A program made the position numbers and the translations under genes. DNA of 55,635 bases from Gammaproteobacteria bacterium. Its GTDB lineage: Bacteria > Pseudomonadota > Gammaproteobacteria > DSM-16500. Below the pieces are notes generated by a model, which had not been told where the DNA came from, ran no database searches, and worked only from the letters and a program-made list of their open reading frames with translations. Shown here in pieces: positions 1 to 55,635 of this stretch (positions are counted from its first letter, which is position 1; each line of letters opens with the position of its first letter). Location: assembly GCA_014132615.1 (NCBI GenBank), contig BMAH01000059.1:1-55635 (forward strand), in the 5' to 3' direction.

Positions 1-143
1 GGTTTTGTCCTAGAGACACTTTTTGCCAGATTGAATTTTACTAGCATTATCTTGCAGAGTTGTTCTGTTTTTTCCTGAGATAACCCAAGTCGGCTTTTTG
101 CCTTTGAGAATGTCTTGACTGGAATGATAGCTGCTATTTGCAA
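1..143 (-). CDS. cofC: 2-phospho-L-lactate guanylyltransferase, N-terminal part (runs off the window)
   Basis: This is the first 47 codons of a minus-strand gene cut by the window edge. It reads from a TTG at 141-143 that follows the cofD stop almost directly. The translation opens with AAIIPVKTFSKAKSRL, the nucleotide-binding start of CofC (usually I-I-P-V-K-x-x-x-x-A-K-S-R-L). CofC activates 2-phospholactate (or phosphoenolpyruvate) with GTP, and CofD uses the product to build the F420 side chain in the cytoplasm. The order cofD then cofC on the same strand with about one base between them indicates one transcript and translational coupling. The start codon is inferred, since no ATG is in frame upstream of the motif. 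The C-terminal part cannot be judged. Confidence 0.85.
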   Translation of the reverse strand, partial: MQIAAIIPVKTFSKAKSRLGLSQEKTEQLCKIMLVKFNLAKSVSRTK

Positions 144-144
144 T

Positions 145-1065
145 CTAGACGCGAACGTTCTTTAGCACAAATGATGCCAGCGCATCTTCTGTTATCTTGT
201 TGGTCATCTTGATGCTGGTATCGTACACCTTCATGTCGAGATTTTGAATTTTCTTTGTAAGTAGGCGGTCTTTGGAATCAATCACAACATTTCCACAAAC
301 ATCAGAATACATTTGTGCGACTCCATATGGGGACACATCAATTCCTGCAGCTGTCATGTATTCTGCAGCAGGACCGGAAAATGCCTTGTTGCCCATTATG
401 GGGCTAATTGCCACTACCTTTCTTCTGTTTTTTGATAATTCCTTTCTGATTCCCTTGATCTGAAGCATTGGACCAATGCTGGTCAAGGGATTGCCTGGCG
501 CAATTATGACAAGTTCTGAATCGTGAATGGCGTTAACTGCCTCTGGGTTTGGTCGAGCTCTGTCCGCGCCAATATACTGGATGCCTTCGACTTTGTCCTT
601 ACCCTTGTATTTTACCCAAAACTCTTGCAGGTGCATCTCGCCCTTGCTTGTAGTGATTCTTGTCTCGATGGTGTTATCGGTTACTGGCATGACTTTAGCC
701 TCGACTGCGAACTTTTCACACATCCATTTTGTAATGTCGCCCAAATTCTTGCCGTTCTTTAGCATGTTTGTTCTGACTAGGTGAGTCGCTGCGTCTCTGT
801 CGCCAATTCTGAACCATGTCTCTTCTCCAAAAATTTCCATCTGTCTTAGAAAACCAAAAGTATCTTTTCTGATTCCCCAGCCCTTATCGTAATCCAAAAT
901 ATCTGCCAGTCCGTAAATTATGGTGTCGATGTCTGGGCAAACATACAGGCCATAGAGCCAGTAATTATCGCCAACATTGCAAACAACATTGACATCGCGG
1001 GTCTGTGAGATTAGTCCTCTTACAAATTTAACAGAACCTGTGCCGCCCGCAAGAATTGTTATCAT
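145..1065 (-). CDS. cofD: 2-phospho-L-lactate transferase (F420 biosynthesis)
   Basis: 306 residues, the full usual length of CofD. It transfers the phospholactyl group to the deazaflavin Fo to give F420-0. The glycine-rich N-terminus ITILAGGTGSVKFVRGL (residues 2-18) and the following NVGDN (31-35) are CofD hallmarks for nucleotide and metal binding, and VIIAPGNPLTSIGPML near residue 190 is the second conserved block. It is first of the cofD-cofC pair; cofE lies 43 kb further on at 43844. In ammonia oxidizers F420 serves soluble oxidoreductases, not methanogenesis. The ATG at 1063-1065 leaves no room for a longer start because the glycine-rich motif begins immediately. Confidence 0.95.
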   Translation of the reverse strand: MITILAGGTGSVKFVRGLISQTRDVNVVCNVGDNYWLYGLYVCPDIDTIIYGLADILDYDKGWGIRKDTFGFLRQMEIFGEETWFRIGDRDAATHLVRTNMLKNGKNLGDITKWMCEKFAVEAKVMPVTDNTIETRITTSKGEMHLQEFWVKYKGKDKVEGIQYIGADRARPNPEAVNAIHDSELVIIAPGNPLTSIGPMLQIKGIRKELSKNRRKVVAISPIMGNKAFSGPAAEYMTAAGIDVSPYGVAQMYSDVCGNVVIDSKDRLLTKKIQNLDMKVYDTSIKMTNKITEDALASFVLKNVRV

Positions 1066-1221
1066 AAAACCCTTTTTGTATGAAGCCGCGGATCAATATT
1101 ACCTTTTCAATATTTTGATATCATTACAAAACCAAATTTGGCAATCGAAAAATTATAAAAAATTCAAAGAAAATTTGTTTTGCAAATTTTTTCTTATCGA
1201 TTTTCATACTTCAAGATAAGA

Positions 1222-1228
1222 TTTATTA
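1222..1228 (+). promoter_or_regulatory. TATA-like box for the membrane-anchored surface protein
   Basis: The sequence TTTATTA is centred about 27 bases before the GTG at 1252, the spacing expected for an archaeal TATA box on a leaderless transcript. This favours GTG 1252 over the earlier in-frame GTG at 1231, which would lie inside the promoter. Inference from spacing only. Confidence 0.5.
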
Positions 1229-1251
1229 CTGTGCCTACAGGCAAACCATGC

Positions 1252-2547
1252 GTGAATAGGGGCTATCTTTTAGCAATATCACTTTTCGCAGTCCTAGCAT
1301 TTAGTGTTGTATCTCCCGCATTTGCAGCTCAGCTAAACTGGGATGCAAAGACACCTGAAAATGCACAAACCCCAAAATTCATCTTCCAAAGAACTGCATT
1401 CATTGACTATCCAGAAGGTGGCTCAATCGCAGATGCCTTGCGCGGCCAAGATGTAACAATTGATGCTACTGCAGATTCTACGACTCCTGGCGTTGACGAT
1501 TTGATTAACAAAATGAACGATAACCTGCGCGAACTCAAGAGTTCTGCCCATGTGACCGGACTTTCAATCGAATATCATGCTTCCCTAACTGGAAGAGGAG
1601 ACAATGCATCTGTTGACTATAGAATTATCTTGATTCCAACCTTTGACGGATACCTAATCAAACCATACTCTGATGGCTCACCAGCATTATTTGACGTGCT
1701 GTGGAGAGGAATCAAAATTAACGGCCCAGTCACAATCACAACAGACCAAGGACCAATTGAAATTAACCAACCATTATCATTTTACAAAGCAAAGTTTCCT
1801 AACGTAGCATCACAAATCACCGGTGAGGCAGAATCTGTCATGACTGCACCATTATTGGATGCATCTGGACTGGGTGGACTAGCAATATCTAACTGGCATT
1901 CACTAACAGATCCAACTGGTATTATTGCAGAAACTAGCAAGTATGGATTCTCTGGCGACAGAGTTGCAGTATCGTCATTTACTATGGGTGAAAGCTCATT
2001 CAGAGAAGGCCAAATCAAAGAAAAAGAGGCTGAGGCAACATTTACCACAGACAAGGCATATCACATTAGAACAGTTGAATCCGGTGACTCTGGAAACTTT
2101 TTCCTTGCAGGCTATGCATCACCTGACAAACTAGGTGGCGTTGAAGTAATTGGAGTATCACCATCTGCATCAAAGACAGCTGCGCAGACATCATCTGGCT
2201 CCTTCCCGATTTTCATCATATATGGAATGGCAGGAATGGCAGCAGCTGGAGCAGTAGGATTCTTCATGTGGAGCAACAAAAAGGCCAAGAAAGACTCTGA
2301 ACACATCCAGACCGGAATCGATCCAAAATACCTAAGAGGAGTTGACACTAGCGACGCATCTGGTGGTTACAAGACCAACAGAGGAGAAGCGGAACTTGCA
2401 ACAGGCGACACTAGCTACTCACAGCATGAAAGTGTCTATCAGCGAGGCTCACTTCCAGCAGGCTACAAGCCAGAGGAACCAAAAGAAGAACCCAAGCCAA
2501 GCTCCAACCGTGGTTCTATGCCAAAAGACTGGAAACCATCATCTTAG
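1252..2547 (+). CDS. Secreted protein with C-terminal membrane anchor and cytoplasmic tail
   Basis: About 431 residues from GTG 1252. I see a signal peptide (hydrophobic run then SPAFA, residues 8-25), an extracellular beta-rich domain of about 290 residues, one transmembrane segment at about 315-339, then a basic stop-transfer (NKKAKK) and a polar tail of about 85 residues. The tail contains two related motifs, RGSLPAGYKP and RGSMPKDWKP, the second at the very C-terminus. This is a type I membrane topology, typical of thaumarchaeal surface proteins. I do not recognise a catalytic domain. The gene is transcribed away from cofD and its end nearly touches the convergent protease gene. Confidence 0.8.
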   Translation: MNRGYLLAISLFAVLAFSVVSPAFAAQLNWDAKTPENAQTPKFIFQRTAFIDYPEGGSIADALRGQDVTIDATADSTTPGVDDLINKMNDNLRELKSSAHVTGLSIEYHASLTGRGDNASVDYRIILIPTFDGYLIKPYSDGSPALFDVLWRGIKINGPVTITTDQGPIEINQPLSFYKAKFPNVASQITGEAESVMTAPLLDASGLGGLAISNWHSLTDPTGIIAETSKYGFSGDRVAVSSFTMGESSFREGQIKEKEAEATFTTDKAYHIRTVESGDSGNFFLAGYASPDKLGGVEVIGVSPSASKTAAQTSSGSFPIFIIYGMAGMAAAGAVGFFMWSNKKAKKDSEHIQTGIDPKYLRGVDTSDASGGYKTNRGEAELATGDTSYSQHESVYQRGSLPAGYKPEEPKEEPKPSSNRGSMPKDWKPSS

Positions 2548-2548
2548 G

Positions 2549-3541
2549 TTAAGTCAATCCAGAATCGTTTATTGTAGTGACTTTACTCTTTTTGTATTCT
2601 AGTGCAGTCAGTGTTATTGCAAGACATCCTGTCACTAGTAGAATAATCTCAATTGTCTGAATCAATGAATGGGAAAACGCGTCAGTTATTCTGATGTCAT
2701 TGACGCTAGATACCAGATACCCATACGAGAACACTACATAGTTTGTTGCCCAGTGGATTAGTAATGCTGCGACAAACCCATATCGATAGTAGACCCAGCC
2801 AATTATGACTCCGGACATTGCCGCCTGTGCAAACTTGCCGTTGCTCCACTGGTCAGATATGATGTGAGAAAAGCCAAAGAAAACCCCCACTGCAATAATT
2901 AGCATGATTGCCTTTTTGGAATCTGTCACTGGCAGATTATCCGATGGATTCCACAGCGACTTGAAAAACAGCCTAAGTGATGCCCTTCTTGAATACAGCA
3001 GGAACAACGGGATGCCAAGCAGAATTATCCTAAAGCCAAACTCTTCAAGCAGTGGTGCTATGGTCGCGCTGAGCAGCTGGACCAAATCATTATCAAATGG
3101 GGGCGGCGTGATCTGTATTCCTACTGTCTGCTGGATTTTGTCAATTACCTCAGATAACACAATAATGATTGAGAACCACTTGATTGTCTGCACCAAATAG
3201 TTGCCGTTCTGAGACTCGTACGATCCTGCCATGATTGGAGAGAGAATTTTCAAAAAGTGCTTCTTTGGACCCAAGATCGCTATGACAAATAGAATCAGAA
3301 AGGCAGACCATGCTACTACAAAGACATCGCCTATCTCTATCCAGGAAAGCCAGCCTAGGTTATAGTGCTTTGATATGTCTAATTCTGATACCGGGAGCTC
3401 GTAATCGATGCTTTTTCCAATCTGTGAGTTGAAAAACAGGTAGGCGCCAATCGGGAATGATAAAATCATCAGGCCAAAAATTACTGAAATTAGTGCTGAA
3501 TATGGAATTGCTATTCCTTGCAGAATTTTGTGGCCTTGCAA
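2549..3541 (-). CDS. CPBP-family intramembrane metalloprotease
   Basis: 330 residues with about eight hydrophobic segments. The CPBP (CAAX protease and bacteriocin-processing, Abi) signature is complete: E166-E167-x-x-x-R171 (LLEEFGFR), F-x-x-x-H with H226 (FFGFSHI) and H263-x-x-x-N267 (HWATN). These residues bind the metal and activate water in the Rce1 fold. Substrates of archaeal members are mostly unknown; cleavage of prenylated or membrane-embedded peptides is the family role. It ends one base from the convergent surface-protein gene and starts three bases after the aIF1 gene ends on the same strand, so the two probably share a transcript. Confidence 0.85.
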   Translation of the reverse strand: MQGHKILQGIAIPYSALISVIFGLMILSFPIGAYLFFNSQIGKSIDYELPVSELDISKHYNLGWLSWIEIGDVFVVAWSAFLILFVIAILGPKKHFLKILSPIMAGSYESQNGNYLVQTIKWFSIIIVLSEVIDKIQQTVGIQITPPPFDNDLVQLLSATIAPLLEEFGFRIILLGIPLFLLYSRRASLRLFFKSLWNPSDNLPVTDSKKAIMLIIAVGVFFGFSHIISDQWSNGKFAQAAMSGVIIGWVYYRYGFVAALLIHWATNYVVFSYGYLVSSVNDIRITDAFSHSLIQTIEIILLVTGCLAITLTALEYKKSKVTTINDSGLT

Positions 3542-3544
3542 ACC

Positions 3545-3853
3545 CTAGTGAACTTCGATGCTGGATTCTGAAAATCCGAGCTTGACTAGGGTTTCTTTCA
3601 TGGTGAACCTGTGATCGCCTTGCAAAAAGATGTAGTTGTCCTTTGTTGTGCCGCCACATGCGTATTTTCTTTTTAGCTCACTGAGCGTGCCATCAAGATC
3701 GTTTAGCTTTGAATCGAGTCCTTCGATCATGGTCCCCTTTTTCTTAAATCGTCTTTCTTCCAGTCTTACGACAATTTTGTTAGATTCTTTGTTAAGATCA
3801 CCGCAAGCACACAAATCTTGAGGAAGTCCACATGTGTTGCAAATTACTGCCAT
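3545..3853 (-). CDS. Translation initiation factor aIF1 (SUI1 family)
   Basis: 102 residues. The N-terminus carries four cysteines (C5, C8, C15, C17) that form a small zinc knuckle, followed by the SUI1 fold: KIVVRLEERRFKKKGTMIEGL then the core LKRKYACGGTTKDNYIFLQGDH (about residues 60-81). The protein binds the small ribosomal subunit and monitors start-codon choice. Length and motif order match archaeal aIF1. It is upstream of the CPBP protease on the minus strand. This factor matters here because so many genes seem to be leaderless. Confidence 0.93.
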   Translation of the reverse strand: MAVICNTCGLPQDLCACGDLNKESNKIVVRLEERRFKKKGTMIEGLDSKLNDLDGTLSELKRKYACGGTTKDNYIFLQGDHRFTMKETLVKLGFSESSIEVH

Positions 3854-3945
3854 TATTTACTAATAATATGTCTTTGAGCCGACTATTAAGCCTTGTTGGA
3901 TTTTTTTACAAAGTTTTTACAAAGGAATTGTCATTGGATCAGTAA

Positions 3946-4266
3946 ATGTCTGAGCTCAGAAAAAAGGCAGTTGATATGTTGCTAAAGGGAGCTACACTAC
4001 TTGCAGAGCCCTGTCCATATTGCAAGGGAGTCCGGGTGATGAAAGACGGAAATGCATTGTGTGTAAACTGTGGAAAAGAGCCTGAAAAGAGCGCACCAGA
4101 ACCTGCACCAGTTGAGCAAAAGTCGTTACCACTATTGGATTCGTTGAATAAAAAGCTGGAGGAACTGGCAAAGCAGCTGGAAGAAGAAAAAGACTTGGAA
4201 AAACAGCAGCAGATACTAAAATCGATAAACTCGCTTTTGGAAACCGTACAAAAGATGCAGAAGTGA
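3946..4266 (+). CDS. Autoantigen p27 (SSSCA1)-like zinc-ribbon protein
   Basis: 106 residues. A short helix (MSELRKKAVDMLLKGATLL) precedes a zinc ribbon with C23-x2-C26 and C39-x2-C42, a Pro/Glu linker, then a charged coiled coil (about residues 62-105). The order helix, ribbon, coil is that of the archaeal relatives of Sjogren syndrome/scleroderma autoantigen 1. Function is unknown; the ribbon suggests a nucleic-acid or protein adaptor. It is divergent from the aIF1 gene across about 90 bases. Confidence 0.8.
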   Translation: MSELRKKAVDMLLKGATLLAEPCPYCKGVRVMKDGNALCVNCGKEPEKSAPEPAPVEQKSLPLLDSLNKKLEELAKQLEEEKDLEKQQQILKSINSLLETVQKMQK

Positions 4267-4275
4267 CTATTTGAT

Positions 4276-4413
4276 TTAAGCGGAACTAGAATTTTTATCA
4301 TTTTTTGTTTTTTCTCTGAGTGATTTGTTGTAGGTCTCATCACACTGCCAAGAGCAGAACATTCGTTCGTTGCCTTCGAACTCTTTATTGCAGTTCTTGC
4401 AATGCTTTAACAT
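4276..4413 (-). CDS. Small zinc-finger protein, 45 residues
   Basis: ATG at 4411-4413, TAA at 4276-4278. Two cysteine pairs, C5-x2-C8 near the start (KHCKNCNKEF) and C20-x3-C24 (MFCSWQCDE), then a Lys/Asn/Ser-rich tail. The spacing fits a single treble-clef-like zinc site. It converges with the zinc-ribbon gene at 3946, ten bases between stops. No function can be assigned. The cysteine pattern and the clean start make it more than a chance frame. Confidence 0.65.
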   Translation of the reverse strand: MLKHCKNCNKEFEGNERMFCSWQCDETYNKSLREKTKNDKNSSSA

Positions 4414-4463
4414 GTATGAAAATATGCAATTCTCACTTAATATGGATTTTGTATTTCTAATCG

Positions 4464-4679
4464 GTAGTTACTGACATGAGGAGATTGAAGAAAAACGACA
4501 CTTCTATTTTGAACGGTTACAAATTATTCCATAGTTATATTCGATCACATGTGGGATTGGATGATCAAGCTCCTGCGGATAAAGTTGGAATCAAGATAGA
4601 GGGTGAGAACAAATGGGTAGCGGTGATACAAAATGCAAGTAGTGTGATTGCAGACACAAGAAAATCTCTGCCACATTAA
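4464..4679 (+). pseudogene. Transposase C-terminal remnant (IS6-like)
   Basis: The frame encodes the last part of a DDE transposase. RRLKKNDTSILNGYKLFHSY and the following RSHVGLDDQAPADKVGI line up with residues about 313-350 of the intact transposase at 6116-7225 (RGLKKNNSPLISGYQIYHNY, then RPHMSLDNQTPADRAGI). Everything upstream of the catalytic Glu region is missing, so it cannot be active. The two copies diverge enough to be related elements and not a recent duplication. It marks the left side of the AT-rich island. Confidence 0.8.
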
Positions 4680-4761
4680 GTGGAATAATCTATTGTATGG
4701 AATGTTTGGAAATAATTGAAGAAACATGAAGGTTATTACCATCATATCATAATGCTATGCA

Positions 4762-5448
4762 ATGGGTGAAGTGGGTTTTAGAGGGATTCGTGAAAATGAA
4801 AGAAAGATCGCCATGTTTGATAATTTATCTAAATATCAAAATCTAGACAGATTAGATAGGCTTGTTCGACATTCTAAACATCCAATTCGTTACGGCCCAA
4901 ATTCTCCAACTTTCAGAAATCTCGCTGTAAGAACAATAAGAGAAAATGTCCAATTAAAACGACAATTAAAAGAATTAAGTAAAATTGGAGATCATAAAGA
5001 ATACCCTGAAATAAAATTTATAATAAAAAGTAAAAATCTTGCAGATGATCAAAAAACACTAAACAATTTAGTTAATTCTATCTCAAAGAAATTTACAAAA
5101 TTAAAAATCCCCTTTAGGATAATTATAAAATCTGGATCGTTTGAGGTTATTATTCAAATTTTGCAAACCATATCACAGAATGCCACTGTTGCAGCTGCTG
5201 TAGGTGCTGGGATAACATTTGTTTTTACAAAACTTCATGGACGTAAGAATATCAAAAAAATCAGTTCTAATTATGAAGCAATAAAACAAAACGTGGTTCA
5301 TATACATTGTAACGATAGGCGAAAATCCCTAAAAGAGATCTACTCAGTTAAAAGTAATAGGAACAAGGTTGTCATTGAGATCAAAGATAATGAAGGAGAG
5401 ATATACAGATACCAAGTAAACTCAAAAACTGGTGCTGTTGATTATTAG
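4762..5448 (+). CDS. Hypothetical protein with one membrane segment, accessory region
   Basis: 228 residues from ATG 4762; an internal ATG at 4813 (MFDNLSKYQ) is an alternative start. The N-terminal half is basic and helical, one hydrophobic segment (ATVAAAVGAGITFVFTKL) lies near residues 150-167, and the C-terminal 50 residues form a charged beta-rich tail that ends EIYRYQVNSKTGAVDY. I recognise no family. The base composition is clearly more AT-rich than that of the core genes, and the gene sits between a transposase remnant and an inverted-repeat element, so horizontal acquisition is likely. Confidence 0.65.
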   Translation: MGEVGFRGIRENERKIAMFDNLSKYQNLDRLDRLVRHSKHPIRYGPNSPTFRNLAVRTIRENVQLKRQLKELSKIGDHKEYPEIKFIIKSKNLADDQKTLNNLVNSISKKFTKLKIPFRIIIKSGSFEVIIQILQTISQNATVAAAVGAGITFVFTKLHGRKNIKKISSNYEAIKQNVVHIHCNDRRKSLKEIYSVKSNRNKVVIEIKDNEGEIYRYQVNSKTGAVDY

Positions 5449-5462
5449 AAATTTCTTTCAAT

Positions 5463-5573
5463 CCGACGATTTTTTACACTGATAAAAACCGACGTAGACT
5501 TTACAGAGCCAGCTTGGCGGTTCTGTCAAGTTCATGGCTCACACCTCGAAACCTTATTCGTGTAAAGTGTCGG
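5463..5573. other. Nested inverted-repeat element: candidate structured RNA or tiny MITE
   Basis: Seen directly: an outer arm CCGAC (5489-5493) matches GTCGG (5569-5573); CTTTACA (5499-5505) pairs with TGTAAAG (5561-5567); inside, GAGCCA (5506-5511) pairs with TGGCTC (5535-5540), and CTTG (5513-5516) with CAAG (5527-5530). A second copy of the left arm, CCGACG then TTTACAC (5463-5479), can pair with the same right arm (GTGTAAA, 5560-5566), so two folds compete. No reading frame explains this. It could be a small RNA, the leader of the next gene, or a miniature mobile element with imperfect terminal inverted repeats. I cannot assign a known RNA family. Confidence 0.5.
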
Positions 5574-5613
5574 CTCATCAAGGCTTAGATAATTGTCAGA
5601 AAATAATCCATTG

Positions 5614-5820
5614 ATGACCGATACAAAAACCGAACTGCTAGGAACTGGAGCAGCTTTGTTTCTTATCGGAGTATTTGGTCTAGTTTCACCGATTGCATCT
5701 ACAACTTTGGGTGCAATAATGCAAAGAGATCCCAGCTCAATCCAGCTCCTTTTTATCGCCCTTGTTGCAATGGGTGGAATCCTTTTTGCCTTTGGAATTC
5801 AGCATAAGAAAAGCAGATGA
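5614..5820 (+). CDS. Small membrane protein, two transmembrane segments
   Basis: 68 residues from ATG 5614 (TTG codons at 5593 and 5611 are alternatives). Two hydrophobic helices, GTGAALFLIGVFGLVSPIA and LLFIALVAMGGILFAFGI, flank a short polar loop; the tail is basic (QHKKSR), so both ends probably face the cytoplasm. A weak TATA-like stretch at 5584-5591 suits a leaderless start at 5614. It follows the inverted-repeat element and precedes another tiny membrane protein. Function unknown. Confidence 0.65.
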   Translation: MTDTKTELLGTGAALFLIGVFGLVSPIASTTLGAIMQRDPSSIQLLFIALVAMGGILFAFGIQHKKSR

Positions 5821-5860
5821 TTTGATCATCTTTTTGTAAAAGTGGGAGATCGATCCAATA

Positions 5861-6025
5861 ATGGGTAATGAATCCATTGGATTAGGTATTCTGGCTTTTG
5901 TATTGATACTAGTCACAGTTCTAGTCGGAATTGACGGCGTCGACTCAATAGTCGAATTTGGTTTATTGGTTGGATGTATTGTTGGTGCTATATTATCAGT
6001 TATTGGATTAATCAAAACGCTTTGA
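5861..6025 (+). CDS. Very small membrane protein, 54 residues
   Basis: ATG 5861, TGA 6023-6025. Two hydrophobic segments (IGLGILAFVLILVTVLVGI and FGLLVGCIVGAILSVIGLI) are separated by an acidic turn (DGVDSIVE). Its size and layout resemble those of the 68-residue protein just upstream, and both are on the plus strand with 40 bases between, so they may be co-transcribed. No family recognised. A longer minus-strand frame overlaps but lacks a plausible N-terminus or motifs. Confidence 0.55.
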   Translation: MGNESIGLGILAFVLILVTVLVGIDGVDSIVEFGLLVGCIVGAILSVIGLIKTL

Positions 6026-6115
6026 TCAGCTTTTTTATGTTTTGATCGTTCCATGATAACACCGAATCTATAAGACGCAAATATAGAACTAAAAAAACCA
6101 ACTAAAAATAAAATA

Positions 6116-7225
6116 TCATTCAAGGCTTGCGTTCTCGATTAGAGTCCTCCACTTGTCGTTTCCCTTGATTATGATACCTGCACGGTCTGCTGGTGTCTGG
6201 TTATCCAAACTCATGTGAGGTCTTACATAGTTGTGATAAATCTGATAGCCTGAGATTAGCGGTGAATTGTTTTTCTTTAATCCTCTGGTTACTTTCTCAC
6301 GATCCCGTATCTCGCCGTTGATCCTTTCCATCTTGTTGTTGTTCTTCTCGCCTTTCAGAGTGATGTTTCGAATGTGTATTGTTCTTGGTGCTTGCATGGT
6401 TCTGAACTCTTGCAGATACGCATTGTGATATGACATGAGACCGTCTGTGATCATAACCTCTGGTTTTTTCTGTGCTACCTCTTTGGCTTTTCTAAACAAA
6501 GATGAGGCATCATGTGAGTATTTTGTGTCTGCCACTTCCTGAGCAATTAGGAATCTTGACTCATCATCCATAAGTGCAAACAGATACTTCATGTTACCTT
6601 TTACCTTGATGAATACTTCGTCTGCCCTCCAAGTATCACTTACTTGAGGAGTGATTTTGTCTAGATATTTTTGCATTAATCCTGTATACTTGTTAATCCA
6701 GTTGTAGATTGTCTGGTGAGATACCTCTACGCCTTGCAATCTGAGGAATTTCTGAACATTCCTTAATGATTCACCTGTGAAATACAACTGCATGGCAGAT
6801 GTGACAACCTTTGGATTTGCCTTTATTCCGCTAAATCCTAGGTTAAAGCTGAACCACTTGGAACAGTCGTGGCAAAAATATCTCTGTAAATCATAGTTCT
6901 TGTTGTGCCTGATTCCGTGCTTTACAAAGTTTGAACTCTTGCAATCTGGGCATTTATCATAAGTTATAGGTTCGATTATGACTTGGTTTTGTTTTCTTAC
7001 TTCTTTTCTTAGTTTAATGCTGAACTCTACTGCGTGGATATGCTTACAGCAAACGTGCCTATAGATGTGATCAGGACAAGTGCAATACCATCCAGACTCT
7101 AACGCTGTCACATTGTAAGCCTTATCGGAGGATTGTGATTTTACTCTGTAATATTGTGAGTTAATTCTAGTAATCTGATCTGGGCTATGTGCTATGATTT
7201 CGCCTTTTGCTTGTCGGTTGTTCAT
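6116..7225 (-). CDS. IS6-like DDE transposase with N-terminal SWIM zinc finger
   Basis: 369 residues from ATG 7223-7225. Domains in order: a SWIM-type zinc finger (C48-x-C50 then C60-x-H62), a zinc ribbon (C92-x2-C95, C118-x2-C121), a helix-turn-helix (about 155-180, LRNVQKFLRLQGVEVSHQTI) and an RNase H-like DDE core with D202 (WRADEVF), D261 (MITDGLMSYHNAY) and E300 (NNKMERINGEIRDRE). The spacing D-58-D-38-E and the final RPHMSLDNQTPADRAG block fit the IS6/IS240 type. The frame stays open for 87 more codons upstream, but those cover the operator and the divergent gene. The TATA for this start lies between the CACGTGG repeats. Confidence 0.88.
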   Translation of the reverse strand: MNNRQAKGEIIAHSPDQITRINSQYYRVKSQSSDKAYNVTALESGWYCTCPDHIYRHVCCKHIHAVEFSIKLRKEVRKQNQVIIEPITYDKCPDCKSSNFVKHGIRHNKNYDLQRYFCHDCSKWFSFNLGFSGIKANPKVVTSAMQLYFTGESLRNVQKFLRLQGVEVSHQTIYNWINKYTGLMQKYLDKITPQVSDTWRADEVFIKVKGNMKYLFALMDDESRFLIAQEVADTKYSHDASSLFRKAKEVAQKKPEVMITDGLMSYHNAYLQEFRTMQAPRTIHIRNITLKGEKNNNKMERINGEIRDREKVTRGLKKNNSPLISGYQIYHNYVRPHMSLDNQTPADRAGIIIKGNDKWRTLIENASLE

Positions 7226-7234
7226 TGTGTTGTC

Positions 7235-7287
7235 CACGTGGATATAATATACACGTGGATATAAAAACATATTGTTTAACCACGTGG
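7235..7287. promoter_or_regulatory. Divergent promoter with three CACGTGG repeats
   Basis: CACGTGG occurs at 7235-7241, 7252-7258 and 7281-7287, all in the same orientation, each containing the palindrome CACGTG. The first two lie within a 14-base near-identical direct repeat, CACGTGGATATAA(T/A). They flank the minus-strand TATA of the transposase gene (about 7243-7252), and the third precedes a TATA-like AGATAAATA at 7291-7299 for the small gene at 7322. The layout is that of an operator controlling both genes. The likeliest binder is the small AbrB-like protein itself, which is inference. Confidence 0.55.
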
Positions 7288-7321
7288 AAAAGATAAATAC
7301 ACGTTCAAACTTACCTATACC

Positions 7322-7495
7322 ATGCCCAAGTGGAAGAAAGACGAGACTGAATTTCCTGTAACTGTAAGCTGGCACAAGACCAGAGGCTATCAGGCGTACA
7401 TTCCTAGCCCAATCATGGAAGAACTTGGCGATCCTGACATGATCCGGTTTGTCAAAAGAGGAAAAAGAGTCGAAGTTGAGGCTCATAAGGATTAG
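7322..7495 (+). CDS. AbrB/MazE-like small DNA-binding protein, 57 residues
   Basis: ATG 7322-7324, TAG 7493-7495. The protein reads as a swapped-hairpin (SpoVT-AbrB-like) fold: VTVSWHKTRGYQAYIPSPIM then EELGDPDMIRFVKRGKRVEV, matching the strand, IP-x-x-(I/L), L-G, strand pattern. Such proteins are antitoxins or transcriptional autoregulators that bind palindromic operators. It is divergent from the transposase across 96 bases carrying three CACGTGG sites, so control of transposase expression is a reasonable guess. No toxin gene is adjacent. The assignment is by pattern only. Confidence 0.6.
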   Translation: MPKWKKDETEFPVTVSWHKTRGYQAYIPSPIMEELGDPDMIRFVKRGKRVEVEAHKD

Positions 7496-7665
7496 TCTAT
7501 TTTTTTGAAGATCAGTCTATTATTGGAATCATAACTAGCTAAAAGTCGGTCTCCCGAATCAATACCTAGTTTTTCCCTAATTCGTTTTGGTATAACTACA
7601 ATTATTGGCCCATTTTTACGAACATTCCAACATCTGACTAGATCAGTATTTCTTGCTATCGCGTT
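7492..7665 (-). pseudogene. AbrB/SpoVT-domain protein without a start codon (5' truncated)
   Basis: The minus-strand frame between TGA (7666-7668) and TAA (7492-7494) encodes RCWNVRKNGPIIVVIPKRIR followed by EKLGIDSGDRLLASYDSNNR and LIFKKID. This is a clear AbrB fold, including the IPKxIRExLGI signature. No ATG, GTG or TTG occurs in the 58 codons, so it is either a truncated relic or uses a non-standard start. Its stop overlaps the stop of the plus-strand AbrB-like gene, so two AbrB-type frames meet tail to tail at the edge of the insertion sequence. Confidence 0.6.
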
Positions 7666-7704
7666 TCACCTCCACCAACTGTTAACTTTACGTCGGCAAG
7701 TGGC

Positions 7705-7718
7705 AAAGTAGCTACTTT
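7705..7718. promoter_or_regulatory. 14-base perfect palindrome upstream of a membrane protein gene
   Basis: AAAGTAGCTACTTT reads the same on both strands and ends 43 bases before the ATG at 7762. Its position near the expected promoter suggests an operator. Nothing else supports a role. Confidence 0.35.
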
Positions 7719-7761
7719 ATTAGACTGTAAGACGTAAGTAGCGACTGAGAACAACCAGATA

Positions 7762-8109
7762 ATGCCAACTCTAAAAATGATTGTTGCAATACTCGTAATT
7801 ATTGGCACGACGATTTTACTATTAATTGGAAATTCGATTGGATCTTTTGTATATGAAAAAACAGTCCCACCAATACATACAGCTTTACAACCCGTAATTG
7901 ATAAAACACCTAATGGGGAAAACGGATGGCAAACCGCCCAAACATTGGACGATCTTAAATCCAAAACCGATGATGGTAAAAATTTAGAACAAATCGCTAA
8001 AACTGGAAAACTAAGAACTACAAACTCATTTTCTATGCCAGTTGTGATTATCCTTGGGGCCTGTTTGGCGATCCTAGTACAGTTAGGCGTAGTTCCAAAA
8101 ATGAAATGA
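7762..8109 (+). CDS. Hypothetical membrane protein with N- and C-terminal helices
   Basis: 115 residues. Helix 1 (MIVAILVIIGTTILLLIGNSI) lies at about 6-26 and helix 2 (MPVVIILGACLAILVQLGVV) at about 92-111, with a polar middle of about 65 residues (TPNGENGWQTAQTLDDLKSK) between them. The short basic ends suggest cytoplasmic termini and an extracellular loop. No family recognised. It precedes the Sec61-beta gene by about 100 bases and is preceded by a palindrome at 7705. Confidence 0.65.
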   Translation: MPTLKMIVAILVIIGTTILLLIGNSIGSFVYEKTVPPIHTALQPVIDKTPNGENGWQTAQTLDDLKSKTDDGKNLEQIAKTGKLRTTNSFSMPVVIILGACLAILVQLGVVPKMK

Positions 8110-8209
8110 GCCGAGACTTGACAATTTTTTAGATAAGAAAATGAGCCAAATTTTGGACAGAATCAGCTTGGCAAAAGTTTTTATCTTATCCTCATAGCTC
8201 CACAATTAC

Positions 8210-8383
8210 ATGAGCAGCAGTGGTAAGAAAAAAGGCGCACCATTACCAGCATCTTCCGCAGGTCTATTGCGTTTCTTTGAGGACGAAACTAAAGGATACA
8301 AACTTGATCCAAAAATCGTAGTCTCTATACCGACTGGATTGATTGTAATCTCTTGGTTGCTTGACATACTCCTAGTAAAGTAG
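8210..8383 (+). CDS. Preprotein translocase subunit Sec61-beta (archaeal SecG)
   Basis: 57 residues, the usual length. The N-terminal cytosolic part reads SSSGKKKGAPLPASSAGLLR then FFEDETKGYKLDPK, which is the strongly conserved Sec61-beta signature (PLPASSAGLLRFFE), followed by one transmembrane segment (IVVSIPTGLIVISWLLDILLV). It is the tail-anchored third subunit of the SecYE-beta protein-conducting channel. A TATA-like TTTTATCTT lies about 30 bases before the ATG. The DUF2070 gene begins seven bases after the stop, so co-transcription is likely. Confidence 0.92.
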   Translation: MSSSGKKKGAPLPASSAGLLRFFEDETKGYKLDPKIVVSIPTGLIVISWLLDILLVK

Positions 8384-8390
8384 ACCAATC

Positions 8391-10133
8391 ATGACAGAAT
8401 CATACGATGATGTATCGAAGATCCACAAAAGATATTCACTCACACTACTCACTCCATCATCAAAATATCACTCTCTACTATTTTCTGCAATAGTTACATC
8501 AATTGCCGGATTTTTCGTTTTATCGTATTATCATGACACTCAAGAAGAGATGGCTTATCGCCTACCAATTGCTATAGTTGCGCTGCTCATAACTCAGTAC
8601 ATAGATTCTCGTCTAATCAAAAACAAGGAATACTCTAAATCCCTCCACATGTCATTATTTGGAAATCTCTCCTGGCTTGCAATTGTACTGTCTGGCATGG
8701 CAGCATTCTCTGTTCTAAACAAGCCCGAGCTATCAACACTATATGTGGCAGAGGGAATGATAATTTTTACAAGCTTTAGAATTGGTATTCTTACCACAAC
8801 GCTTGGTACCTCAATGAGAAGAGCTTGGATGATGTGCTTTATCCAGCCTATGGCGCTCTACCTGATTTTTGTTCCACAGGACCAGTGGGCATCATCTCTT
8901 CTCAATCAACCAGTACTTGAGCTGGGTGCAGCGTTTTTGGGAATCTCTACAATCTGGTCTTATCTTACTGACAGGGCGGGAAGGCCAGGAGTGCAGAGCA
9001 CACACAAGCTAATCCAGGCGTATCTTGCATCGCGAAGCAAGAAAAACTATAGTGAAGTCGAATCAATAATTGACTCTCGCTCAAAGCCATCAAGCGTTCT
9101 CACATCACAAATCAGATTCCAATCAAACAGCAATGACTTTAGAATGGTTCTGCCAGAAATCCACCCGGGACCATATCACCCAATTGGCGGAAGCAACATC
9201 ACGTATAGGATCTTCAAGACACTAAATTCTTCTGCAATGGTCATGCACAGCGTATCTGATCACACCCTGAACCTGCCGTCGCAAACCGCAGTGGATGATT
9301 ACCTGAACACGTTTTCAACAAATTCAGTTCTAAAAAAAGGCGCAATATGTACTGAGCCGGTAACCATCCAAGTGAACAAGGCGCGAGTAATTGGAATCTT
9401 ATTTGACAAGACCGCAATTTTGTTTCTGTCGCTTTCCCCACATGGAATGGAGGATGTTCCAAGCTATATCAAAAAGGAAATCGAGCAGTTTGCAAGCAAT
9501 CGTCACTTTGATAGGATGCTAATCGTTGACTGCCACAACGCAATGGGTGAGGAAATTGGAGAAGAAGATTCCAAAGACATGCTAAAGGCTGCCAAGGCAA
9601 CACTGGAAACACTGGTCACAAAGGAAACACACAAGCTTGAGTTTGGATACGCAAATTCCGATGGAATGGGCATCAGTACATTTGATCTAGGTCCAGGCGG
9701 ACTGGGAGTGTTGTGTCTTAAGATAAATGGAACAAATCATTTTCTGTGCTGGTCTGACTCAAACAATATGGAAAACGGCCTGCGAGAACACATTGTGAAT
9801 CATTTTGCAAAAAACGGCATGTCATTATTGGAGGTGTGCACATCTGATACCCACTTTAGCTCAACCAATGTCAGAAATAGAACTGGTTACTATCCATTTG
9901 GAAAAATTGCAACACCTGACCAAATCGCCGACTGGTACTATGCCATCGCAAAAAAGGCAGAGCAAAAGCTAGAACCAACATCGTTTGAGATACTAGAGCA
10001 CAAAGCAGAGGTTCGAGTCATGGGAAATGCCCTACTTGAGGACTTTTCACGCGCACTTGATAGATCACTGAACCTTACCAAGGCATTTGCCATTGGAAGC
10101 TTTGCAATATTCATTGCGTCTCTTTTTCTATAG
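8391..10133 (+). CDS. DUF2070 family archaeal membrane protein
   Basis: 580 residues. The first 200 hold about six to seven hydrophobic segments. The remaining 330 form a soluble domain with conserved histidine motifs (EIHPGPYHPIGGSNITYRIF; SPHGMEDVPSY; VDCHNAMGEE; SDTHFSSTNVRNRTGYYPFG), and a last hydrophobic segment closes the protein (AFAIGSFAIFIASLF). The His/Asp/Asn motifs look like a metal-dependent hydrolase site, but no activity is established for this archaeal family. It follows Sec61-beta closely, and its last 23 bases overlap the convergent gene at 10111. Confidence 0.85.
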   Translation: MTESYDDVSKIHKRYSLTLLTPSSKYHSLLFSAIVTSIAGFFVLSYYHDTQEEMAYRLPIAIVALLITQYIDSRLIKNKEYSKSLHMSLFGNLSWLAIVLSGMAAFSVLNKPELSTLYVAEGMIIFTSFRIGILTTTLGTSMRRAWMMCFIQPMALYLIFVPQDQWASSLLNQPVLELGAAFLGISTIWSYLTDRAGRPGVQSTHKLIQAYLASRSKKNYSEVESIIDSRSKPSSVLTSQIRFQSNSNDFRMVLPEIHPGPYHPIGGSNITYRIFKTLNSSAMVMHSVSDHTLNLPSQTAVDDYLNTFSTNSVLKKGAICTEPVTIQVNKARVIGILFDKTAILFLSLSPHGMEDVPSYIKKEIEQFASNRHFDRMLIVDCHNAMGEEIGEEDSKDMLKAAKATLETLVTKETHKLEFGYANSDGMGISTFDLGPGGLGVLCLKINGTNHFLCWSDSNNMENGLREHIVNHFAKNGMSLLEVCTSDTHFSSTNVRNRTGYYPFGKIATPDQIADWYYAIAKKAEQKLEPTSFEILEHKAEVRVMGNALLEDFSRALDRSLNLTKAFAIGSFAIFIASLFL

Positions 10134-10749
10134 TTTTGACGTTTTCTAGGTTCCCATAGAATTCATCAACAAAGGCGGCAAGCTGAAAAATCGGAACTAT
10201 TGGGACCTTGTTTACAAAGCTGATCTTGTCCTGGTATAGTGTCACTATTACTGGCGCTGCAACTGCACCCTTTGTGCTTGCGACATAGTGCTTGGTTCGC
10301 TCTATTTGCTTTTTGACTATTTCATCCAGTGCAGATGGAGTAGTCTTTTTCCAGTGCTTGCAGTCAATTAGTATAGCAACTCCAAGCTTTACCCCGACTA
10401 CATCAATTTCCATGCGAGGCTTGATGAGAATCAGATTTCGCATTATCGCAAAATCCTGCATCTCAAGAACCTTGGCGGCTAGGCCCTCAAAGTCCTGCCA
10501 GCTTAGATGCTTTGCTATTTCATCAATTAGTACTCCTTTGTGAAGTGCAAAAATAGTTGCTCGCAGCTTATCTCCGTCCTCAAACTCTATTGTATTGCCA
10601 TCAAATCTACCAATGTCATTTGCGGCAAGCTCTTGGAGCATTCTTTTTGCAATGGGTTCATCCGTTTTTGCAACTATTGCAAAATCCTCAATCGAAATTC
10701 CACCCGTAATTATTCCGTCAATTCCGTCAAGCCACAACTTTGAATTCAA
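10111..10749 (-). CDS. PD-(D/E)XK (Mrr-like) restriction endonuclease-fold protein
   Basis: 212 residues. The N-terminal 75 residues resemble a small winged-helix region. The C-terminal domain has E88 (WQDFEGLAAKVLE), D116 (MEIDVVGVK) and D129-x-K131 (LIDCKHWKK), the order expected of a metal-dependent PD-(D/E)XK nuclease core. Archaeal relatives are usually annotated as restriction-endonuclease-like proteins. No methyltransferase is nearby, so a repair or RNA/DNA-processing role is likelier than restriction. Its stop lies inside the end of the DUF2070 gene. Confidence 0.75.
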   Translation of the reverse strand: MNSKLWLDGIDGIITGGISIEDFAIVAKTDEPIAKRMLQELAANDIGRFDGNTIEFEDGDKLRATIFALHKGVLIDEIAKHLSWQDFEGLAAKVLEMQDFAIMRNLILIKPRMEIDVVGVKLGVAILIDCKHWKKTTPSALDEIVKKQIERTKHYVASTKGAVAAPVIVTLYQDKISFVNKVPIVPIFQLAAFVDEFYGNLENVKTIEKETQ

Positions 10750-10862
10750 TTATTGGACTTTCACTTTTTACAAATTAAAAGGATTGCATAGAAATCATAC
10801 CGATCCAAAATGTGACATGATTCCTTTGGAGCTTTAAATTAGATGCATACATTAGGAAACCT

Positions 10863-13325
10863 GTGAAAATTATTCTGATTTTTTTGATCTGCTCTGTCTT
10901 TGCAATTAATGTAGTTCATGCAGAAAAGGGAGCATTTGTTGACAAGATCCAGTTCATCCAGTATCTTGATGAGAGCACAGCAATTGAAGAGGTGAAAAAG
11001 AAAAACCTCGACATTTACTATTCAAGAATTCCAGCAGAAATGATTCAGGATACTGACATTCAGAATTTGCAGGTCTTTTACACGACCGGCGGCTCATTTA
11101 GCATACTGGTAAACCCTGCAGTTGGGATGGAATTCAACCCGTTTTCCTCACAAAAGGCAAGATTTGCACTAAACTATCTGATTGACAGAAAGCTGATAGT
11201 AGATGAGCTAATGTCCGGCTATGGCGTTACCATGACCTCAAATTATGGACCGTTTGATCCTGACTTTCTGCTAGTCGTGCAGGAATTAGAAAAGTTCCAC
11301 TTTCGGTACAACCCAGAGCTTGCAAACACCATGATCTCTGATGTTTTGACACAGCAGGGTGCGCAAAAAATCGACGGCAAGTGGATGTATGACAACAAGC
11401 CAGTGACTGTAACTTTTTTCATTAGAAACGATGACCCAGTAAGAAAATCAATTGGAGAGGTCATATCATCAGAGCTGGAAAAAATTGGATTTACTGTCAA
11501 AAAAGACTTTGGCGACCTAAACAAGGCATATGTTGCGGTGTATGGGTCAGACCCTGCCGAGATGAAGTGGAATCTCTACACAGAAGGATTTGCCGGAAGG
11601 TCTGCATTTGTAAAGTATGATCCGCTAGGCCTAGCACAAATGTATGCTCCGTGGTTTTCCAACATGCCTGGTTTTAACAACCCGACATACTGGAACTACA
11701 AAAACGACAAGCTTGACACCATTACGCAAAAAATCTACTCCAGCAATTACACCTCATCTGAAGAGCGCACAAGTTTGATTCGCGAGGCAACAAAAGAAGG
11801 AGTAAACGAGTCTGTCCGAATATTTCTTGCGGCAAAAGTCGACCCATTTGTCGCAAACAAAAACGTGCATGGAATAATCAATGATTTTGGAAGCGGCATA
11901 ACATCAAGATTCACACCAATTAACGCAAAGACGGATGGGAATGAGCTCAAAATAGGCGTAAAGCAAATCTACCAAGGCGCATGGAACCCAGTCCGTGGCC
12001 TAGCAGACGCATATTCCAAAAACATCTGGGATGTTCTGTATGATCCTGGGATCTTCAAAAACCCCTACTCGGGACAAAACTTTCCGGTACGGGAGCACTG
12101 GAAGGTAGAGACTGCAGGGCCTACTGGTACACTATCGGTTCCACCTGATGCCGTCAACTGGGATCCTGCACAAAAAAAATGGATGCCGGTTGGACAAAAC
12201 AAAAAGGCAGTCAGCAAGATAACATATGACTTGCTGTGGTCAAACTGGCACGACGGACAAAAAATGGACATGAATGATGTTTTGTATTCCGTTTATTTCA
12301 CCCAGGAATGGGGCTCACCACCACAAGACAATGACAAGACCTTTGATCCAGAGTTTTCGCCAACTGCGGCCCAGTCGGCAAAAACACTGGTCGCAGTAAG
12401 GCCCATCGATGATCATACCATCGAAGTCTATGTTGATTTTTGGCACTTTGACGAGTCCGAAATAGCGGACTGGGGGGGAGTCTGGGTTGTAATGCCGTGG
12501 GAGGTAATGGCCGCAATGGAGCAGGCAGTAATTGATGGCAAAACCTCGTTTTCAAGGACAGACTCGCAGGCAAAAAGCGTAAGCTGGCTCTCAATGATTA
12601 TTCCAAATGATGCTGCAATCATACGACAATATCTGGAGGAATTTGCCGCATCAAAGACAATACACCCGGCGCTTGCATCTTTTGGGAACTCTGATCAGTA
12701 CTACCAGTCAAGGTATAATGCAGCAATCAAGTGGATAAAGGAAAAAAATCACGCAATAATTAGCAACGGACCGTTTTACCTTGACAGCTACTCCCCAGAG
12801 GCGCGGGTCATGACAATTAAGGCATTTGATGATCCGACATATCCATTTGCAGCAGGATACTGGGAGAAATTTGAAAACGTGAGTCTGCCAAAGATAACAA
12901 AAATAGATGTACCGCAAAAAATCATCCAAGGCACACAACTCAATATTCCGATTCAGACACAAGATGCAACAGATGTGTATTATTTTGTAAGTGATGCATC
13001 TGGAAATGAAATTGCAGATGGCATCATCTCAGTCCAAAACAACACATCAGAAATCACAATACCTAATTCCCTGACACAAAAAATGAATCTTGGCGGAAAC
13101 GACATCAAGGTTTACGCAATATCTGGTGATGTGTTCAAGCCAGACATTTACACTACAAGCTTTTTTGTAGCACAATCAGATGATGAAAATTATACCGAGA
13201 CATCTCTTGGACAAACAAAAGCCAAGGCAGAAACAGATTATGTTGCACCTGCCTCAATTATTCTGGGCTTGATAATAATTGGTGCCATTCTATATATTCG
13301 AAAGAAAAGAAAAACCAACCACTAA
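10863..13325 (+). CDS. Peptide/nickel-type ABC transporter substrate-binding protein, membrane anchored
   Basis: 820 residues from GTG 10863, with a TATA-like TTTAAATTA about 26 bases upstream. A signal peptide (residues 1-20, IFLICSVFAINVVHA) is followed by an SBP_bac_5 (DppA/OppA) fold in two stretches: ARFALNYLIDRKLIVDELMS near residue 100 and the lobe around 360-640. A transmembrane anchor (PASIILGLIIIGAILYI) and basic tail (RKKRKTNH) end it. It captures oligopeptides or similar ligands outside the cell. No permease or ATPase gene is adjacent; an OppF-type ATPase stands alone at 38831. It is longer than usual (500-600) because of an extra C-terminal beta domain. Confidence 0.85.
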   Translation: MKIILIFLICSVFAINVVHAEKGAFVDKIQFIQYLDESTAIEEVKKKNLDIYYSRIPAEMIQDTDIQNLQVFYTTGGSFSILVNPAVGMEFNPFSSQKARFALNYLIDRKLIVDELMSGYGVTMTSNYGPFDPDFLLVVQELEKFHFRYNPELANTMISDVLTQQGAQKIDGKWMYDNKPVTVTFFIRNDDPVRKSIGEVISSELEKIGFTVKKDFGDLNKAYVAVYGSDPAEMKWNLYTEGFAGRSAFVKYDPLGLAQMYAPWFSNMPGFNNPTYWNYKNDKLDTITQKIYSSNYTSSEERTSLIREATKEGVNESVRIFLAAKVDPFVANKNVHGIINDFGSGITSRFTPINAKTDGNELKIGVKQIYQGAWNPVRGLADAYSKNIWDVLYDPGIFKNPYSGQNFPVREHWKVETAGPTGTLSVPPDAVNWDPAQKKWMPVGQNKKAVSKITYDLLWSNWHDGQKMDMNDVLYSVYFTQEWGSPPQDNDKTFDPEFSPTAAQSAKTLVAVRPIDDHTIEVYVDFWHFDESEIADWGGVWVVMPWEVMAAMEQAVIDGKTSFSRTDSQAKSVSWLSMIIPNDAAIIRQYLEEFAASKTIHPALASFGNSDQYYQSRYNAAIKWIKEKNHAIISNGPFYLDSYSPEARVMTIKAFDDPTYPFAAGYWEKFENVSLPKITKIDVPQKIIQGTQLNIPIQTQDATDVYYFVSDASGNEIADGIISVQNNTSEITIPNSLTQKMNLGGNDIKVYAISGDVFKPDIYTTSFFVAQSDDENYTETSLGQTKAKAETDYVAPASIILGLIIIGAILYIRKKRKTNH

Positions 13326-13392
13326 TCTTTCGTTCATACAAATTCTACTCAAATCTTATATCTAAAATTACAAAAGGCATTCTGAAGAAAAA

Positions 13393-13608
13393 ATGCCAGA
13401 CGAAAGCTGCAGAAAATGCGGAGGACAATTAAAAAAATGCACAACATGCGCAGAATGCCGAAAGGCAGTGAGCATGATTTGCATTCAGTGCGGCACTAGA
13501 ACAATGGAGCAGGTACACGCTCTTTGCTTTATGGCAGAGATTCCAAAAATCGAAGAAACTCCACCATTGCCAAGCGGAATATTTCAAAAGCAAATTCTCG
13601 TAGCTTAG
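13393..13608 (+). CDS. Small multi-cysteine zinc-ribbon protein
   Basis: 71 residues with eight cysteines in CxxC-like pairs (CRKCGG, CTTCAEC, CIQCG) plus one later Cys (HALCFM). This arrangement could hold two zinc ions. The C-terminal third is hydrophobic and proline-rich (EETPPLPSGIFQKQILVA). It lies between the peptide-binding protein and the 996-residue secreted protein on the same strand. No known family recognised; it may be an RNA- or protein-binding adaptor. Confidence 0.65.
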   Translation: MPDESCRKCGGQLKKCTTCAECRKAVSMICIQCGTRTMEQVHALCFMAEIPKIEETPPLPSGIFQKQILVA

Positions 13609-13659
13609 GTAGCAATCATACCTAAGGCTTAAGTACTCTTTTCCAACCTGATCTGAACT

Positions 13660-16650
13660 ATGCGGAAGCTTGGCACGGTACTGGTCCTATTTGCAATTTT
13701 ACTTGTTCCAACAAACGCATTTTCACAAACAAGCTCGCGAATCACGCTTTTAGACACCTTTGGCGACTACAAAAAGGGAGAATCTGTGTTCATTTTCGGG
13801 CAGATTGCCCAGATTTCCTCGGATCTCTACGTTGTAACCCAGATAATCAACCCAAATGGTGATCTCTGCCAAATCCAACAGCTAAAGCCATTATCTGGCG
13901 GCGGATTCATCACCGATCCAGTTCCACTTACTGGCAGAATATGCGGACTAGTTGGAAAGTACGACGTCAAAGTATTCTATGGGGATTACACTGCATCAAG
14001 CTCATTTACCCTTACTGGTGATAAGCTGGTGGAAAAATCAAAGCAGGACTATCTGGATTCTGCAGTATCATTAATTGAATCAAAGATTGCATCCGCAAAA
14101 AAATCAAATGATGTTGCAGCCTTTGAATCAAGATTCTCCGATGTGAGATCTACTAGTGACCTTATCAAGCTAAAGGATTTGTACTCTGATCTTTTCTTGA
14201 CATATACTGATGAATCCGACACACTATCCTTGGATTTCCGTGTGAGGCCGGCAATTGACACTGCATTTGCAACAACAAAATCTCTAATGTCTGATTCAAA
14301 GCTAGACAGTACTGAAGCAAAGAAAATAGACGCACAGACAGCAGGTGTTGCGTTTTATGCAGGAATCGGTGATACCAAATCAGCAGTAAAGGAGCTAAGT
14401 GATGTGTATGTATCATTAACAAATGCAGACCCACAAAAGCAAGCTCCTGAAAAACAGCTCAGCTATTCAGAGCTGAACCAATTGTTGCTAAACCTGATGA
14501 CAAAATCAAATTCTATAATGAGCAGGCCTGTCAAAGAGGAAATCGGATTTATCTTTGCACGGGGGACAGGCCCAATCTACTCTGATGAGCTAAACGACCT
14601 AGTTGACCTTTTGACTGAGGCCAGGCTGCTTGATGGCACGCTCAAAAAGGACGACAATCTCACACACATGGTTCGAACAGAATGGGCAACACTGCGAGAG
14701 TCGATGCTTGGAAAAGACACACTTTCCAAGTTTCTGGAGGCAAAGCCCAAAATCGACAAGCTAAACCAGGCCACCTTACTGCTAAGAAACCTAGACCAAG
14801 TTGACAGGTTTGTCTCATCAAATAGCACTCAAAATGTGGATCTTGCAAACATCATAAAGCCAAAGCTTGATGATTTGACCGGACAATTATCGTCCGCCAC
14901 ATCGCCTGATGATATCATATCGGTACAGCAAGACATTTTGGATATGAAAAATGTAATTGACATTTCCTCGCGAATATCAAGTACCATAGCATTTGCCAAA
15001 AACAACAATGTGCAAAACAAGGATCTGATCAACTCCTTTGAGGATCTTCTGGCCAAGGTAAAAGACGCAAGCACACTGAGTGAAATTCTTGCAATAGAGT
15101 CAGAATACGAGCAATCGATTAATGATCTTCGGGAAAAGCGCAGCCCGCTCTCTGTTTTGCAGTTTGACTATAATCAGCTAAAGGCAAAGGCAGAATTGCA
15201 ATCAGACTATGAAAGCCTCAGCACAATAAACAATGCAATCAAGATAATCAATACTGCAATTGAGATAGAAAAGGGTAACCCAACTATAAACAAAATCGAC
15301 AAGATGGAAGTGCTGCTAAACTATTACGCCTCACAAGACCCGATAATTAAGACAAGGCTTGACTCTTACTCAAAAGACGCATACCAGATTCGCGCATCGG
15401 ACATTTTGCAGCGAGCAAAATCCATTGAGAATTTGGTGTCTCTTGGCGAGCGACACAACAAGTTCCTGCCAGGATATACAGACTTTACCAAATCAATGAA
15501 GTCAAGACTTGATGAGGCACGAGATCTAGTAGTCAAAAAGGACTTGGATGCGGCAGACAACAAGGTTCGTGCGCTATTTGATGAATGGCAGCAGGTATCG
15601 CAAAAATACACAGAAGACCCCTTTGGCTCTGATTCGGGATATTCGCTAGATGAAATAAAGAGAATCGAGTACCGCAAGCAATTGCAGCAGCTATCGCAGT
15701 TTGTAACCACGTTCTATAATGCAGACTTTGAGTCAAGCTCTGCAGAGTTTCTCAGCATGTCAAATGATGCGTATGATCTCATAGATTATGGAAACTTTGA
15801 TGATGCAGAAAAAAAGATCAATGACATTCGCAGCTTTGTATCTGATCAGCTTGAGCAGGGCCACAAGAAAATCCTGTTTGATATTTCGTACAATCCTGAA
15901 AACCAGATTTGGGTCATGAGTGGTGCCGTAGATAAGGACCTCTTTGATAGCAGGGAAAACCTATACCTTACCATATATGACATGGAAGGAAACCAAGACA
16001 GCACACTCAAGTTCTCCGATACAAAGGATGGGGACTTTTACACACAATGGTATGCCCCAACACAGCCAGGCCTGTATGTTGTGAAACTGCAGTGGCGAGA
16101 CGCAATCGCATCGCAAATTGTAAATGTTGCAGAAAAATCAACAGTTACCGCAACAACCCCACCACCAGATGCAGATTACACACAGAATGTGGATTTGGCA
16201 AGGCAGTTTGAGGACCTGCAAAAATTTGTCCAAACGTTTGGCGGCTCAAACTATGATTCCAACAAGGACAAGTTCGATCCGATAATTTCTGCTATCAAAA
16301 ATGCCTTACATGACAAGGACACCTCCACAGCAAAGTCAAAGATTACGGAGCTCCACTCAATGATAGAGCGTTACCTGCCAAACCGCTCAAAGATTGGTGT
16401 CCTTGAGGTCAGCATGTCGGGTGGACAACTGTTAGTTTCTGGCGCAATCTACAAAACGGTAGCGTTCCCTGAGGACATTTACATCGACATATTTGATCAA
16501 ACTGGGGAGAAAATAGACGAAATCCCACTCAAGGACAACGCATCTGGCTACTTTAACCAGGCACTATCAAAGTCATATTCGCCTGGAATCTATGTGGCGC
16601 AGCTACAGTACCACGACCTGTTTGTGTCTGATTTCTTTAAGGTAAACTAG
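13660..16650 (+). CDS. Large secreted protein with helical repeats and two beta-sandwich domains
   Basis: 996 residues. Signal peptide at 1-23 (LVLFAILLVPTNAFSQ). After an N-terminal beta domain (DTFGDYKKGESVFIFGQI, CQIQQLKP), a helical region of about 600 residues rich in Asp/Lys/Ser is probably coiled-coil or spectrin-like. Two related beta domains follow at about 745-830 (LYLTIYDMEGN to QPGLYVVKLQW) and 925-996 (IYIDIFDQTGE to SPGIYVAQLQY). Each shares the D-x-x-G and PG-(L/I)-Y-V-(A/V)-x-L-Q pattern and is probably Ig-like. No membrane anchor is visible. A surface or periplasm-like structural role is likely. TATA-like TTAAGTAC lies 27 bases before the ATG. Confidence 0.75.
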   Translation: MRKLGTVLVLFAILLVPTNAFSQTSSRITLLDTFGDYKKGESVFIFGQIAQISSDLYVVTQIINPNGDLCQIQQLKPLSGGGFITDPVPLTGRICGLVGKYDVKVFYGDYTASSSFTLTGDKLVEKSKQDYLDSAVSLIESKIASAKKSNDVAAFESRFSDVRSTSDLIKLKDLYSDLFLTYTDESDTLSLDFRVRPAIDTAFATTKSLMSDSKLDSTEAKKIDAQTAGVAFYAGIGDTKSAVKELSDVYVSLTNADPQKQAPEKQLSYSELNQLLLNLMTKSNSIMSRPVKEEIGFIFARGTGPIYSDELNDLVDLLTEARLLDGTLKKDDNLTHMVRTEWATLRESMLGKDTLSKFLEAKPKIDKLNQATLLLRNLDQVDRFVSSNSTQNVDLANIIKPKLDDLTGQLSSATSPDDIISVQQDILDMKNVIDISSRISSTIAFAKNNNVQNKDLINSFEDLLAKVKDASTLSEILAIESEYEQSINDLREKRSPLSVLQFDYNQLKAKAELQSDYESLSTINNAIKIINTAIEIEKGNPTINKIDKMEVLLNYYASQDPIIKTRLDSYSKDAYQIRASDILQRAKSIENLVSLGERHNKFLPGYTDFTKSMKSRLDEARDLVVKKDLDAADNKVRALFDEWQQVSQKYTEDPFGSDSGYSLDEIKRIEYRKQLQQLSQFVTTFYNADFESSSAEFLSMSNDAYDLIDYGNFDDAEKKINDIRSFVSDQLEQGHKKILFDISYNPENQIWVMSGAVDKDLFDSRENLYLTIYDMEGNQDSTLKFSDTKDGDFYTQWYAPTQPGLYVVKLQWRDAIASQIVNVAEKSTVTATTPPPDADYTQNVDLARQFEDLQKFVQTFGGSNYDSNKDKFDPIISAIKNALHDKDTSTAKSKITELHSMIERYLPNRSKIGVLEVSMSGGQLLVSGAIYKTVAFPEDIYIDIFDQTGEKIDEIPLKDNASGYFNQALSKSYSPGIYVAQLQYHDLFVSDFFKVN

Positions 16651-16687
16651 ATTCAAAGCTTATCTAATCCAAAACTCATCTGGTATC

Positions 16688-16828
16688 ATGTCTGATACAA
16701 AAAAGAAACTCAACACCACACAGGACGATTATGAAAAAGCCTTGGCCTCAGACGATCCTATGAAAATCACCCATAATGATCTTGAAAACTTGGCAAAAGA
16801 GGCAATGAAGAAATTCAAGTCACTATGA
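16688..16828 (+). CDS. Small charged protein, 46 residues
   Basis: ATG 16688, TGA 16826-16828. The sequence is helical and charged (KKKLNTTQDDYEKALASDDP, then NDLENLAKEAMKKFKSL), with no cysteines or hydrophobic segment. Its stop overlaps the start of the next gene (ATGA), which indicates translational coupling and supports both as real. Function unknown. Confidence 0.6.
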   Translation: MSDTKKKLNTTQDDYEKALASDDPMKITHNDLENLAKEAMKKFKSL

Positions 16829-16989
16829 ATCCTGAATGGATTGTAGTTGGGGCGATACTGCTTGGCGCAATGGCTGCAGGTGGCGCCAACTTGTATGTCA
16901 AAAGAAGAAAAGAGGCCCAACCCTCTGAATTTGAAAATAAAACCCAGTTTGGCCTTGCCGAATCTGACAAGGATGAAAAATCATCTTAA
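16825..16989 (+). CDS. Small single-span membrane protein, 54 residues
   Basis: ATG 16825 overlaps the upstream stop by four bases. One N-terminal membrane segment (WIVVGAILLGAMAAGGANLYV) is followed by a basic stop-transfer (KRRK) and an acidic tail (FGLAESDKDEKSS). The two-gene unit with the 46-residue protein suggests a small membrane complex. Its last bases overlap the convergent flavoprotein gene by four. Confidence 0.6.
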   Translation: MNPEWIVVGAILLGAMAAGGANLYVKRRKEAQPSEFENKTQFGLAESDKDEKSS

Positions 16990-18200
16990 CGTGTAGTTGC
17001 GCCCTTGACTATGTTGAATAGCTGTCTTACTGCAAGCTTTGGATGGCTCACTGCTAACTTGACGATACTGGATATGCTAAAGTCCGCCTTGATAAAGTCC
17101 AGAAACTCGTCAATGCTCAACTCCTTGATGATGTCTAGTTCCTTGTCCCAGTCTTGATCAGTCAGGCCAATCCACCTGGTTTGTACCTTTGATGCAGAGT
17201 TTATCTTGGACTGGATTGCCTTTTTCCAGTTTTCCTCGTATGGGAGGAGTGATTTTTCTGACATGTCTCCTTTCATTGCAGCACTTGCAGCAACCTCGCC
17301 TGCAATTCTTCCAAAGCGAATCGCATAGCGAATTCCTTCCAGTACCAAAGGATTTGCCTGGCCTGCCGTATCGCCAACCAAAATCAGATTATCGTAAACA
17401 GTCTTTCTACTTAGGCCGTCATTTGGAATCAAACCATAATGGAACTCTATTGGCGTGATCTTTCCAAGCTTTGCAATTGGCCCAAGTTTTTTATCCATTA
17501 TTTCCTTTAGCTGTTCTGTTGGGTCCTGAGCAGACTCTGGCTTGCCGACACCAACACCAATTCTTACAATTTTTCCACCAAGTGGGAATATCCACGCATA
17601 CCCTGCTGGGGAATACTGCTGTCCAACCATTAGCCACCATGTCTCTGAATCGACATTTTCTGCCTCTGCTTCATATTCCGCGCCCGCACCAAACCTTGCC
17701 CACTGTGTGACTAGGCCGAGCGACTTACCAACTATTGTTTGAAATCCACTTGCATCAATTACAATTTTGGAGTGAAACGTAACTTCTTCCTTTGACGATG
17801 TAGTGTGCAGCGTGATTCCATTTTGATTTCTTGTCGCATCGAGAACTGTGGTGTTTAGGAACAAGTCTGCCCCCTGCTTTAGTGCCTTGTCTGCAAGCCA
17901 TCTGTATGTCTTGCGAACATCTAGGACTGCGGCCATTGCGGTATTGCCCGATATTATCACTTCATTGTTTGGCGAGCAAAAGCCATAGTTCTTGACTGGG
18001 TTGTAACAAAACTCTGGAATCTCAAACTCGCGGATACTATCCATCCATGTCACGCCGCTTGTGCGAACTGTCTGAGCAATAGATTCTTCTTTTTCTAATA
18101 ATGCCACTCGAAGGCCCATCTTTGCAGCAGAAAATGCGGCAGAAGATCCCGCAGGTCCTGCACCGACTACAACAATGTCATAGTTTAGCTCTCTTGCCAC
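16986..18200 (-). CDS. Geranylgeranyl reductase-family FAD-dependent oxidoreductase
   Basis: 404 residues. FAD-binding Rossmann motif VVVGAGPAGSSAA at about 10-22, and the family motifs YAWIFP (about 204-209) and ILVGDTAGQANPL then GIRYAIRFGR (about 277-300). This family saturates isoprenoid chains, for example in archaeal membrane lipids or quinones; exact substrates vary. A helical C-terminal region ends the protein. In this lineage the family has several paralogs, so a lipid (GDGT) or menaquinone side-chain role is possible but not proven. It stands alone between small genes. Confidence 0.82.
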   Translation of the reverse strand: MARELNYDIVVVGAGPAGSSAAFSAAKMGLRVALLEKEESIAQTVRTSGVTWMDSIREFEIPEFCYNPVKNYGFCSPNNEVIISGNTAMAAVLDVRKTYRWLADKALKQGADLFLNTTVLDATRNQNGITLHTTSSKEEVTFHSKIVIDASGFQTIVGKSLGLVTQWARFGAGAEYEAEAENVDSETWWLMVGQQYSPAGYAWIFPLGGKIVRIGVGVGKPESAQDPTEQLKEIMDKKLGPIAKLGKITPIEFHYGLIPNDGLSRKTVYDNLILVGDTAGQANPLVLEGIRYAIRFGRIAGEVAASAAMKGDMSEKSLLPYEENWKKAIQSKINSASKVQTRWIGLTDQDWDKELDIIKELSIDEFLDFIKADFSISSIVKLAVSHPKLAVRQLFNIVKGATTR

Positions 18201-18236
18201 AATTTTTTGGATTAATCCATAATATTATAATCTATT

Positions 18237-18770
18237 TTACAAAACAAGTCTCTTAAATTCCGGCCTTTTCTGTATGTGCTCAAAGTCAATGTCTGCGCGA
18301 GCCTTGTACTTGCAGGAAAAATCCAGGTCTATTGCCTTTTTCAAAACTTCCAGGCCTTGTGTGATGTCATCTTTTCGAACCAGACTCGATGCCTTGTTGT
18401 ACAATACCGGAACACTGTCTGGCTTTTCAGACAAAATCTTATCATAGCACGATATTGCCTCATCAAATCTGCCCAGATAGTGAAGCGCCAAGCCCTTGTT
18501 TATGATAGCAAGAACGTTTCCGGGCTCTACTTTTAGTGCCGCATCATAGCATGATATTGCATCAGAGTATCTTGCAAATTTTCCTAAAATATTGCCCTTC
18601 TTGATTAGGGCCATTACGTGGTGAGGATCTAGTGATAATGCTTGTTCAAAGAGGGCAAGTGCTTTTTTGAAATTGCCTAGGTTGAATTCAGTTATTGCGG
18701 AATTGAATGTCTCTTCACTCAAGTCATTTGAGCAGCGACTTGCCTTTTTCATCTGCAAATCTTTCCTCAT
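18237..18770 (-). CDS. Tetratricopeptide-repeat protein
   Basis: 177 residues. Four TPR units start near residue 22: FNLGNFKKALALFEQALSLD, GKFARYSDAISCYDAALKVE, HYLGRFDEAISCYDKILSEK and KDDITQGLEVLKKAIDLDF, each about 34 residues apart. TPRs form a protein-binding superhelix. There is no signal peptide, so it acts in the cytoplasm. A later ATG at 18750-18752 (MKKASRCSND) could be the true start. Its N-terminal coding part overlaps the end of the small zinc protein gene at 18724 by up to 47 bases. Confidence 0.8.
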   Translation of the reverse strand: MRKDLQMKKASRCSNDLSEETFNSAITEFNLGNFKKALALFEQALSLDPHHVMALIKKGNILGKFARYSDAISCYDAALKVEPGNVLAIINKGLALHYLGRFDEAISCYDKILSEKPDSVPVLYNKASSLVRKDDITQGLEVLKKAIDLDFSCKYKARADIDFEHIQKRPEFKRLVL

Positions 18771-18930
18771 CAAAGGTTGCCATGTGCGCAGGATCGCGAT
18801 GCATGTAGCTGTGAGTCTGGCCTTCTTTCTTTCTGCAGAATTTTTTGTGTATGTTTTCTTCTATCTTCAAAGTGTCTGCGTTTTCATGAAACATCTTTTT
18901 GCCGCATTCCTCACAGATTATTTCTGGCAT
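18724..18930 (-). CDS. Small C2HC-like zinc-finger protein, 68 residues
   Basis: ATG at 18928-18930. The N-terminus reads PEIICEECGKKMF with C6-x2-C9, then H24?-type ligands in EENIHKKFCRKK, so one zinc site of C2HC type is likely. The C-terminal half is charged (HRDPAHMATFDEERFADEKG). It overlaps the start of the TPR gene in another frame, so the pair is probably coupled. Function unknown; the exact His ligand is uncertain. Confidence 0.6.
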   Translation of the reverse strand: MPEIICEECGKKMFHENADTLKIEENIHKKFCRKKEGQTHSYMHRDPAHMATFDEERFADEKGKSLLK

Positions 18931-18983
18931 GTAGCTGCTGAACCATCAAATCTATTTATTCATTGTGCGGTATTATCAGAAAT

Positions 18984-19106
18984 ATGGCAGAGATGCAGTT
19001 TGTTCCTTTTGTTGCTTGGTCTGCCGTAACTGGGGCCATGTTTATTGTAGTTGGGCTAGCTTACAGAACCTTTCTTAGAAAGAAAAAATCCGATCCTTCA
19101 TTTTGA
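18984..19106 (+). CDS. Small single-span membrane protein, 40 residues
   Basis: ATG 18984, TGA 19104-19106. One hydrophobic segment (FVPFVAWSAVTGAMFIVVGL) runs into a basic tail (YRTFLRKKKSDPSF), giving an N-out, C-in topology by the positive-inside rule. It is divergent from the zinc-finger gene at 18930 and overlaps the convergent dehydrogenase gene by nine bases. A subunit of a larger membrane complex is possible; no family recognised. Confidence 0.55.
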   Translation: MAEMQFVPFVAWSAVTGAMFIVVGLAYRTFLRKKKSDPSF

Positions 19107-19973
19107 CTTGGAATGCTCCTCTAGGTAATCCAAAATCACAGTGTAATCAAGCTCGCCAAATCCACTGTCCTCTGCGTCCTTGTAAACCTGATTTGCCTTT
19201 GTTGCCATTGGAAGACTCAGGCCAAATGCTTTTGCTGCTTCATTAATCGTATCTAGATCTTTTTTCAGATTTGTCAGGGTAAATGTAGGGGCATAGTCTC
19301 CCTTTATCATTTTGTAGGCCTTATTCTCACTCATGCCTGTTTTGAAATATGTGGAGTTTAGAATCTGCAAAAACACTTCTGGCTCTATTTTTGCTCCGCG
19401 CGCAAGCGTGATTCCCTCAGATATTGCAAGCGCAAGCATGGCAATCTGCAGGTTCATTGCAAGCTTGATCGAATGCGCTGTTCCGTTTGGGCCAAGATAG
19501 AACACCTTATTTGCAATATCTTCAAAGATTTTTTTGCATTTCTCAAATGTCTGCTTGTCTCCTCCGACCATCATTACAAGCTCGCCAGTAATTGCAACAT
19601 TTGGCCCACCCATGACTGGTGTGTCCAAAAACAATACGCCTCGATTGGCAAACTCTTGCGCAATCTCTCTTGATGATATTGGATTTATTGTGCTAATGTC
19701 ACACACTATCAATCCGTCGTGTTTGCCACACGCAATACAATCATCACCAAACGCTACTTTTTTTACAGCGTCTGCGTTTTTTACCACTGTAAACACAATG
19801 TCAGAGTTTTCGGAAACCTCTTTTGGAGAACGTGCAATCTTTGCACCGTTTTGTTCTAGTTGTGCTGTCTTGGATTTGGTTCTGTTGTATACTGTGAGGG
19901 TGTGGCCGCGCTTTAGCAGGTTTAGGCCAATTGCGTTTCCAAGCAGGCCGGTGCCGACTAGACCAATCCTCAT
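19098..19973 (-). CDS. Beta-hydroxyacid dehydrogenase (3-hydroxyisobutyrate dehydrogenase family)
   Basis: 291 residues. N-terminal Rossmann motif GLVGTGLLGNAIGLNLLKRG (residues 4-23) with NRT at the end of beta-2, which favours NADP. Substrate motif DTPVMGGPNVAITGELVMMV near 117-136 and the catalytic lysine region NGTAHSIKLAMN, where the Lys before the Asn is the family's general acid. The group includes glyoxylate/succinic semialdehyde reductases and 3-hydroxyisobutyrate and tartronate semialdehyde reductases. A semialdehyde reductase role in the 3-hydroxypropionate/4-hydroxybutyrate cycle is possible but not shown by the sequence. Confidence 0.82.
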   Translation of the reverse strand: MRIGLVGTGLLGNAIGLNLLKRGHTLTVYNRTKSKTAQLEQNGAKIARSPKEVSENSDIVFTVVKNADAVKKVAFGDDCIACGKHDGLIVCDISTINPISSREIAQEFANRGVLFLDTPVMGGPNVAITGELVMMVGGDKQTFEKCKKIFEDIANKVFYLGPNGTAHSIKLAMNLQIAMLALAISEGITLARGAKIEPEVFLQILNSTYFKTGMSENKAYKMIKGDYAPTFTLTNLKKDLDTINEAAKAFGLSLPMATKANQVYKDAEDSGFGELDYTVILDYLEEHSKSK

Positions 19974-20005
19974 GTGAAATTTTGCAGAAACTGATTATTT
20001 GTGCC

Positions 20006-20395
20006 TTAGCGAAGCTCTTCTTCTGATACCTGCCATTTTCCGCCAAGCATTGGCGCAGTAAATGCAAGATGGCCAATCACCTTGTCTCCCTTTCTTACGA
20101 CTCCATAGTCTTGCTTTTTTCCAAACTTGAGGAGTTTTTCCTTGGTCTTGTATCCCCCCTCTATTACTTTGATCTTGAATCTTTTGCTAACCTTGATTGT
20201 GAGCTTGCGCGCAACCTGAACATCACCCATCCATGAAAACATTTCAAATGTGCCAAAATTCTGAGTCTCTATTTCCTGGCCATACAGCCTTGCCTCGAAT
20301 TTTAGCTCACCCTTTTTTGCCTCCTCGTTTAACCATTCTATTGCCTCTTGGCCGTGGCCTTTTTCTATGCCAAATGTTTCCGAGTCCATCTTCAT
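20006..20395 (-). CDS. Hypothetical protein, 129 residues
   Basis: Starts at ATG 20393-20395 (MKMDSETFGIEKGHGQEA) or at the GTG at 20410. The chain is soluble, basic and beta-rich, with blocks TFEMFSWMGDVQVARKLTIK and KLLKFGKKQDYGVVRKGDKV. No cysteines, signal or membrane segment. I do not recognise the family. It is 32 bases upstream of the dehydrogenase gene on the same strand, so they probably share an mRNA. Confidence 0.6.
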   Translation of the reverse strand: MKMDSETFGIEKGHGQEAIEWLNEEAKKGELKFEARLYGQEIETQNFGTFEMFSWMGDVQVARKLTIKVSKRFKIKVIEGGYKTKEKLLKFGKKQDYGVVRKGDKVIGHLAFTAPMLGGKWQVSEEELR

Positions 20396-20472
20396 ATTGC
20401 TGATCCGCACAAATGCGCACTTATTCTATGACTTTGAAAAAGGTTAAATCCCAAGTCAAATCAGATTAATCA

Positions 20473-21117
20473 ATGCAGAAACTGGCACTGCTATTCTTAA
20501 TGGCGATTACTGCATCAATGATGTTTTCACTAAATTCAACCGTATTAGCTCAAAGTGCAGACACTCCTGATTCTGCAATGGATCAATCCATGAATGACAC
20601 CGCTGCACCAGAAGGAGAAACAACTAGTGATCAAACTCAAGATGATGCGACATCTGGAGATCAAGCAATGACTGAAGACGGCACAGCTGACACTACCACT
20701 GAAGAGCAAATGGATACAACAATGGAACCTACCATGGCAGTACAATCTCCATTGCAGCAATTGATTGGAGGGACAAACCCACATGAAGTCCAGTGTGGGG
20801 AAGGACTACAACTAGTGTACAAGGCAAGCAACTTCCGTCCTGCCTGTGTTAAGGATTCTACTTATCAGGTTTTACTGCAACGTGGATGGGCATCTGCAAG
20901 TGTTCCATCAGATGATGACTTGATGGGAATGGTGAGCAACTTGCCACAACCAGCACCAACCGCTGATGACACCACAGACAAAACCCCATCAGGTGAGGTC
21001 AATATGGAAGAAGGTGTAAATGTTGATGGGCAATCAACTACAGGAAACGATACCAATCCAAATCCTCAAAGTTACAGCATTAATCTTTCCGAGTCCATGG
21101 AAATGGGCGCAAATTAA
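20473..21117 (+). CDS. Secreted acidic protein with C-x(n)-PACVK domain
   Basis: 214 residues. Signal peptide 1-25 (LALLFLMAITASMMFSLNST). Residues 26-95 are Asp/Thr/Gln/Glu-rich low complexity. A compact domain of about 45 residues follows (EVQCGEGLQLVYKASNFRPA then CVKDSTYQVLLQRGWA), with two cysteines that could form a disulfide. The same domain occurs at the C-terminus of the secreted protein at 41253. The tail is again disordered. A TATA-like GGTTAAATC lies about 26 bases before the ATG. Probably a cell-surface protein; ligand unknown. Confidence 0.72.
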   Translation: MQKLALLFLMAITASMMFSLNSTVLAQSADTPDSAMDQSMNDTAAPEGETTSDQTQDDATSGDQAMTEDGTADTTTEEQMDTTMEPTMAVQSPLQQLIGGTNPHEVQCGEGLQLVYKASNFRPACVKDSTYQVLLQRGWASASVPSDDDLMGMVSNLPQPAPTADDTTDKTPSGEVNMEEGVNVDGQSTTGNDTNPNPQSYSINLSESMEMGAN

Positions 21118-21182
21118 ACAAATCTGTACAACAAGTTTTAATCAACTATAGATTAGTGGGGTCTTTTGCTCTAAACTAGGAT

Positions 21183-22466
21183 TTGACAAAAGTAAACAAA
21201 AGCTGGCTATGGCTAATTCTGCCTGGGAACATTGCAGCCGAAGGACTGCACACGGCAATTCCACTGTTTGTCATTCGGCTTGGGGGTGGGATTGCAGAAG
21301 TTTCTGTCATAACTGCCATTCATTACGGTGCAGCCGCTTTGGGCTCTATTTTCTGGGGCAAAGTACTGGACAGATATCACGCCAAAAAAGCAGTGCTTGC
21401 ATCGTCATTTTCCATAACCTTGCTTTGTTGTGTGTGGCTCTACTTTACTGGAAAAATTGAGCCAATCTATGTAGTGGCGCCACTATCTGGGTTTTTTCTG
21501 ACGGCAAGGAGCCAGGTAACGCAGATGATGGTAATGGAAACTAGCATGAATAATGAGTGGAGCCGCCTTTTTGCAAGAACATCGATACTCTCTACACTCG
21601 GAAGTCTTGGGGCAATGCTAATTGGCGCAATATGGAGTCTTTATTTTGATAGCAGGCAGTACTTTGTTGTGTGTGCCGTATCAACTGGTATTGCACTTGC
21701 AATCAGCTTACAAGTAACAAAGACAAACTTTCACATTGAGCGACACGCGATAGCACAATCCATTCATGGCATCCAGCACATTTTGGGCCATTTCAGGGTA
21801 CACCACCATCTTGTCTTTCCGAAAATTCCTGCAATACATGATTATAGACACATCATATCTATTCTGAAAGGAAAAGTATCACATGAAATCGGATTTTTGT
21901 TCTTGGCAAATCTTTTATTTTATTTTGGCAGCAACATTTACTTTACTGCGCTAACGCCTTTCTTCAAAAGCCTGCACCTGTCGGACTCTACAGTGTTTAC
22001 ATTATATCTTATTCAGACAAGCATAATGACTGGGATCTTTTTTGTCGCCCCAAAGATAATTACAAAATTTGGTGAGGAAAAATCCACAACATTTGCATAT
22101 TTGCCAAGAATACTGGGGGTGCTTGTAGCGGCGTTTCTAATCAGTATATTTGTGGGACATGTCTTGCTCGCATTTGCAGTATTGTCAATGTCGTTGATGG
22201 TAATTGGATTTTCAATATTTACCACGGCAAACTCTGTCTTGCTATTCAAAACCATACCAAAGGGATTTGAGGGCACATACTTGGGCGTCAACAGCTCAAT
22301 GGTTGGATTTGGTGTCTTTGGAGGTGCGTTGACGGCTGGATTTGTGGCAACTACGCTCAATTATACTGCCACATTTGCAACGTCTGCTGTTATACTGGTG
22401 GGCTCTGTAGTGCTCTTCAAGTTTTACCTGCACCACAGGCTATCGGAAACAAACATCAGTCACTAG
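21183..22466 (+). CDS. Major facilitator superfamily transporter
   Basis: 427 residues from TTG 21183. About eleven to twelve hydrophobic segments, split by a basic cytoplasmic loop of about 60 residues (near 185-245, HIERHAIAQSIHGIQHILGH). The MFS loop 2-3 motif is present in degenerate form (GKVLDRYHAKKAVL for G-x-x-x-D-R-x-G-R-R). The substrate cannot be read from the sequence; drug or metabolite efflux is common. It ends by overlapping the convergent secreted-protein gene by 11 bases. Confidence 0.85.
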   Translation: MTKVNKSWLWLILPGNIAAEGLHTAIPLFVIRLGGGIAEVSVITAIHYGAAALGSIFWGKVLDRYHAKKAVLASSFSITLLCCVWLYFTGKIEPIYVVAPLSGFFLTARSQVTQMMVMETSMNNEWSRLFARTSILSTLGSLGAMLIGAIWSLYFDSRQYFVVCAVSTGIALAISLQVTKTNFHIERHAIAQSIHGIQHILGHFRVHHHLVFPKIPAIHDYRHIISILKGKVSHEIGFLFLANLLFYFGSNIYFTALTPFFKSLHLSDSTVFTLYLIQTSIMTGIFFVAPKIITKFGEEKSTTFAYLPRILGVLVAAFLISIFVGHVLLAFAVLSMSLMVIGFSIFTTANSVLLFKTIPKGFEGTYLGVNSSMVGFGVFGGALTAGFVATTLNYTATFATSAVILVGSVVLFKFYLHHRLSETNISH

Positions 22467-23058
22467 TTCTTGGCAGCTTGCCCTTTTCATCAAAGGTGTT
22501 CTGGGTTGCTTCATTAGCACTTACAAATTTGATGTTGAGTGCTTTGTTTAGCTGAACCAGACTTACCTTGCTTGTTGCAGATATTTTGTAGTATGCACTC
22601 CATGCATCTTGAGACTTGCCTCCACTTGATAGGATTCGATCGCGCTCTGCCTTTGCAGAGCTTATCTTTGCTTGCTGATAATCAAACATGCTCTTGTAGA
22701 TTGGCTGAACCTCTGTAGGCTTTGCCTGCACGAATCTTGCAAATGCATTTTGCGCACTAAACTGCTCAAACTCGTTATTCATCTTGCTCATCTGTTGATC
22801 AAGGCTTGCCTTGACCGTGTTTCGTATTTCCTGCAATTTTATTGCGTTTTGGTCAACGCGTACCTTTTTTTGCTGCATTTCGGCTAGAATTTTTTTAGAA
22901 AGCTCGATTTTCTTTAGCATCTCCATCATTGCAGGATTCTTTTTTATCTGCTCGCTTGCCTTGATCTCGGAGTCCTCCATTGCAAAGCTTGGAGCTATAG
23001 TACCAATGATGACAAAAAAACCCAACAAGGCTGAACACACGATGAGATTTCTTGCCAT
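22456..23058 (-). CDS. Secreted helical protein
   Basis: 200 residues. Signal peptide 1-26 (VCSALLGFFVIIGTIAPSFA). The mature part is helical and charged (KKIELSKKILAEMQQKKVRV, KASLDQQMSKMNNEFEQFSA) with coiled-coil potential from about 40 to 110, and no cysteines. It lacks a membrane anchor. No family recognised beyond general similarity to archaeal secreted coiled-coil proteins. Confidence 0.7.
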   Translation of the reverse strand: MARNLIVCSALLGFFVIIGTIAPSFAMEDSEIKASEQIKKNPAMMEMLKKIELSKKILAEMQQKKVRVDQNAIKLQEIRNTVKASLDQQMSKMNNEFEQFSAQNAFARFVQAKPTEVQPIYKSMFDYQQAKISSAKAERDRILSSGGKSQDAWSAYYKISATSKVSLVQLNKALNIKFVSANEATQNTFDEKGKLPRTSD

Positions 23059-23176
23059 CGAGTACGGTGAGTGCAGATTTTGTATTTAGCGATTTGACAG
23101 AATTTCTCAGCAATCCTTAAGTCTTGGAAAAACGCAAAACCACATCTAAAAATAAGTCGTGATCGTACTTGGTATT

Positions 23177-23539
23177 ATGATCACAATAGACTGCAGGGAA
23201 CTAGAGGATCTCAAGCACGAACTTGCAGTCTTTGTCTCGGATTGGGTTGGGGCAATACCTGCCATGAAGATACACGAATTCGTCCTCTCGCCAATAGATG
23301 ATGAAGAACTATCCTCTGAGCGTGTGGTCAAGGCAATAAAGGAGTTTTTTGCCTCAATTGGCGAGACTGCAAACTTTGGAGTCTTGCCAAAAAACAACAC
23401 CATACTCATAACTGCACTTAATGAAAGAAAACCAAAAAGCACAAAGGAAGCAGATACAATGTTTGCATGCACACATTGTGGATATGTCACGCAATACGAA
23501 GTATTGTGGCAAAACCACATGAAAATGCACTATCTCTAG
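23177..23539 (+). CDS. Protein with C-terminal C2H2 zinc finger
   Basis: 120 residues from ATG 23177, chosen because the TATA-like CTAAAAATAAG lies about 27 bases upstream; an in-frame GTG at 23159 would be too close. The first 90 residues form an alpha/beta domain (ITIDCRELEDLKHELAVFVS). The C-terminus has FACTHCGYVTQYEVLWQNHM then KMHYL, a classical C-x2-C-x(12)-H-x3-H finger. Nucleic-acid binding is likely. Its stop overlaps the convergent gene at 23536 by four bases. Confidence 0.72.
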   Translation: MITIDCRELEDLKHELAVFVSDWVGAIPAMKIHEFVLSPIDDEELSSERVVKAIKEFFASIGETANFGVLPKNNTILITALNERKPKSTKEADTMFACTHCGYVTQYEVLWQNHMKMHYL

Positions 23540-23814
23540 TGTCTGATTATCAAGAATTTGCGTTTGATTGTAGGCAGGCCTGATTCCAGTGAAAACTGAT
23601 AATGCGGGAACAATTCGTGGTACTGCTTTGCAAAGCTCACCGCGACTGTATGTGTGTTAAACATGGTTCTTATCCCGTCAAGCGTTATCTGCCTGCCGAG
23701 CGTATCATATACGATGATCTTGTATGGGCGTGGAATTTCGCAACGTCTAGTGAAGAACCACAGCGTGCCAAGTATTGCAACAAAGAGTCCTGTCACCATC
23801 TTGCCCAGCAGCAT
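23536..23814 (-). CDS. Small membrane-anchored protein, 92 residues
   Basis: ATG at 23812-23814 with a TATA-like CCTAAATATC about 27 bases upstream on the minus strand. An N-terminal hydrophobic segment (GKMVTGLFVAILGTLWFFT) anchors a soluble basic domain (RPYKIIVYDTLGRQITLDGI, then FAKQYHELFPHYQFSLESGL). The good promoter spacing and ordered domain support a real gene. Family unknown. Confidence 0.6.
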   Translation of the reverse strand: MLLGKMVTGLFVAILGTLWFFTRRCEIPRPYKIIVYDTLGRQITLDGIRTMFNTHTVAVSFAKQYHELFPHYQFSLESGLPTIKRKFLIIRH

Positions 23815-23896
23815 GAAATGGTTTACTCCATTTGATATTTAGGATTGTCTTTTTGCTTTGAGAATTTCTTATATCATACAAAGCCGTATTGGTATC

Positions 23897-23989
23897 ATGG
23901 AAGAGAAAACAGACAAAGAAGTATCGTGTGAGACATGCCCACTTGACGCAATCCCAAAAATGATTGCAAAGCTTTTCAAGAGAAAATAA
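23897..23989 (+). CDS. Micropeptide with a CxxC motif, 30 residues
   Basis: ATG 23897, TAA 23987-23989. The acidic start (MEEKTDKEVS) leads to CETCPL and then an amphipathic basic helix (DAIPKMIAKLFKRK). A TATA-like TTATATCAT lies about 28 bases before the ATG, matching the leaderless pattern of neighbouring genes. A lone CxxC could bind metal as a dimer or act in thiol exchange. It is short, so the call relies mainly on the promoter and composition. Confidence 0.5.
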   Translation: MEEKTDKEVSCETCPLDAIPKMIAKLFKRK

Positions 23990-24031
23990 CTGGAACAATC
24001 TTTTTAACTTGATTTGTAAAACAGCTAGAAA

Positions 24032-24502
24032 TTGGCAAATGTTCTGGGACTAATATTTGCAAATCGTGTATACGTGGCACTAGCCGTCGCAGTCTTTGGC
24101 GTAATGTTTGTTCTGATCTCTGCACTCTCGGAGTTTGTGTTCTTTCAGCCATATCTTGTATTCTCAGTGCCTGGCGAGCGGATGGCAAGCTTTTCCCTGT
24201 CTGTTGCAGTGTCCGCTCTTTCGGGTATAGTAATACCGATGAATGTCTACTTGCTAAAAACAATACAAAAAGCAAAAAGGGTTGGCGGAGGATTTCTTGG
24301 CTCTCTGGTTGGCGCATCTGCTGGTGCCTGTAGCTGCGGACCGGTGGGATTTTCAATTATCTCGACATTTGGGACGGCGGGAGGTGTGGCAACGGCGTTT
24401 TTGACCACATATGAGATTCCTCTGAGATTGGTATCTCTTGCAATACTTGGCTATGTCTACTTCAATACCTCAAAAACCCTTACCAATAGTTGCAAGTTGT
24501 AA
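24032..24502 (+). CDS. Four-helix membrane protein with CSCG motif
   Basis: 156 residues from TTG 24032, with TATA-like TTTTTAACTT about 27 bases upstream. Four hydrophobic segments: VALAVAVFGVMFVLISAL, MASFSLSVAVSALSGIVIPM, GSLVGASAGACSCGPVGFSI and LRLVSLAILGYVYF. The motif GACSCGPVGFS sits inside the third, with two cysteines one residue apart. This could be a metal or thiol site in the membrane. I do not recognise the family with certainty. Confidence 0.65.
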   Translation: MANVLGLIFANRVYVALAVAVFGVMFVLISALSEFVFFQPYLVFSVPGERMASFSLSVAVSALSGIVIPMNVYLLKTIQKAKRVGGGFLGSLVGASAGACSCGPVGFSIISTFGTAGGVATAFLTTYEIPLRLVSLAILGYVYFNTSKTLTNSCKL

Positions 24503-24817
24503 TAAAGTAGAACTGCCTGAACCACTGACGACAGGAAAGCCACGAGATAGGACCAAAGGGAATGGGATTCAGGCCTTTCTTGATATGGTATACACGCGGT
24601 TCAATATCAGATTCTGTGTGTTGAGTTTGTACAAACTTTAGTTAATACCAACATGGTAGGTGTGCTGAAAAAAACAAAATCAAACTAAAAGTGAATTATT
24701 TTACTCCAGATTTGATATTATCTGGTTTTTTGCAAGTCATATCATGACGGTATTATTCGTGCCTACTAGGCCCAGCAAGAGGACCATCGATACAGATGAC
24801 TCTGATGGCACGTACGA
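24503..24817. other. 315-base non-coding stretch with palindrome and hairpin
   Basis: No convincing gene lies here. I see GCCTGAA (24515-24521) matched by TTCAGGC about 50 bases later, a 14-base palindrome AGTTTGTACAAACT at 24624-24637, and a hairpin with a T run at 24706-24731. A 25-codon frame (24744-24821) has no supporting feature. The region could carry a small RNA ended by the hairpin, but the promoter is unclear. Confidence 0.35.
24706..24731 (+). terminator. Hairpin followed by T6
   Basis: CCAGAT (24706-24711) pairs with ATCTGG (24720-24725) around an eight-base loop, followed directly by six T residues. This looks like a hairpin-plus-T-run transcription end. It lies about 200 bases after the stop of the membrane protein gene at 24502, so it would end a long 3' region or a separate small RNA. 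Confidence 0.4.
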
Positions 24818-25735
24818 CTAGGTTATCTTTGTAAACGAGTTTTCCGGAATTTCAAGCGCTGAAAATTCTTCTGGGTGGATTATCTTTGCCAGTATTTCGA
24901 TGCCGGATATGGTTCTGATGCTTGGCTTACTAAAATACGAGTTTGCGTCGACTGCATAACAGTTACCACTTTTCACTGCACGAAGGTTTTTCCATTTTGG
25001 GTCTGTCTGCAGGGATTTGGTGCACTCTGATATGGTCCTTTTTGTATCAAAGCCGCATGGCATCATAACTATTATGTCTGGGTCTGCATCTTGCACTTCG
25101 TCCATTGTCATCTTTCTAGAGTGCTCACCTGTCTTGCTAACTAAGTTTGTGCCGCCTGCAATTTCTACCATTTGTGGAACCCAGTGACCTGATGTGAAAA
25201 ACGGCTCAACCCACTCGATACATAATACTTTGGGCCTTGCCTTGTGATTTCTATTTTTTACAAAATCGATTCTTTTTTGCAATGACTTGATCAAATCTTG
25301 CCCCTGTGTTTCTCTGCCAATTCTTTTTGCAACTAGCGCAACGCTTGATAAAATATCGTCTATGCTGTGTGGGTCAAGCACTTCTACCTGCGGCTTTTTC
25401 TCTAAAATTTGTAGCGCGGCGTTTACCTCATTGGTGTATGCAGAACAGACCGCGCATGTTCCCTGTGCTATTATCATGTCAGGATTTGCATGCCTGATGT
25501 TCTCCTCATCTACTGTGAAGATTGGCTGGTTAGTCCTTGCAAGATTTGTTATGATGTCATCGATTTGTTGAGATGTCATGGTATCTGGATCAAAAACCGA
25601 ATTAATCACTCTGGGCTTTTTCTTTGCCTCTTCTGGATAGATGCATTCGTGTGTTACACCTACTACCTGATCACCAACTCCAAGCTCAAAGAGCAATTCA
25701 GTTGCGCTTGGCAAAAACGAAACTATTCTCATCAT
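24818..25735 (-). CDS. Cobalamin-binding-type periplasmic-fold protein (BtuF-like)
   Basis: 305 residues from the ATG at 25733-25735, giving the canonical start MMRIVSFLPSATELLFELGV; the frame continues upstream to a TTG at 25789. The chain follows the BtuF/FhuD class III binding-protein fold: VVGVTHECIYPEEAKKKPRV, PDMIIAQGTCAVC, and CIEWVEPFFTSGHWVPQMVE near residue 180. There is no signal peptide, as is common for this cytosolic or loosely attached archaeal group. Corrinoid binding is the family expectation; ammonia oxidizers make B12. No BtuC/BtuD genes are adjacent. It is divergent from NreA. Confidence 0.8.
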   Translation of the reverse strand: MMRIVSFLPSATELLFELGVGDQVVGVTHECIYPEEAKKKPRVINSVFDPDTMTSQQIDDIITNLARTNQPIFTVDEENIRHANPDMIIAQGTCAVCSAYTNEVNAALQILEKKPQVEVLDPHSIDDILSSVALVAKRIGRETQGQDLIKSLQKRIDFVKNRNHKARPKVLCIEWVEPFFTSGHWVPQMVEIAGGTNLVSKTGEHSRKMTMDEVQDADPDIIVMMPCGFDTKRTISECTKSLQTDPKWKNLRAVKSGNCYAVDANSYFSKPSIRTISGIEILAKIIHPEEFSALEIPENSFTKIT

Positions 25736-25824
25736 ATCTGATAATGATGATGCACAATATGTCATTTTTGAGTAGGGCTCGATCAACAAATGACACTAAA
25801 TAGTTCAAAGCGGTAATTGGTTCT

Positions 25825-26985
25825 GTGGACCCAACAGCTGCCAACATTCGAAAATCAATAGAAAATAACTGGAACGAATACCTCTCAAAATACGGAAATC
25901 TATTCTCATCTGATTCTATTTCGGGCTCTAGTCCGCCATCTGTTTTTGTGGGCTCGTTTGGGTATCCAAAGGTTGGTGTTGGACCGATGGTTCCACCAAT
26001 TCATGGTGATACTAGCCTGCTTGATGCGCCGGAGCGATGGCTAGGCAAAACACTGGAAGAGATTGTAAATTTCAGATTGAATCTAGTCCGTGGGATCCAA
26101 AAAGTCTCCGTGATAAATCCACAGGGACGCTACATTGAAAATCTGCAAGACCTTGCAATGTCGCAAAACACGCCAGACTCTGATATTACATTTTACAAAA
26201 ATACTGCACCGGTAACAGTACTTGATGGCGAGTCTGCGCCGTTTGGGCCAATGGGTGAGATAAAGTCTGCCAAGTTTTCTGGAATGACTAGCTCAAAATC
26301 AATTGAGAAAACCTACTATGACAAAGATCTCAGGGCAGAAGACGCCGTATTACATCTGTATAATTCAGGAATTGAAATCTCTAAAATCCAAAAATGCTTC
26401 TCCATTGGAATGTTTGGCAAAGAAAGAAGACTCGTTCCTACAAGATGGAGCATTACCGCAACTGATGACATCATATCAAAGAGTCTAGTCTCTGAAATAC
26501 TGGATTATTCCCAAATTGACTCTTGCATGATATTTACGCACGAGCATCTTGGAAATCTTTTTTCGGTTTTGCTTTTCCCACACCGATGGATATTTGAAAT
26601 GGAAGAGGCCTGGCACACAGACAAAGGACAGGTTGGTTTTGGAGCAGATGCAGAAGATGCAAATGGAATTGATCATTATCCAAGCATTGCAGGAGCATAC
26701 TTTGCTGCAAAGCTAGGAATAGCAGAATATCTCACAAAGAAAAAAAGACAAGCTGGAGTCTTGGTACTAAGGGAAATTAGGCCTGATTATGCAATACCTG
26801 TTGGGGTTTGGCAGGTGCGGGAGGCAATACGTGCAGCAATGACAAAACACCCAATTCTAGTGGATACCATAGACCAAGGCATTGATCTTGCCTGCAAACA
26901 AATGAGCATTAGCAAAAATGAATGGTTGGCAAAGGGAACCCTTCTAAAAATGCTAAAACAAAAATCAATTACCGACTTTTTCTGA
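25825..26985 (+). CDS. DNA repair protein NreA
   Basis: 386 residues from GTG 25825, with TATA-like CTAAATAGTT about 26 bases upstream. The N-terminal half holds SVFVGSFGYPKVGVGPMVPP and FRLNLVRGIQKVSVI, and the C-terminal half REIRPDYAIPVGVWQVREAI, all hallmarks of archaeal Nre proteins. The last eight residues QKSITDFF form a PIP box, so it should bind the PCNA sliding clamp. In haloarchaea Nre proteins work in repair of DNA damage such as mitomycin C lesions. This version seems to lack the N-terminal zinc motif of some relatives. The Y-family polymerase at 30040 carries a similar PIP tail. Confidence 0.88.
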   Translation: MDPTAANIRKSIENNWNEYLSKYGNLFSSDSISGSSPPSVFVGSFGYPKVGVGPMVPPIHGDTSLLDAPERWLGKTLEEIVNFRLNLVRGIQKVSVINPQGRYIENLQDLAMSQNTPDSDITFYKNTAPVTVLDGESAPFGPMGEIKSAKFSGMTSSKSIEKTYYDKDLRAEDAVLHLYNSGIEISKIQKCFSIGMFGKERRLVPTRWSITATDDIISKSLVSEILDYSQIDSCMIFTHEHLGNLFSVLLFPHRWIFEMEEAWHTDKGQVGFGADAEDANGIDHYPSIAGAYFAAKLGIAEYLTKKKRQAGVLVLREIRPDYAIPVGVWQVREAIRAAMTKHPILVDTIDQGIDLACKQMSISKNEWLAKGTLLKMLKQKSITDFF

Positions 26986-27061
26986 TATTATACACTCTGT
27001 ATATTACAGATAATTCATACTTAATGGTTAAATTCATTCGGGCTCATTTTGAATCATGAAA

Positions 27062-27141
27062 CATGTCTATAACGATCAAGTAGTAACTCGACTTTTCTTA
27101 GTCGGTCAAGTTAAAGTCGAAATGAGGAAACAATAGACATG
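27062..27141 (+). promoter_or_regulatory. Structured 5' leader of the tubulin-like gene, start codon in a stem
   Basis: CATGTCTAT (27062-27070) is an exact 9-base inverted match of ATAGACATG (27133-27141), and the ATG start codon (27139-27141) is the end of that stem. Inside, CGACTTT (27089-27095) can pair with AAAGTCG (27113-27119), or its first five bases with AGTCG (27100-27104), but not both. A TATA-like TTAAATT near 27025-27032 would start the RNA just before the stem. The layout suggests control of translation. Evidence is sequence pairing only. Confidence 0.5.
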
Positions 27142-28533
27142 GCACAAGCGTCTGCACCACTACCACCAGCACCAGTTCTTATGACCTGCTTTGGTCACTG
27201 TGGAATTGGTCTTGGAGCAGAATCCTACCGTAGGTTGCTATTGGATGTAGGAGCCGACCCACTAAAGCCAGTTTTGAAGGATTCAAAGGACGAATCCCGA
27301 ATTCTAAAAAGATATGGAAGCACCATTTTGAGATTCCCAGGTGCATATACCGGAGGGGAAACCCCACTTATTCCAAGGGCATTGCTAGTTGACCTAGATC
27401 CAAGGGCTGCAAATCTAATCTTACAATCATATCCAGACTTGTTCGCACTACGAGACAAGCACGTAATCCATGGAGCCGGAGGAGCTGCCAGAAACTGGGC
27501 AGAAGGCAGATCCAGATTCAAAAATGAGGTAACTCAAAAGTGGGACTTTGGAAAACAATTATCAGCATTATCGCCAGAACCCGTCCGAGGCTATACAGTG
27601 CCGTTTGCCATGGGTGGCGGAACTGGAAGCTCATTCGCATGCTCTTTTATTGAATTCATTCGCAGCAACACAAAAGAGCACGCAACAATTGCAACACTTG
27701 GTCTTTTGCCAGAGTTTGGATGGGATCCAGTCATACTGGAAGCAGCTGCAATTAATATTGTGATGAATCTGGAATACCAGATAAAATATTCTGATTGTTC
27801 TATTTTGTTTTCAAACAAGCGACTTCGAGAGGTAGCTCACAAATATGAAAAGCGTGTGGAAAAGATTCCCTCAATTATAGATGATCTGCCAAAAGAGCAC
27901 GAGGTTGGATGGAAGGACTACAAGGGAATGAATCTCATTGCAGCAAACGCAATATCGATGTTCATCTCGTCCTTTGCAAGAGAGACAGAATGGGACATGT
28001 CCAATTACAGGACTTGGCTTGCAACAAAGAGACCAAAGTTTGCAATCCCATGGGTCATACCAATACTGCCTGATGAAGACCAGTGGAACCTAAACACACT
28101 TGCCGGAAACAAACACAACACAATGGATAGCATCATTGAAAATATTAACAAAAAGCAAGATGCCATATTGTTTGATATCGACGAGACTGACATTCGCAAC
28201 CACGGCGGCGCAAAGGATTCTTGCTGTGCACTAGTCAAGGTAAAGGGCGAATTTGACATCAAGGAAAGAGAAATCCTCAAGCGCGTAATCAAGGAACGAT
28301 TCAACATTGAAGATTCCAGAATGATATTTGTCAAGATTCCAATCCTGGATAAAGAGCAGGCAAACGTCACAATTCTGGTAAACACCAAAGCAATCGGTCC
28401 AAAGATCCTAGAGGTTGCAAGAGAGGCTGAGGAGTCATGGGATGCCTACAAGGAAGAATATGGCAGATGGGGCCTCACAACTGAGGATTTCAAACAGTCC
28501 CTCATGGACGTTGTTCACCAGTTTAGCGGCTAG
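27139..28533 (+). CDS. Divergent tubulin/FtsZ-superfamily GTPase
   Basis: 464 residues, close to tubulin length and longer than FtsZ. Nucleotide-site motifs appear in tubulin order: GHCGIGLGAES (19-29, T1), PRALLVDLDP (79-88, like tubulin PRAVLVDLEP), GAGGAARNWAEG (112-123, like GAGNNWAKGH) and GGGTGSS (159-165, T4). The T7 region (WKDYKGMNLIAANAI, near 270) lacks a clear catalytic Asp pair. The C-terminal domain is followed by a helix. Thaumarchaea divide with Cdv proteins and carry such a protein in addition; its job is unresolved. A coiled-coil gene starts 11 bases after its stop. Confidence 0.85.
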   Translation: MAQASAPLPPAPVLMTCFGHCGIGLGAESYRRLLLDVGADPLKPVLKDSKDESRILKRYGSTILRFPGAYTGGETPLIPRALLVDLDPRAANLILQSYPDLFALRDKHVIHGAGGAARNWAEGRSRFKNEVTQKWDFGKQLSALSPEPVRGYTVPFAMGGGTGSSFACSFIEFIRSNTKEHATIATLGLLPEFGWDPVILEAAAINIVMNLEYQIKYSDCSILFSNKRLREVAHKYEKRVEKIPSIIDDLPKEHEVGWKDYKGMNLIAANAISMFISSFARETEWDMSNYRTWLATKRPKFAIPWVIPILPDEDQWNLNTLAGNKHNTMDSIIENINKKQDAILFDIDETDIRNHGGAKDSCCALVKVKGEFDIKEREILKRVIKERFNIEDSRMIFVKIPILDKEQANVTILVNTKAIGPKILEVAREAEESWDAYKEEYGRWGLTTEDFKQSLMDVVHQFSG

Positions 28534-28544
28534 GATGGCTCAAA

Positions 28545-29090
28545 ATGTCTGATTTTACCTTTTTAGAAGAACTGGCACGCCAGATAAAGGCAAACCGCAA
28601 CTATCTGAACCAACTCGAAGAAGAACTGAAAATAATCAACATGAAGCTTCATGAAATCCCACTGAAAAAGCCAACAGAATCCGCATTTGCAAAAATGATT
28701 GGAACTGAATATGATGATCAGCAGGCAAACCTAGAAAAGACAAAGGCAAATCTGGAGGCAAAAAAAGAGGAGCTCTCAAACTCTGTCAAAAATGACACTG
28801 CAAAATTCATCAACGATATGACCTCACCGGATCTGGTCATTCCGCTAGATCCAAAGCCCACATTCAAAGATGGTCGAGTCCAGTTCCAGTATAGGAATGC
28901 AACAAAATTCCACAACCTATTTGACTTTTTGTCCGAATTGCTTGGACTCTCTGCACCACTTGTAGTCAAAGATGTGCTATTGTCGTCAACTGAGGTAATA
29001 GTTAAGGTATCAAACGAGTATGATGCAAAGCAAAAGTTCATCAGCTCAATGAGTGAGATCCAAAAAACCCTGACAATCAAGAAAAAATAA
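28545..29090 (+). CDS. Coiled-coil protein linked to the tubulin-like gene
   Basis: 181 residues. The first 95 are a long charged coiled coil (IKANRNYLNQLEEELKIINM, NLEKTKANLEAKKEELSNSV); the remaining 85 form a globular alpha/beta domain (PKPTFKDGRVQFQYRNATKF, LLSSTEVIVKVSNEYDAKQK). It starts 11 bases after the tubulin-like stop, on the same strand and with no room for a promoter, so the two are co-expressed. It may be an accessory or assembly factor of that GTPase; this is inferred from the operon alone. Confidence 0.72.
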   Translation: MSDFTFLEELARQIKANRNYLNQLEEELKIINMKLHEIPLKKPTESAFAKMIGTEYDDQQANLEKTKANLEAKKEELSNSVKNDTAKFINDMTSPDLVIPLDPKPTFKDGRVQFQYRNATKFHNLFDFLSELLGLSAPLVVKDVLLSSTEVIVKVSNEYDAKQKFISSMSEIQKTLTIKKK

Positions 29091-29125
29091 TTAGTTTTTA
29101 TTCACACTAGGTCCACTTCAGAGCA

Positions 29126-30043
29126 TTGCAAAACAAGAGCATAATTCTTGCAATCATAATAATAGTCAGTCCTGTCATGTTTGCTCTTGCGTATTATCCT
29201 GACTCGTTTAGTCTGAGCTGGAATCAGGGGCGCGGAGGATTCTTGTTTGCAATGGCATTCATTGTCGCAGAACTGATCGGGGTAAAGCTGATCGTATCAC
29301 AAAAAAGAGTTTTGCTTACAATACCGTTTGCCGCAGCCGTATTTGCATATTTGATATCGCTTGACTATGGCCTTCGTACATACATTCAGGACAGTGCCAA
29401 GATGTATCATGTCAATCTGGTTCACTCTTGGACCTGGATGTGGGACTTTATCATAATGGGCGCATTCGTGATTGCTGCAGTTACAATACTGTTTGGAAAA
29501 AGATGGATTCGAATTGCACCAGCAGGCCCAATCTTTCTGTGCGGAAGCGCAATAATTCTATCCCTGGATGCATTTTTCCCATATGACACACTCGGCCCGC
29601 TCCAGTATGTCGTACCGTATCTAGTCAAGAACAACGTGGCAATCATCAACTTTTTCCATCTTGGGACGGCCATTGCAAAAGACAATCTGATGTTTCTAAA
29701 GGGAGAGCACGGCTCTATGGCGCTACAGGTATTTTGGCCGTCGGCTGGAGTCCACAGCGTTATCATCTATTCCTTGGTAATGATGGCGTTTTTGCTAAAA
29801 ATGAACATTTTACCAAAGAGAAAAGCGGCGTACTTTGCACTCGGCATTGCTGGAACGATCGGGGTAAATGTCATTAGGATTTTCTCACTGTCACTGTTTG
29901 TGCTCAAGGTTTCAGCTAATCCAGTCGAGTTTGAGCAGTTTCACGGTGTTGCAGGAGAGATAATGTTTCTGCCATGGTTATTTGCGTACCTGTTCATAGT
30001 CACGTCAATAGAGACAAAGCGCCTCAAAAAACAAATTGCCTAA
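29126..30043 (+). CDS. Archaeosortase/exosortase-family protein with Ser at the nucleophile position
   Basis: 305 residues from TTG 29126, TATA-like TTTTTATT about 27 bases upstream. About eight membrane helices. Exosortases and archaeosortases use Cys, Arg and His: the C-[ST]-G motif is here WPSAGVHS with S206 where Cys is expected; the Arg is R251 in GVNVIRIFSL, and the His is H273 in EQFHGVAGE. The enzyme would cleave and transfer proteins with a C-terminal sorting helix, such as the surface proteins of this window. Whether S206 is catalytic is unknown. Its stop overlaps the convergent polymerase gene by four bases. Confidence 0.82.
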   Translation: MQNKSIILAIIIIVSPVMFALAYYPDSFSLSWNQGRGGFLFAMAFIVAELIGVKLIVSQKRVLLTIPFAAAVFAYLISLDYGLRTYIQDSAKMYHVNLVHSWTWMWDFIIMGAFVIAAVTILFGKRWIRIAPAGPIFLCGSAIILSLDAFFPYDTLGPLQYVVPYLVKNNVAIINFFHLGTAIAKDNLMFLKGEHGSMALQVFWPSAGVHSVIIYSLVMMAFLLKMNILPKRKAAYFALGIAGTIGVNVIRIFSLSLFVLKVSANPVEFEQFHGVAGEIMFLPWLFAYLFIVTSIETKRLKKQIA

Positions 30044-31134
30044 AAGAAATTTGTAATCGAGCTTTGTCCTTCCATGTCTGATAATTCTGATACCTTGACG
30101 CCAAGCCTTCGAGTCTCAAGTGTTTGATCAACTAATGCCTCCTTTAGGAGTTGGATGCAGGTTTTTTTGAGCTCATCGATGCTGGTTGTGGGGTTTCTGA
30201 GCATCTTTGATTTTGTTTTGTTTGACAAATCTGATTGGACAAATTGTATGCCGACAGATCTGAACATCTTTTTGTGTTTTAGTATGGTTTGATGCAGGTC
30301 AGCACAAATTTCATCTATTGATTCAGATAGAAAATCAAAGTCCTTTGAATCATGCTTTAGTGTGATGATTCTGGAATACTGGATGGTTGGAGCTCTTTCC
30401 GCAACAGGGTCGTCATCTATTCCACGCGCCGCATTGTAAATGTATGATGAAATCTTTCTGCCAAACATTTTGTTTAGCGTAAAGACATCGAGTTTTCTTA
30501 GGTCCTGTATTGTCTTGAGATTCATCTCTGAGAATTTTTCTTCGGTAACCTTTCCAATTCCCGGAATGTCGCCTACCTTTAGCTCATCAAGGAATGATTC
30601 CACATTTTGTGGCTCTACCACTGTTAGACCGTCTGGTTTTCTAAAACTGGATGCAATCTTTGAGACAAGCTTGTTATTTGATATTCCGACAGTGCATGTC
30701 ATTTTGAGATCCATTCGAATTTGGTTTTTCAGCTGTTGTGCAATATGAGTGGCGTTTGTAAAACTACCTTGCGTTCTTTTTGTAACGTCAAGATACGCCT
30801 CATCTCGTCCAACATACTCAAAAACATCCGCATATGTCTTCATTATTTCCATTGCCCTTTGCGAAATGTCGCTATAATATGGAAAATCTGCAGGCAAAAA
30901 CGCAGAATCTGGAATTTCTCCGAGTCTTGCTTTTGCAAACTTTATTGGCATACCTGATTTTACACCATACTTTCTTGCAATATAGTTGGCAGTGGCAATA
31001 GCTCCACTGTCTCCGCCCCTGTCTGAAAAAATGCATACACAAACTGGCTTTGTCTTTAGGGTTTGATTCCTAATTTCTTCGCATTGGGCAAAAAAATAAT
31101 CAAAATCAATGTGAAATATTATTCGCTCACTCAA
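30040..31134 (-). CDS. DNA polymerase IV (Y family, Dpo4/DinB type)
   Basis: 364 residues. Palm residues are in place: IFHIDFDYFFAQCEE (metal-binding D near residues 8-10) and GRDEAYLDVT (catalytic Asp-Glu near 105), then the helix-hairpin-helix thumb (VGDIPGIGKVTEEKFSEMNL) and little-finger domain. It copies past DNA lesions with low fidelity. The last residues QSSITNFF form a PIP box that binds PCNA, like the tail of NreA. The gene is single and minus-strand, convergent with the archaeosortase gene. Confidence 0.93.
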   Translation of the reverse strand: MSERIIFHIDFDYFFAQCEEIRNQTLKTKPVCVCIFSDRGGDSGAIATANYIARKYGVKSGMPIKFAKARLGEIPDSAFLPADFPYYSDISQRAMEIMKTYADVFEYVGRDEAYLDVTKRTQGSFTNATHIAQQLKNQIRMDLKMTCTVGISNNKLVSKIASSFRKPDGLTVVEPQNVESFLDELKVGDIPGIGKVTEEKFSEMNLKTIQDLRKLDVFTLNKMFGRKISSYIYNAARGIDDDPVAERAPTIQYSRIITLKHDSKDFDFLSESIDEICADLHQTILKHKKMFRSVGIQFVQSDLSNKTKSKMLRNPTTSIDELKKTCIQLLKEALVDQTLETRRLGVKVSELSDMEGQSSITNFF

Positions 31135-31211
31135 TGATACTGGTGTGTAAAAAATCCTTATTACAATATCGAATTGTTTGGTCTAAATATCACAGTACTC
31201 ATTAACAAAAT

Positions 31212-31460
31212 ATGTCATATCCTCTAATTCCTGACGAAAAGGGAATCAAAATAATCGCAGAAACAATGGAGAAGGAGAAAATGTACTATTGTTATCACAA
31301 CAAAAAGGTGCTCCTAGTTTACAAGGATGATCAGGAGTTTCTGAATTGTTATGAAATTGAAGAGGAAGAAATAGTGACATCTGTTAAGGATTGCAAGACC
31401 CCCGAAGAGATTGAAAAAAAAATTGAAGAGTATTTGGCAAAACAAAACATAAAACATTAA
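31212..31460 (+). CDS. Hypothetical acidic protein, 82 residues
   Basis: Starts at ATG 31212 with TATA-like CTAAATATC about 26 bases upstream. The chain is soluble: a short alpha/beta core (MYYCYHNKKVLLVYKDDQEF) and a Glu/Lys-rich helix (KTPEEIEKKIEEYLAKQNIK). Two cysteines are isolated. No known domain recognised. It precedes Alba by 34 bases with its own Alba promoter between, so it may be separately transcribed. Confidence 0.65.
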   Translation: MSYPLIPDEKGIKIIAETMEKEKMYYCYHNKKVLLVYKDDQEFLNCYEIEEEEIVTSVKDCKTPEEIEKKIEEYLAKQNIKH

Positions 31461-31494
31461 AATAAAAGCAAAAGGGGACAAAGTCAAATAACTT

Positions 31495-31863
31495 ATGAGT
31501 GATCCAAATCAGCCAACAGATGCACAAGAAATTCTAGAAGAATCACAAAAACTCAAGGAATCTCCAGATACTGACGAAGAAGGAGCAAGAAAGACACGTG
31601 ATGTGATTTTTGTTGGCACAAAACCAATTATGACATATGTCACAGCTACGCTGACTCAGCTATCTACTCAAGCAGTAGTGACGATTAAAGCACGTGGTCA
31701 AAGAATCACTCAAGCAGTTGATGTCTCTCAAATGATAGTAAAACGCATGAACACGGTAGGTTACAAAATAAAGGATGTAAGAATCGCATCTGACTCTCTT
31801 TTATCACAAGACGGCAAGACAAGAAACGTATCAACGATCGAAATTGATATTTCAAAGGAATAA
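31495..31863 (+). CDS. DNA/RNA-binding protein Alba
   Basis: 122 residues. An acidic, disordered N-terminal extension of about 33 residues precedes the Alba fold: VIFVGTKPIMTYVTATLTQL, then VTIKARGQRITQAVDVSQMI and a beta hairpin near 95-110. The Lys in VGTKP corresponds to the acetylated Lys16 region of Sulfolobus Alba. It packages chromatin or binds RNA. The extension is longer than in most Alba proteins. TATA-like AATAAAAG lies about 30 bases before the ATG. Confidence 0.93.
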   Translation: MSDPNQPTDAQEILEESQKLKESPDTDEEGARKTRDVIFVGTKPIMTYVTATLTQLSTQAVVTIKARGQRITQAVDVSQMIVKRMNTVGYKIKDVRIASDSLLSQDGKTRNVSTIEIDISKE

Positions 31864-32083
31864 TTATTACAAAATTTCTGTGATCTGCGGCGTCCTCATC
31901 ATATCGTCATTAATAATATTCCAGAATTTCAGCTCGTGCCCTGCAAAACAATTCTCAATAATTGACGATATAGTCCAGTATGAAAAGACCATGAATCCAA
32001 ATGCATGTGCAGCACTAGTGGAGAAAATCTCCTCGCTAAATTCAGAGTGCAAGTCAGGCCTAGAGATTCCTGACTGTGGTTAA
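31844..32083 (+). CDS. Small secreted or membrane-anchored protein with four to five cysteines
   Basis: 79 residues from TTG 31844, overlapping the end of the Alba gene by 20 bases; GTG 31880 is an alternative start. A basic N-terminus and hydrophobic segment (ISVICGVLIISSLIIFQNF) precede a polar domain with cysteines at SSC, NAC, SEC and PDC near the end. The cysteines outside the membrane could form two disulfides. Its stop overlaps the convergent LysE gene by four bases. Function unknown. Confidence 0.55.
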   Translation: MIFQRNNYYKISVICGVLIISSLIIFQNFSSCPAKQFSIIDDIVQYEKTMNPNACAALVEKISSLNSECKSGLEIPDCG

Positions 32084-32688
32084 AGAACGCCGACAATAAA
32101 CGATACCCCGAAGTATACTAGTGCAGCATTAATCACAATCATGCAAATTCGGTATGTCTTGTTTGAGAGAAACCGTGTCCCTTTCGATGACACTGCTGAT
32201 ACAAAGCCAAGCCATGCATAATCCATCCAAATGTGCAGTCCAAACATTATCAAAATCCCCCAAAACGACCACAGCACCATTGCATCAGAGATTAACTTGA
32301 TTCCAATTGTAAACCACCACACCAAAAAGAATGGATTGAGGCCCGTCAGTAAAATTCCGGTGACTAGCGAGCCATACTTGGCGTCCTTTATGGTAATGCT
32401 TTTTAGAACAGAGCGCACCTGAAGGCCCGCAAATGCAAAGATGCTTGTAGCACCTAAAATTGCAATTATTGTTCGAAATTCTGGCAGTGATTCTACTGAC
32501 AAAACACCCAGCCCTAACAGTATGACTAGCGGTAGTTCAACTATGGTATGGCCTACTGCGATTTTGAGGCCAGCTGTTTTCTGTTTCAAACCATTTGATA
32601 TTGTTGATGCAAAGAGTGGACCTGGTGCCATTACTCCTGATGCAGAAACCACAACGACTGCTGCAAAAAACGCAAAAAATTCTTGCAT
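32080..32688 (-). CDS. LysE-family exporter
   Basis: 202 residues with six hydrophobic segments. The start reads FFAAVVVVSASGVMAPGPLF, with the APGP motif that marks the LysE/RhtB superfamily. Members export amino acids or related metabolites; the substrate here is unknown. Its ATG immediately follows the stop of the PAC2 gene (TAG then ATG on the minus strand), so the two are co-translated. Confidence 0.82.
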   Translation of the reverse strand: MQEFFAFFAAVVVVSASGVMAPGPLFASTISNGLKQKTAGLKIAVGHTIVELPLVILLGLGVLSVESLPEFRTIIAILGATSIFAFAGLQVRSVLKSITIKDAKYGSLVTGILLTGLNPFFLVWWFTIGIKLISDAMVLWSFWGILIMFGLHIWMDYAWLGFVSAVSSKGTRFLSNKTYRICMIVINAALVYFGVSFIVGVL

Positions 32689-33420
32689 CTAGCCGTACAT
32701 CGAGTCGCGTAGCGCTCTTGTTTCTTTTTCAGTTTCCTTGATTTGTTTTTCCGCTACCTCTGCCTGTTCTTTCATCATGCTTAAATCACACGAAACGCCT
32801 GGCAAAATCTTTGACATTGCCATGCATAGGTCAACACTTGAGCTAAAGTCTGGACCTGCATCATCAACATTTACCAAAACAACGATCACATCTTGTCCAT
32901 GCAACATTCCTTGGTTTAGCAGCTCCCCGGGAATTCCTGGAATTGTGCCGTTTTGCAACACTAGCATTCCAGCCTTTTTGATCTTGTCTCTGGCACTATC
33001 GGTGCTACCTGCGGCAATGACTTGGTTTTTGTTGTCCTCGACTAGCTTCATTGGGGATGAGCTGACAATGAGTGAGCACTTGTGTTTTTTTGCCCATGAA
33101 AGCATCATCTTTGCAATGGAGCGATGATACGGCTCATTAATTGTAAGAAAAGAAGAGATGACGCCGACTTTCAGACCAGAATTCACATAGATTCTCGTGG
33201 CATAGCTTGGCATACCGTCTTTGAGAATTGACACTGTTGGAAAGTCAGAAGAATCGACATAGCCAACCAAATCATAATTATTTCCGTGCATGAGTGACTC
33301 ACTTGCAATCGCACTGGTAAATCCTACTGAGGGAAACCCATCAATGAGATATCCACCATCAATATTGAATGGTTTTGTCTCCTTTACCCACAGTCTTGGA
33401 AGCATGAAATGAATTAACAA
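32689..33420 (-). CDS. PAC2-family proteasome assembly chaperone homolog
   Basis: 243 residues. Core motifs of the archaeal PAC2 fold: IDGFPSVGFTSAIASESLMH (about 26-45), SVLKDGMPSYATRIY-like strand region near 65-78, and GTIPGIPGELLNQGMLHGQD near 158-177. A helical, charged C-terminus (EVAEKQIKETEKETRALRDS) may be a coiled coil. Archaeal members are thought to help proteasome alpha-ring assembly. It heads a two-gene unit with the LysE exporter, which is an odd pairing. Confidence 0.82.
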   Translation of the reverse strand: MLIHFMLPRLWVKETKPFNIDGGYLIDGFPSVGFTSAIASESLMHGNNYDLVGYVDSSDFPTVSILKDGMPSYATRIYVNSGLKVGVISSFLTINEPYHRSIAKMMLSWAKKHKCSLIVSSSPMKLVEDNKNQVIAAGSTDSARDKIKKAGMLVLQNGTIPGIPGELLNQGMLHGQDVIVVLVNVDDAGPDFSSSVDLCMAMSKILPGVSCDLSMMKEQAEVAEKQIKETEKETRALRDSMYG

Positions 33421-33488
33421 AAATCACAGATATACTTTGTCTATCTGATTTTGCAGAAATGCAATGCTTGCGGTGAGGTAATTGTAAT

Positions 33489-33614
33489 TTATGCACAAAT
33501 TACAGTCATCAATGAATGATAGTCCACTATTTCCAAAGGCTTGTCATTGAATGCAAATTTTGGTAACTGATCAAGCATCTTCGTATTTCGTGTTTTCGCT
33601 AGTGGAAATACCAT
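33489..33614 (-). pseudogene. Possible gene remnant in a 350-base gap, 41 codons
   Basis: The gap 33421-33770 has no intact gene. On the minus strand a frame open from 33659 to TAA at 33489-33491 includes ATG 33614 and encodes MVFPLAKTRNTKMLDQLPKF then AFNDKPLEIVDYHSLMTVIC. The sequence looks protein-like and may be the broken edge of an insertion-sequence or regulatory gene, but I cannot name it. The rest of the gap shows nothing except the promoter of the receiver gene (TTTTATAG near 33748). Confidence 0.3.
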
Positions 33615-33770
33615 TGCCAATCTGTTGATGACATCTATTGCAATTGAGCTGTGGAAAAACTATCTGATGTACTACAAACACTTCCCTCATAATGTATGAT
33701 GTGTGCCAGATTGTTCTGTCTGAACAAACAAACAAGTGGTTTTATCCGATTTTATAGAACTTTGTTCTAA

Positions 33771-34172
33771 ATGGGGAAAAAACCGAAGATAATTATCGTA
33801 GATGATGACGAGGATCTTACCGAAATTCTGGCAGAATGTGTTGAATTATTCGGATTGTCTGTTGTCGGAATAGGGCACGACGGTAAGGATGCAGCCGAAC
33901 TATATGCAGATCTAAACCCGGACCTTGTCTTATTGGATGCCATAATGCCGCAATATGACGGACTGTATGCAATAAATAAAATAAAACAGATGAATCCTGA
34001 TGCCAAAATAATAGCGCTAACTGCAGATCATAGGCCAGATACTATCGCTAGGCTAAAGCAGGAAAACGTGCTAATCCTAAGCAAGCCATTTGAGACTGAA
34101 CAGTTTTCAGATATCTGCAACAAACTCGCAAATCGCACCCCATTTGAGGTAATCTGTACTGCACATAATTAG
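33771..34172 (+). CDS. Stand-alone CheY-like response regulator
   Basis: 133 residues, a single receiver domain. Acidic pocket in IIIVDDDEDL, phosphorylation Asp near residue 55 in VLLDAIMPQYDG, Thr/Ser switch in IALTADH and Lys in LILSKPFE. There is no output domain, so it works through protein contacts. No kinase is adjacent; the nearest ones are at 48310 and 50882. TATA-like element about 23 bases before the ATG. Confidence 0.9.
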   Translation: MGKKPKIIIVDDDEDLTEILAECVELFGLSVVGIGHDGKDAAELYADLNPDLVLLDAIMPQYDGLYAINKIKQMNPDAKIIALTADHRPDTIARLKQENVLILSKPFETEQFSDICNKLANRTPFEVICTAHN

Positions 34173-34286
34173 CGATCAGACGTAGATTAGTAGGATAATC
34201 ATACACTAGTATAGAAACTGATTTCCAACTTTGGTATTTCATGCCAAGCCTTATCAATTCAGTTTTTCCATTCAAAAACGGAAAAA

Positions 34287-34448
34287 ATGTCCCAGGAATT
34301 CGAAGTGCTACAAATAATGGCATCACGAGACATAACGGAAGAAGAGGCAGAACGCTTTGAGGTAGAGTGCGGATTTTGCTCAAAACCAATTGCAGTAAGA
34401 AGCCTTGAAGCGCACATCATGGCATTTCACGCCAAAGAATACTCTTAG
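34287..34448 (+). CDS. Small C2H2-type zinc-finger protein, 53 residues
   Basis: ATG 34287, TAG 34446-34448. After an acidic helix (DITEEEAERFEVE) comes a finger: CGFCSKPIAVRSLEAHIMAF then HAKEYS, i.e. C-x2-C-x(11-12)-H-x4-H. The finger resembles that ending the protein at 23177. Its stop overlaps the convergent nitrilase gene by four bases. A nucleic-acid-binding role is likely. Confidence 0.62.
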   Translation: MSQEFEVLQIMASRDITEEEAERFEVECGFCSKPIAVRSLEAHIMAFHAKEYS

Positions 34449-35182
34449 GAAAACTTTCTGTGATCAGAATATCTTGTCTTGCGGCTGGACTCGTATTTTT
34501 TCAGATCAAATGTCTCAAATCGCATAGTCTCGCCTATTGAAAGCCTTGTCTTTGGTAGGATCACTCCGTCGTCTTCGATAAGATCAACTATGATGCTCTT
34601 TCCACCGAACTTGGCATTTTGCACATTTGCGGCCAAAATAGGAACCCTGTTTTCCAGCGCACGCGTTTGCACATACAAATGCCATGGAAAGATTCCACGC
34701 CTGACTATTCTGGATGGGGAAAACAACACCTCGGCTCCCTTTTTGACCATAGTCTCTGCAACATCTGCAAAGACCATGTCATAACAAATCACAATACCAA
34801 ACTTGCATTTTGCAGAAAAGACTTTGGCTTCAGTTCCTGCCTTGATCACGTCCTTCTCATAGTCAAATGGATGGATCTTTTCCTGCACGCCAATGAATGC
34901 GCCGGTGTGATCAATTACTGGTGCGCAAATGCTCTGTTTTGTGCCTGATTTTGTGTAAAACGCACCTGGAATTACGCACATCGAGTATTGCTTTGCCAGC
35001 CTTGCAAGTGGTGCAAGTGTAGCCTCAAAATCCTCAATTTTGTTGTCTGCTAGCCACTGCTCTGGAAAGCACACTACATCTACTTCGGACTTGCCTAGCC
35101 TTTCTAGCATCTTTGATGCAGCCGTGATTCCGTGCTCATTTGTCTGATACGAGATAGTTTGTGCAATTCCTAGGCGTGTCAA
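34445..35182 (-). CDS. Carbon-nitrogen hydrolase (nitrilase superfamily)
   Basis: 245 residues. The catalytic triad is visible: Glu in VVCFPEQWL (about 41), Lys in GVQEKIHPFDYE (about 105) and Cys in FGIVICYDMVFADV (about 138). This superfamily hydrolyses amides or nitriles, for example omega-amidase, N-carbamoylputrescine amidase or DeaminoGSH amidase. The substrate is not clear from the sequence. It is near-adjacent to the SMC gene, divergent across about 130 bases. Confidence 0.87.
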   Translation of the reverse strand: MTRLGIAQTISYQTNEHGITAASKMLERLGKSEVDVVCFPEQWLADNKIEDFEATLAPLARLAKQYSMCVIPGAFYTKSGTKQSICAPVIDHTGAFIGVQEKIHPFDYEKDVIKAGTEAKVFSAKCKFGIVICYDMVFADVAETMVKKGAEVLFSPSRIVRRGIFPWHLYVQTRALENRVPILAANVQNAKFGGKSIIVDLIEDDGVILPKTRLSIGETMRFETFDLKKYESSRKTRYSDHRKFS

Positions 35183-35316
35183 TGATTGGGTAAAATAATG
35201 ACCAAATTTAAGCCCACAAGGCTACGAAATTTTTCATAGCATTACAAGAATTTTGTTGTCATGTCAACTAAACTTGTCTATATTTGATTAACAAACCACT
35301 ATCACAAAGGATTCCA

Positions 35317-38300
35317 TTGGTCCATATCAAAAAGGTAGAGATCTTTGGATTCAAGTCCTTTGGATTTACCAACACCACTGTATCGTTTGAGCAGGGCTTG
35401 GTGTCGATTTCTGGGCCAAACGGATCTGGCAAAAGTAACATCTTGGATGCAATAATCTTTGCACTTGGTGAGAACAAGCCAAAGGTCATGAGGGTTGACA
35501 AGCTTCGATCACTGATCCACGACATTGAGGGAAACCGGCGAGGAACCAAGATGGCGCGTGTGAGCCTTCATTTTGATAATTCCGATCGAAAGATCCCAGT
35601 TGATTCTAACACAGTTGTGATAACTAGAGAAATGGATGAACATGGTGAAAATGTTTACTATTTGAATCAAAAGCAGACAAATCGAAACCAGATTTTGGAT
35701 CTGCTGGAGGTGGCAAACGCAAGCCTGAACCAGCTAAACGCAGTCCAGCAGGGAACCGTAACTAGAATATCAGAGTTTACCGCAGAGGAGAAGAGAACCG
35801 TAATTGAGGACTTGATTGGGCTGGCATATTTTGATGAGAAAAAGGCAGAATCCATAAAACAACTGGAGGACGCGGACCGCAGACTGGAAATTGCGCTGGC
35901 AAGAATGGACGAGATAAAAAAGAGAATTGACGAACTCGAAGTGGAGCGGAACCAAAAACTCAGGCATGAGTTTATCAATTTCGAGCTTGGGAGGCTGCAT
36001 GCAATATCTGCCTCAAACAAAATGAAGGTAATCCAGACTGAAAAAATATCAAAAGAGCGCTCCATGCACTCACTTGTATCTGAGGCAAAAAAGCTGGACG
36101 AAGAGCGAGCTGCAATAAAAAAGCAGATCTCTGATCTTGAATCACAAAAGGCCACATTCATGGCAGAGGCTAATGCCTACAACCAAGCAAAGGCGTCAAT
36201 TGACTCCGAATTGTCCCAAGCAATGCAGGTGTACGAGTCTGCAAACACAGAGACCATTACAAAATCTCGAAGACTGGAGCAAATCAATACCAGGCTGCCG
36301 CAAATTACTGCAGATCTTGAGCAAATGCACCAAGCCCGCCTGTTAATCGAAACACAAACAGTAGAACAAAAGGGAGTGATTGCAAAAATACGAGAAGACA
36401 AAAACCAAATTTACGAGCAGATCAAACTAGTCGAGTCAGACTTATCACAAATTTACAAACAGCAATCGCAGGCAATCTCACAACGAAAGGAAATCGACAC
36501 AAAAATCCAGGGCCTAACACAAAAGCTAAATCACGCCAAAGTGTCGATGGCAAAACTGGAATCCGAAATTAATGATTCAAACTCCAAAATAGACATAAAC
36601 AAAAAAAGACACGCGGAAATTATCGAAGAGTCTGTCAAGCTTGAAGCATTAAAGTCAAGACTGGAATCAATTAGAACAAACCACAAAGATGCAATTGCAG
36701 AACTTCGCGGAAGAATTTTAGAACACACAGGCAAGCATGGAAAAATTGAAAACGATATTGATGAGTTGAATCTGATTTTGGAAAAAGCAGCTAAAGCAGC
36801 TGCGCAATATGAGGCAAAGATTCGAGTGGTGCGTGGACTGATGCACGAAGACTATACAATTGCAAATCTCAAAGAACACAGGGCCGAGCTTGGAATTGAA
36901 GGACTAGTATACGAGATGATAACATGGGATAAGGAATATGAGCGAGCGGTACTGGCTGCAGCGTCTGACTGGATCAAGTCATTTGTGGTAAAAGACTTTG
37001 GAACATTGTTGAGTCTTGCAGAAGTCGCGCGCACAAAAAAACTACCAAAGCTCAAAATTATTCCTCTAGAAGCAATTCCAAAGTTTAAGCTCAGCGTTCC
37101 AAACGACTCTGATGTTGTGGGTGTTTTGTCTGACTTTGTCAAATGCGAGGAAAAATACGCACCACTTTCGACATTTTTGTTTGGAAACGTGATTCTAGTC
37201 AAGAGCCAAGATGCGGCACTCCGACTCTCAAAGACTGGCTACAAAACCGTCACCATTGATGGTGAGTTCTTTGAGGCAAAGGCATCAGCAGTCATAATTG
37301 ATATCAACTCGAAAATATCCAAGGTGACAAAGATCATCTCAATGAGTACCTCAGTTGAGGGCCTCAACCAATCCATTTCACTTCTCAAAAAATACATACT
37401 AAAGAAAAGAAACACCATCAAAAAAGTAGATGGAATAATTCAGAATTACAGGGAAAGGCTATCAATATCTGAGACAGGCCTTGCAAATGTAGATGCCAGC
37501 TATTCTGATTTGAAATTAAAAATTGCAAATCTGGATAAGACAAAATCGCAGCTTGCATCCCGAATATCCCAACTTGGAAGATATGTCGAAAAAATTACGA
37601 TGGATCACGCCAAAGAGGAATCTCTCATAACATCACTGGAAGAAAGACTCACAATAATGCATGATAATTATGCAGATGGAGAAAACCAGAGAATCGCATC
37701 GGATCTTGCAAGACTGAACGAAAAGCGATCGGAACTCATGGCAAAACAATCTGCAATAATTAACGAGCTGCGGGAAAAAGAATCGCAGCTTGCAACCCTG
37801 TCTGCGCAGGAGCTTGGCGAAAAGACAAAGATGCAGAATCTGCGAGAGGAACAGTCATCTCTGAATCACGAGGGAAGAGAAATAGAATCTAGACTCAATG
37901 TTATTGCAAAGGAAAAAGAAGCAGCAAATGAAAATCTGGTAAAACTAAGAGAAAAAGAACAGCTGCTAATTTCTACATCTGGCACATCGATTTCCAAGCT
38001 TCAAGAGTTTGATGGCACACTTGGGCAGTTAAACGAAAAGGAAAGACTGCTCACAAGGGAAATTAATGCAATAGAGCGTCAGTCTGATTCGCTCTCACGC
38101 GACATCAAGGATATAATAGAAAACGAGGTCAAGATCCAAAAAATCCTGGAAAAATACGGCTATCATGAAATCACTGACACCTTTGAGGTGGATGCAATGC
38201 TATCATCACTTGAGTCTGAAATGAATTCTTTATCATCAAAGCTAAATGCAACAGCACCTCAGACATTTGTCGAAATCTCTAATGGATATCGCTCAATGTC

Positions 38301-38841
38301 TGACAGAAAGAACGAGCTGGAAGAAGAGCGAAACGCAATTGTTCACTTTATTGAAGAAATCGACAAGGACAAGCGCCAGACATTCCTTGAAGCATTTGAT
38401 AAAGTGGACAAGGAGATACGCGATGCATTCCATACCATGACTGGCGGTGAGGCATGGCTTGAGCTGCAAAACGAGGACGACATCTTCAATTCCGGAATAT
38501 CCTATCTAATACAGTTCCCAAACAAGCCAAAAAGAGAATCCACATCAATCTCTGGTGGAGAAAAGACACTTGCGGCAATTGTGTTTGTGCTAGCACTGCA
38601 AAAGCTAAAGCCGTCAGTATTTTACTTGTTTGATGAAGTCGATGCACACTTGGATGCGCCAAACTCTGAGAAACTCGCAAAGATTATCGAGCAGCGCTCT
38701 GCTGGCAGCCAGTTCATCATGGTATCACTAAAGGACTCGGTAGTGCAAAAGGCCAAACTGATCTACGGTGTGTTCCCGAAAAATGGCGTATCGCACGTAG
38801 TTACATACAAGGACAAGCGCATTCCATCAATTACCAGTTAA
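35317..38841 (+). CDS. smc: Chromosome segregation ATPase SMC
   Basis: About 1174 residues from TTG 35317, which gives LVHIKKVEIFGFKSFG, the standard SMC opening; an earlier in-frame TTG at 35284 lies in a TATA-like TCTATATTTG. Walker A GPNGSGKSN near residue 30, long coiled coil to about 500, hinge about 500-660 (EGLVYEMITWDKEYERAVLA), second coil, then signature SISGGEKTLAAIVF and Walker B VFYLFDEVDAHLD. It dimerises at the hinge and compacts and segregates DNA. No ScpA/ScpB genes are adjacent. Its end overlaps the convergent OppF gene by 11 bases. Confidence 0.94.
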   Translation: MVHIKKVEIFGFKSFGFTNTTVSFEQGLVSISGPNGSGKSNILDAIIFALGENKPKVMRVDKLRSLIHDIEGNRRGTKMARVSLHFDNSDRKIPVDSNTVVITREMDEHGENVYYLNQKQTNRNQILDLLEVANASLNQLNAVQQGTVTRISEFTAEEKRTVIEDLIGLAYFDEKKAESIKQLEDADRRLEIALARMDEIKKRIDELEVERNQKLRHEFINFELGRLHAISASNKMKVIQTEKISKERSMHSLVSEAKKLDEERAAIKKQISDLESQKATFMAEANAYNQAKASIDSELSQAMQVYESANTETITKSRRLEQINTRLPQITADLEQMHQARLLIETQTVEQKGVIAKIREDKNQIYEQIKLVESDLSQIYKQQSQAISQRKEIDTKIQGLTQKLNHAKVSMAKLESEINDSNSKIDINKKRHAEIIEESVKLEALKSRLESIRTNHKDAIAELRGRILEHTGKHGKIENDIDELNLILEKAAKAAAQYEAKIRVVRGLMHEDYTIANLKEHRAELGIEGLVYEMITWDKEYERAVLAAASDWIKSFVVKDFGTLLSLAEVARTKKLPKLKIIPLEAIPKFKLSVPNDSDVVGVLSDFVKCEEKYAPLSTFLFGNVILVKSQDAALRLSKTGYKTVTIDGEFFEAKASAVIIDINSKISKVTKIISMSTSVEGLNQSISLLKKYILKKRNTIKKVDGIIQNYRERLSISETGLANVDASYSDLKLKIANLDKTKSQLASRISQLGRYVEKITMDHAKEESLITSLEERLTIMHDNYADGENQRIASDLARLNEKRSELMAKQSAIINELREKESQLATLSAQELGEKTKMQNLREEQSSLNHEGREIESRLNVIAKEKEAANENLVKLREKEQLLISTSGTSISKLQEFDGTLGQLNEKERLLTREINAIERQSDSLSRDIKDIIENEVKIQKILEKYGYHEITDTFEVDAMLSSLESEMNSLSSKLNATAPQTFVEISNGYRSMSDRKNELEEERNAIVHFIEEIDKDKRQTFLEAFDKVDKEIRDAFHTMTGGEAWLELQNEDDIFNSGISYLIQFPNKPKRESTSISGGEKTLAAIVFVLALQKLKPSVFYLFDEVDAHLDAPNSEKLAKIIEQRSAGSQFIMVSLKDSVVQKAKLIYGVFPKNGVSHVVTYKDKRIPSITS

Positions 38842-39661
38842 CTCGGATTTTCTTCTCTCTGGTTAGATTATTCGGATCAGGCTCTGATATTGCATCGAGT
38901 AGTGCCTGCGTGTATGGGTGCTTTGGTGAGAACAAAACCTCCTCAATTGGGCCAATCTCAACTATCTTTCCCTTATACAAAATTGCGATTTTCTGCCCGA
39001 AATAGCGTGCAGTTGCCAAGTCGTGTGTAATGTACAAAAATGAAATGTTGTATTTTTTTCGCAGTCCTTCCATTAATTCCAGAACTTCGGCACGAATGGA
39101 AACATCAAGCATTGATACCGGCTCATCAGCAATTATCATCTTTGGCTTTAGTATCAGTGCACGCGCAAGTACCACTCGTTGTCGCTGTCCACCTGATAGC
39201 ATGTGTGGATATTTTTCCATGATGTCGTCTGCCGGCTCTAGCCTTACTTCACGCAGTGCTTCAAGCACCAGTCCAGTTCGCTTTTTTGAATCACCTATTT
39301 TGTGAATCTCTAGTGGCTCTGATATGATATCTTTGATCTTCATCTGCGGGTTGATGGAGTCATACGGATCCTGGTACACCATCTGAACCCCCATTCGAAT
39401 TTTCCTCAGATCCTCCTTTTTACCTGAAATCTCTGTACCATTAAAAATTATCTTGCCAGAATCTTTTGGTATTGCATGTAAGATCAGTTTTGCAATTGTG
39501 GACTTGCCAGAACCAGATTCCCCAGCAAGCACTAGTGTCTGTCCTTCTTGCACTGCAAAAGAAACATCATCGACTGCGCGAACAATATCTGACTGCTTTC
39601 CGAAAAAGTTTTTTTTCACAAAATACTTCTTGAGATTTTCAACTTGTAGTATATCAGTCAA
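38831..39661 (-). CDS. Oligopeptide-type ABC transporter ATP-binding protein (OppF/DppF-like)
   Basis: 276 residues. Walker A GESGSGKST, Q-loop MVYQDPYDS, signature LSGGQRQRV, Walker B MIIADEP and the oligopeptide-subfamily tail HPYTQALLDAISEPDP. It energises peptide or nickel import with OppB/OppC permeases and usually an OppD partner. None of these is adjacent. The only substrate-binding protein of the same family here is at 10863, 26 kb away, so the transporter is scattered. Confidence 0.88.
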   Translation of the reverse strand: MTDILQVENLKKYFVKKNFFGKQSDIVRAVDDVSFAVQEGQTLVLAGESGSGKSTIAKLILHAIPKDSGKIIFNGTEISGKKEDLRKIRMGVQMVYQDPYDSINPQMKIKDIISEPLEIHKIGDSKKRTGLVLEALREVRLEPADDIMEKYPHMLSGGQRQRVVLARALILKPKMIIADEPVSMLDVSIRAEVLELMEGLRKKYNISFLYITHDLATARYFGQKIAILYKGKIVEIGPIEEVLFSPKHPYTQALLDAISEPDPNNLTREKKIRVNW

Positions 39662-39692
39662 TGAAACAAAATATGCAAAATCAGTATATCAA

Positions 39693-41201
39693 TTAGTAGG
39701 CGCGCCCAAATATTGCGTTGGTAACGCTTGCGCCCTTGCAGTAAACACACTCACCTGATGCGTTCTCAGAGCCAAACGGGATGACTCGAATGTCTGCCAT
39801 GGTGTCCTCTTTGATCTTTTCCTCGCATTCGCGCCTGCCGCACCATGACGCATCAATAAAGTACCCCCTTTCCAGTGCCGCTCTGAATTCGGTGTAGTCT
39901 GATGCATGAATAGTTCTTTCTTGGAGCAGTTTTTTTGCAGCAGCAAACATCTCGTCTTGGATTTTCTGTAATATGCCGTCAATTTCAGATTCTATCTTGT
40001 CTGCAGCCAGGTCTGACTTTTGCTTGATGTGTCTTGTTGCAATCATTACCTTTTGCTTGTCCAAGTCTTTTGGACCAATCTCAATTCGTAATGGAACTCC
40101 TCGCATTTCCCATTCATTATACTTGAAGCCAGGCGTTAGCTGGTCTCGTCTATCTACATGGACTCGCAACCCCTTTTGTTTTAGGATCTTCTCAACCCTG
40201 TCTGCTTCTGCATTTACTCTGTCTGCATCTTTTTCAGAATAATAGATTGGCACTATGACTATCTGAATTGGAGCTACTCTTGGAGGCAACACTAGGCCTT
40301 TGTCGTCCCCATGAACCATTATCATTGCGCCAATCAGTCTCCATGACACCCCCCAAGAGGTCTGCCATGCAAATGTCTCGGAATTGTTCTTATCCAAATA
40401 TTTCACATCAAACGGCTTTGAAAAGTTTTGACCAAGGAAATGTGATGTGCCCATCTGCAACGCCTTGCCATCAGGCATAATCGACTCCATGGTTGTAGTG
40501 TATACTGCACCTACGAACTTTTCCTTGTCACTTTTTTTGCCAGTGATAACTGGAATGGCAAGCTCTTCCTCTACAGTTTTTTTGTAAATCTCTAAAATGT
40601 CAAGGACTTCTTTTTCTGCCTCGTCTTGAGTTGCATGCACTGTGTGACCTTCTTGCCACAAAAACTCGGATGTTCTCAGAAACGGCTTTGTAGCCTTGAT
40701 TTCTGCGCGCAATGCTGTATTCCAGAAATTGATCTTCAGCGGTAAATCACGCCAAGAGTGAATCCATTTTGAGTACATCGAGTACGCCAGAGTTTCAGAT
40801 GTTGGACGCAATGCCAGCCTGTCCCCAATTTCGTTTTCGCCAGAATGTGTTACCCAAAACACTTCGGGATTAAAGCCTGCAAAATGATCTGACTCTTTTG
40901 CTAATAATGACTCTGGGATTAGAACAGGCAAAAACCCGTTTCGATGGCCTGTAGCCTTGAATTTTTTATCTAATGTTTCTCTAATTGACTCCCATATTGC
41001 GTATCCGTCTGGTCTTAGCACTATCAAGCCCTTGACTGGGGCATAGTCTGCAAGCTCTGCCTTTATGACAACCTGGGTGTACCATTCGGAAAAATCATTG
41101 CTCTTTGATACTGTAATGCCGGGGCTTTCTTTGCTCAACTGGTTTGATGGCTGATTTTGAGTAAATGAGCGTTTCCTAGTTGTACTAGAGTCATATTTCA
41201 A
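39693..41201 (-). CDS. proS: Prolyl-tRNA synthetase (archaeal/eukaryotic type)
   Basis: 502 residues. Class II motifs: motif 2 FWNTALRAEIKATKPFLRTS then EFLWQEGHT, and motif 3 around SWRLIGAMIMVHGD. The anticodon-binding domain follows (QIVIVPIYYSEKDADRVNAE), then a C-terminal zinc-binding region (WCGRRECEEKI and CVYCKGA) ending in Tyr (GRAY). This is the archaeal-type ProRS without the bacterial editing insert. The first 30 residues (SSTTRKRSFTQNQ) are an unconserved extension, so the true start could be later than ATG 41201. Confidence 0.94.
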   Translation of the reverse strand: MKYDSSTTRKRSFTQNQPSNQLSKESPGITVSKSNDFSEWYTQVVIKAELADYAPVKGLIVLRPDGYAIWESIRETLDKKFKATGHRNGFLPVLIPESLLAKESDHFAGFNPEVFWVTHSGENEIGDRLALRPTSETLAYSMYSKWIHSWRDLPLKINFWNTALRAEIKATKPFLRTSEFLWQEGHTVHATQDEAEKEVLDILEIYKKTVEEELAIPVITGKKSDKEKFVGAVYTTTMESIMPDGKALQMGTSHFLGQNFSKPFDVKYLDKNNSETFAWQTSWGVSWRLIGAMIMVHGDDKGLVLPPRVAPIQIVIVPIYYSEKDADRVNAEADRVEKILKQKGLRVHVDRRDQLTPGFKYNEWEMRGVPLRIEIGPKDLDKQKVMIATRHIKQKSDLAADKIESEIDGILQKIQDEMFAAAKKLLQERTIHASDYTEFRAALERGYFIDASWCGRRECEEKIKEDTMADIRVIPFGSENASGECVYCKGASVTNAIFGRAY

Positions 41202-41252
41202 GAATCTGGAATCTATAATCCGTTTAAATCATCATCATTAGCTTGCCCTCAC

Positions 41253-42473
41253 ATGAATCAAGTAATTCCTGCAGTTTTTGCAGCATTGCTTTTGGCAGTA
41301 GGATTTTCTTTTGCATATGCAGAAGACGATGAAAAGCTAATCTTTGCGGGATACATCGAGGAATCTTTGGGCCACTTTTGGGCAATTGAGAAAAACCTAG
41401 ATGATAAGAATGCCGAGCTTGCCCTGGTTCATGCAACTCATCCGATTGCAGAATTGTACGACTCCATGAAGCCAGAACTCAAGGAGGCAAATCCAGAGTT
41501 TGATGCCAAGGTACGGAAGACTCTTCTGGAGTTGGGCAAAAAAACAGGCAAGGATGTCACTAGAGAAGATGCGCAAAAGGCAATAGATGATGCCAAGGCA
41601 ATTCTCGAAGAGGCAAGGAGCATAATTGTAGGGGATGCACTCAGCAATGATACAAACTTCCAGGCAAAACTCATGATGGGTTTGCTCAAGACTTCAATTG
41701 GTGAGTATGGTGAGGGAGTCAAGAATGGCCAGATTGAACTCATGGCAGAATTCCAAGATGGCTCTTCATTTGTGTGGAGATCACAGCAAATTTTTGATAA
41801 GATCAAATCTGATCTTCCTGAAGATCAACGAGGTCAAATTGAAAAGCTCTACGTGGAGTTGTGGCAAGCATATTCTGATCATGCAGAACCTACAAAAATA
41901 GAGACAATTGCAAACCAGATAATTCACGAGCTAGATGAAGTGATAGGTGTGGAATCTAGCGATGGCCTAGACAAGTATTTTGTAAATATTACAAATCTAC
42001 TTGATCAGGCAAACACAGAATACTCTGATGGGGAAACCGATGCCGCGTTAAGTGATGTGACAAAGGCATACTTGGATAACTACGAGTATTTGGAGGCGCC
42101 AATCTCAAAGTATGACAAGGATCTCATGAAGCAAATTGAAGTCATGATGCGAGAGGATCTACGTAATATGATAAAGACAGGAGCATTTGCAAGTGAGGTT
42201 GATGCACAAATTAGCACAATCTTGGAAAAACTAGATTCTGCAAAATCTCTCATACCGCAAGCTGATCTAGATGGTGCAGCAAGTACTGAAAATAATGAAA
42301 ACTATGGTACCATAGCACCACTGAAGCAAGTAAAGTCTGGCATCACACCAGAAAAGGTGCGATGCGGTGATGGACTAGAACTCCTCTTCAAGAAATCAAC
42401 CGGTTCACCGGCATGCGTAAAATCCACAACTGCAGAAAAGTTAATCGAACTTGGCTGGGGAATCAGACAATAA
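41253..42473 (+). CDS. Secreted helical protein with C-terminal PACVK domain
   Basis: 406 residues. Signal peptide 1-23 (VIPAVFAALLLAVGFSFAYA). The mature chain is mostly helical from 24 to 350 (FAGYIEESLGHFWAIEKNLD, HATHPIAELYDSMKPELKEA), with periodic helices of the imelysin/FTR1-periplasmic type, though I cannot assign it firmly. The last 45 residues (KVRCGDGLELLFKKSTGSPA then CVKSTTAEKLIELGWG) match the domain in the protein at 20473. It is likely to be a cell-surface protein, perhaps metal-related. Confidence 0.7.
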   Translation: MNQVIPAVFAALLLAVGFSFAYAEDDEKLIFAGYIEESLGHFWAIEKNLDDKNAELALVHATHPIAELYDSMKPELKEANPEFDAKVRKTLLELGKKTGKDVTREDAQKAIDDAKAILEEARSIIVGDALSNDTNFQAKLMMGLLKTSIGEYGEGVKNGQIELMAEFQDGSSFVWRSQQIFDKIKSDLPEDQRGQIEKLYVELWQAYSDHAEPTKIETIANQIIHELDEVIGVESSDGLDKYFVNITNLLDQANTEYSDGETDAALSDVTKAYLDNYEYLEAPISKYDKDLMKQIEVMMREDLRNMIKTGAFASEVDAQISTILEKLDSAKSLIPQADLDGAASTENNENYGTIAPLKQVKSGITPEKVRCGDGLELLFKKSTGSPACVKSTTAEKLIELGWGIRQ

Positions 42474-42477
42474 TTTT

Positions 42478-42777
42478 TTATTTTTTCAGTGGTGCGCCTT
42501 TGCACAAAACCTTGCCCATTACCCTGCTCTGGAAATTTGGGCACACAAAACACTGGATAAATCCTGCTTCTGCTTTGAGAACTGGACAGTCGACATATTC
42601 TTGCTTCATTCGTTTGAGCATCTTTGGACTAACTCCTTTCAGCTTGAGTTTTCCCTTGTCGTCCATCATTCCGGACGCCTTGAGCTCTGCTTTGATTTCG
42701 TCGCCTAGCTTCTGAGTTTTTTCAGCAACTTTAACTTCGACTTCATATTTGTGTTCAAGCTCGTCCATTGACTGCAA
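42478..42777 (-). CDS. Small protein with C-terminal cysteine cluster, 99 residues
   Basis: The N-terminal two-thirds is a charged helix region (LEHKYEVEVKVAEKTQKLGD, KLKGVSPKMLKRMKQEYVDC). The C-terminus carries C-x12-C-x2-C-x12-C (YVDCPVL, IQCFVCPNF, KVLCKG), a likely metal site. No signal or membrane segment. It lies convergent with the secreted protein gene at 42473. Function unknown. Confidence 0.62.
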   Translation of the reverse strand: MQSMDELEHKYEVEVKVAEKTQKLGDEIKAELKASGMMDDKGKLKLKGVSPKMLKRMKQEYVDCPVLKAEAGFIQCFVCPNFQSRVMGKVLCKGAPLKK

Positions 42778-42870
42778 ATTTGTTTACCGTGATTTAATAT
42801 TAGCGATTGCGATCATGCAACAGACTTCAACTTTTATATTGATAGGTTTTCGTCCAAAAATTGGAAAAAA

Positions 42871-43521
42871 TTGCTTGCCATTTTTGATGTGGAAGGAGTT
42901 CTGTTTGACGCAGAATACTTGCCGATTCTTGCAGAAAAAATAAACAAGCAGGACGAAATCTGGGCAATTACCAGAAAAGGAATTCAGGGCTTGATCAACT
43001 GGGAGGAGGGACTCAGAACTAGAGTTGAGGCACTCAAGGGCCTAAGCTATGAGACCTGCAAGGAAGTGGCAGATGAATTACCAATAATGACTGGTGCCAA
43101 GGAGACCTGTCGGGTTCTAAAAGCAGCTGGATGGAAAATAATGGCAGTCTCTGGAGGATTTACAATAATGACTGACAGACTAAAGGAAGAGCTTGGACTG
43201 GATTATGTTTATTCAAACGAGTTGATATTCAAAAACGGAAAACTAGATGGCGTAGAAATCCATGTCACATCCGACAAGGCAAAGTCTGCCAGAATAAAAA
43301 TCGCGGAATGGCAGGAGAAAAAAGACGAAATTGTAGTCACAGTGGATGGCGCAAACGACATGACACTCTTTGATATCTGTGGACTTGGCGTTGCGTTTAG
43401 GGCGCAGGACATAGTAAAAGACAGGGCAAATGTCACAATCGAGGAAAAAAATCTCACAAACCTCATTCCAATTATTAACAAAAAGTACAACCTAAATCTA
43501 GAACTGCAGACTGTCGCCTAG
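42871..43521 (+). CDS. HAD phosphatase related to phosphoserine phosphatase/ThrH
   Basis: 216 residues from TTG 42871. HAD motif I is FDVEGVLFD, so the second carboxylate is Glu in a D-x-E-G-V-L arrangement like that of ThrH and some archaeal serine phosphatases, not D-x-D-x-T. Motif II is AVSGGF, motif III lysine is in TSDKAKSA and motif IV VTVDGANDMTLFD. Phosphoserine hydrolysis or phosphotransfer to homoserine is the best guess. Cysteine synthase 3 kb downstream may use O-phosphoserine, so the two could compete for one metabolite; this is inference. Confidence 0.85.
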   Translation: MLAIFDVEGVLFDAEYLPILAEKINKQDEIWAITRKGIQGLINWEEGLRTRVEALKGLSYETCKEVADELPIMTGAKETCRVLKAAGWKIMAVSGGFTIMTDRLKEELGLDYVYSNELIFKNGKLDGVEIHVTSDKAKSARIKIAEWQEKKDEIVVTVDGANDMTLFDICGLGVAFRAQDIVKDRANVTIEEKNLTNLIPIINKKYNLNLELQTVA

Positions 43522-43549
43522 GTGTCTTACTGCTATCTTTCGTAGCGGT

Positions 43550-43723
43550 CTAGCATTCTATTGCATCAAATGTATCTGACTTGAAGCCCCGTCCACCATG
43601 TGTCTGGATATACTTGTCCAGCTTTTCAAGCTGAATGCAGATTGGTGAATCTGTCTTTGCATACCCATAGATTTCCTCATGTATGTGGTGGAGGGATTCT
43701 TCGTTTAGGTTTGCTGGCATCAT
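43550..43723 (-). CDS. Small hypothetical protein, 57 residues
   Basis: ATG at 43721-43723 (MPANLNEESLHHIHEEIYGY) with TATA-like AAATTTAC about 27 bases upstream on the minus strand; a TTG at 43738 is an alternative. The chain is helical and histidine-rich at the start, then KLDKYIQTHGGRGFKSDTFD. No known family. It converges with the phosphatase gene, 28 bases apart. Confidence 0.55.
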   Translation of the reverse strand: MMPANLNEESLHHIHEEIYGYAKTDSPICIQLEKLDKYIQTHGGRGFKSDTFDAIEC

Positions 43724-43770
43724 GGTGGTATTATACAATCAAAATCATGTAAATTTCTCGCAAAATTATC

Positions 43771-43801
43771 CGTTTGAATCAAACGCACCCGCTTTGGTGC
43801 G
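43771..43801. promoter_or_regulatory. Two abutting hairpins between divergent genes
   Basis: CGTTTG (43771-43776) pairs with CAAACG (43780-43785) around a three-base loop; directly after, CGCACC (43784-43789) pairs with GGTGCG (43796-43801). The two overlap by two bases. They lie upstream of the cofE TATA (43813-43820) and of the small gene at 43723. A dual operator or an upstream RNA structure is possible. Confidence 0.4.
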
Positions 43802-43843
43802 AACAAATCAAGTTAAATTAGAATTCTTTTTGGGAACTGGTAC

Positions 43844-44575
43844 TTGATAGAAATAATCCCAGTTCCAGTAAAAAAGGAAATTTCAAAGGGTGATGACATT
43901 GCGCAGCTGTTTGCATCTAATTTCAAGGACATACAAGATGGCGACATCATAATAATTGCGCAAAAAATAGTATCAAAGCAGGAAGGCAAGCTAGTCGAAC
44001 TTGCACAGGTAATTCCTTCAATGTTATCTGTTGGGATATCCTCAGAATATAACAAGGACCCAAGGCTAGTTGAAATCATTCTGTCTGAAGCAAAAAGAAT
44101 TGTGCGACTCGAAAACGGGATCATAATTACAGAGACCAAGCACGGATTTGTCTGCGCAAACTCGGGAGTGGATGAGAGCAATCTTCCTCTGGGATTTGCA
44201 ACAACGCTTCCGGAAAACCCAGACCAGTCCGCATCAGAGTTTGCTAAAAAAATTCTGGATATGACAAAAAAGAAAGTAGCGGTCATAATATCGGATACCT
44301 TTGGCAGGCCGTTCCGGGAGGGCCAGACAAATATTGCAATTGGAGTATCTGGAATCAAAACAATCCAAAATTACGAGGGCAAACAGGACACATACGGCAG
44401 AACTTTGCGCGTCACAGCAATCGCACAGGCAGATGAGCTGTGCTCTGCAGCAGAACTTGTCATGAAAAAGACAAAGAACTGCCCATTTGCAGTGGTTAGG
44501 AATTTTGAGTACGAGCCATCAGATGATTCAATACGTACCATACTAAGATCAAAACAAACGGATCTCTTCCGATAG
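43844..44575 (+). CDS. cofE: F420-0:gamma-glutamyl ligase
   Basis: 243 residues from TTG 43844, with TATA-like TTAAATTA about 27 bases before. Conserved blocks: DGDIIIIAQKIVSKQEGKLV, GFVCANSGVDESN, VAVIISDTFGRPFREGQTNI and AIGVSGIKTIQNYEGKQDTY, which bind GTP and metal in CofE. It adds L-glutamates to F420-0 using GTP. Length fits the archaeal stand-alone form without the bacterial FbiB reductase domain. It is separated from cofC/cofD by 43 kb. Confidence 0.95.
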   Translation: MIEIIPVPVKKEISKGDDIAQLFASNFKDIQDGDIIIIAQKIVSKQEGKLVELAQVIPSMLSVGISSEYNKDPRLVEIILSEAKRIVRLENGIIITETKHGFVCANSGVDESNLPLGFATTLPENPDQSASEFAKKILDMTKKKVAVIISDTFGRPFREGQTNIAIGVSGIKTIQNYEGKQDTYGRTLRVTAIAQADELCSAAELVMKKTKNCPFAVVRNFEYEPSDDSIRTILRSKQTDLFR

Positions 44576-44618
44576 GCAACAAAAGATTATAATCATTGCA
44601 CAAAGGATTGCATTTGAT

Positions 44619-45536
44619 TTGGGGCACATAAGGGCTGAGCTGCACTGCCATAACACATTTTCAAATTTTCACGTGGGCGAAGACGAAGCTCCATACGACT
44701 GTGACATTACCATACCGCAACAGCTAGAGCGAGCACACGCGTTAGGCCTTGAGGCAATCTTTGTCACAAACCATAACACACTTGATGGCTATTCGCAGAT
44801 ACTGCAATACAAAAACGACCATGAAAAATACAAAAAGATCCAAATCTTTCGCGCAGAAGAAATAACAACGGATACTGGTGCACACGTAATTGCATATGGA
44901 ATAGACCACGAAATCCGCGCAGGATTACCATTGGAACAAGTAGTTGATGAAATCCGCCGACAGGATGCCATATCTTGCGCACCACATCCCTTTAGCCTGC
45001 TTGATGCACTACGGGATGAGGCAAAAAAATGCGACATGATTGAGGTCTTTAACAGTAATAATGTTGATGTAATATCAAATGCACGTGCTACGGAATTTTC
45101 AATTGCGCACAAAAAAATCGGAGTTGCCGGAAGCGACTCACATGTTTTGTCCACTCTGGGCAGGTGTGTTAATCTCATAGAATCTGAGAATACCTTAGAT
45201 GATGCGTTATTTGCAATGAAGCACGGCAAGATTACAATTCAGCAAACTGGATATGCAAGGGAGCAGGAAACACTAGAGCACATCAAATACAAGATCAATA
45301 ATTCCAAGGATTACCTGGCAGAATACATCCGCGAGCACTATCCAAACTCGCAGTGGATGATGTCACTGCTTCTCAAAATGTACGACCTAAATCAGAACAG
45401 CTATCTGTGGAGCATCGTGTACAAGCTTGCAGTGTACCTGATGAAGCGAGTCTCTACCAAAATCAACCTGCAAGGATATGATGCTGCCAAGCTGCATGAT
45501 AGAAACTTGGCAACAATGCTGAAAATGGCACTATGA
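44619..45536 (+). CDS. PHP-domain metal-dependent phosphoesterase
   Basis: 305 residues from TTG 44619, with TATA-like GATTATAA about 30 bases before. PHP motifs: ELHCHNTFS (motif I), FVTNHNTLDGY (II), HVIAYGIDHE, SCAPHPFSLLDAL (III) and GVAGSDSHVLSTLG (IV), which give the His/Asp ligands of a trinuclear metal site. The C-terminal 90 residues are a helical extension. Relatives hydrolyse phosphoesters such as nucleoside 3',5'-bisphosphates or histidinol phosphate. The substrate is unknown. Confidence 0.85.
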   Translation: MGHIRAELHCHNTFSNFHVGEDEAPYDCDITIPQQLERAHALGLEAIFVTNHNTLDGYSQILQYKNDHEKYKKIQIFRAEEITTDTGAHVIAYGIDHEIRAGLPLEQVVDEIRRQDAISCAPHPFSLLDALRDEAKKCDMIEVFNSNNVDVISNARATEFSIAHKKIGVAGSDSHVLSTLGRCVNLIESENTLDDALFAMKHGKITIQQTGYAREQETLEHIKYKINNSKDYLAEYIREHYPNSQWMMSLLLKMYDLNQNSYLWSIVYKLAVYLMKRVSTKINLQGYDAAKLHDRNLATMLKMAL

Positions 45537-45579
45537 CATTTCACACAATCTTTATCAGTTAGAATCGTCTGTTTCTCCC

Positions 45580-45927
45580 ATGGAAGTTCAACAAGCAGCT
45601 GAGAAACTAATCAATCTCAGCCCGTCTGTTAGGGTAGTGACAATCTGTGATATGAATGGCAAAGTCCTCTTCAGTGCTCGCTCTCGTAGAGTGAAACTTC
45701 TTCTCTCAAAGCAGGAAAGCAAAATGTCTCTACAATCTGCTGCACGCGCATGGAAGGTAAGAAAAAAGCTAGAGCGAAAACTTGGACCATGCAAATATGT
45801 AGTAGCTGAATATGGAAACGTAAAGAGACTCACAATGCCTGCGGGAAGAAACCACCTGCTATTCATAACAACAACATCTGCGTTTGATCACAAAAAAGTA
45901 GTAAATAGAGTCAGGACTTTTCGTTAA
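45580..45927 (+). CDS. Roadblock/LC7-like protein (DUF6659-type)
   Basis: 115 residues. A fold with KLINLSPSVRVVTICDMNGK, KLLLSKQESKMSLQSAARAW and a final strand HLLFITTTSAFDHKKVV matches small archaeal roadblock-like proteins, thought to regulate small GTPases or form dimers. I recall such thaumarchaeal proteins being grouped as DUF6659, but the number is not certain. It follows the PHP gene on the same strand. Confidence 0.62.
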   Translation: MEVQQAAEKLINLSPSVRVVTICDMNGKVLFSARSRRVKLLLSKQESKMSLQSAARAWKVRKKLERKLGPCKYVVAEYGNVKRLTMPAGRNHLLFITTTSAFDHKKVVNRVRTFR

Positions 45928-45944
45928 GTCCTATTTTTCTATTT

Positions 45945-46196
45945 TTAGTCCAGTCTTCTTCTGCCGGTTCCGCGGCCAGTGCCAATCCACATTCCCTTTG
46001 ATGACTTGGGACTTGTGCTCATGACATCGCCGAATTTTATTTTTGCAGTGCCTCTGCCCATTGTGATGTATCTGTCTTTGGCAGCTTCTTTTTGCTGCTC
46101 ACTGTATTTTTTGAATGGAGCACCAGACCAGTTGTCTTCAATCTTGTCGACTATTCTTTTTGACGTTCCTCGCCCGCCAACTCGTATTATTCCCAT
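45945..46196 (-). CDS. Basic GRGT-repeat protein, 83 residues
   Basis: The sequence has GRGT three times: VGGRGTSKRI at the N-terminus, TMGRGTAKIKFGD in the middle and IGTGRGTGRRRLD at the C-terminus. It is basic with Gly/Arg patches, no cysteines and no signal peptide, which suggests RNA or ribosome binding. I considered small ribosomal proteins and found no convincing match. It is convergent with the roadblock-like gene. Confidence 0.62.
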   Translation of the reverse strand: MGIIRVGGRGTSKRIVDKIEDNWSGAPFKKYSEQQKEAAKDRYITMGRGTAKIKFGDVMSTSPKSSKGMWIGTGRGTGRRRLD

Positions 46197-46247
46197 CTCA
46201 CAATATAATGCCAGTTCAATCTAATAAGACTATAGTATGGTCTGCAC

Positions 46248-46532
46248 ATGGATTACGGAGCTGAAAATGGTCTCATGGAGCTTATGATACATGAAAACAT
46301 CTGTTCATCTAGAATCCATTACAATCTTGTAAGAGTTGACGTTAGGATTGACTTGAAGGATTTGCCGTTTGATGTAATACGAGAAAAAATTATACCAAAT
46401 CCATTCGTGCATTTATCTCTGATAATTGGTATCGCTATAGTTATTCTTGGGTTAATCTTTCAATTTTCCTCTGTTGCTCAAACCCAGAATTTGAACAGGG
46501 AAAAATTTTTTCTTCTACCTTCTGAATCTTAA
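46248..46532 (+). CDS. Hypothetical single-span membrane protein, 94 residues
   Basis: ATG 46248. A soluble N-terminal half (ENICSSRIHYNLVRVDVRID, LKDLPFDVIREKIIP) leads to one hydrophobic segment (FVHLSLIIGIAIVILGLIF) near residues 53-71 and a short tail. No family recognised, and no strong promoter at the usual spacing, so the gene is only moderately supported. Confidence 0.45.
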   Translation: MDYGAENGLMELMIHENICSSRIHYNLVRVDVRIDLKDLPFDVIREKIIPNPFVHLSLIIGIAIVILGLIFQFSSVAQTQNLNREKFFLLPSES

Positions 46533-46620
46533 CCTGAGGAACACCTAATTCCTCACCCTTCACTAAGTTACCAGTTCTTACTCCAAATAGCTTTTAATAT
46601 GACAAATTGACCTTTGAAAA

Positions 46621-46860
46621 ATGCAAATGAGCGCTACAACAAAAAAGCTAGATGCACGAGGTTTGTTCTGCCCAGAGCCAGTATTTCGAACCAAAATCGA
46701 AGTGGAGAGAATGCAGGTGGGCGAGACACTGACAGTTCTAGCTGATGATCCAAACGCAGAAGAAGACATTTCACGCTGGGTCAAGCGAAACGGGCACGAG
46801 CTTTTGTCTTTGCAAAAAAGAGATGCAGAGCTAGAGTTTTCTATTAAAAAGGTGAAATAA
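46621..46860 (+). CDS. TusA-family sulfur carrier protein
   Basis: 79 residues from ATG 46621 (or ATG 46627), with TATA-like TTTTAATATG about 27 bases before. The signature KLDARGLFCPEPVFRTKIEV holds the active cysteine in C-P-E-P (C-P-x-P). TusA proteins carry sulfur as a persulfide from a desulfurase to tRNA thiolation, molybdenum cofactor or other pathways. The cysteine synthase coding sequence follows directly in the same reading frame after the stop. Confidence 0.88.
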   Translation: MQMSATTKKLDARGLFCPEPVFRTKIEVERMQVGETLTVLADDPNAEEDISRWVKRNGHELLSLQKRDAELEFSIKKVK

Positions 46861-46863
46861 TTC

Positions 46864-47862
46864 CTGGCAACCAAACTAGTACTTGATGCAGATGCACTAA
46901 ATCGAGTTGGCAACACCCCTTTAGTGAAATTAGAATCATTATCAAATAACAAGGTCCAGTACTTTGCCAAGCTTGAAAGCTTCAATCCATTTGGCTCTGT
47001 AAAGGATAGGGCAGCATACTGGATGATACGAGATGGCGAGGAAAAGGGAAAACTAAAGAAAAATCACACCATAATCATAGAGCCAACATCTGGCAACACT
47101 GGAATAGCACTGACTGGAATTGCAAATCTTTTGGGTTACGAGGTTGAAATTGTCATACCTGAGAAGGCAAGCGAGGAGACAAAGAAAATCATTTCAATGC
47201 TTGGCGCAAAACTATATGAGACCAGCGATGATCTGTGCCCAAAGGTAGGGGCTGGCACCGACCAGAGTATTGCACTAGCTACTTCGATTGCATCATCGCG
47301 CCCTGACAAGTATTATTCTCCAAACCAATACGCAAATGAGGCAAACTTTATGGGTCATTACAAGGGAACAGGCCCTGAAATCTGGAAGCAGACAGAGGGA
47401 AAGGTAACCCATTTTTTCACAGGCGTTGGTACGGGCGGTACCGTTACTGGCATTTCGACATATCTTAAGGAACAGAATCCGAAAATCAAGACAATCGGGG
47501 TTCAGCCGCAGCAAAACCACCTCATACAAGGCTTGAGAAACTTTGAGGAGTCTGCAAAGCCTGATCTGTTTCTCAAAAGAGAAAAGACAGTGGATGACTG
47601 GATCACCATAAACAATGAAACTGCATTTGCAGCAGTAAAGGAGATCTTTGCAAAAGAAAAGATGTTGGTATCGCCTTCGTCTGCCGCAGTGTATGCTGGA
47701 ATGAAGAATTATCCAATAGAGGAAGGTGTAGTGGTTGGAATATTTGCCGATGACGGCCGCAAGTTCAAGAGCCTCTATGCACAACAGAAGGTCTTTACCG
47801 AAGAGGAATTTGATGCCAACCTAAAGCAGGCAAAGAATCTCTCCAAAATAGTATATCTGTAA
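46864..47862 (+). CDS. Cysteine synthase (PLP-dependent, CysK/CysM family)
   Basis: About 332 residues if a CTG at 46864 is the start. The frame right after the TusA stop includes NRVGNTPLVKLESL, the conserved N-terminal motif, but has no ATG, GTG or TTG before GTG 46924, which would cut the motif off. PLP lysine in NPFGSVKDRA, SGNTGIALT for the substrate carboxylate, and GVGTGGTVTG for the phosphate. It makes cysteine from sulfide and O-acetyl- or O-phosphoserine. TusA and this gene probably form one sulfur operon. Confidence 0.9.
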   Translation: MATKLVLDADALNRVGNTPLVKLESLSNNKVQYFAKLESFNPFGSVKDRAAYWMIRDGEEKGKLKKNHTIIIEPTSGNTGIALTGIANLLGYEVEIVIPEKASEETKKIISMLGAKLYETSDDLCPKVGAGTDQSIALATSIASSRPDKYYSPNQYANEANFMGHYKGTGPEIWKQTEGKVTHFFTGVGTGGTVTGISTYLKEQNPKIKTIGVQPQQNHLIQGLRNFEESAKPDLFLKREKTVDDWITINNETAFAAVKEIFAKEKMLVSPSSAAVYAGMKNYPIEEGVVVGIFADDGRKFKSLYAQQKVFTEEEFDANLKQAKNLSKIVYL

Positions 47863-47863
47863 A

Positions 47864-48256
47864 TTATTTCTGGACCTTACTTATCATCGCGTTTAGCGAA
47901 AACGGTTTTTCCAGAACCTCTATAGAACTTGGAATGTTTCCAGGTGTCTTAATCAGGGAGTTGATATTGTATGCCGAGGCAAAAATGATTCTCTGTCTTG
48001 GCCTCATGTCTAGTATTTCCTTTGCTACCTCGACTCCGCTCTTTTTTGGCATGTTGTTGTCAAGCAACACGACATCAAAGGGGTTTTTGTCCAAGGAATC
48101 GAATTCAGAGCCCTCTAGTGCCTTTTGGTATTGCTCGAGGCATTCAACGCCGTCTTTAGTTACGGTAACTTTGTGACCGTTTTTTTCCAGCGCCTTGGTA
48201 TATTGCGTGGCGGTAAACGTATTGTCCTCTGCCACTAGTATGTTTAGGCTCATCAA
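47864..48256 (-). CDS. Stand-alone response regulator
   Basis: 130 residues, one receiver domain: NILVAEDNTFTATQY, phosphorylation Asp in FDVVLLDNNMPKKSG (about 66), Ser/Ala switch in IFASAYN and Lys in EVLEKPFS. It starts 53 bases after the histidine kinase gene on the same strand, so it is the likely partner of that kinase. No output domain. It converges with the cysteine synthase gene (one base between stops). Confidence 0.9.
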   Translation of the reverse strand: MMSLNILVAEDNTFTATQYTKALEKNGHKVTVTKDGVECLEQYQKALEGSEFDSLDKNPFDVVLLDNNMPKKSGVEVAKEILDMRPRQRIIFASAYNINSLIKTPGNIPSSIEVLEKPFSLNAMISKVQK

Positions 48257-48309
48257 ATTGACTTTTTCAAGATTCGTAATTGAGTACTAGTCTGTTCACA
48301 TAGCACAAA

Positions 48310-49740
48310 CTAGTTTGCCATGGACTCGATCGTCTTCTTTGGTGTGATTGGCAGAGAGAACTCAAATGTTGCACCGCCGTCCTTGTTGTTTTTTGCAGAT
48401 ATCTTTCCACCATGCGCATCGATTATTCCCTTGCAGAGGAATAGTCCAAGGCCATTTCCTCCCAGGTTTTCCCGCTCGTGGCCCTTGGTCACAAACTTGC
48501 CAAATATCTTTGGCAGAATGTCTTCTGGGATGCCAAGGCCTGTATCCGAAATAGATACTATGACCTCGTTTGATTTTGCACTGAGTATGGTCTTTACCTT
48601 GATGTGGCCTTTTTCCGTGAACTTGATTGAATTGTTTATGATGTTTCGCAATACCTGCTCTAGCCTTGTTCTGTCTGCCTGAATCTCTACGTCCGAGTCC
48701 AGCTCCTCTAGTATACTGATGTTGCTTGCAAGGCCTGTTCTTACCATGTGTATGGTTTCCTGAATTAACTGATTGACTGACATCTTTTCGGTGTATATTG
48801 ACAGACGATTGCTCTCGATTCTGGTCACATCCAGAACATCGTTTGCCAGATTTTGCAGTTTTTTTGCCAGCGCTGTGACCCCATCCCATGCTTCCTTTTG
48901 GTCGATATCTCCTGACTGGGCAAGCTCTGCAAAGCCAAAGATTGGCTGAATCGGGCTTTTTAGCTCGTGCGATGCAATGCTGATGAACTCGTCTTTTAGT
49001 CTGTCTAGTTCCTGAAGCTTTTTGTTTGCCTTTTGTAGCTCTTCGGTTTTACTATCAATTTCGCGCTTGAGATCAGAGTTTATCTGGCCAAAAAAGTGCC
49101 TCAGTGCCATTGCAATTGCGCCAACTACTACAATTATTCCAATTTGCACCATGAGCCACACCCGCTCATGTTCCTCTATTGCAGTAACTGACTGATCGTT
49201 AAATGAGCCAATGTCTGATGATGCAGATTCAATTTTGTTTTTGATCTGATCCTGCTTTGCATTGATTTGTTCCAGAAACGCATCGCTTTGAGGCGCAGCA
49301 AGTGCTGCCTTTGCTAGTGTCTCGTATTCAGAGTGGGACTGCTCTATTTCCAGAAACATTTGGTGGATTAGCCTAAAGTTTGACTGTGTTGCCTCAGGCG
49401 CAACGGAAAAGCCAGTCTGTGTAAGCTTTTTTGCCTGCTCTAGATTTGATTGGATCAAAATGTTGCTTGACCAGAACTCTTCCTTTGCCTTTTCTGATTC
49501 CTGAACATTTTGGCCTGCCAGCATTATCTTTTCAAAATTGTTTGCCTGGTTTGCCTGATGGTACTGTATGGTGCTCAGTATTTCCTTTAGTGGCTGGTAT
49601 GCCTCTGATACCATTATGATTTCAGAGCTGACCTTTGACATTTGGTATGTGCCAAACAGTATGGTCACACCTAGCAACAGTATGATTATTCCAACGGTCC
49701 CACTAAGTTTTAGACTGGTCCTTGCAAACATAGTTCCCAC
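48310..49740 (-). CDS. Membrane sensor histidine kinase
   Basis: 476 residues; GTG 49740 or ATG 49731 may be the start. Two membrane helices (LSGTVGIIILLLGVTILFG near 15 and VWLMVQIGIIVVVGAIAMAL near 195) bracket a helical extracellular sensor of about 160 residues, MCP-like in composition. H-box SIASHELKSPIQPIFGFAEL, N-box RNIINNSIKF, then DTGLGIPEDILPKIFGKF and NGLGLFLCKGI. It phosphorylates a receiver, most likely the adjacent one at 47864. Confidence 0.9.
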   Translation of the reverse strand: MGTMFARTSLKLSGTVGIIILLLGVTILFGTYQMSKVSSEIIMVSEAYQPLKEILSTIQYHQANQANNFEKIMLAGQNVQESEKAKEEFWSSNILIQSNLEQAKKLTQTGFSVAPEATQSNFRLIHQMFLEIEQSHSEYETLAKAALAAPQSDAFLEQINAKQDQIKNKIESASSDIGSFNDQSVTAIEEHERVWLMVQIGIIVVVGAIAMALRHFFGQINSDLKREIDSKTEELQKANKKLQELDRLKDEFISIASHELKSPIQPIFGFAELAQSGDIDQKEAWDGVTALAKKLQNLANDVLDVTRIESNRLSIYTEKMSVNQLIQETIHMVRTGLASNISILEELDSDVEIQADRTRLEQVLRNIINNSIKFTEKGHIKVKTILSAKSNEVIVSISDTGLGIPEDILPKIFGKFVTKGHERENLGGNGLGLFLCKGIIDAHGGKISAKNNKDGGATFEFSLPITPKKTIESMAN

Positions 49741-49816
49741 TGGTTACTCTTTCACAATCAAAAACTGGACGTGGGATTGTTTTTGTGATTGTCTGTTTGA
49801 ATCGAACGAACTGGAA

Positions 49817-50806
49817 TTAGGCCTTGTGTTCTGTTAGGTACTTGTCTACATCGATTGCAGCCATGCATCCATAGCCTGCCGCAGTTATTGCCTGCCTGTA
49901 TCTGTGGTCGTGGACATCGCCTGCGCCAAAGACTCCTTCTACGCTTGTCTTTGTGTGGTCTTTTAGGACCAAATATCCTTGGGCGTCAAGCTCTACCCGA
50001 TTTGCAAAGATCTTTGTGTTTGGCTCATGGCCTATTGCCACAAATATTCCTCCAACTGGAAGGGTTGTCTTTTGGCCTGTCTTGGTGTCATTTAGGATGA
50101 CGTTTTGCACCTTTTGATCACCTGTGATGTCTGATACCTCGGAGTTCCAGTGGAACTGGATTTTTTGATTTGAAAACGCTCGCTCTTGCATTACCTTGCT
50201 TGCGCGAAGCTGGTCCTTTCTGTGTACGATGTGGACCTTGCTTGCAAACTTTGTAAGAAATGTCGCCTCTTCAATTGCTGAGTCTCCTCCGCCAACCACT
50301 ACTAGTTCCTGGTTTCTGAAAAACGGTCCGTCGCATGTTGCGCAATATGATACTCCGCGCCCTCCAAATGTCTGCTCGCCCACAATTCCAATTTTTCGAG
50401 GAGATGCGCCAGTCGCAATGATTACTGCTCGGCACTCGTATTCTTCCGATGCAGTTAGAATCTTGAAAGGCTTGTGTCGAAAATCAACATCAATTACCTC
50501 GTCGTCTATTATGGTGGTTCCCATTCGCTCTGTTTGCTTGCGCATCACAATCATAAGGTCTGGGCCCATTACTCCATTTTCAAATCCCGGATAGTTTTCA
50601 ACCTCGGTGGTGTTTACTAGCTGCCCGCCCGGTAAAATTCCTGATAGTATCAAAGTGTCATGTCTTGCACGTGAGCAGTATATGCCTGCTGTGTAGCCTG
50701 CAGGACCTGCCCCGATTATTATGACGTCGTATTTTGTTTTCTTTTTCTCTGTCTTTGGAAACTCTTTTTCGATCATAAGAGTAGATCCGCCATCTGCTGC
50801 CATCAT
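49817..50806 (-). CDS. trxB: Thioredoxin-disulfide reductase
   Basis: 329 residues. FAD site VIIIGAGPAGYTAGIYCSRA, redox-active disulfide CATC in GVSYCATCDGPFF (about 155), NAD(P)H site VVVGGGDSAIEEATFL and the final GVFGAGDVHDHRYRQAITAA. About 20 extra residues precede the FAD motif. Keeps thioredoxins reduced, using NAD(P)H (an F420 link is not indicated). It sits between two histidine kinase genes. Confidence 0.93.
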   Translation of the reverse strand: MMAADGGSTLMIEKEFPKTEKKKTKYDVIIIGAGPAGYTAGIYCSRARHDTLILSGILPGGQLVNTTEVENYPGFENGVMGPDLMIVMRKQTERMGTTIIDDEVIDVDFRHKPFKILTASEEYECRAVIIATGASPRKIGIVGEQTFGGRGVSYCATCDGPFFRNQELVVVGGGDSAIEEATFLTKFASKVHIVHRKDQLRASKVMQERAFSNQKIQFHWNSEVSDITGDQKVQNVILNDTKTGQKTTLPVGGIFVAIGHEPNTKIFANRVELDAQGYLVLKDHTKTSVEGVFGAGDVHDHRYRQAITAAGYGCMAAIDVDKYLTEHKA

Positions 50807-50881
50807 ACAATGTGCCTAATTGTCTGAATAATTTAAGCTATACATGACTGCGTCACGCAAACACCGACTTGGCGTTGGGTC

Positions 50882-52402
50882 CTAGATGTTTTTGATGGTG
50901 ATATCTGGGTGGTTTTTTGGTATGTACAGAGTAAATGTTGTTGGGTTGTTTTGTACAGTTATCTTTCCGCCATGATTCTTCATTATTGTCTGGCAGCTGC
51001 TAAGGCCTAGCCCCGTTCCGTTCTGTTTTGTTGTGTATAGTGGTTCGAAGATCTTCTCGATGTCTTTTTTTGGAATTCCAGGGCCTGAATCCTGTATGCT
51101 AAGGAGCGTGGTGTTGTCCTGCTCTTTTATTGACAGTGTGATGGTTCCATCGCCTTCGATTGCCTGAACCGCATTTGTTATCATATTGGATAGTACTGTT
51201 TCCAGCTGGGTAAAGTCTCCATGTATTTCAAATTCTGATTCTGGTTGAATCACCTTGATTTCGCTTGGAATCAAAGTGTTCTGGAGTGCAGACTCTATGA
51301 GTTTGACTGATGAGAACGTTTCAATTCTTAACGGCTTGTCTTTTACAAAGTCGACGATTTCGTCTATCTGGCGATTCATCCTGTCTACTGCAGTAGTCAG
51401 TCTGCTCACCCTCTGGTTGATTTTATCATCGTGATTTTCCTGCATTGCCATGAGCTCGACTTGTGACTTCATCACGGTAAGTGGGTTTCTCAAATCATGC
51501 GCAAGCCTTGCCGCAAATGTGCCAACAATTGCAAGCTTTTCGCTTTTTCTGAGCCTGTCGTTGATTTGCCTTATCTTGCCTCTCAATGCCACTATGATGT
51601 TAATTCCAATGGTTAGTGAAATCAAAAGTGCGGGGATCACCTTTGTGTACAGATTAATGTTCTCGATTTTGGTTTTTGCCGCCTGTGATAAAATGAAAAT
51701 GGAATAGTCAGTTGTGTGCTTGCCACCCTTTTGCAGTATTGTTCTCTGCTGGTCTGCACCAATGGTGTAGTCTTCCCAGTTCTTCTCAAACCTTACCAAG
51801 TCTCCTGTGATTGGCTCTATCCAAAAGTCCGATGTGGTATCTGATAGAATTGTTATGCCGTGGAATTGCGGGAAGCTATCGCTAATGTCGTTCTTAGCAG
51901 TTGTTGCTCTAAAGACATAGGTGTCAAGGCCTTCCACCTGCTCGGTCCTCTGGTATGTCAGGGGGGTGTTTGCAAATACAAGCGGGTGATAGAACTGATA
52001 GTCCTGCTGTTTTACTCCTGGCTTGAACCAGAACTGTTTTTCCGGGGAATTCTTGTATGTGAAATCATAAACGTTAATTTTGTAATTTTCATCAGAGTGG
52101 AAGATTTCTTGTTCAGTGAACTCGTTTTTGCCGCTGATCACAGACGATATCTCAATATAGTTTCCATCGCTGGATATTGTTTTCTGAATAAGCGACTCTC
52201 TTAGCTTAAACGGTGCTGAGAGGTCTCCACTTGTGCTTGCGGCAATTTGGTCTTTCCCTTCCTGTTCCATGTATAGGTGAAAGTTGCTTGGAATTTTTTC
52301 AAGCTCTGGGACAAAACTAAGATACCAAATCGATGCGACAAAGACAGTAGTTGCCACTAGAATTATGGATCTTTTGATAACATAGTCTGAAGTTCGTCCC
52401 AT
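50882..52402 (-). CDS. Membrane sensor histidine kinase with large extracellular domain
   Basis: 506 residues. Two membrane helices (KRSIILVATTVFVASIWYL near 10-28 and VIPALLISLTIGINIIVAL near 255) enclose an extracellular beta-rich domain of about 225 residues, which includes WIEPITGDLVRFEKNWEDY; this is reminiscent of DUF3068/PorA-type domains, but only loosely. H-box ARLAHDLRNPLTVMKSQVEL, G-box GPGIPKKDIEKIFEPLYTT and TGLGLSSCQTIM. No receiver gene is adjacent, so its partner is one of the stand-alone regulators. Confidence 0.88.
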   Translation of the reverse strand: MGRTSDYVIKRSIILVATTVFVASIWYLSFVPELEKIPSNFHLYMEQEGKDQIAASTSGDLSAPFKLRESLIQKTISSDGNYIEISSVISGKNEFTEQEIFHSDENYKINVYDFTYKNSPEKQFWFKPGVKQQDYQFYHPLVFANTPLTYQRTEQVEGLDTYVFRATTAKNDISDSFPQFHGITILSDTTSDFWIEPITGDLVRFEKNWEDYTIGADQQRTILQKGGKHTTDYSIFILSQAAKTKIENINLYTKVIPALLISLTIGINIIVALRGKIRQINDRLRKSEKLAIVGTFAARLAHDLRNPLTVMKSQVELMAMQENHDDKINQRVSRLTTAVDRMNRQIDEIVDFVKDKPLRIETFSSVKLIESALQNTLIPSEIKVIQPESEFEIHGDFTQLETVLSNMITNAVQAIEGDGTITLSIKEQDNTTLLSIQDSGPGIPKKDIEKIFEPLYTTKQNGTGLGLSSCQTIMKNHGGKITVQNNPTTFTLYIPKNHPDITIKNI

Positions 52403-52426
52403 GTGTTGCGTCTTTGTTGTTCGAAA

Positions 52427-53224
52427 TTAAGTATTTTGCTTACTATCAATTTTGAATATGATGTCTGCAAGAATTTTTTCATGTCTTGGGCACAGTTTGT
52501 TGATTTCCAATTGTGAGAATAACAAATCTTTCTGCCAATGTGCATTGTTTAGCTTGCAATTTAGAAATTCGCAAAATGGCTCACCAGTGATATAATAGAA
52601 TAATGCCTGCATTGCATAACCACGTATTATCATATCTAGTCTTGAGTCGTGGTATTCTAGGTATTGCCCCTTGTATTTTTCCTTGATAGAATCCACGTTT
52701 AGGCCTTGGCCGTAATTTGCCATCAAGTCCAGATAATATTCTCGTGGCTTTGCAGGGGCCTCTATGATACCTGTAGTTGAGATGATTGCAGGATTTGCGC
52801 CAATGAGTGCTCGCCCGTGATATCTGTAGTCGGAATTATCAAATGTGCAGGTAAGCTTGTTTGTAAATATTAGATGAAAAGTTTCTGCATCTAGTTCTTC
52901 ATTTGGAATTAGTTCTGTTATTGCTTTTTGGAATTCAAACCCGTCATACAGAATGATGTTTTCGATTTTTGCCGAGTTCTCAAATGTCTCATGCTCGAAT
53001 TGGATCTCTTCTTCCATTGGATCATGTTTTTGGAATTCCTGCCGATAATTGTAAAAGCGAGTGGCCGCAATGTTTCTGGCAGTGTCCTCCTTTGCATATG
53101 AGAAGATGTTTTTTCTTTTTTGTACTGGTATGTGAAATGTCTCTTTGAGAAACCCTGCAAGATTGTCTAGCTTTAGTTCTGGAATGGATGGTTCGTCGTA
53201 GATGAAAATCTTTGAAATCTTCAC
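52427..53224 (-). CDS. Putative metallopeptidase (DUF6775-like)
   Basis: 265 residues from GTG 53222-53224, three bases after the thiazole synthase stop. Soluble, with the archaeal core DNSDYRYHGRALIGANPAII, YHDSRLDMIIRGYAMQALFY and a C-terminal metal-ligand-like block (FCEFLNCKLNNAHWQKDLLF, then LCPRHEK). I recall the family as DUF6775, a putative metallopeptidase distantly like archaemetzincins, but the classic HExxH is absent, so the activity is unproven. Coupling to thi4 suggests a shared role. Confidence 0.62.
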   Translation of the reverse strand: MKISKIFIYDEPSIPELKLDNLAGFLKETFHIPVQKRKNIFSYAKEDTARNIAATRFYNYRQEFQKHDPMEEEIQFEHETFENSAKIENIILYDGFEFQKAITELIPNEELDAETFHLIFTNKLTCTFDNSDYRYHGRALIGANPAIISTTGIIEAPAKPREYYLDLMANYGQGLNVDSIKEKYKGQYLEYHDSRLDMIIRGYAMQALFYYITGEPFCEFLNCKLNNAHWQKDLLFSQLEINKLCPRHEKILADIIFKIDSKQNT

Positions 53225-53227
53225 GAT

Positions 53228-54040
53228 CTAGGTTCGGTTTAGCTCTTTTAATTTTTGAGCGGTAATCTCTGCTGCTCTTTTTCCTGAAAATAGCATAGAG
53301 CCAAAGGTTGGACCCATTCTTGGCAGACCATGTGTTTCGGTAACTGACATACCTGCAATCACAAGACCTGGATAGATTTCACCGGTGGACTCGACTACCT
53401 TGTCCTCTCCTTCCTCTACCCACATTGGGTTCATTCCCTTCCAGTCGACAAGCTTTCTGTCAACTAGTCTTTTTACTGCAACGGAATCATGGCCTGATGC
53501 ATCAATTACCATCTTTGCTTCCAGTGCGACTGGGTCTACACACGTGATGTTTCTTGGCAAGGCAGACACTGGCATCCAGTTTACGACAAGACCAGACACT
53601 CTGCCGTATTTTAGGATAAGATCATCAAATTTAGTCAAGTTCAAAAATTTCACACCTGCATCGCATGTCGCTGCAATAAGTTTTGAGACAGCATGTGGTC
53701 CTGCTGTGATGTATAGTCCGTCTGATGCTTGCTTGTATGGTATTCCAAGCTCGTCCCAGATTTTCTGTGCTGGTGCTCTGACTGTGACTGGGTTCATCAT
53801 GTAGCCCCCTAGCCAGTAGCCGCCGCCAAGATAGTTGTTCTGCTCTATTATCAAAACCTTATAACCCATTAATGATAATTCTCGTCCAGCAGTAAGACCA
53901 GCTGGGCCTGCACCGATAATGATGACATCCGATGTGATTCGTTCCTTAAAGACTGCAAAGAACTCGTCAGCAATTGCGGCAGTAATCTTTGCCTCACTTA
54001 CATCTGCAAAAATTTTTGTCTTTGTCTGAGCGCTCTGCAC
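53228..54040 (-). CDS. thi4: Thiamine thiazole synthase (Thi4 type)
   Basis: 270 residues from GTG 54038-54040. Rossmann motif VIIIGAGPAGLTAGRELSLM (39-58), then GGGYWLGGYMM near 72 and the active-site stretch LPRNITCVDPVALEA with C167 just before VDP, then VIDASGHDSVAVKRL and GLPRMGPTFGSMLFSGKRAA. Thi4 makes the thiazole of thiamine from NAD, glycine and sulfur. In yeast and plants this Cys donates its own sulfur (one turnover), while methanogen enzymes have His there and use sulfide. The Cys suggests the single-turnover type. Confidence 0.88.
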   Translation of the reverse strand: MQSAQTKTKIFADVSEAKITAAIADEFFAVFKERITSDVIIIGAGPAGLTAGRELSLMGYKVLIIEQNNYLGGGYWLGGYMMNPVTVRAPAQKIWDELGIPYKQASDGLYITAGPHAVSKLIAATCDAGVKFLNLTKFDDLILKYGRVSGLVVNWMPVSALPRNITCVDPVALEAKMVIDASGHDSVAVKRLVDRKLVDWKGMNPMWVEEGEDKVVESTGEIYPGLVIAGMSVTETHGLPRMGPTFGSMLFSGKRAAEITAQKLKELNRT

Positions 54041-54194
54041 AAAACTAGCTCAGACTAGAACACATTAATAGTTTATTGTTAAAAATGCGCTTTTCTGATA
54101 TGGCAAAACAAATCAGATTAGGTGGCACTAACACAAAGAGGAAAATAATGTCGCCACTTTTGCTGCCTCGGCAAATTCTAATTTTTATCAAAAA

Positions 54195-54203
54195 TTTATA
54201 TCC
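54195..54203 (+). promoter_or_regulatory. TATA-like box of the nitrite/sulfite reductase gene
   Basis: TTTATATCC is centred about 25-29 bases before the TTG codons at 54222 and 54228, fitting a leaderless start. The rest of the 181-base gap (54041-54221) shows no gene. Confidence 0.5.
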
Positions 54204-54221
54204 AATTTTAAGGGAAGCTAG

Positions 54222-55635
54222 TTGAATTTGAGTACAACAACGCTAGGCAAGCCAAAAGAATCCAAAAAACCCAAGGTAAACTGGGCTAGAATTGAAGAGG
54301 CTGATCACTTTGCAAATACTGTAAAGCAGTACCGCCAGGGAAAGATCGATTCCGACCTATTTAGGAGATTTAGGCTCCAGCACGGCGCATACGGCACTCG
54401 AATGACTGATGATTATGCAATGGTTAGGATCAAGATTCCGGCAGGCGAAATCTATCCACACCAGCTTGAAAAAATTGCAACACTCTCTGAGCAGTATTCT
54501 ATTGGAAGCGCACATGTCTCCACCAGACAAAATATGCAGCTTCATTGGGTCGTACTGGAAGATGTTTCTGAAATTATTCGAAGTCTTGCAGATGTAGGAT
54601 TGACATCAAGGGAGGCATGTGGAAATACAGTTCGAAACGTAATGTGCAGTCCACTTGCCGGAGTGTGCAATGAGGAAAAATTTGATGTCACACCATATGC
54701 AGTAGCTACTGCCAAGTTCTTCCTGCGCAATCCACTAAATCAGTCATTGCCAAGAAAGTTCAAGTTCAATTTCACCTGCTGTGAAAAGCACGGAATGGCA
54801 AGAATGGTAGATGTGGGTTTGATTCCGCAAATTAGAATCGTAAACGGCAAGGAGCAAAGGGGATTTAAAATATTCATGGGCGGAGGCCTTGGCAACAAGT
54901 CCTTTGTAGGGCACGAGCTTGAGGACTTTACGCCCGAAGAGGATCTATTACACACATCAATTGCAGCAATTAGAATTTTCGACAGACTAGGCGATAGAAA
55001 ACACATGGAGAGAAACAGAATGAGATACCTTGTAGACCAGATGGGATGGGAGCAGTTCCAGGCCTTGGTCCTAAAGGAGCGCGCACTAGTCAGAATGACC
55101 CAGTCTGCAATTGTGAAACTATCTGTTGATCAGACGCCGCAAAAAATTGAGCCGCACGTGAGAATTTCCGGTTTTGATGGGAAATCCATACCTGATGGAT
55201 TTTCGCGATGGAGAAAGGGAAACACCTTTGCGCAAAAGCAGGCTGGTTACTATTCCGTTTCCATAACACTTGAGGCAGGCGATGTCACTGCAAGCCAGCT
55301 TCGAGCGCTGGCTGAAATCTCGCGCGAGTTTTCCGCAGAAGGCTATGCGAGAACGGGCTTTGTACAGGATATCTACCTAAGATGGGTAGCCGAGTCTGAT
55401 CTGGCAAGACTGTACTCTAGACTGTTGGAAATTGGACTTGCAAATCCTGGCTCACTTACAATGGTGCATCCTGTTGGATGCTCTGGTACTACATCGTGTA
55501 ATTTGGCACTGACAAACTCTCACAGACTGGCAAAGGAAATCCAGAGAAAGTTCATTGAGCTGAAACTGGATGAAGACGACGACCTGAGAGAATCATCAAT
55601 TAAGATTAGCGGATGTCCAAACTCTTGCGGCCAGC
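54222..55635 (+). CDS. Siroheme nitrite/sulfite reductase, N-terminal part (runs off the window)
   Basis: At least 471 codons, open to the window edge, from TTG 54222 or 54228. Ferredoxin-like half domains (LFRRFRLQHGAYGTRMTDDY), the substrate-binding stretch VSTRQNMQLHWV, then CCEKHGM and the cluster and siroheme ligands CSGTTSC (C-x5-C) and GCPNSCGQ (C-x3-C). It reduces nitrite or sulfite by six electrons in assimilation with ferredoxin. The arrangement cannot decide between nitrite and sulfite; in ammonia oxidizers nitrite is the abundant substrate. Two bases past a codon are missing at the end. Confidence 0.9.
   Translation, partial: MNLSTTTLGKPKESKKPKVNWARIEEADHFANTVKQYRQGKIDSDLFRRFRLQHGAYGTRMTDDYAMVRIKIPAGEIYPHQLEKIATLSEQYSIGSAHVSTRQNMQLHWVVLEDVSEIIRSLADVGLTSREACGNTVRNVMCSPLAGVCNEEKFDVTPYAVATAKFFLRNPLNQSLPRKFKFNFTCCEKHGMARMVDVGLIPQIRIVNGKEQRGFKIFMGGGLGNKSFVGHELEDFTPEEDLLHTSIAAIRIFDRLGDRKHMERNRMRYLVDQMGWEQFQALVLKERALVRMTQSAIVKLSVDQTPQKIEPHVRISGFDGKSIPDGFSRWRKGNTFAQKQAGYYSVSITLEAGDVTASQLRALAEISREFSAEGYARTGFVQDIYLRWVAESDLARLYSRLLEIGLANPGSLTMVHPVGCSGTTSCNLALTNSHRLAKEIQRKFIELKLDEDDDLRESSIKISGCPNSCGQ

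Follow-up and report, generated by a model that had tools for sequence, protein, structure and literature searches.

A short open reading frame abutting the artubulin start codon and overlapping a conserved element: a candidate coupled fore-cistron in Nitrosotenuis and its relatives

The window, by which we mean the whole 55,635-nt stretch of DNA analyzed here, carries a tubulin-family gene followed closely by a smaller gene on the same strand:

27139..28533, + strand: artubulin gene, 464 aa
28545..29090, + strand: gene for a 181-aa protein, tied to artubulin in nearly all loci

The product of the first gene matches Pfam Tubulin at 52.9 bits, and its closest solved structures are Asgard tubulins and gamma-tubulin, placing it nearer to tubulins than to FtsZ; what the preliminary description had called a tubulin-like gene is artubulin, not an ordinary FtsZ. 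Judged by genus and identity, it is orthologous to the artubulin described from Nitrosotenuis (PMC3835317). The window is Nitrosotenuis-like, yet the 16S of its assembly is bacterial (RF00177, 1557 bits), so the second PF00091 gene found in the assembly is unusable as an FtsZ to set beside artubulin. Artubulin was absent from every other member examined of the assembly's family, and the window (1-55635) is probably a misbinned archaeal contig. The 181-aa gene lies downstream of artubulin in 78 collected loci across genera (duplicates among them), its protein being ~50-91% identical between loci while other neighbors vary; the upstream neighbor Nre adjoins artubulin in Nitrosotenuis only. The 181-aa protein is confidently modeled (pLDDT 87) as long helices with a small mixed domain, for which a Foldseek search against the PDB gave no match at E 0.001. 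The gene is probably in the same operon as artubulin, and its protein is a likely artubulin partner.

The sequence preceding artubulin holds the following features:

27028..27033, + strand: TATA box (P1), TTAAAT, 28 nt 5' of the upstream-ORF ATG; outscores the P2 candidate
27056..27136, + strand: upstream ORF, MKHVYNDQVVTRLFLVGQVKVEMRKQ, 26 codons from ATG 27056 to the stop TAG at 27134-27136
27063..27116, + strand: conserved core of ~52 nt, from ATGTCTATAACGATCAAG to TTAAAG
27111..27116, + strand: TTAAAG, weak candidate TATA box (P2), 28 nt 5' of the artubulin ATG; closes the core without variation in most leaders
27124..27127, + strand: GAGG, Shine-Dalgarno-like motif within the upstream ORF, read from sequence

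From the box at 27028-27033, transcription is predicted to start near 27056, giving a leader of ~83 nt, a length that makes the ~85 bases proposed in the preliminary description plausible. That description overlooked an open frame that crosses the leader and whose stop lies 2 nt 5' of the artubulin ATG (27139-27141). To compare this arrangement among relatives, orthologues from 57 loci were combined with a family-wide genome search (72/250 genomes matched), yielding 67 distinct sequences, mostly from metagenome assemblies. The occurrence of artubulin is patchy, this search having detected it in 72 of the 250 Nitrosopumilaceae genomes.

All 16 Nitrosotenuis leaders have a TTAAA TATA box followed at 27-29 nt by a start codon, and a stop 1-2 nt before artubulin, while leader lengths vary and one leader uses a GTG start. 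This spacing fits a leaderless upstream ORF in Nitrosotenuis, whose start codon would lie at the 5' end of the transcript. The full pattern, defined as a TATA box followed after 27-30 nt by a start codon, an ORF of 20 codons or more and a stop 1-2 nt before the gene, was found at 16/16 Nitrosotenuis artubulin leaders versus 0/233 and 0/278 (together 0/511) other candidate starts, the latter drawn from mechanically called genes in 400-kb samples of two relative genomes. The Nitrosotalea group possesses a homologous frame (e.g. MKLEQNQYHVYNYQVWTLQSCTIWLKRQVPVPDSD) that ends 2 nt before the artubulin start in 26/28 leaders. Its start codon shifts among nearby positions, at least one of which is kept as read from the alignment, and lies 31-41 nt after the TATA box, so that the ORF is not strictly leaderless there. 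The frame is open in 25/25 sequences of the Nitrosotalea type and in 15/15 of Nitrosotenuis, a set aligned across indels. Forward simulations based on parsimony and a single gene tree closed it in most leaves, leaving it open in 7.2-9.0 (P <=0.0007) and 5.0-5.6 (P 0.0007) sequences, respectively. For Nitrosotenuis, this simulation replaced a substitution-level count of stops, which was uninformative because ancestral reconstruction mixed frames across indels. The stop-start distance and the openness of the frame are both those of a translationally coupled pair in these two groups.

The REEA clade departs from this arrangement. The frame read in Nitrosotenuis and the Nitrosotalea group (frame B) is closed there, and most REEA leaders instead hold another frame (frame C) that runs open from an ATG placed 28-32 nt 3' of the TATA box, with a stop 2-14 nt from the gene. 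The evidence for frame C is weaker, as its openness was not significant in simulation (P 0.12). A hexamer AGTGAT or GGTGAT occupies a comparable place in most leaders outside Nitrosotenuis, and GAGG or GGTG in Nitrosotenuis, as judged by eye. Leaders of the Nitrosarchaeum type (L044-L050, L079-L082) have no core and share a different common block, TTCTTCTACTCTCTTATTAATGAGCAG; several of them feature a short ORF at the TATA-predicted start, and in others the start codon is lost to ATA.

No frame of the leader showed an excess of synonymous changes, and neither the synonymous nor the BLOSUM relocation test for selection on the peptide was significant. Since synonymous changes are not in excess, it is the openness and position of the frame that appear selected, rather than the peptide. 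By comparison among relatives, then, selection keeps the frame stop-free and its stop adjoining the artubulin start, with the encoded peptide not detectably selected.

Conservation is also seen in the nucleotides of the leader. In a set of 40 sequences, 23 of the 52 core columns are invariant, and the core averages 2.2 changes per site, versus 9.0 at artubulin four-fold sites and 10.0 in the 25 nt immediately upstream; in the window's own branch the middle part of the core has diverged and is 1 nt longer. The core was detected in 51/250 family genomes, always at the artubulin leader, and a search for further copies or complementary sites, run with a shortened version at 1 mismatch, gave one off-target match in 11 genomes. 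It persists before artubulin though the upstream gene differs between genera. One locus, L142 (200-400), features two cores 80 nt apart before artubulin with N at the junction, either a tandem duplication or an assembly artefact. Clades read the core in different frames, which indicates that its conservation acts on nucleotides, and its confinement to one gene suggests a dedicated or autogenous factor. The core is thus probably a binding site for a dedicated factor, perhaps in autogenous control of the artubulin operon.

These data lead us to propose, with a probability of roughly 0.6, that the leader comprises a leaderless upstream ORF that is translationally coupled to artubulin and overlaps a dedicated cis-element. 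Transcription from the TATA box at 27028 would begin at or within 1-2 bases of the ATG at 27056, as its spacing predicts. Ribosomes would begin translation at that ATG, without a leader, and after 26 codons reach a stop 2 nt short of the artubulin ATG; there they may re-initiate with the help of the Shine-Dalgarno-like motif within the upstream ORF. Such a route is compatible with what is described for archaea, where reinitiation depends on very short stop-start distances (PMC10666635, PMC6728339) and where termination-reinitiation, shown in Haloferax, frequently relies on a motif that lies within the upstream gene (PMC6728339).

The main rival places the function of the core in DNA. TTAAAG would be the TATA box of a second promoter, with transcription-factor sites on its 5' side, and in Nitrosotenuis this promoter would yield a leaderless artubulin mRNA; the upstream ORF would then be of little importance, or would count just for mRNAs made from the first promoter. 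Within the core, TTAAA shows little or no variation; in 15/16 Nitrosotenuis leaders it is 27-29 nt 5' of the artubulin ATG, which is the usual leaderless spacing, and the nucleotide conservation follows no reading frame. Moreover, Haloferax genes with uORFs often have a second, leaderless start (PMC4983044). However, the motif matches the TATA matrix poorly, with a Nitrosotenuis mean of 0.9 bits versus 4.3 for the upstream box, both scored with a Nitrosotalea matrix because the Nitrosotenuis motif search did not converge on a TATA box. Outside Nitrosotenuis, TTAAAG lies 36-41 nt from the start, so that the Shine-Dalgarno motif would be cut off or left at the 5' end of such a transcript, and a second promoter leaves the open frame and the stop adjoining the start unexplained. 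We consider it unlikely as the principal explanation of the leader, at odds of about one in five; a second promoter and a coupled upstream ORF could nevertheless coexist.

A further reading places the core in the mRNA, as a site bound by the operon's own product, either artubulin or its 181-aa partner, with the passage of leader ribosomes in any frame acting as the gate. We regard this as improbable. Improbable too is a regulatory leader peptide, in which stalling or attenuation would depend on the peptide or on particular codons. A short, conserved and apparently translated ORF directly before a gene is what such a peptide would look like, and frame A (MSTTIKYGLYNLALYG) shows a borderline trend toward conservative changes (P 0.05-0.07). 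Against this, the tests above detected neither purifying selection at the peptide level nor a synonymous excess in any frame, the same nucleotides are read in different frames by different clades, and a scan of the coding strand for sites of the sigma-70/intrinsic type, of limited value in archaea, found no terminator-like site.

The preliminary description had instead proposed a switch, built on a stem that buries the start codon and on a CGACTTT segment free to pair with either of two partners. The repeats in question are:

27062..27070, + strand: outer stem 5' arm, CATGTCTAT, within the conserved core
27133..27141, + strand: outer stem 3' arm, ATAGACATG, spanning the upstream-ORF end and the artubulin ATG; not conserved
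27088..27095, + strand: inner stem 5' arm, TCGACTTT, exact repeat
27113..27120, + strand: inner stem 3' arm, AAAGTCGA; none of the six nearest relatives keeps the pairing

The repeats themselves are as described. CATGTCTAT pairs exactly with ATAGACATG over 9 bases, ATG included, and TCGACTTT can pair with AAAGTCGA or, over fewer bases, with AGTCG at 27100-27104. A perfect repeat of at least 9 bases arose in 0.7% of dinucleotide-shuffled leaders, and in 0/1000 with the start codon inside, which makes this repeat improbable as a single draw. Taken as a whole, the leader's fold is unremarkable (-20.5 kcal/mol, z -1.08; 28/200 shuffles as stable).

The pairing, whose conservation in close relatives the preliminary description had set as its own test, is largely missing there. 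The outer stem is kept in 2/6 nearest relatives, namely L005 (8 bp) and L065 (with a wobble pair), and the start region is predicted closed in these two and in the window sequence; in L004, L006, L062 and L063 the stem is not intact and the start region is mostly predicted unpaired. The inner stem occurs in 0/6, the CGACTTT/AAAGTCG pair recurring only farther out, in L066 and L068. The outer 5' arm owes its conservation to its position inside the core, and the 3' arm is not conserved. RNAalifold returned zero energy and no consensus structure for either Nitrosotenuis or the Nitrosotalea-type set, and almost no structure for REEA. The window structure has more paired cells than slid versions of it, as expected for one row's own structure, and 7/17 of its pairs vary only by pair loss. 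Across the leaders the stems are broken without systematic compensation. Rfam gave no match near the gathering score at the leader; neither a covarying structure nor a described RNA family thus marks the leader as a riboswitch or structured RNA switch. Closure of the start codon was also considered as a general feature of these leaders and rejected: in three groups the values were no lower than those of shuffled leaders, and in the window's clade only slightly below them.

The repeats of the switch are exact and rare by chance in this leader, but with its stems missing from most near relatives we hold it very improbable. Of the preliminary description, the evidence supports a conserved leader with a probable role in controlling the translation of artubulin, and leaves the proposed mechanism unsupported. 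Under translational coupling, the stem of the window's branch can also close the start codon, and a ribosome translating the upstream ORF would open it; this stem is at most a local addition.

The proposed coupled upstream ORF resembles several known systems. As in the termination-reinitiation of Haloferax volcanii and E. coli, which needs a very short distance, the upstream frame ends beside the start and a candidate Shine-Dalgarno-like motif lies in its 3' end; unlike the protein genes of those pairs, the artubulin frame is a leader, ~24-37 codons long, whose product shows no detectable selection, and the distance is +1 to +2 nt where overlaps of 1 or 4 nt are common (PMC6728339, PMC10666635). 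Haloarchaeal uORFs likewise encode 15-31 aa within archaeal leaders, some in genes with an extra leaderless start, but were described in one species and in leaders of 150-250 nt, whereas the artubulin ORF recurs across genera, abuts the start and occupies a leader of ~83 nt (PMC4983044). A comparable design is the leaderless bicistronic system of Corynebacterium glutamicum, where a leaderless short fore-cistron and an SD motif feed a second cistron (PMC10367133); that system is synthetic and bacterial, whereas the artubulin leader occurs in nature, in archaea, with a conserved element overlapping it. The artubulins of Nitrosarchaeum and 'Ca. Nitrosotenuis uzonensis' belong to the same gene family, and the available text of their sources treats the protein and its neighbors, where our subject is the leader (PMC3349469, PMC3835317). 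The artubulin literature, in the portions available, holds no coverage of archaeal tubulin expression.

The start-codon stem carries a caution: a hairpin that stands out in a single genome can arise by accident from conserved start, stop and core motifs. Ammonia-oxidizing archaea do not lend themselves easily to manipulation. The artubulin-specific conserved leader offers a handle on this gene through its predicted transcript start, its mini-ORF with predicted translation and a core testable for binding, and the leader would represent a natural case of a leaderless fore-cistron. Should the core prove to be bound by the operon's own product, eukaryotic tubulin autoregulation would have a counterpart in archaea, though in spirit only.
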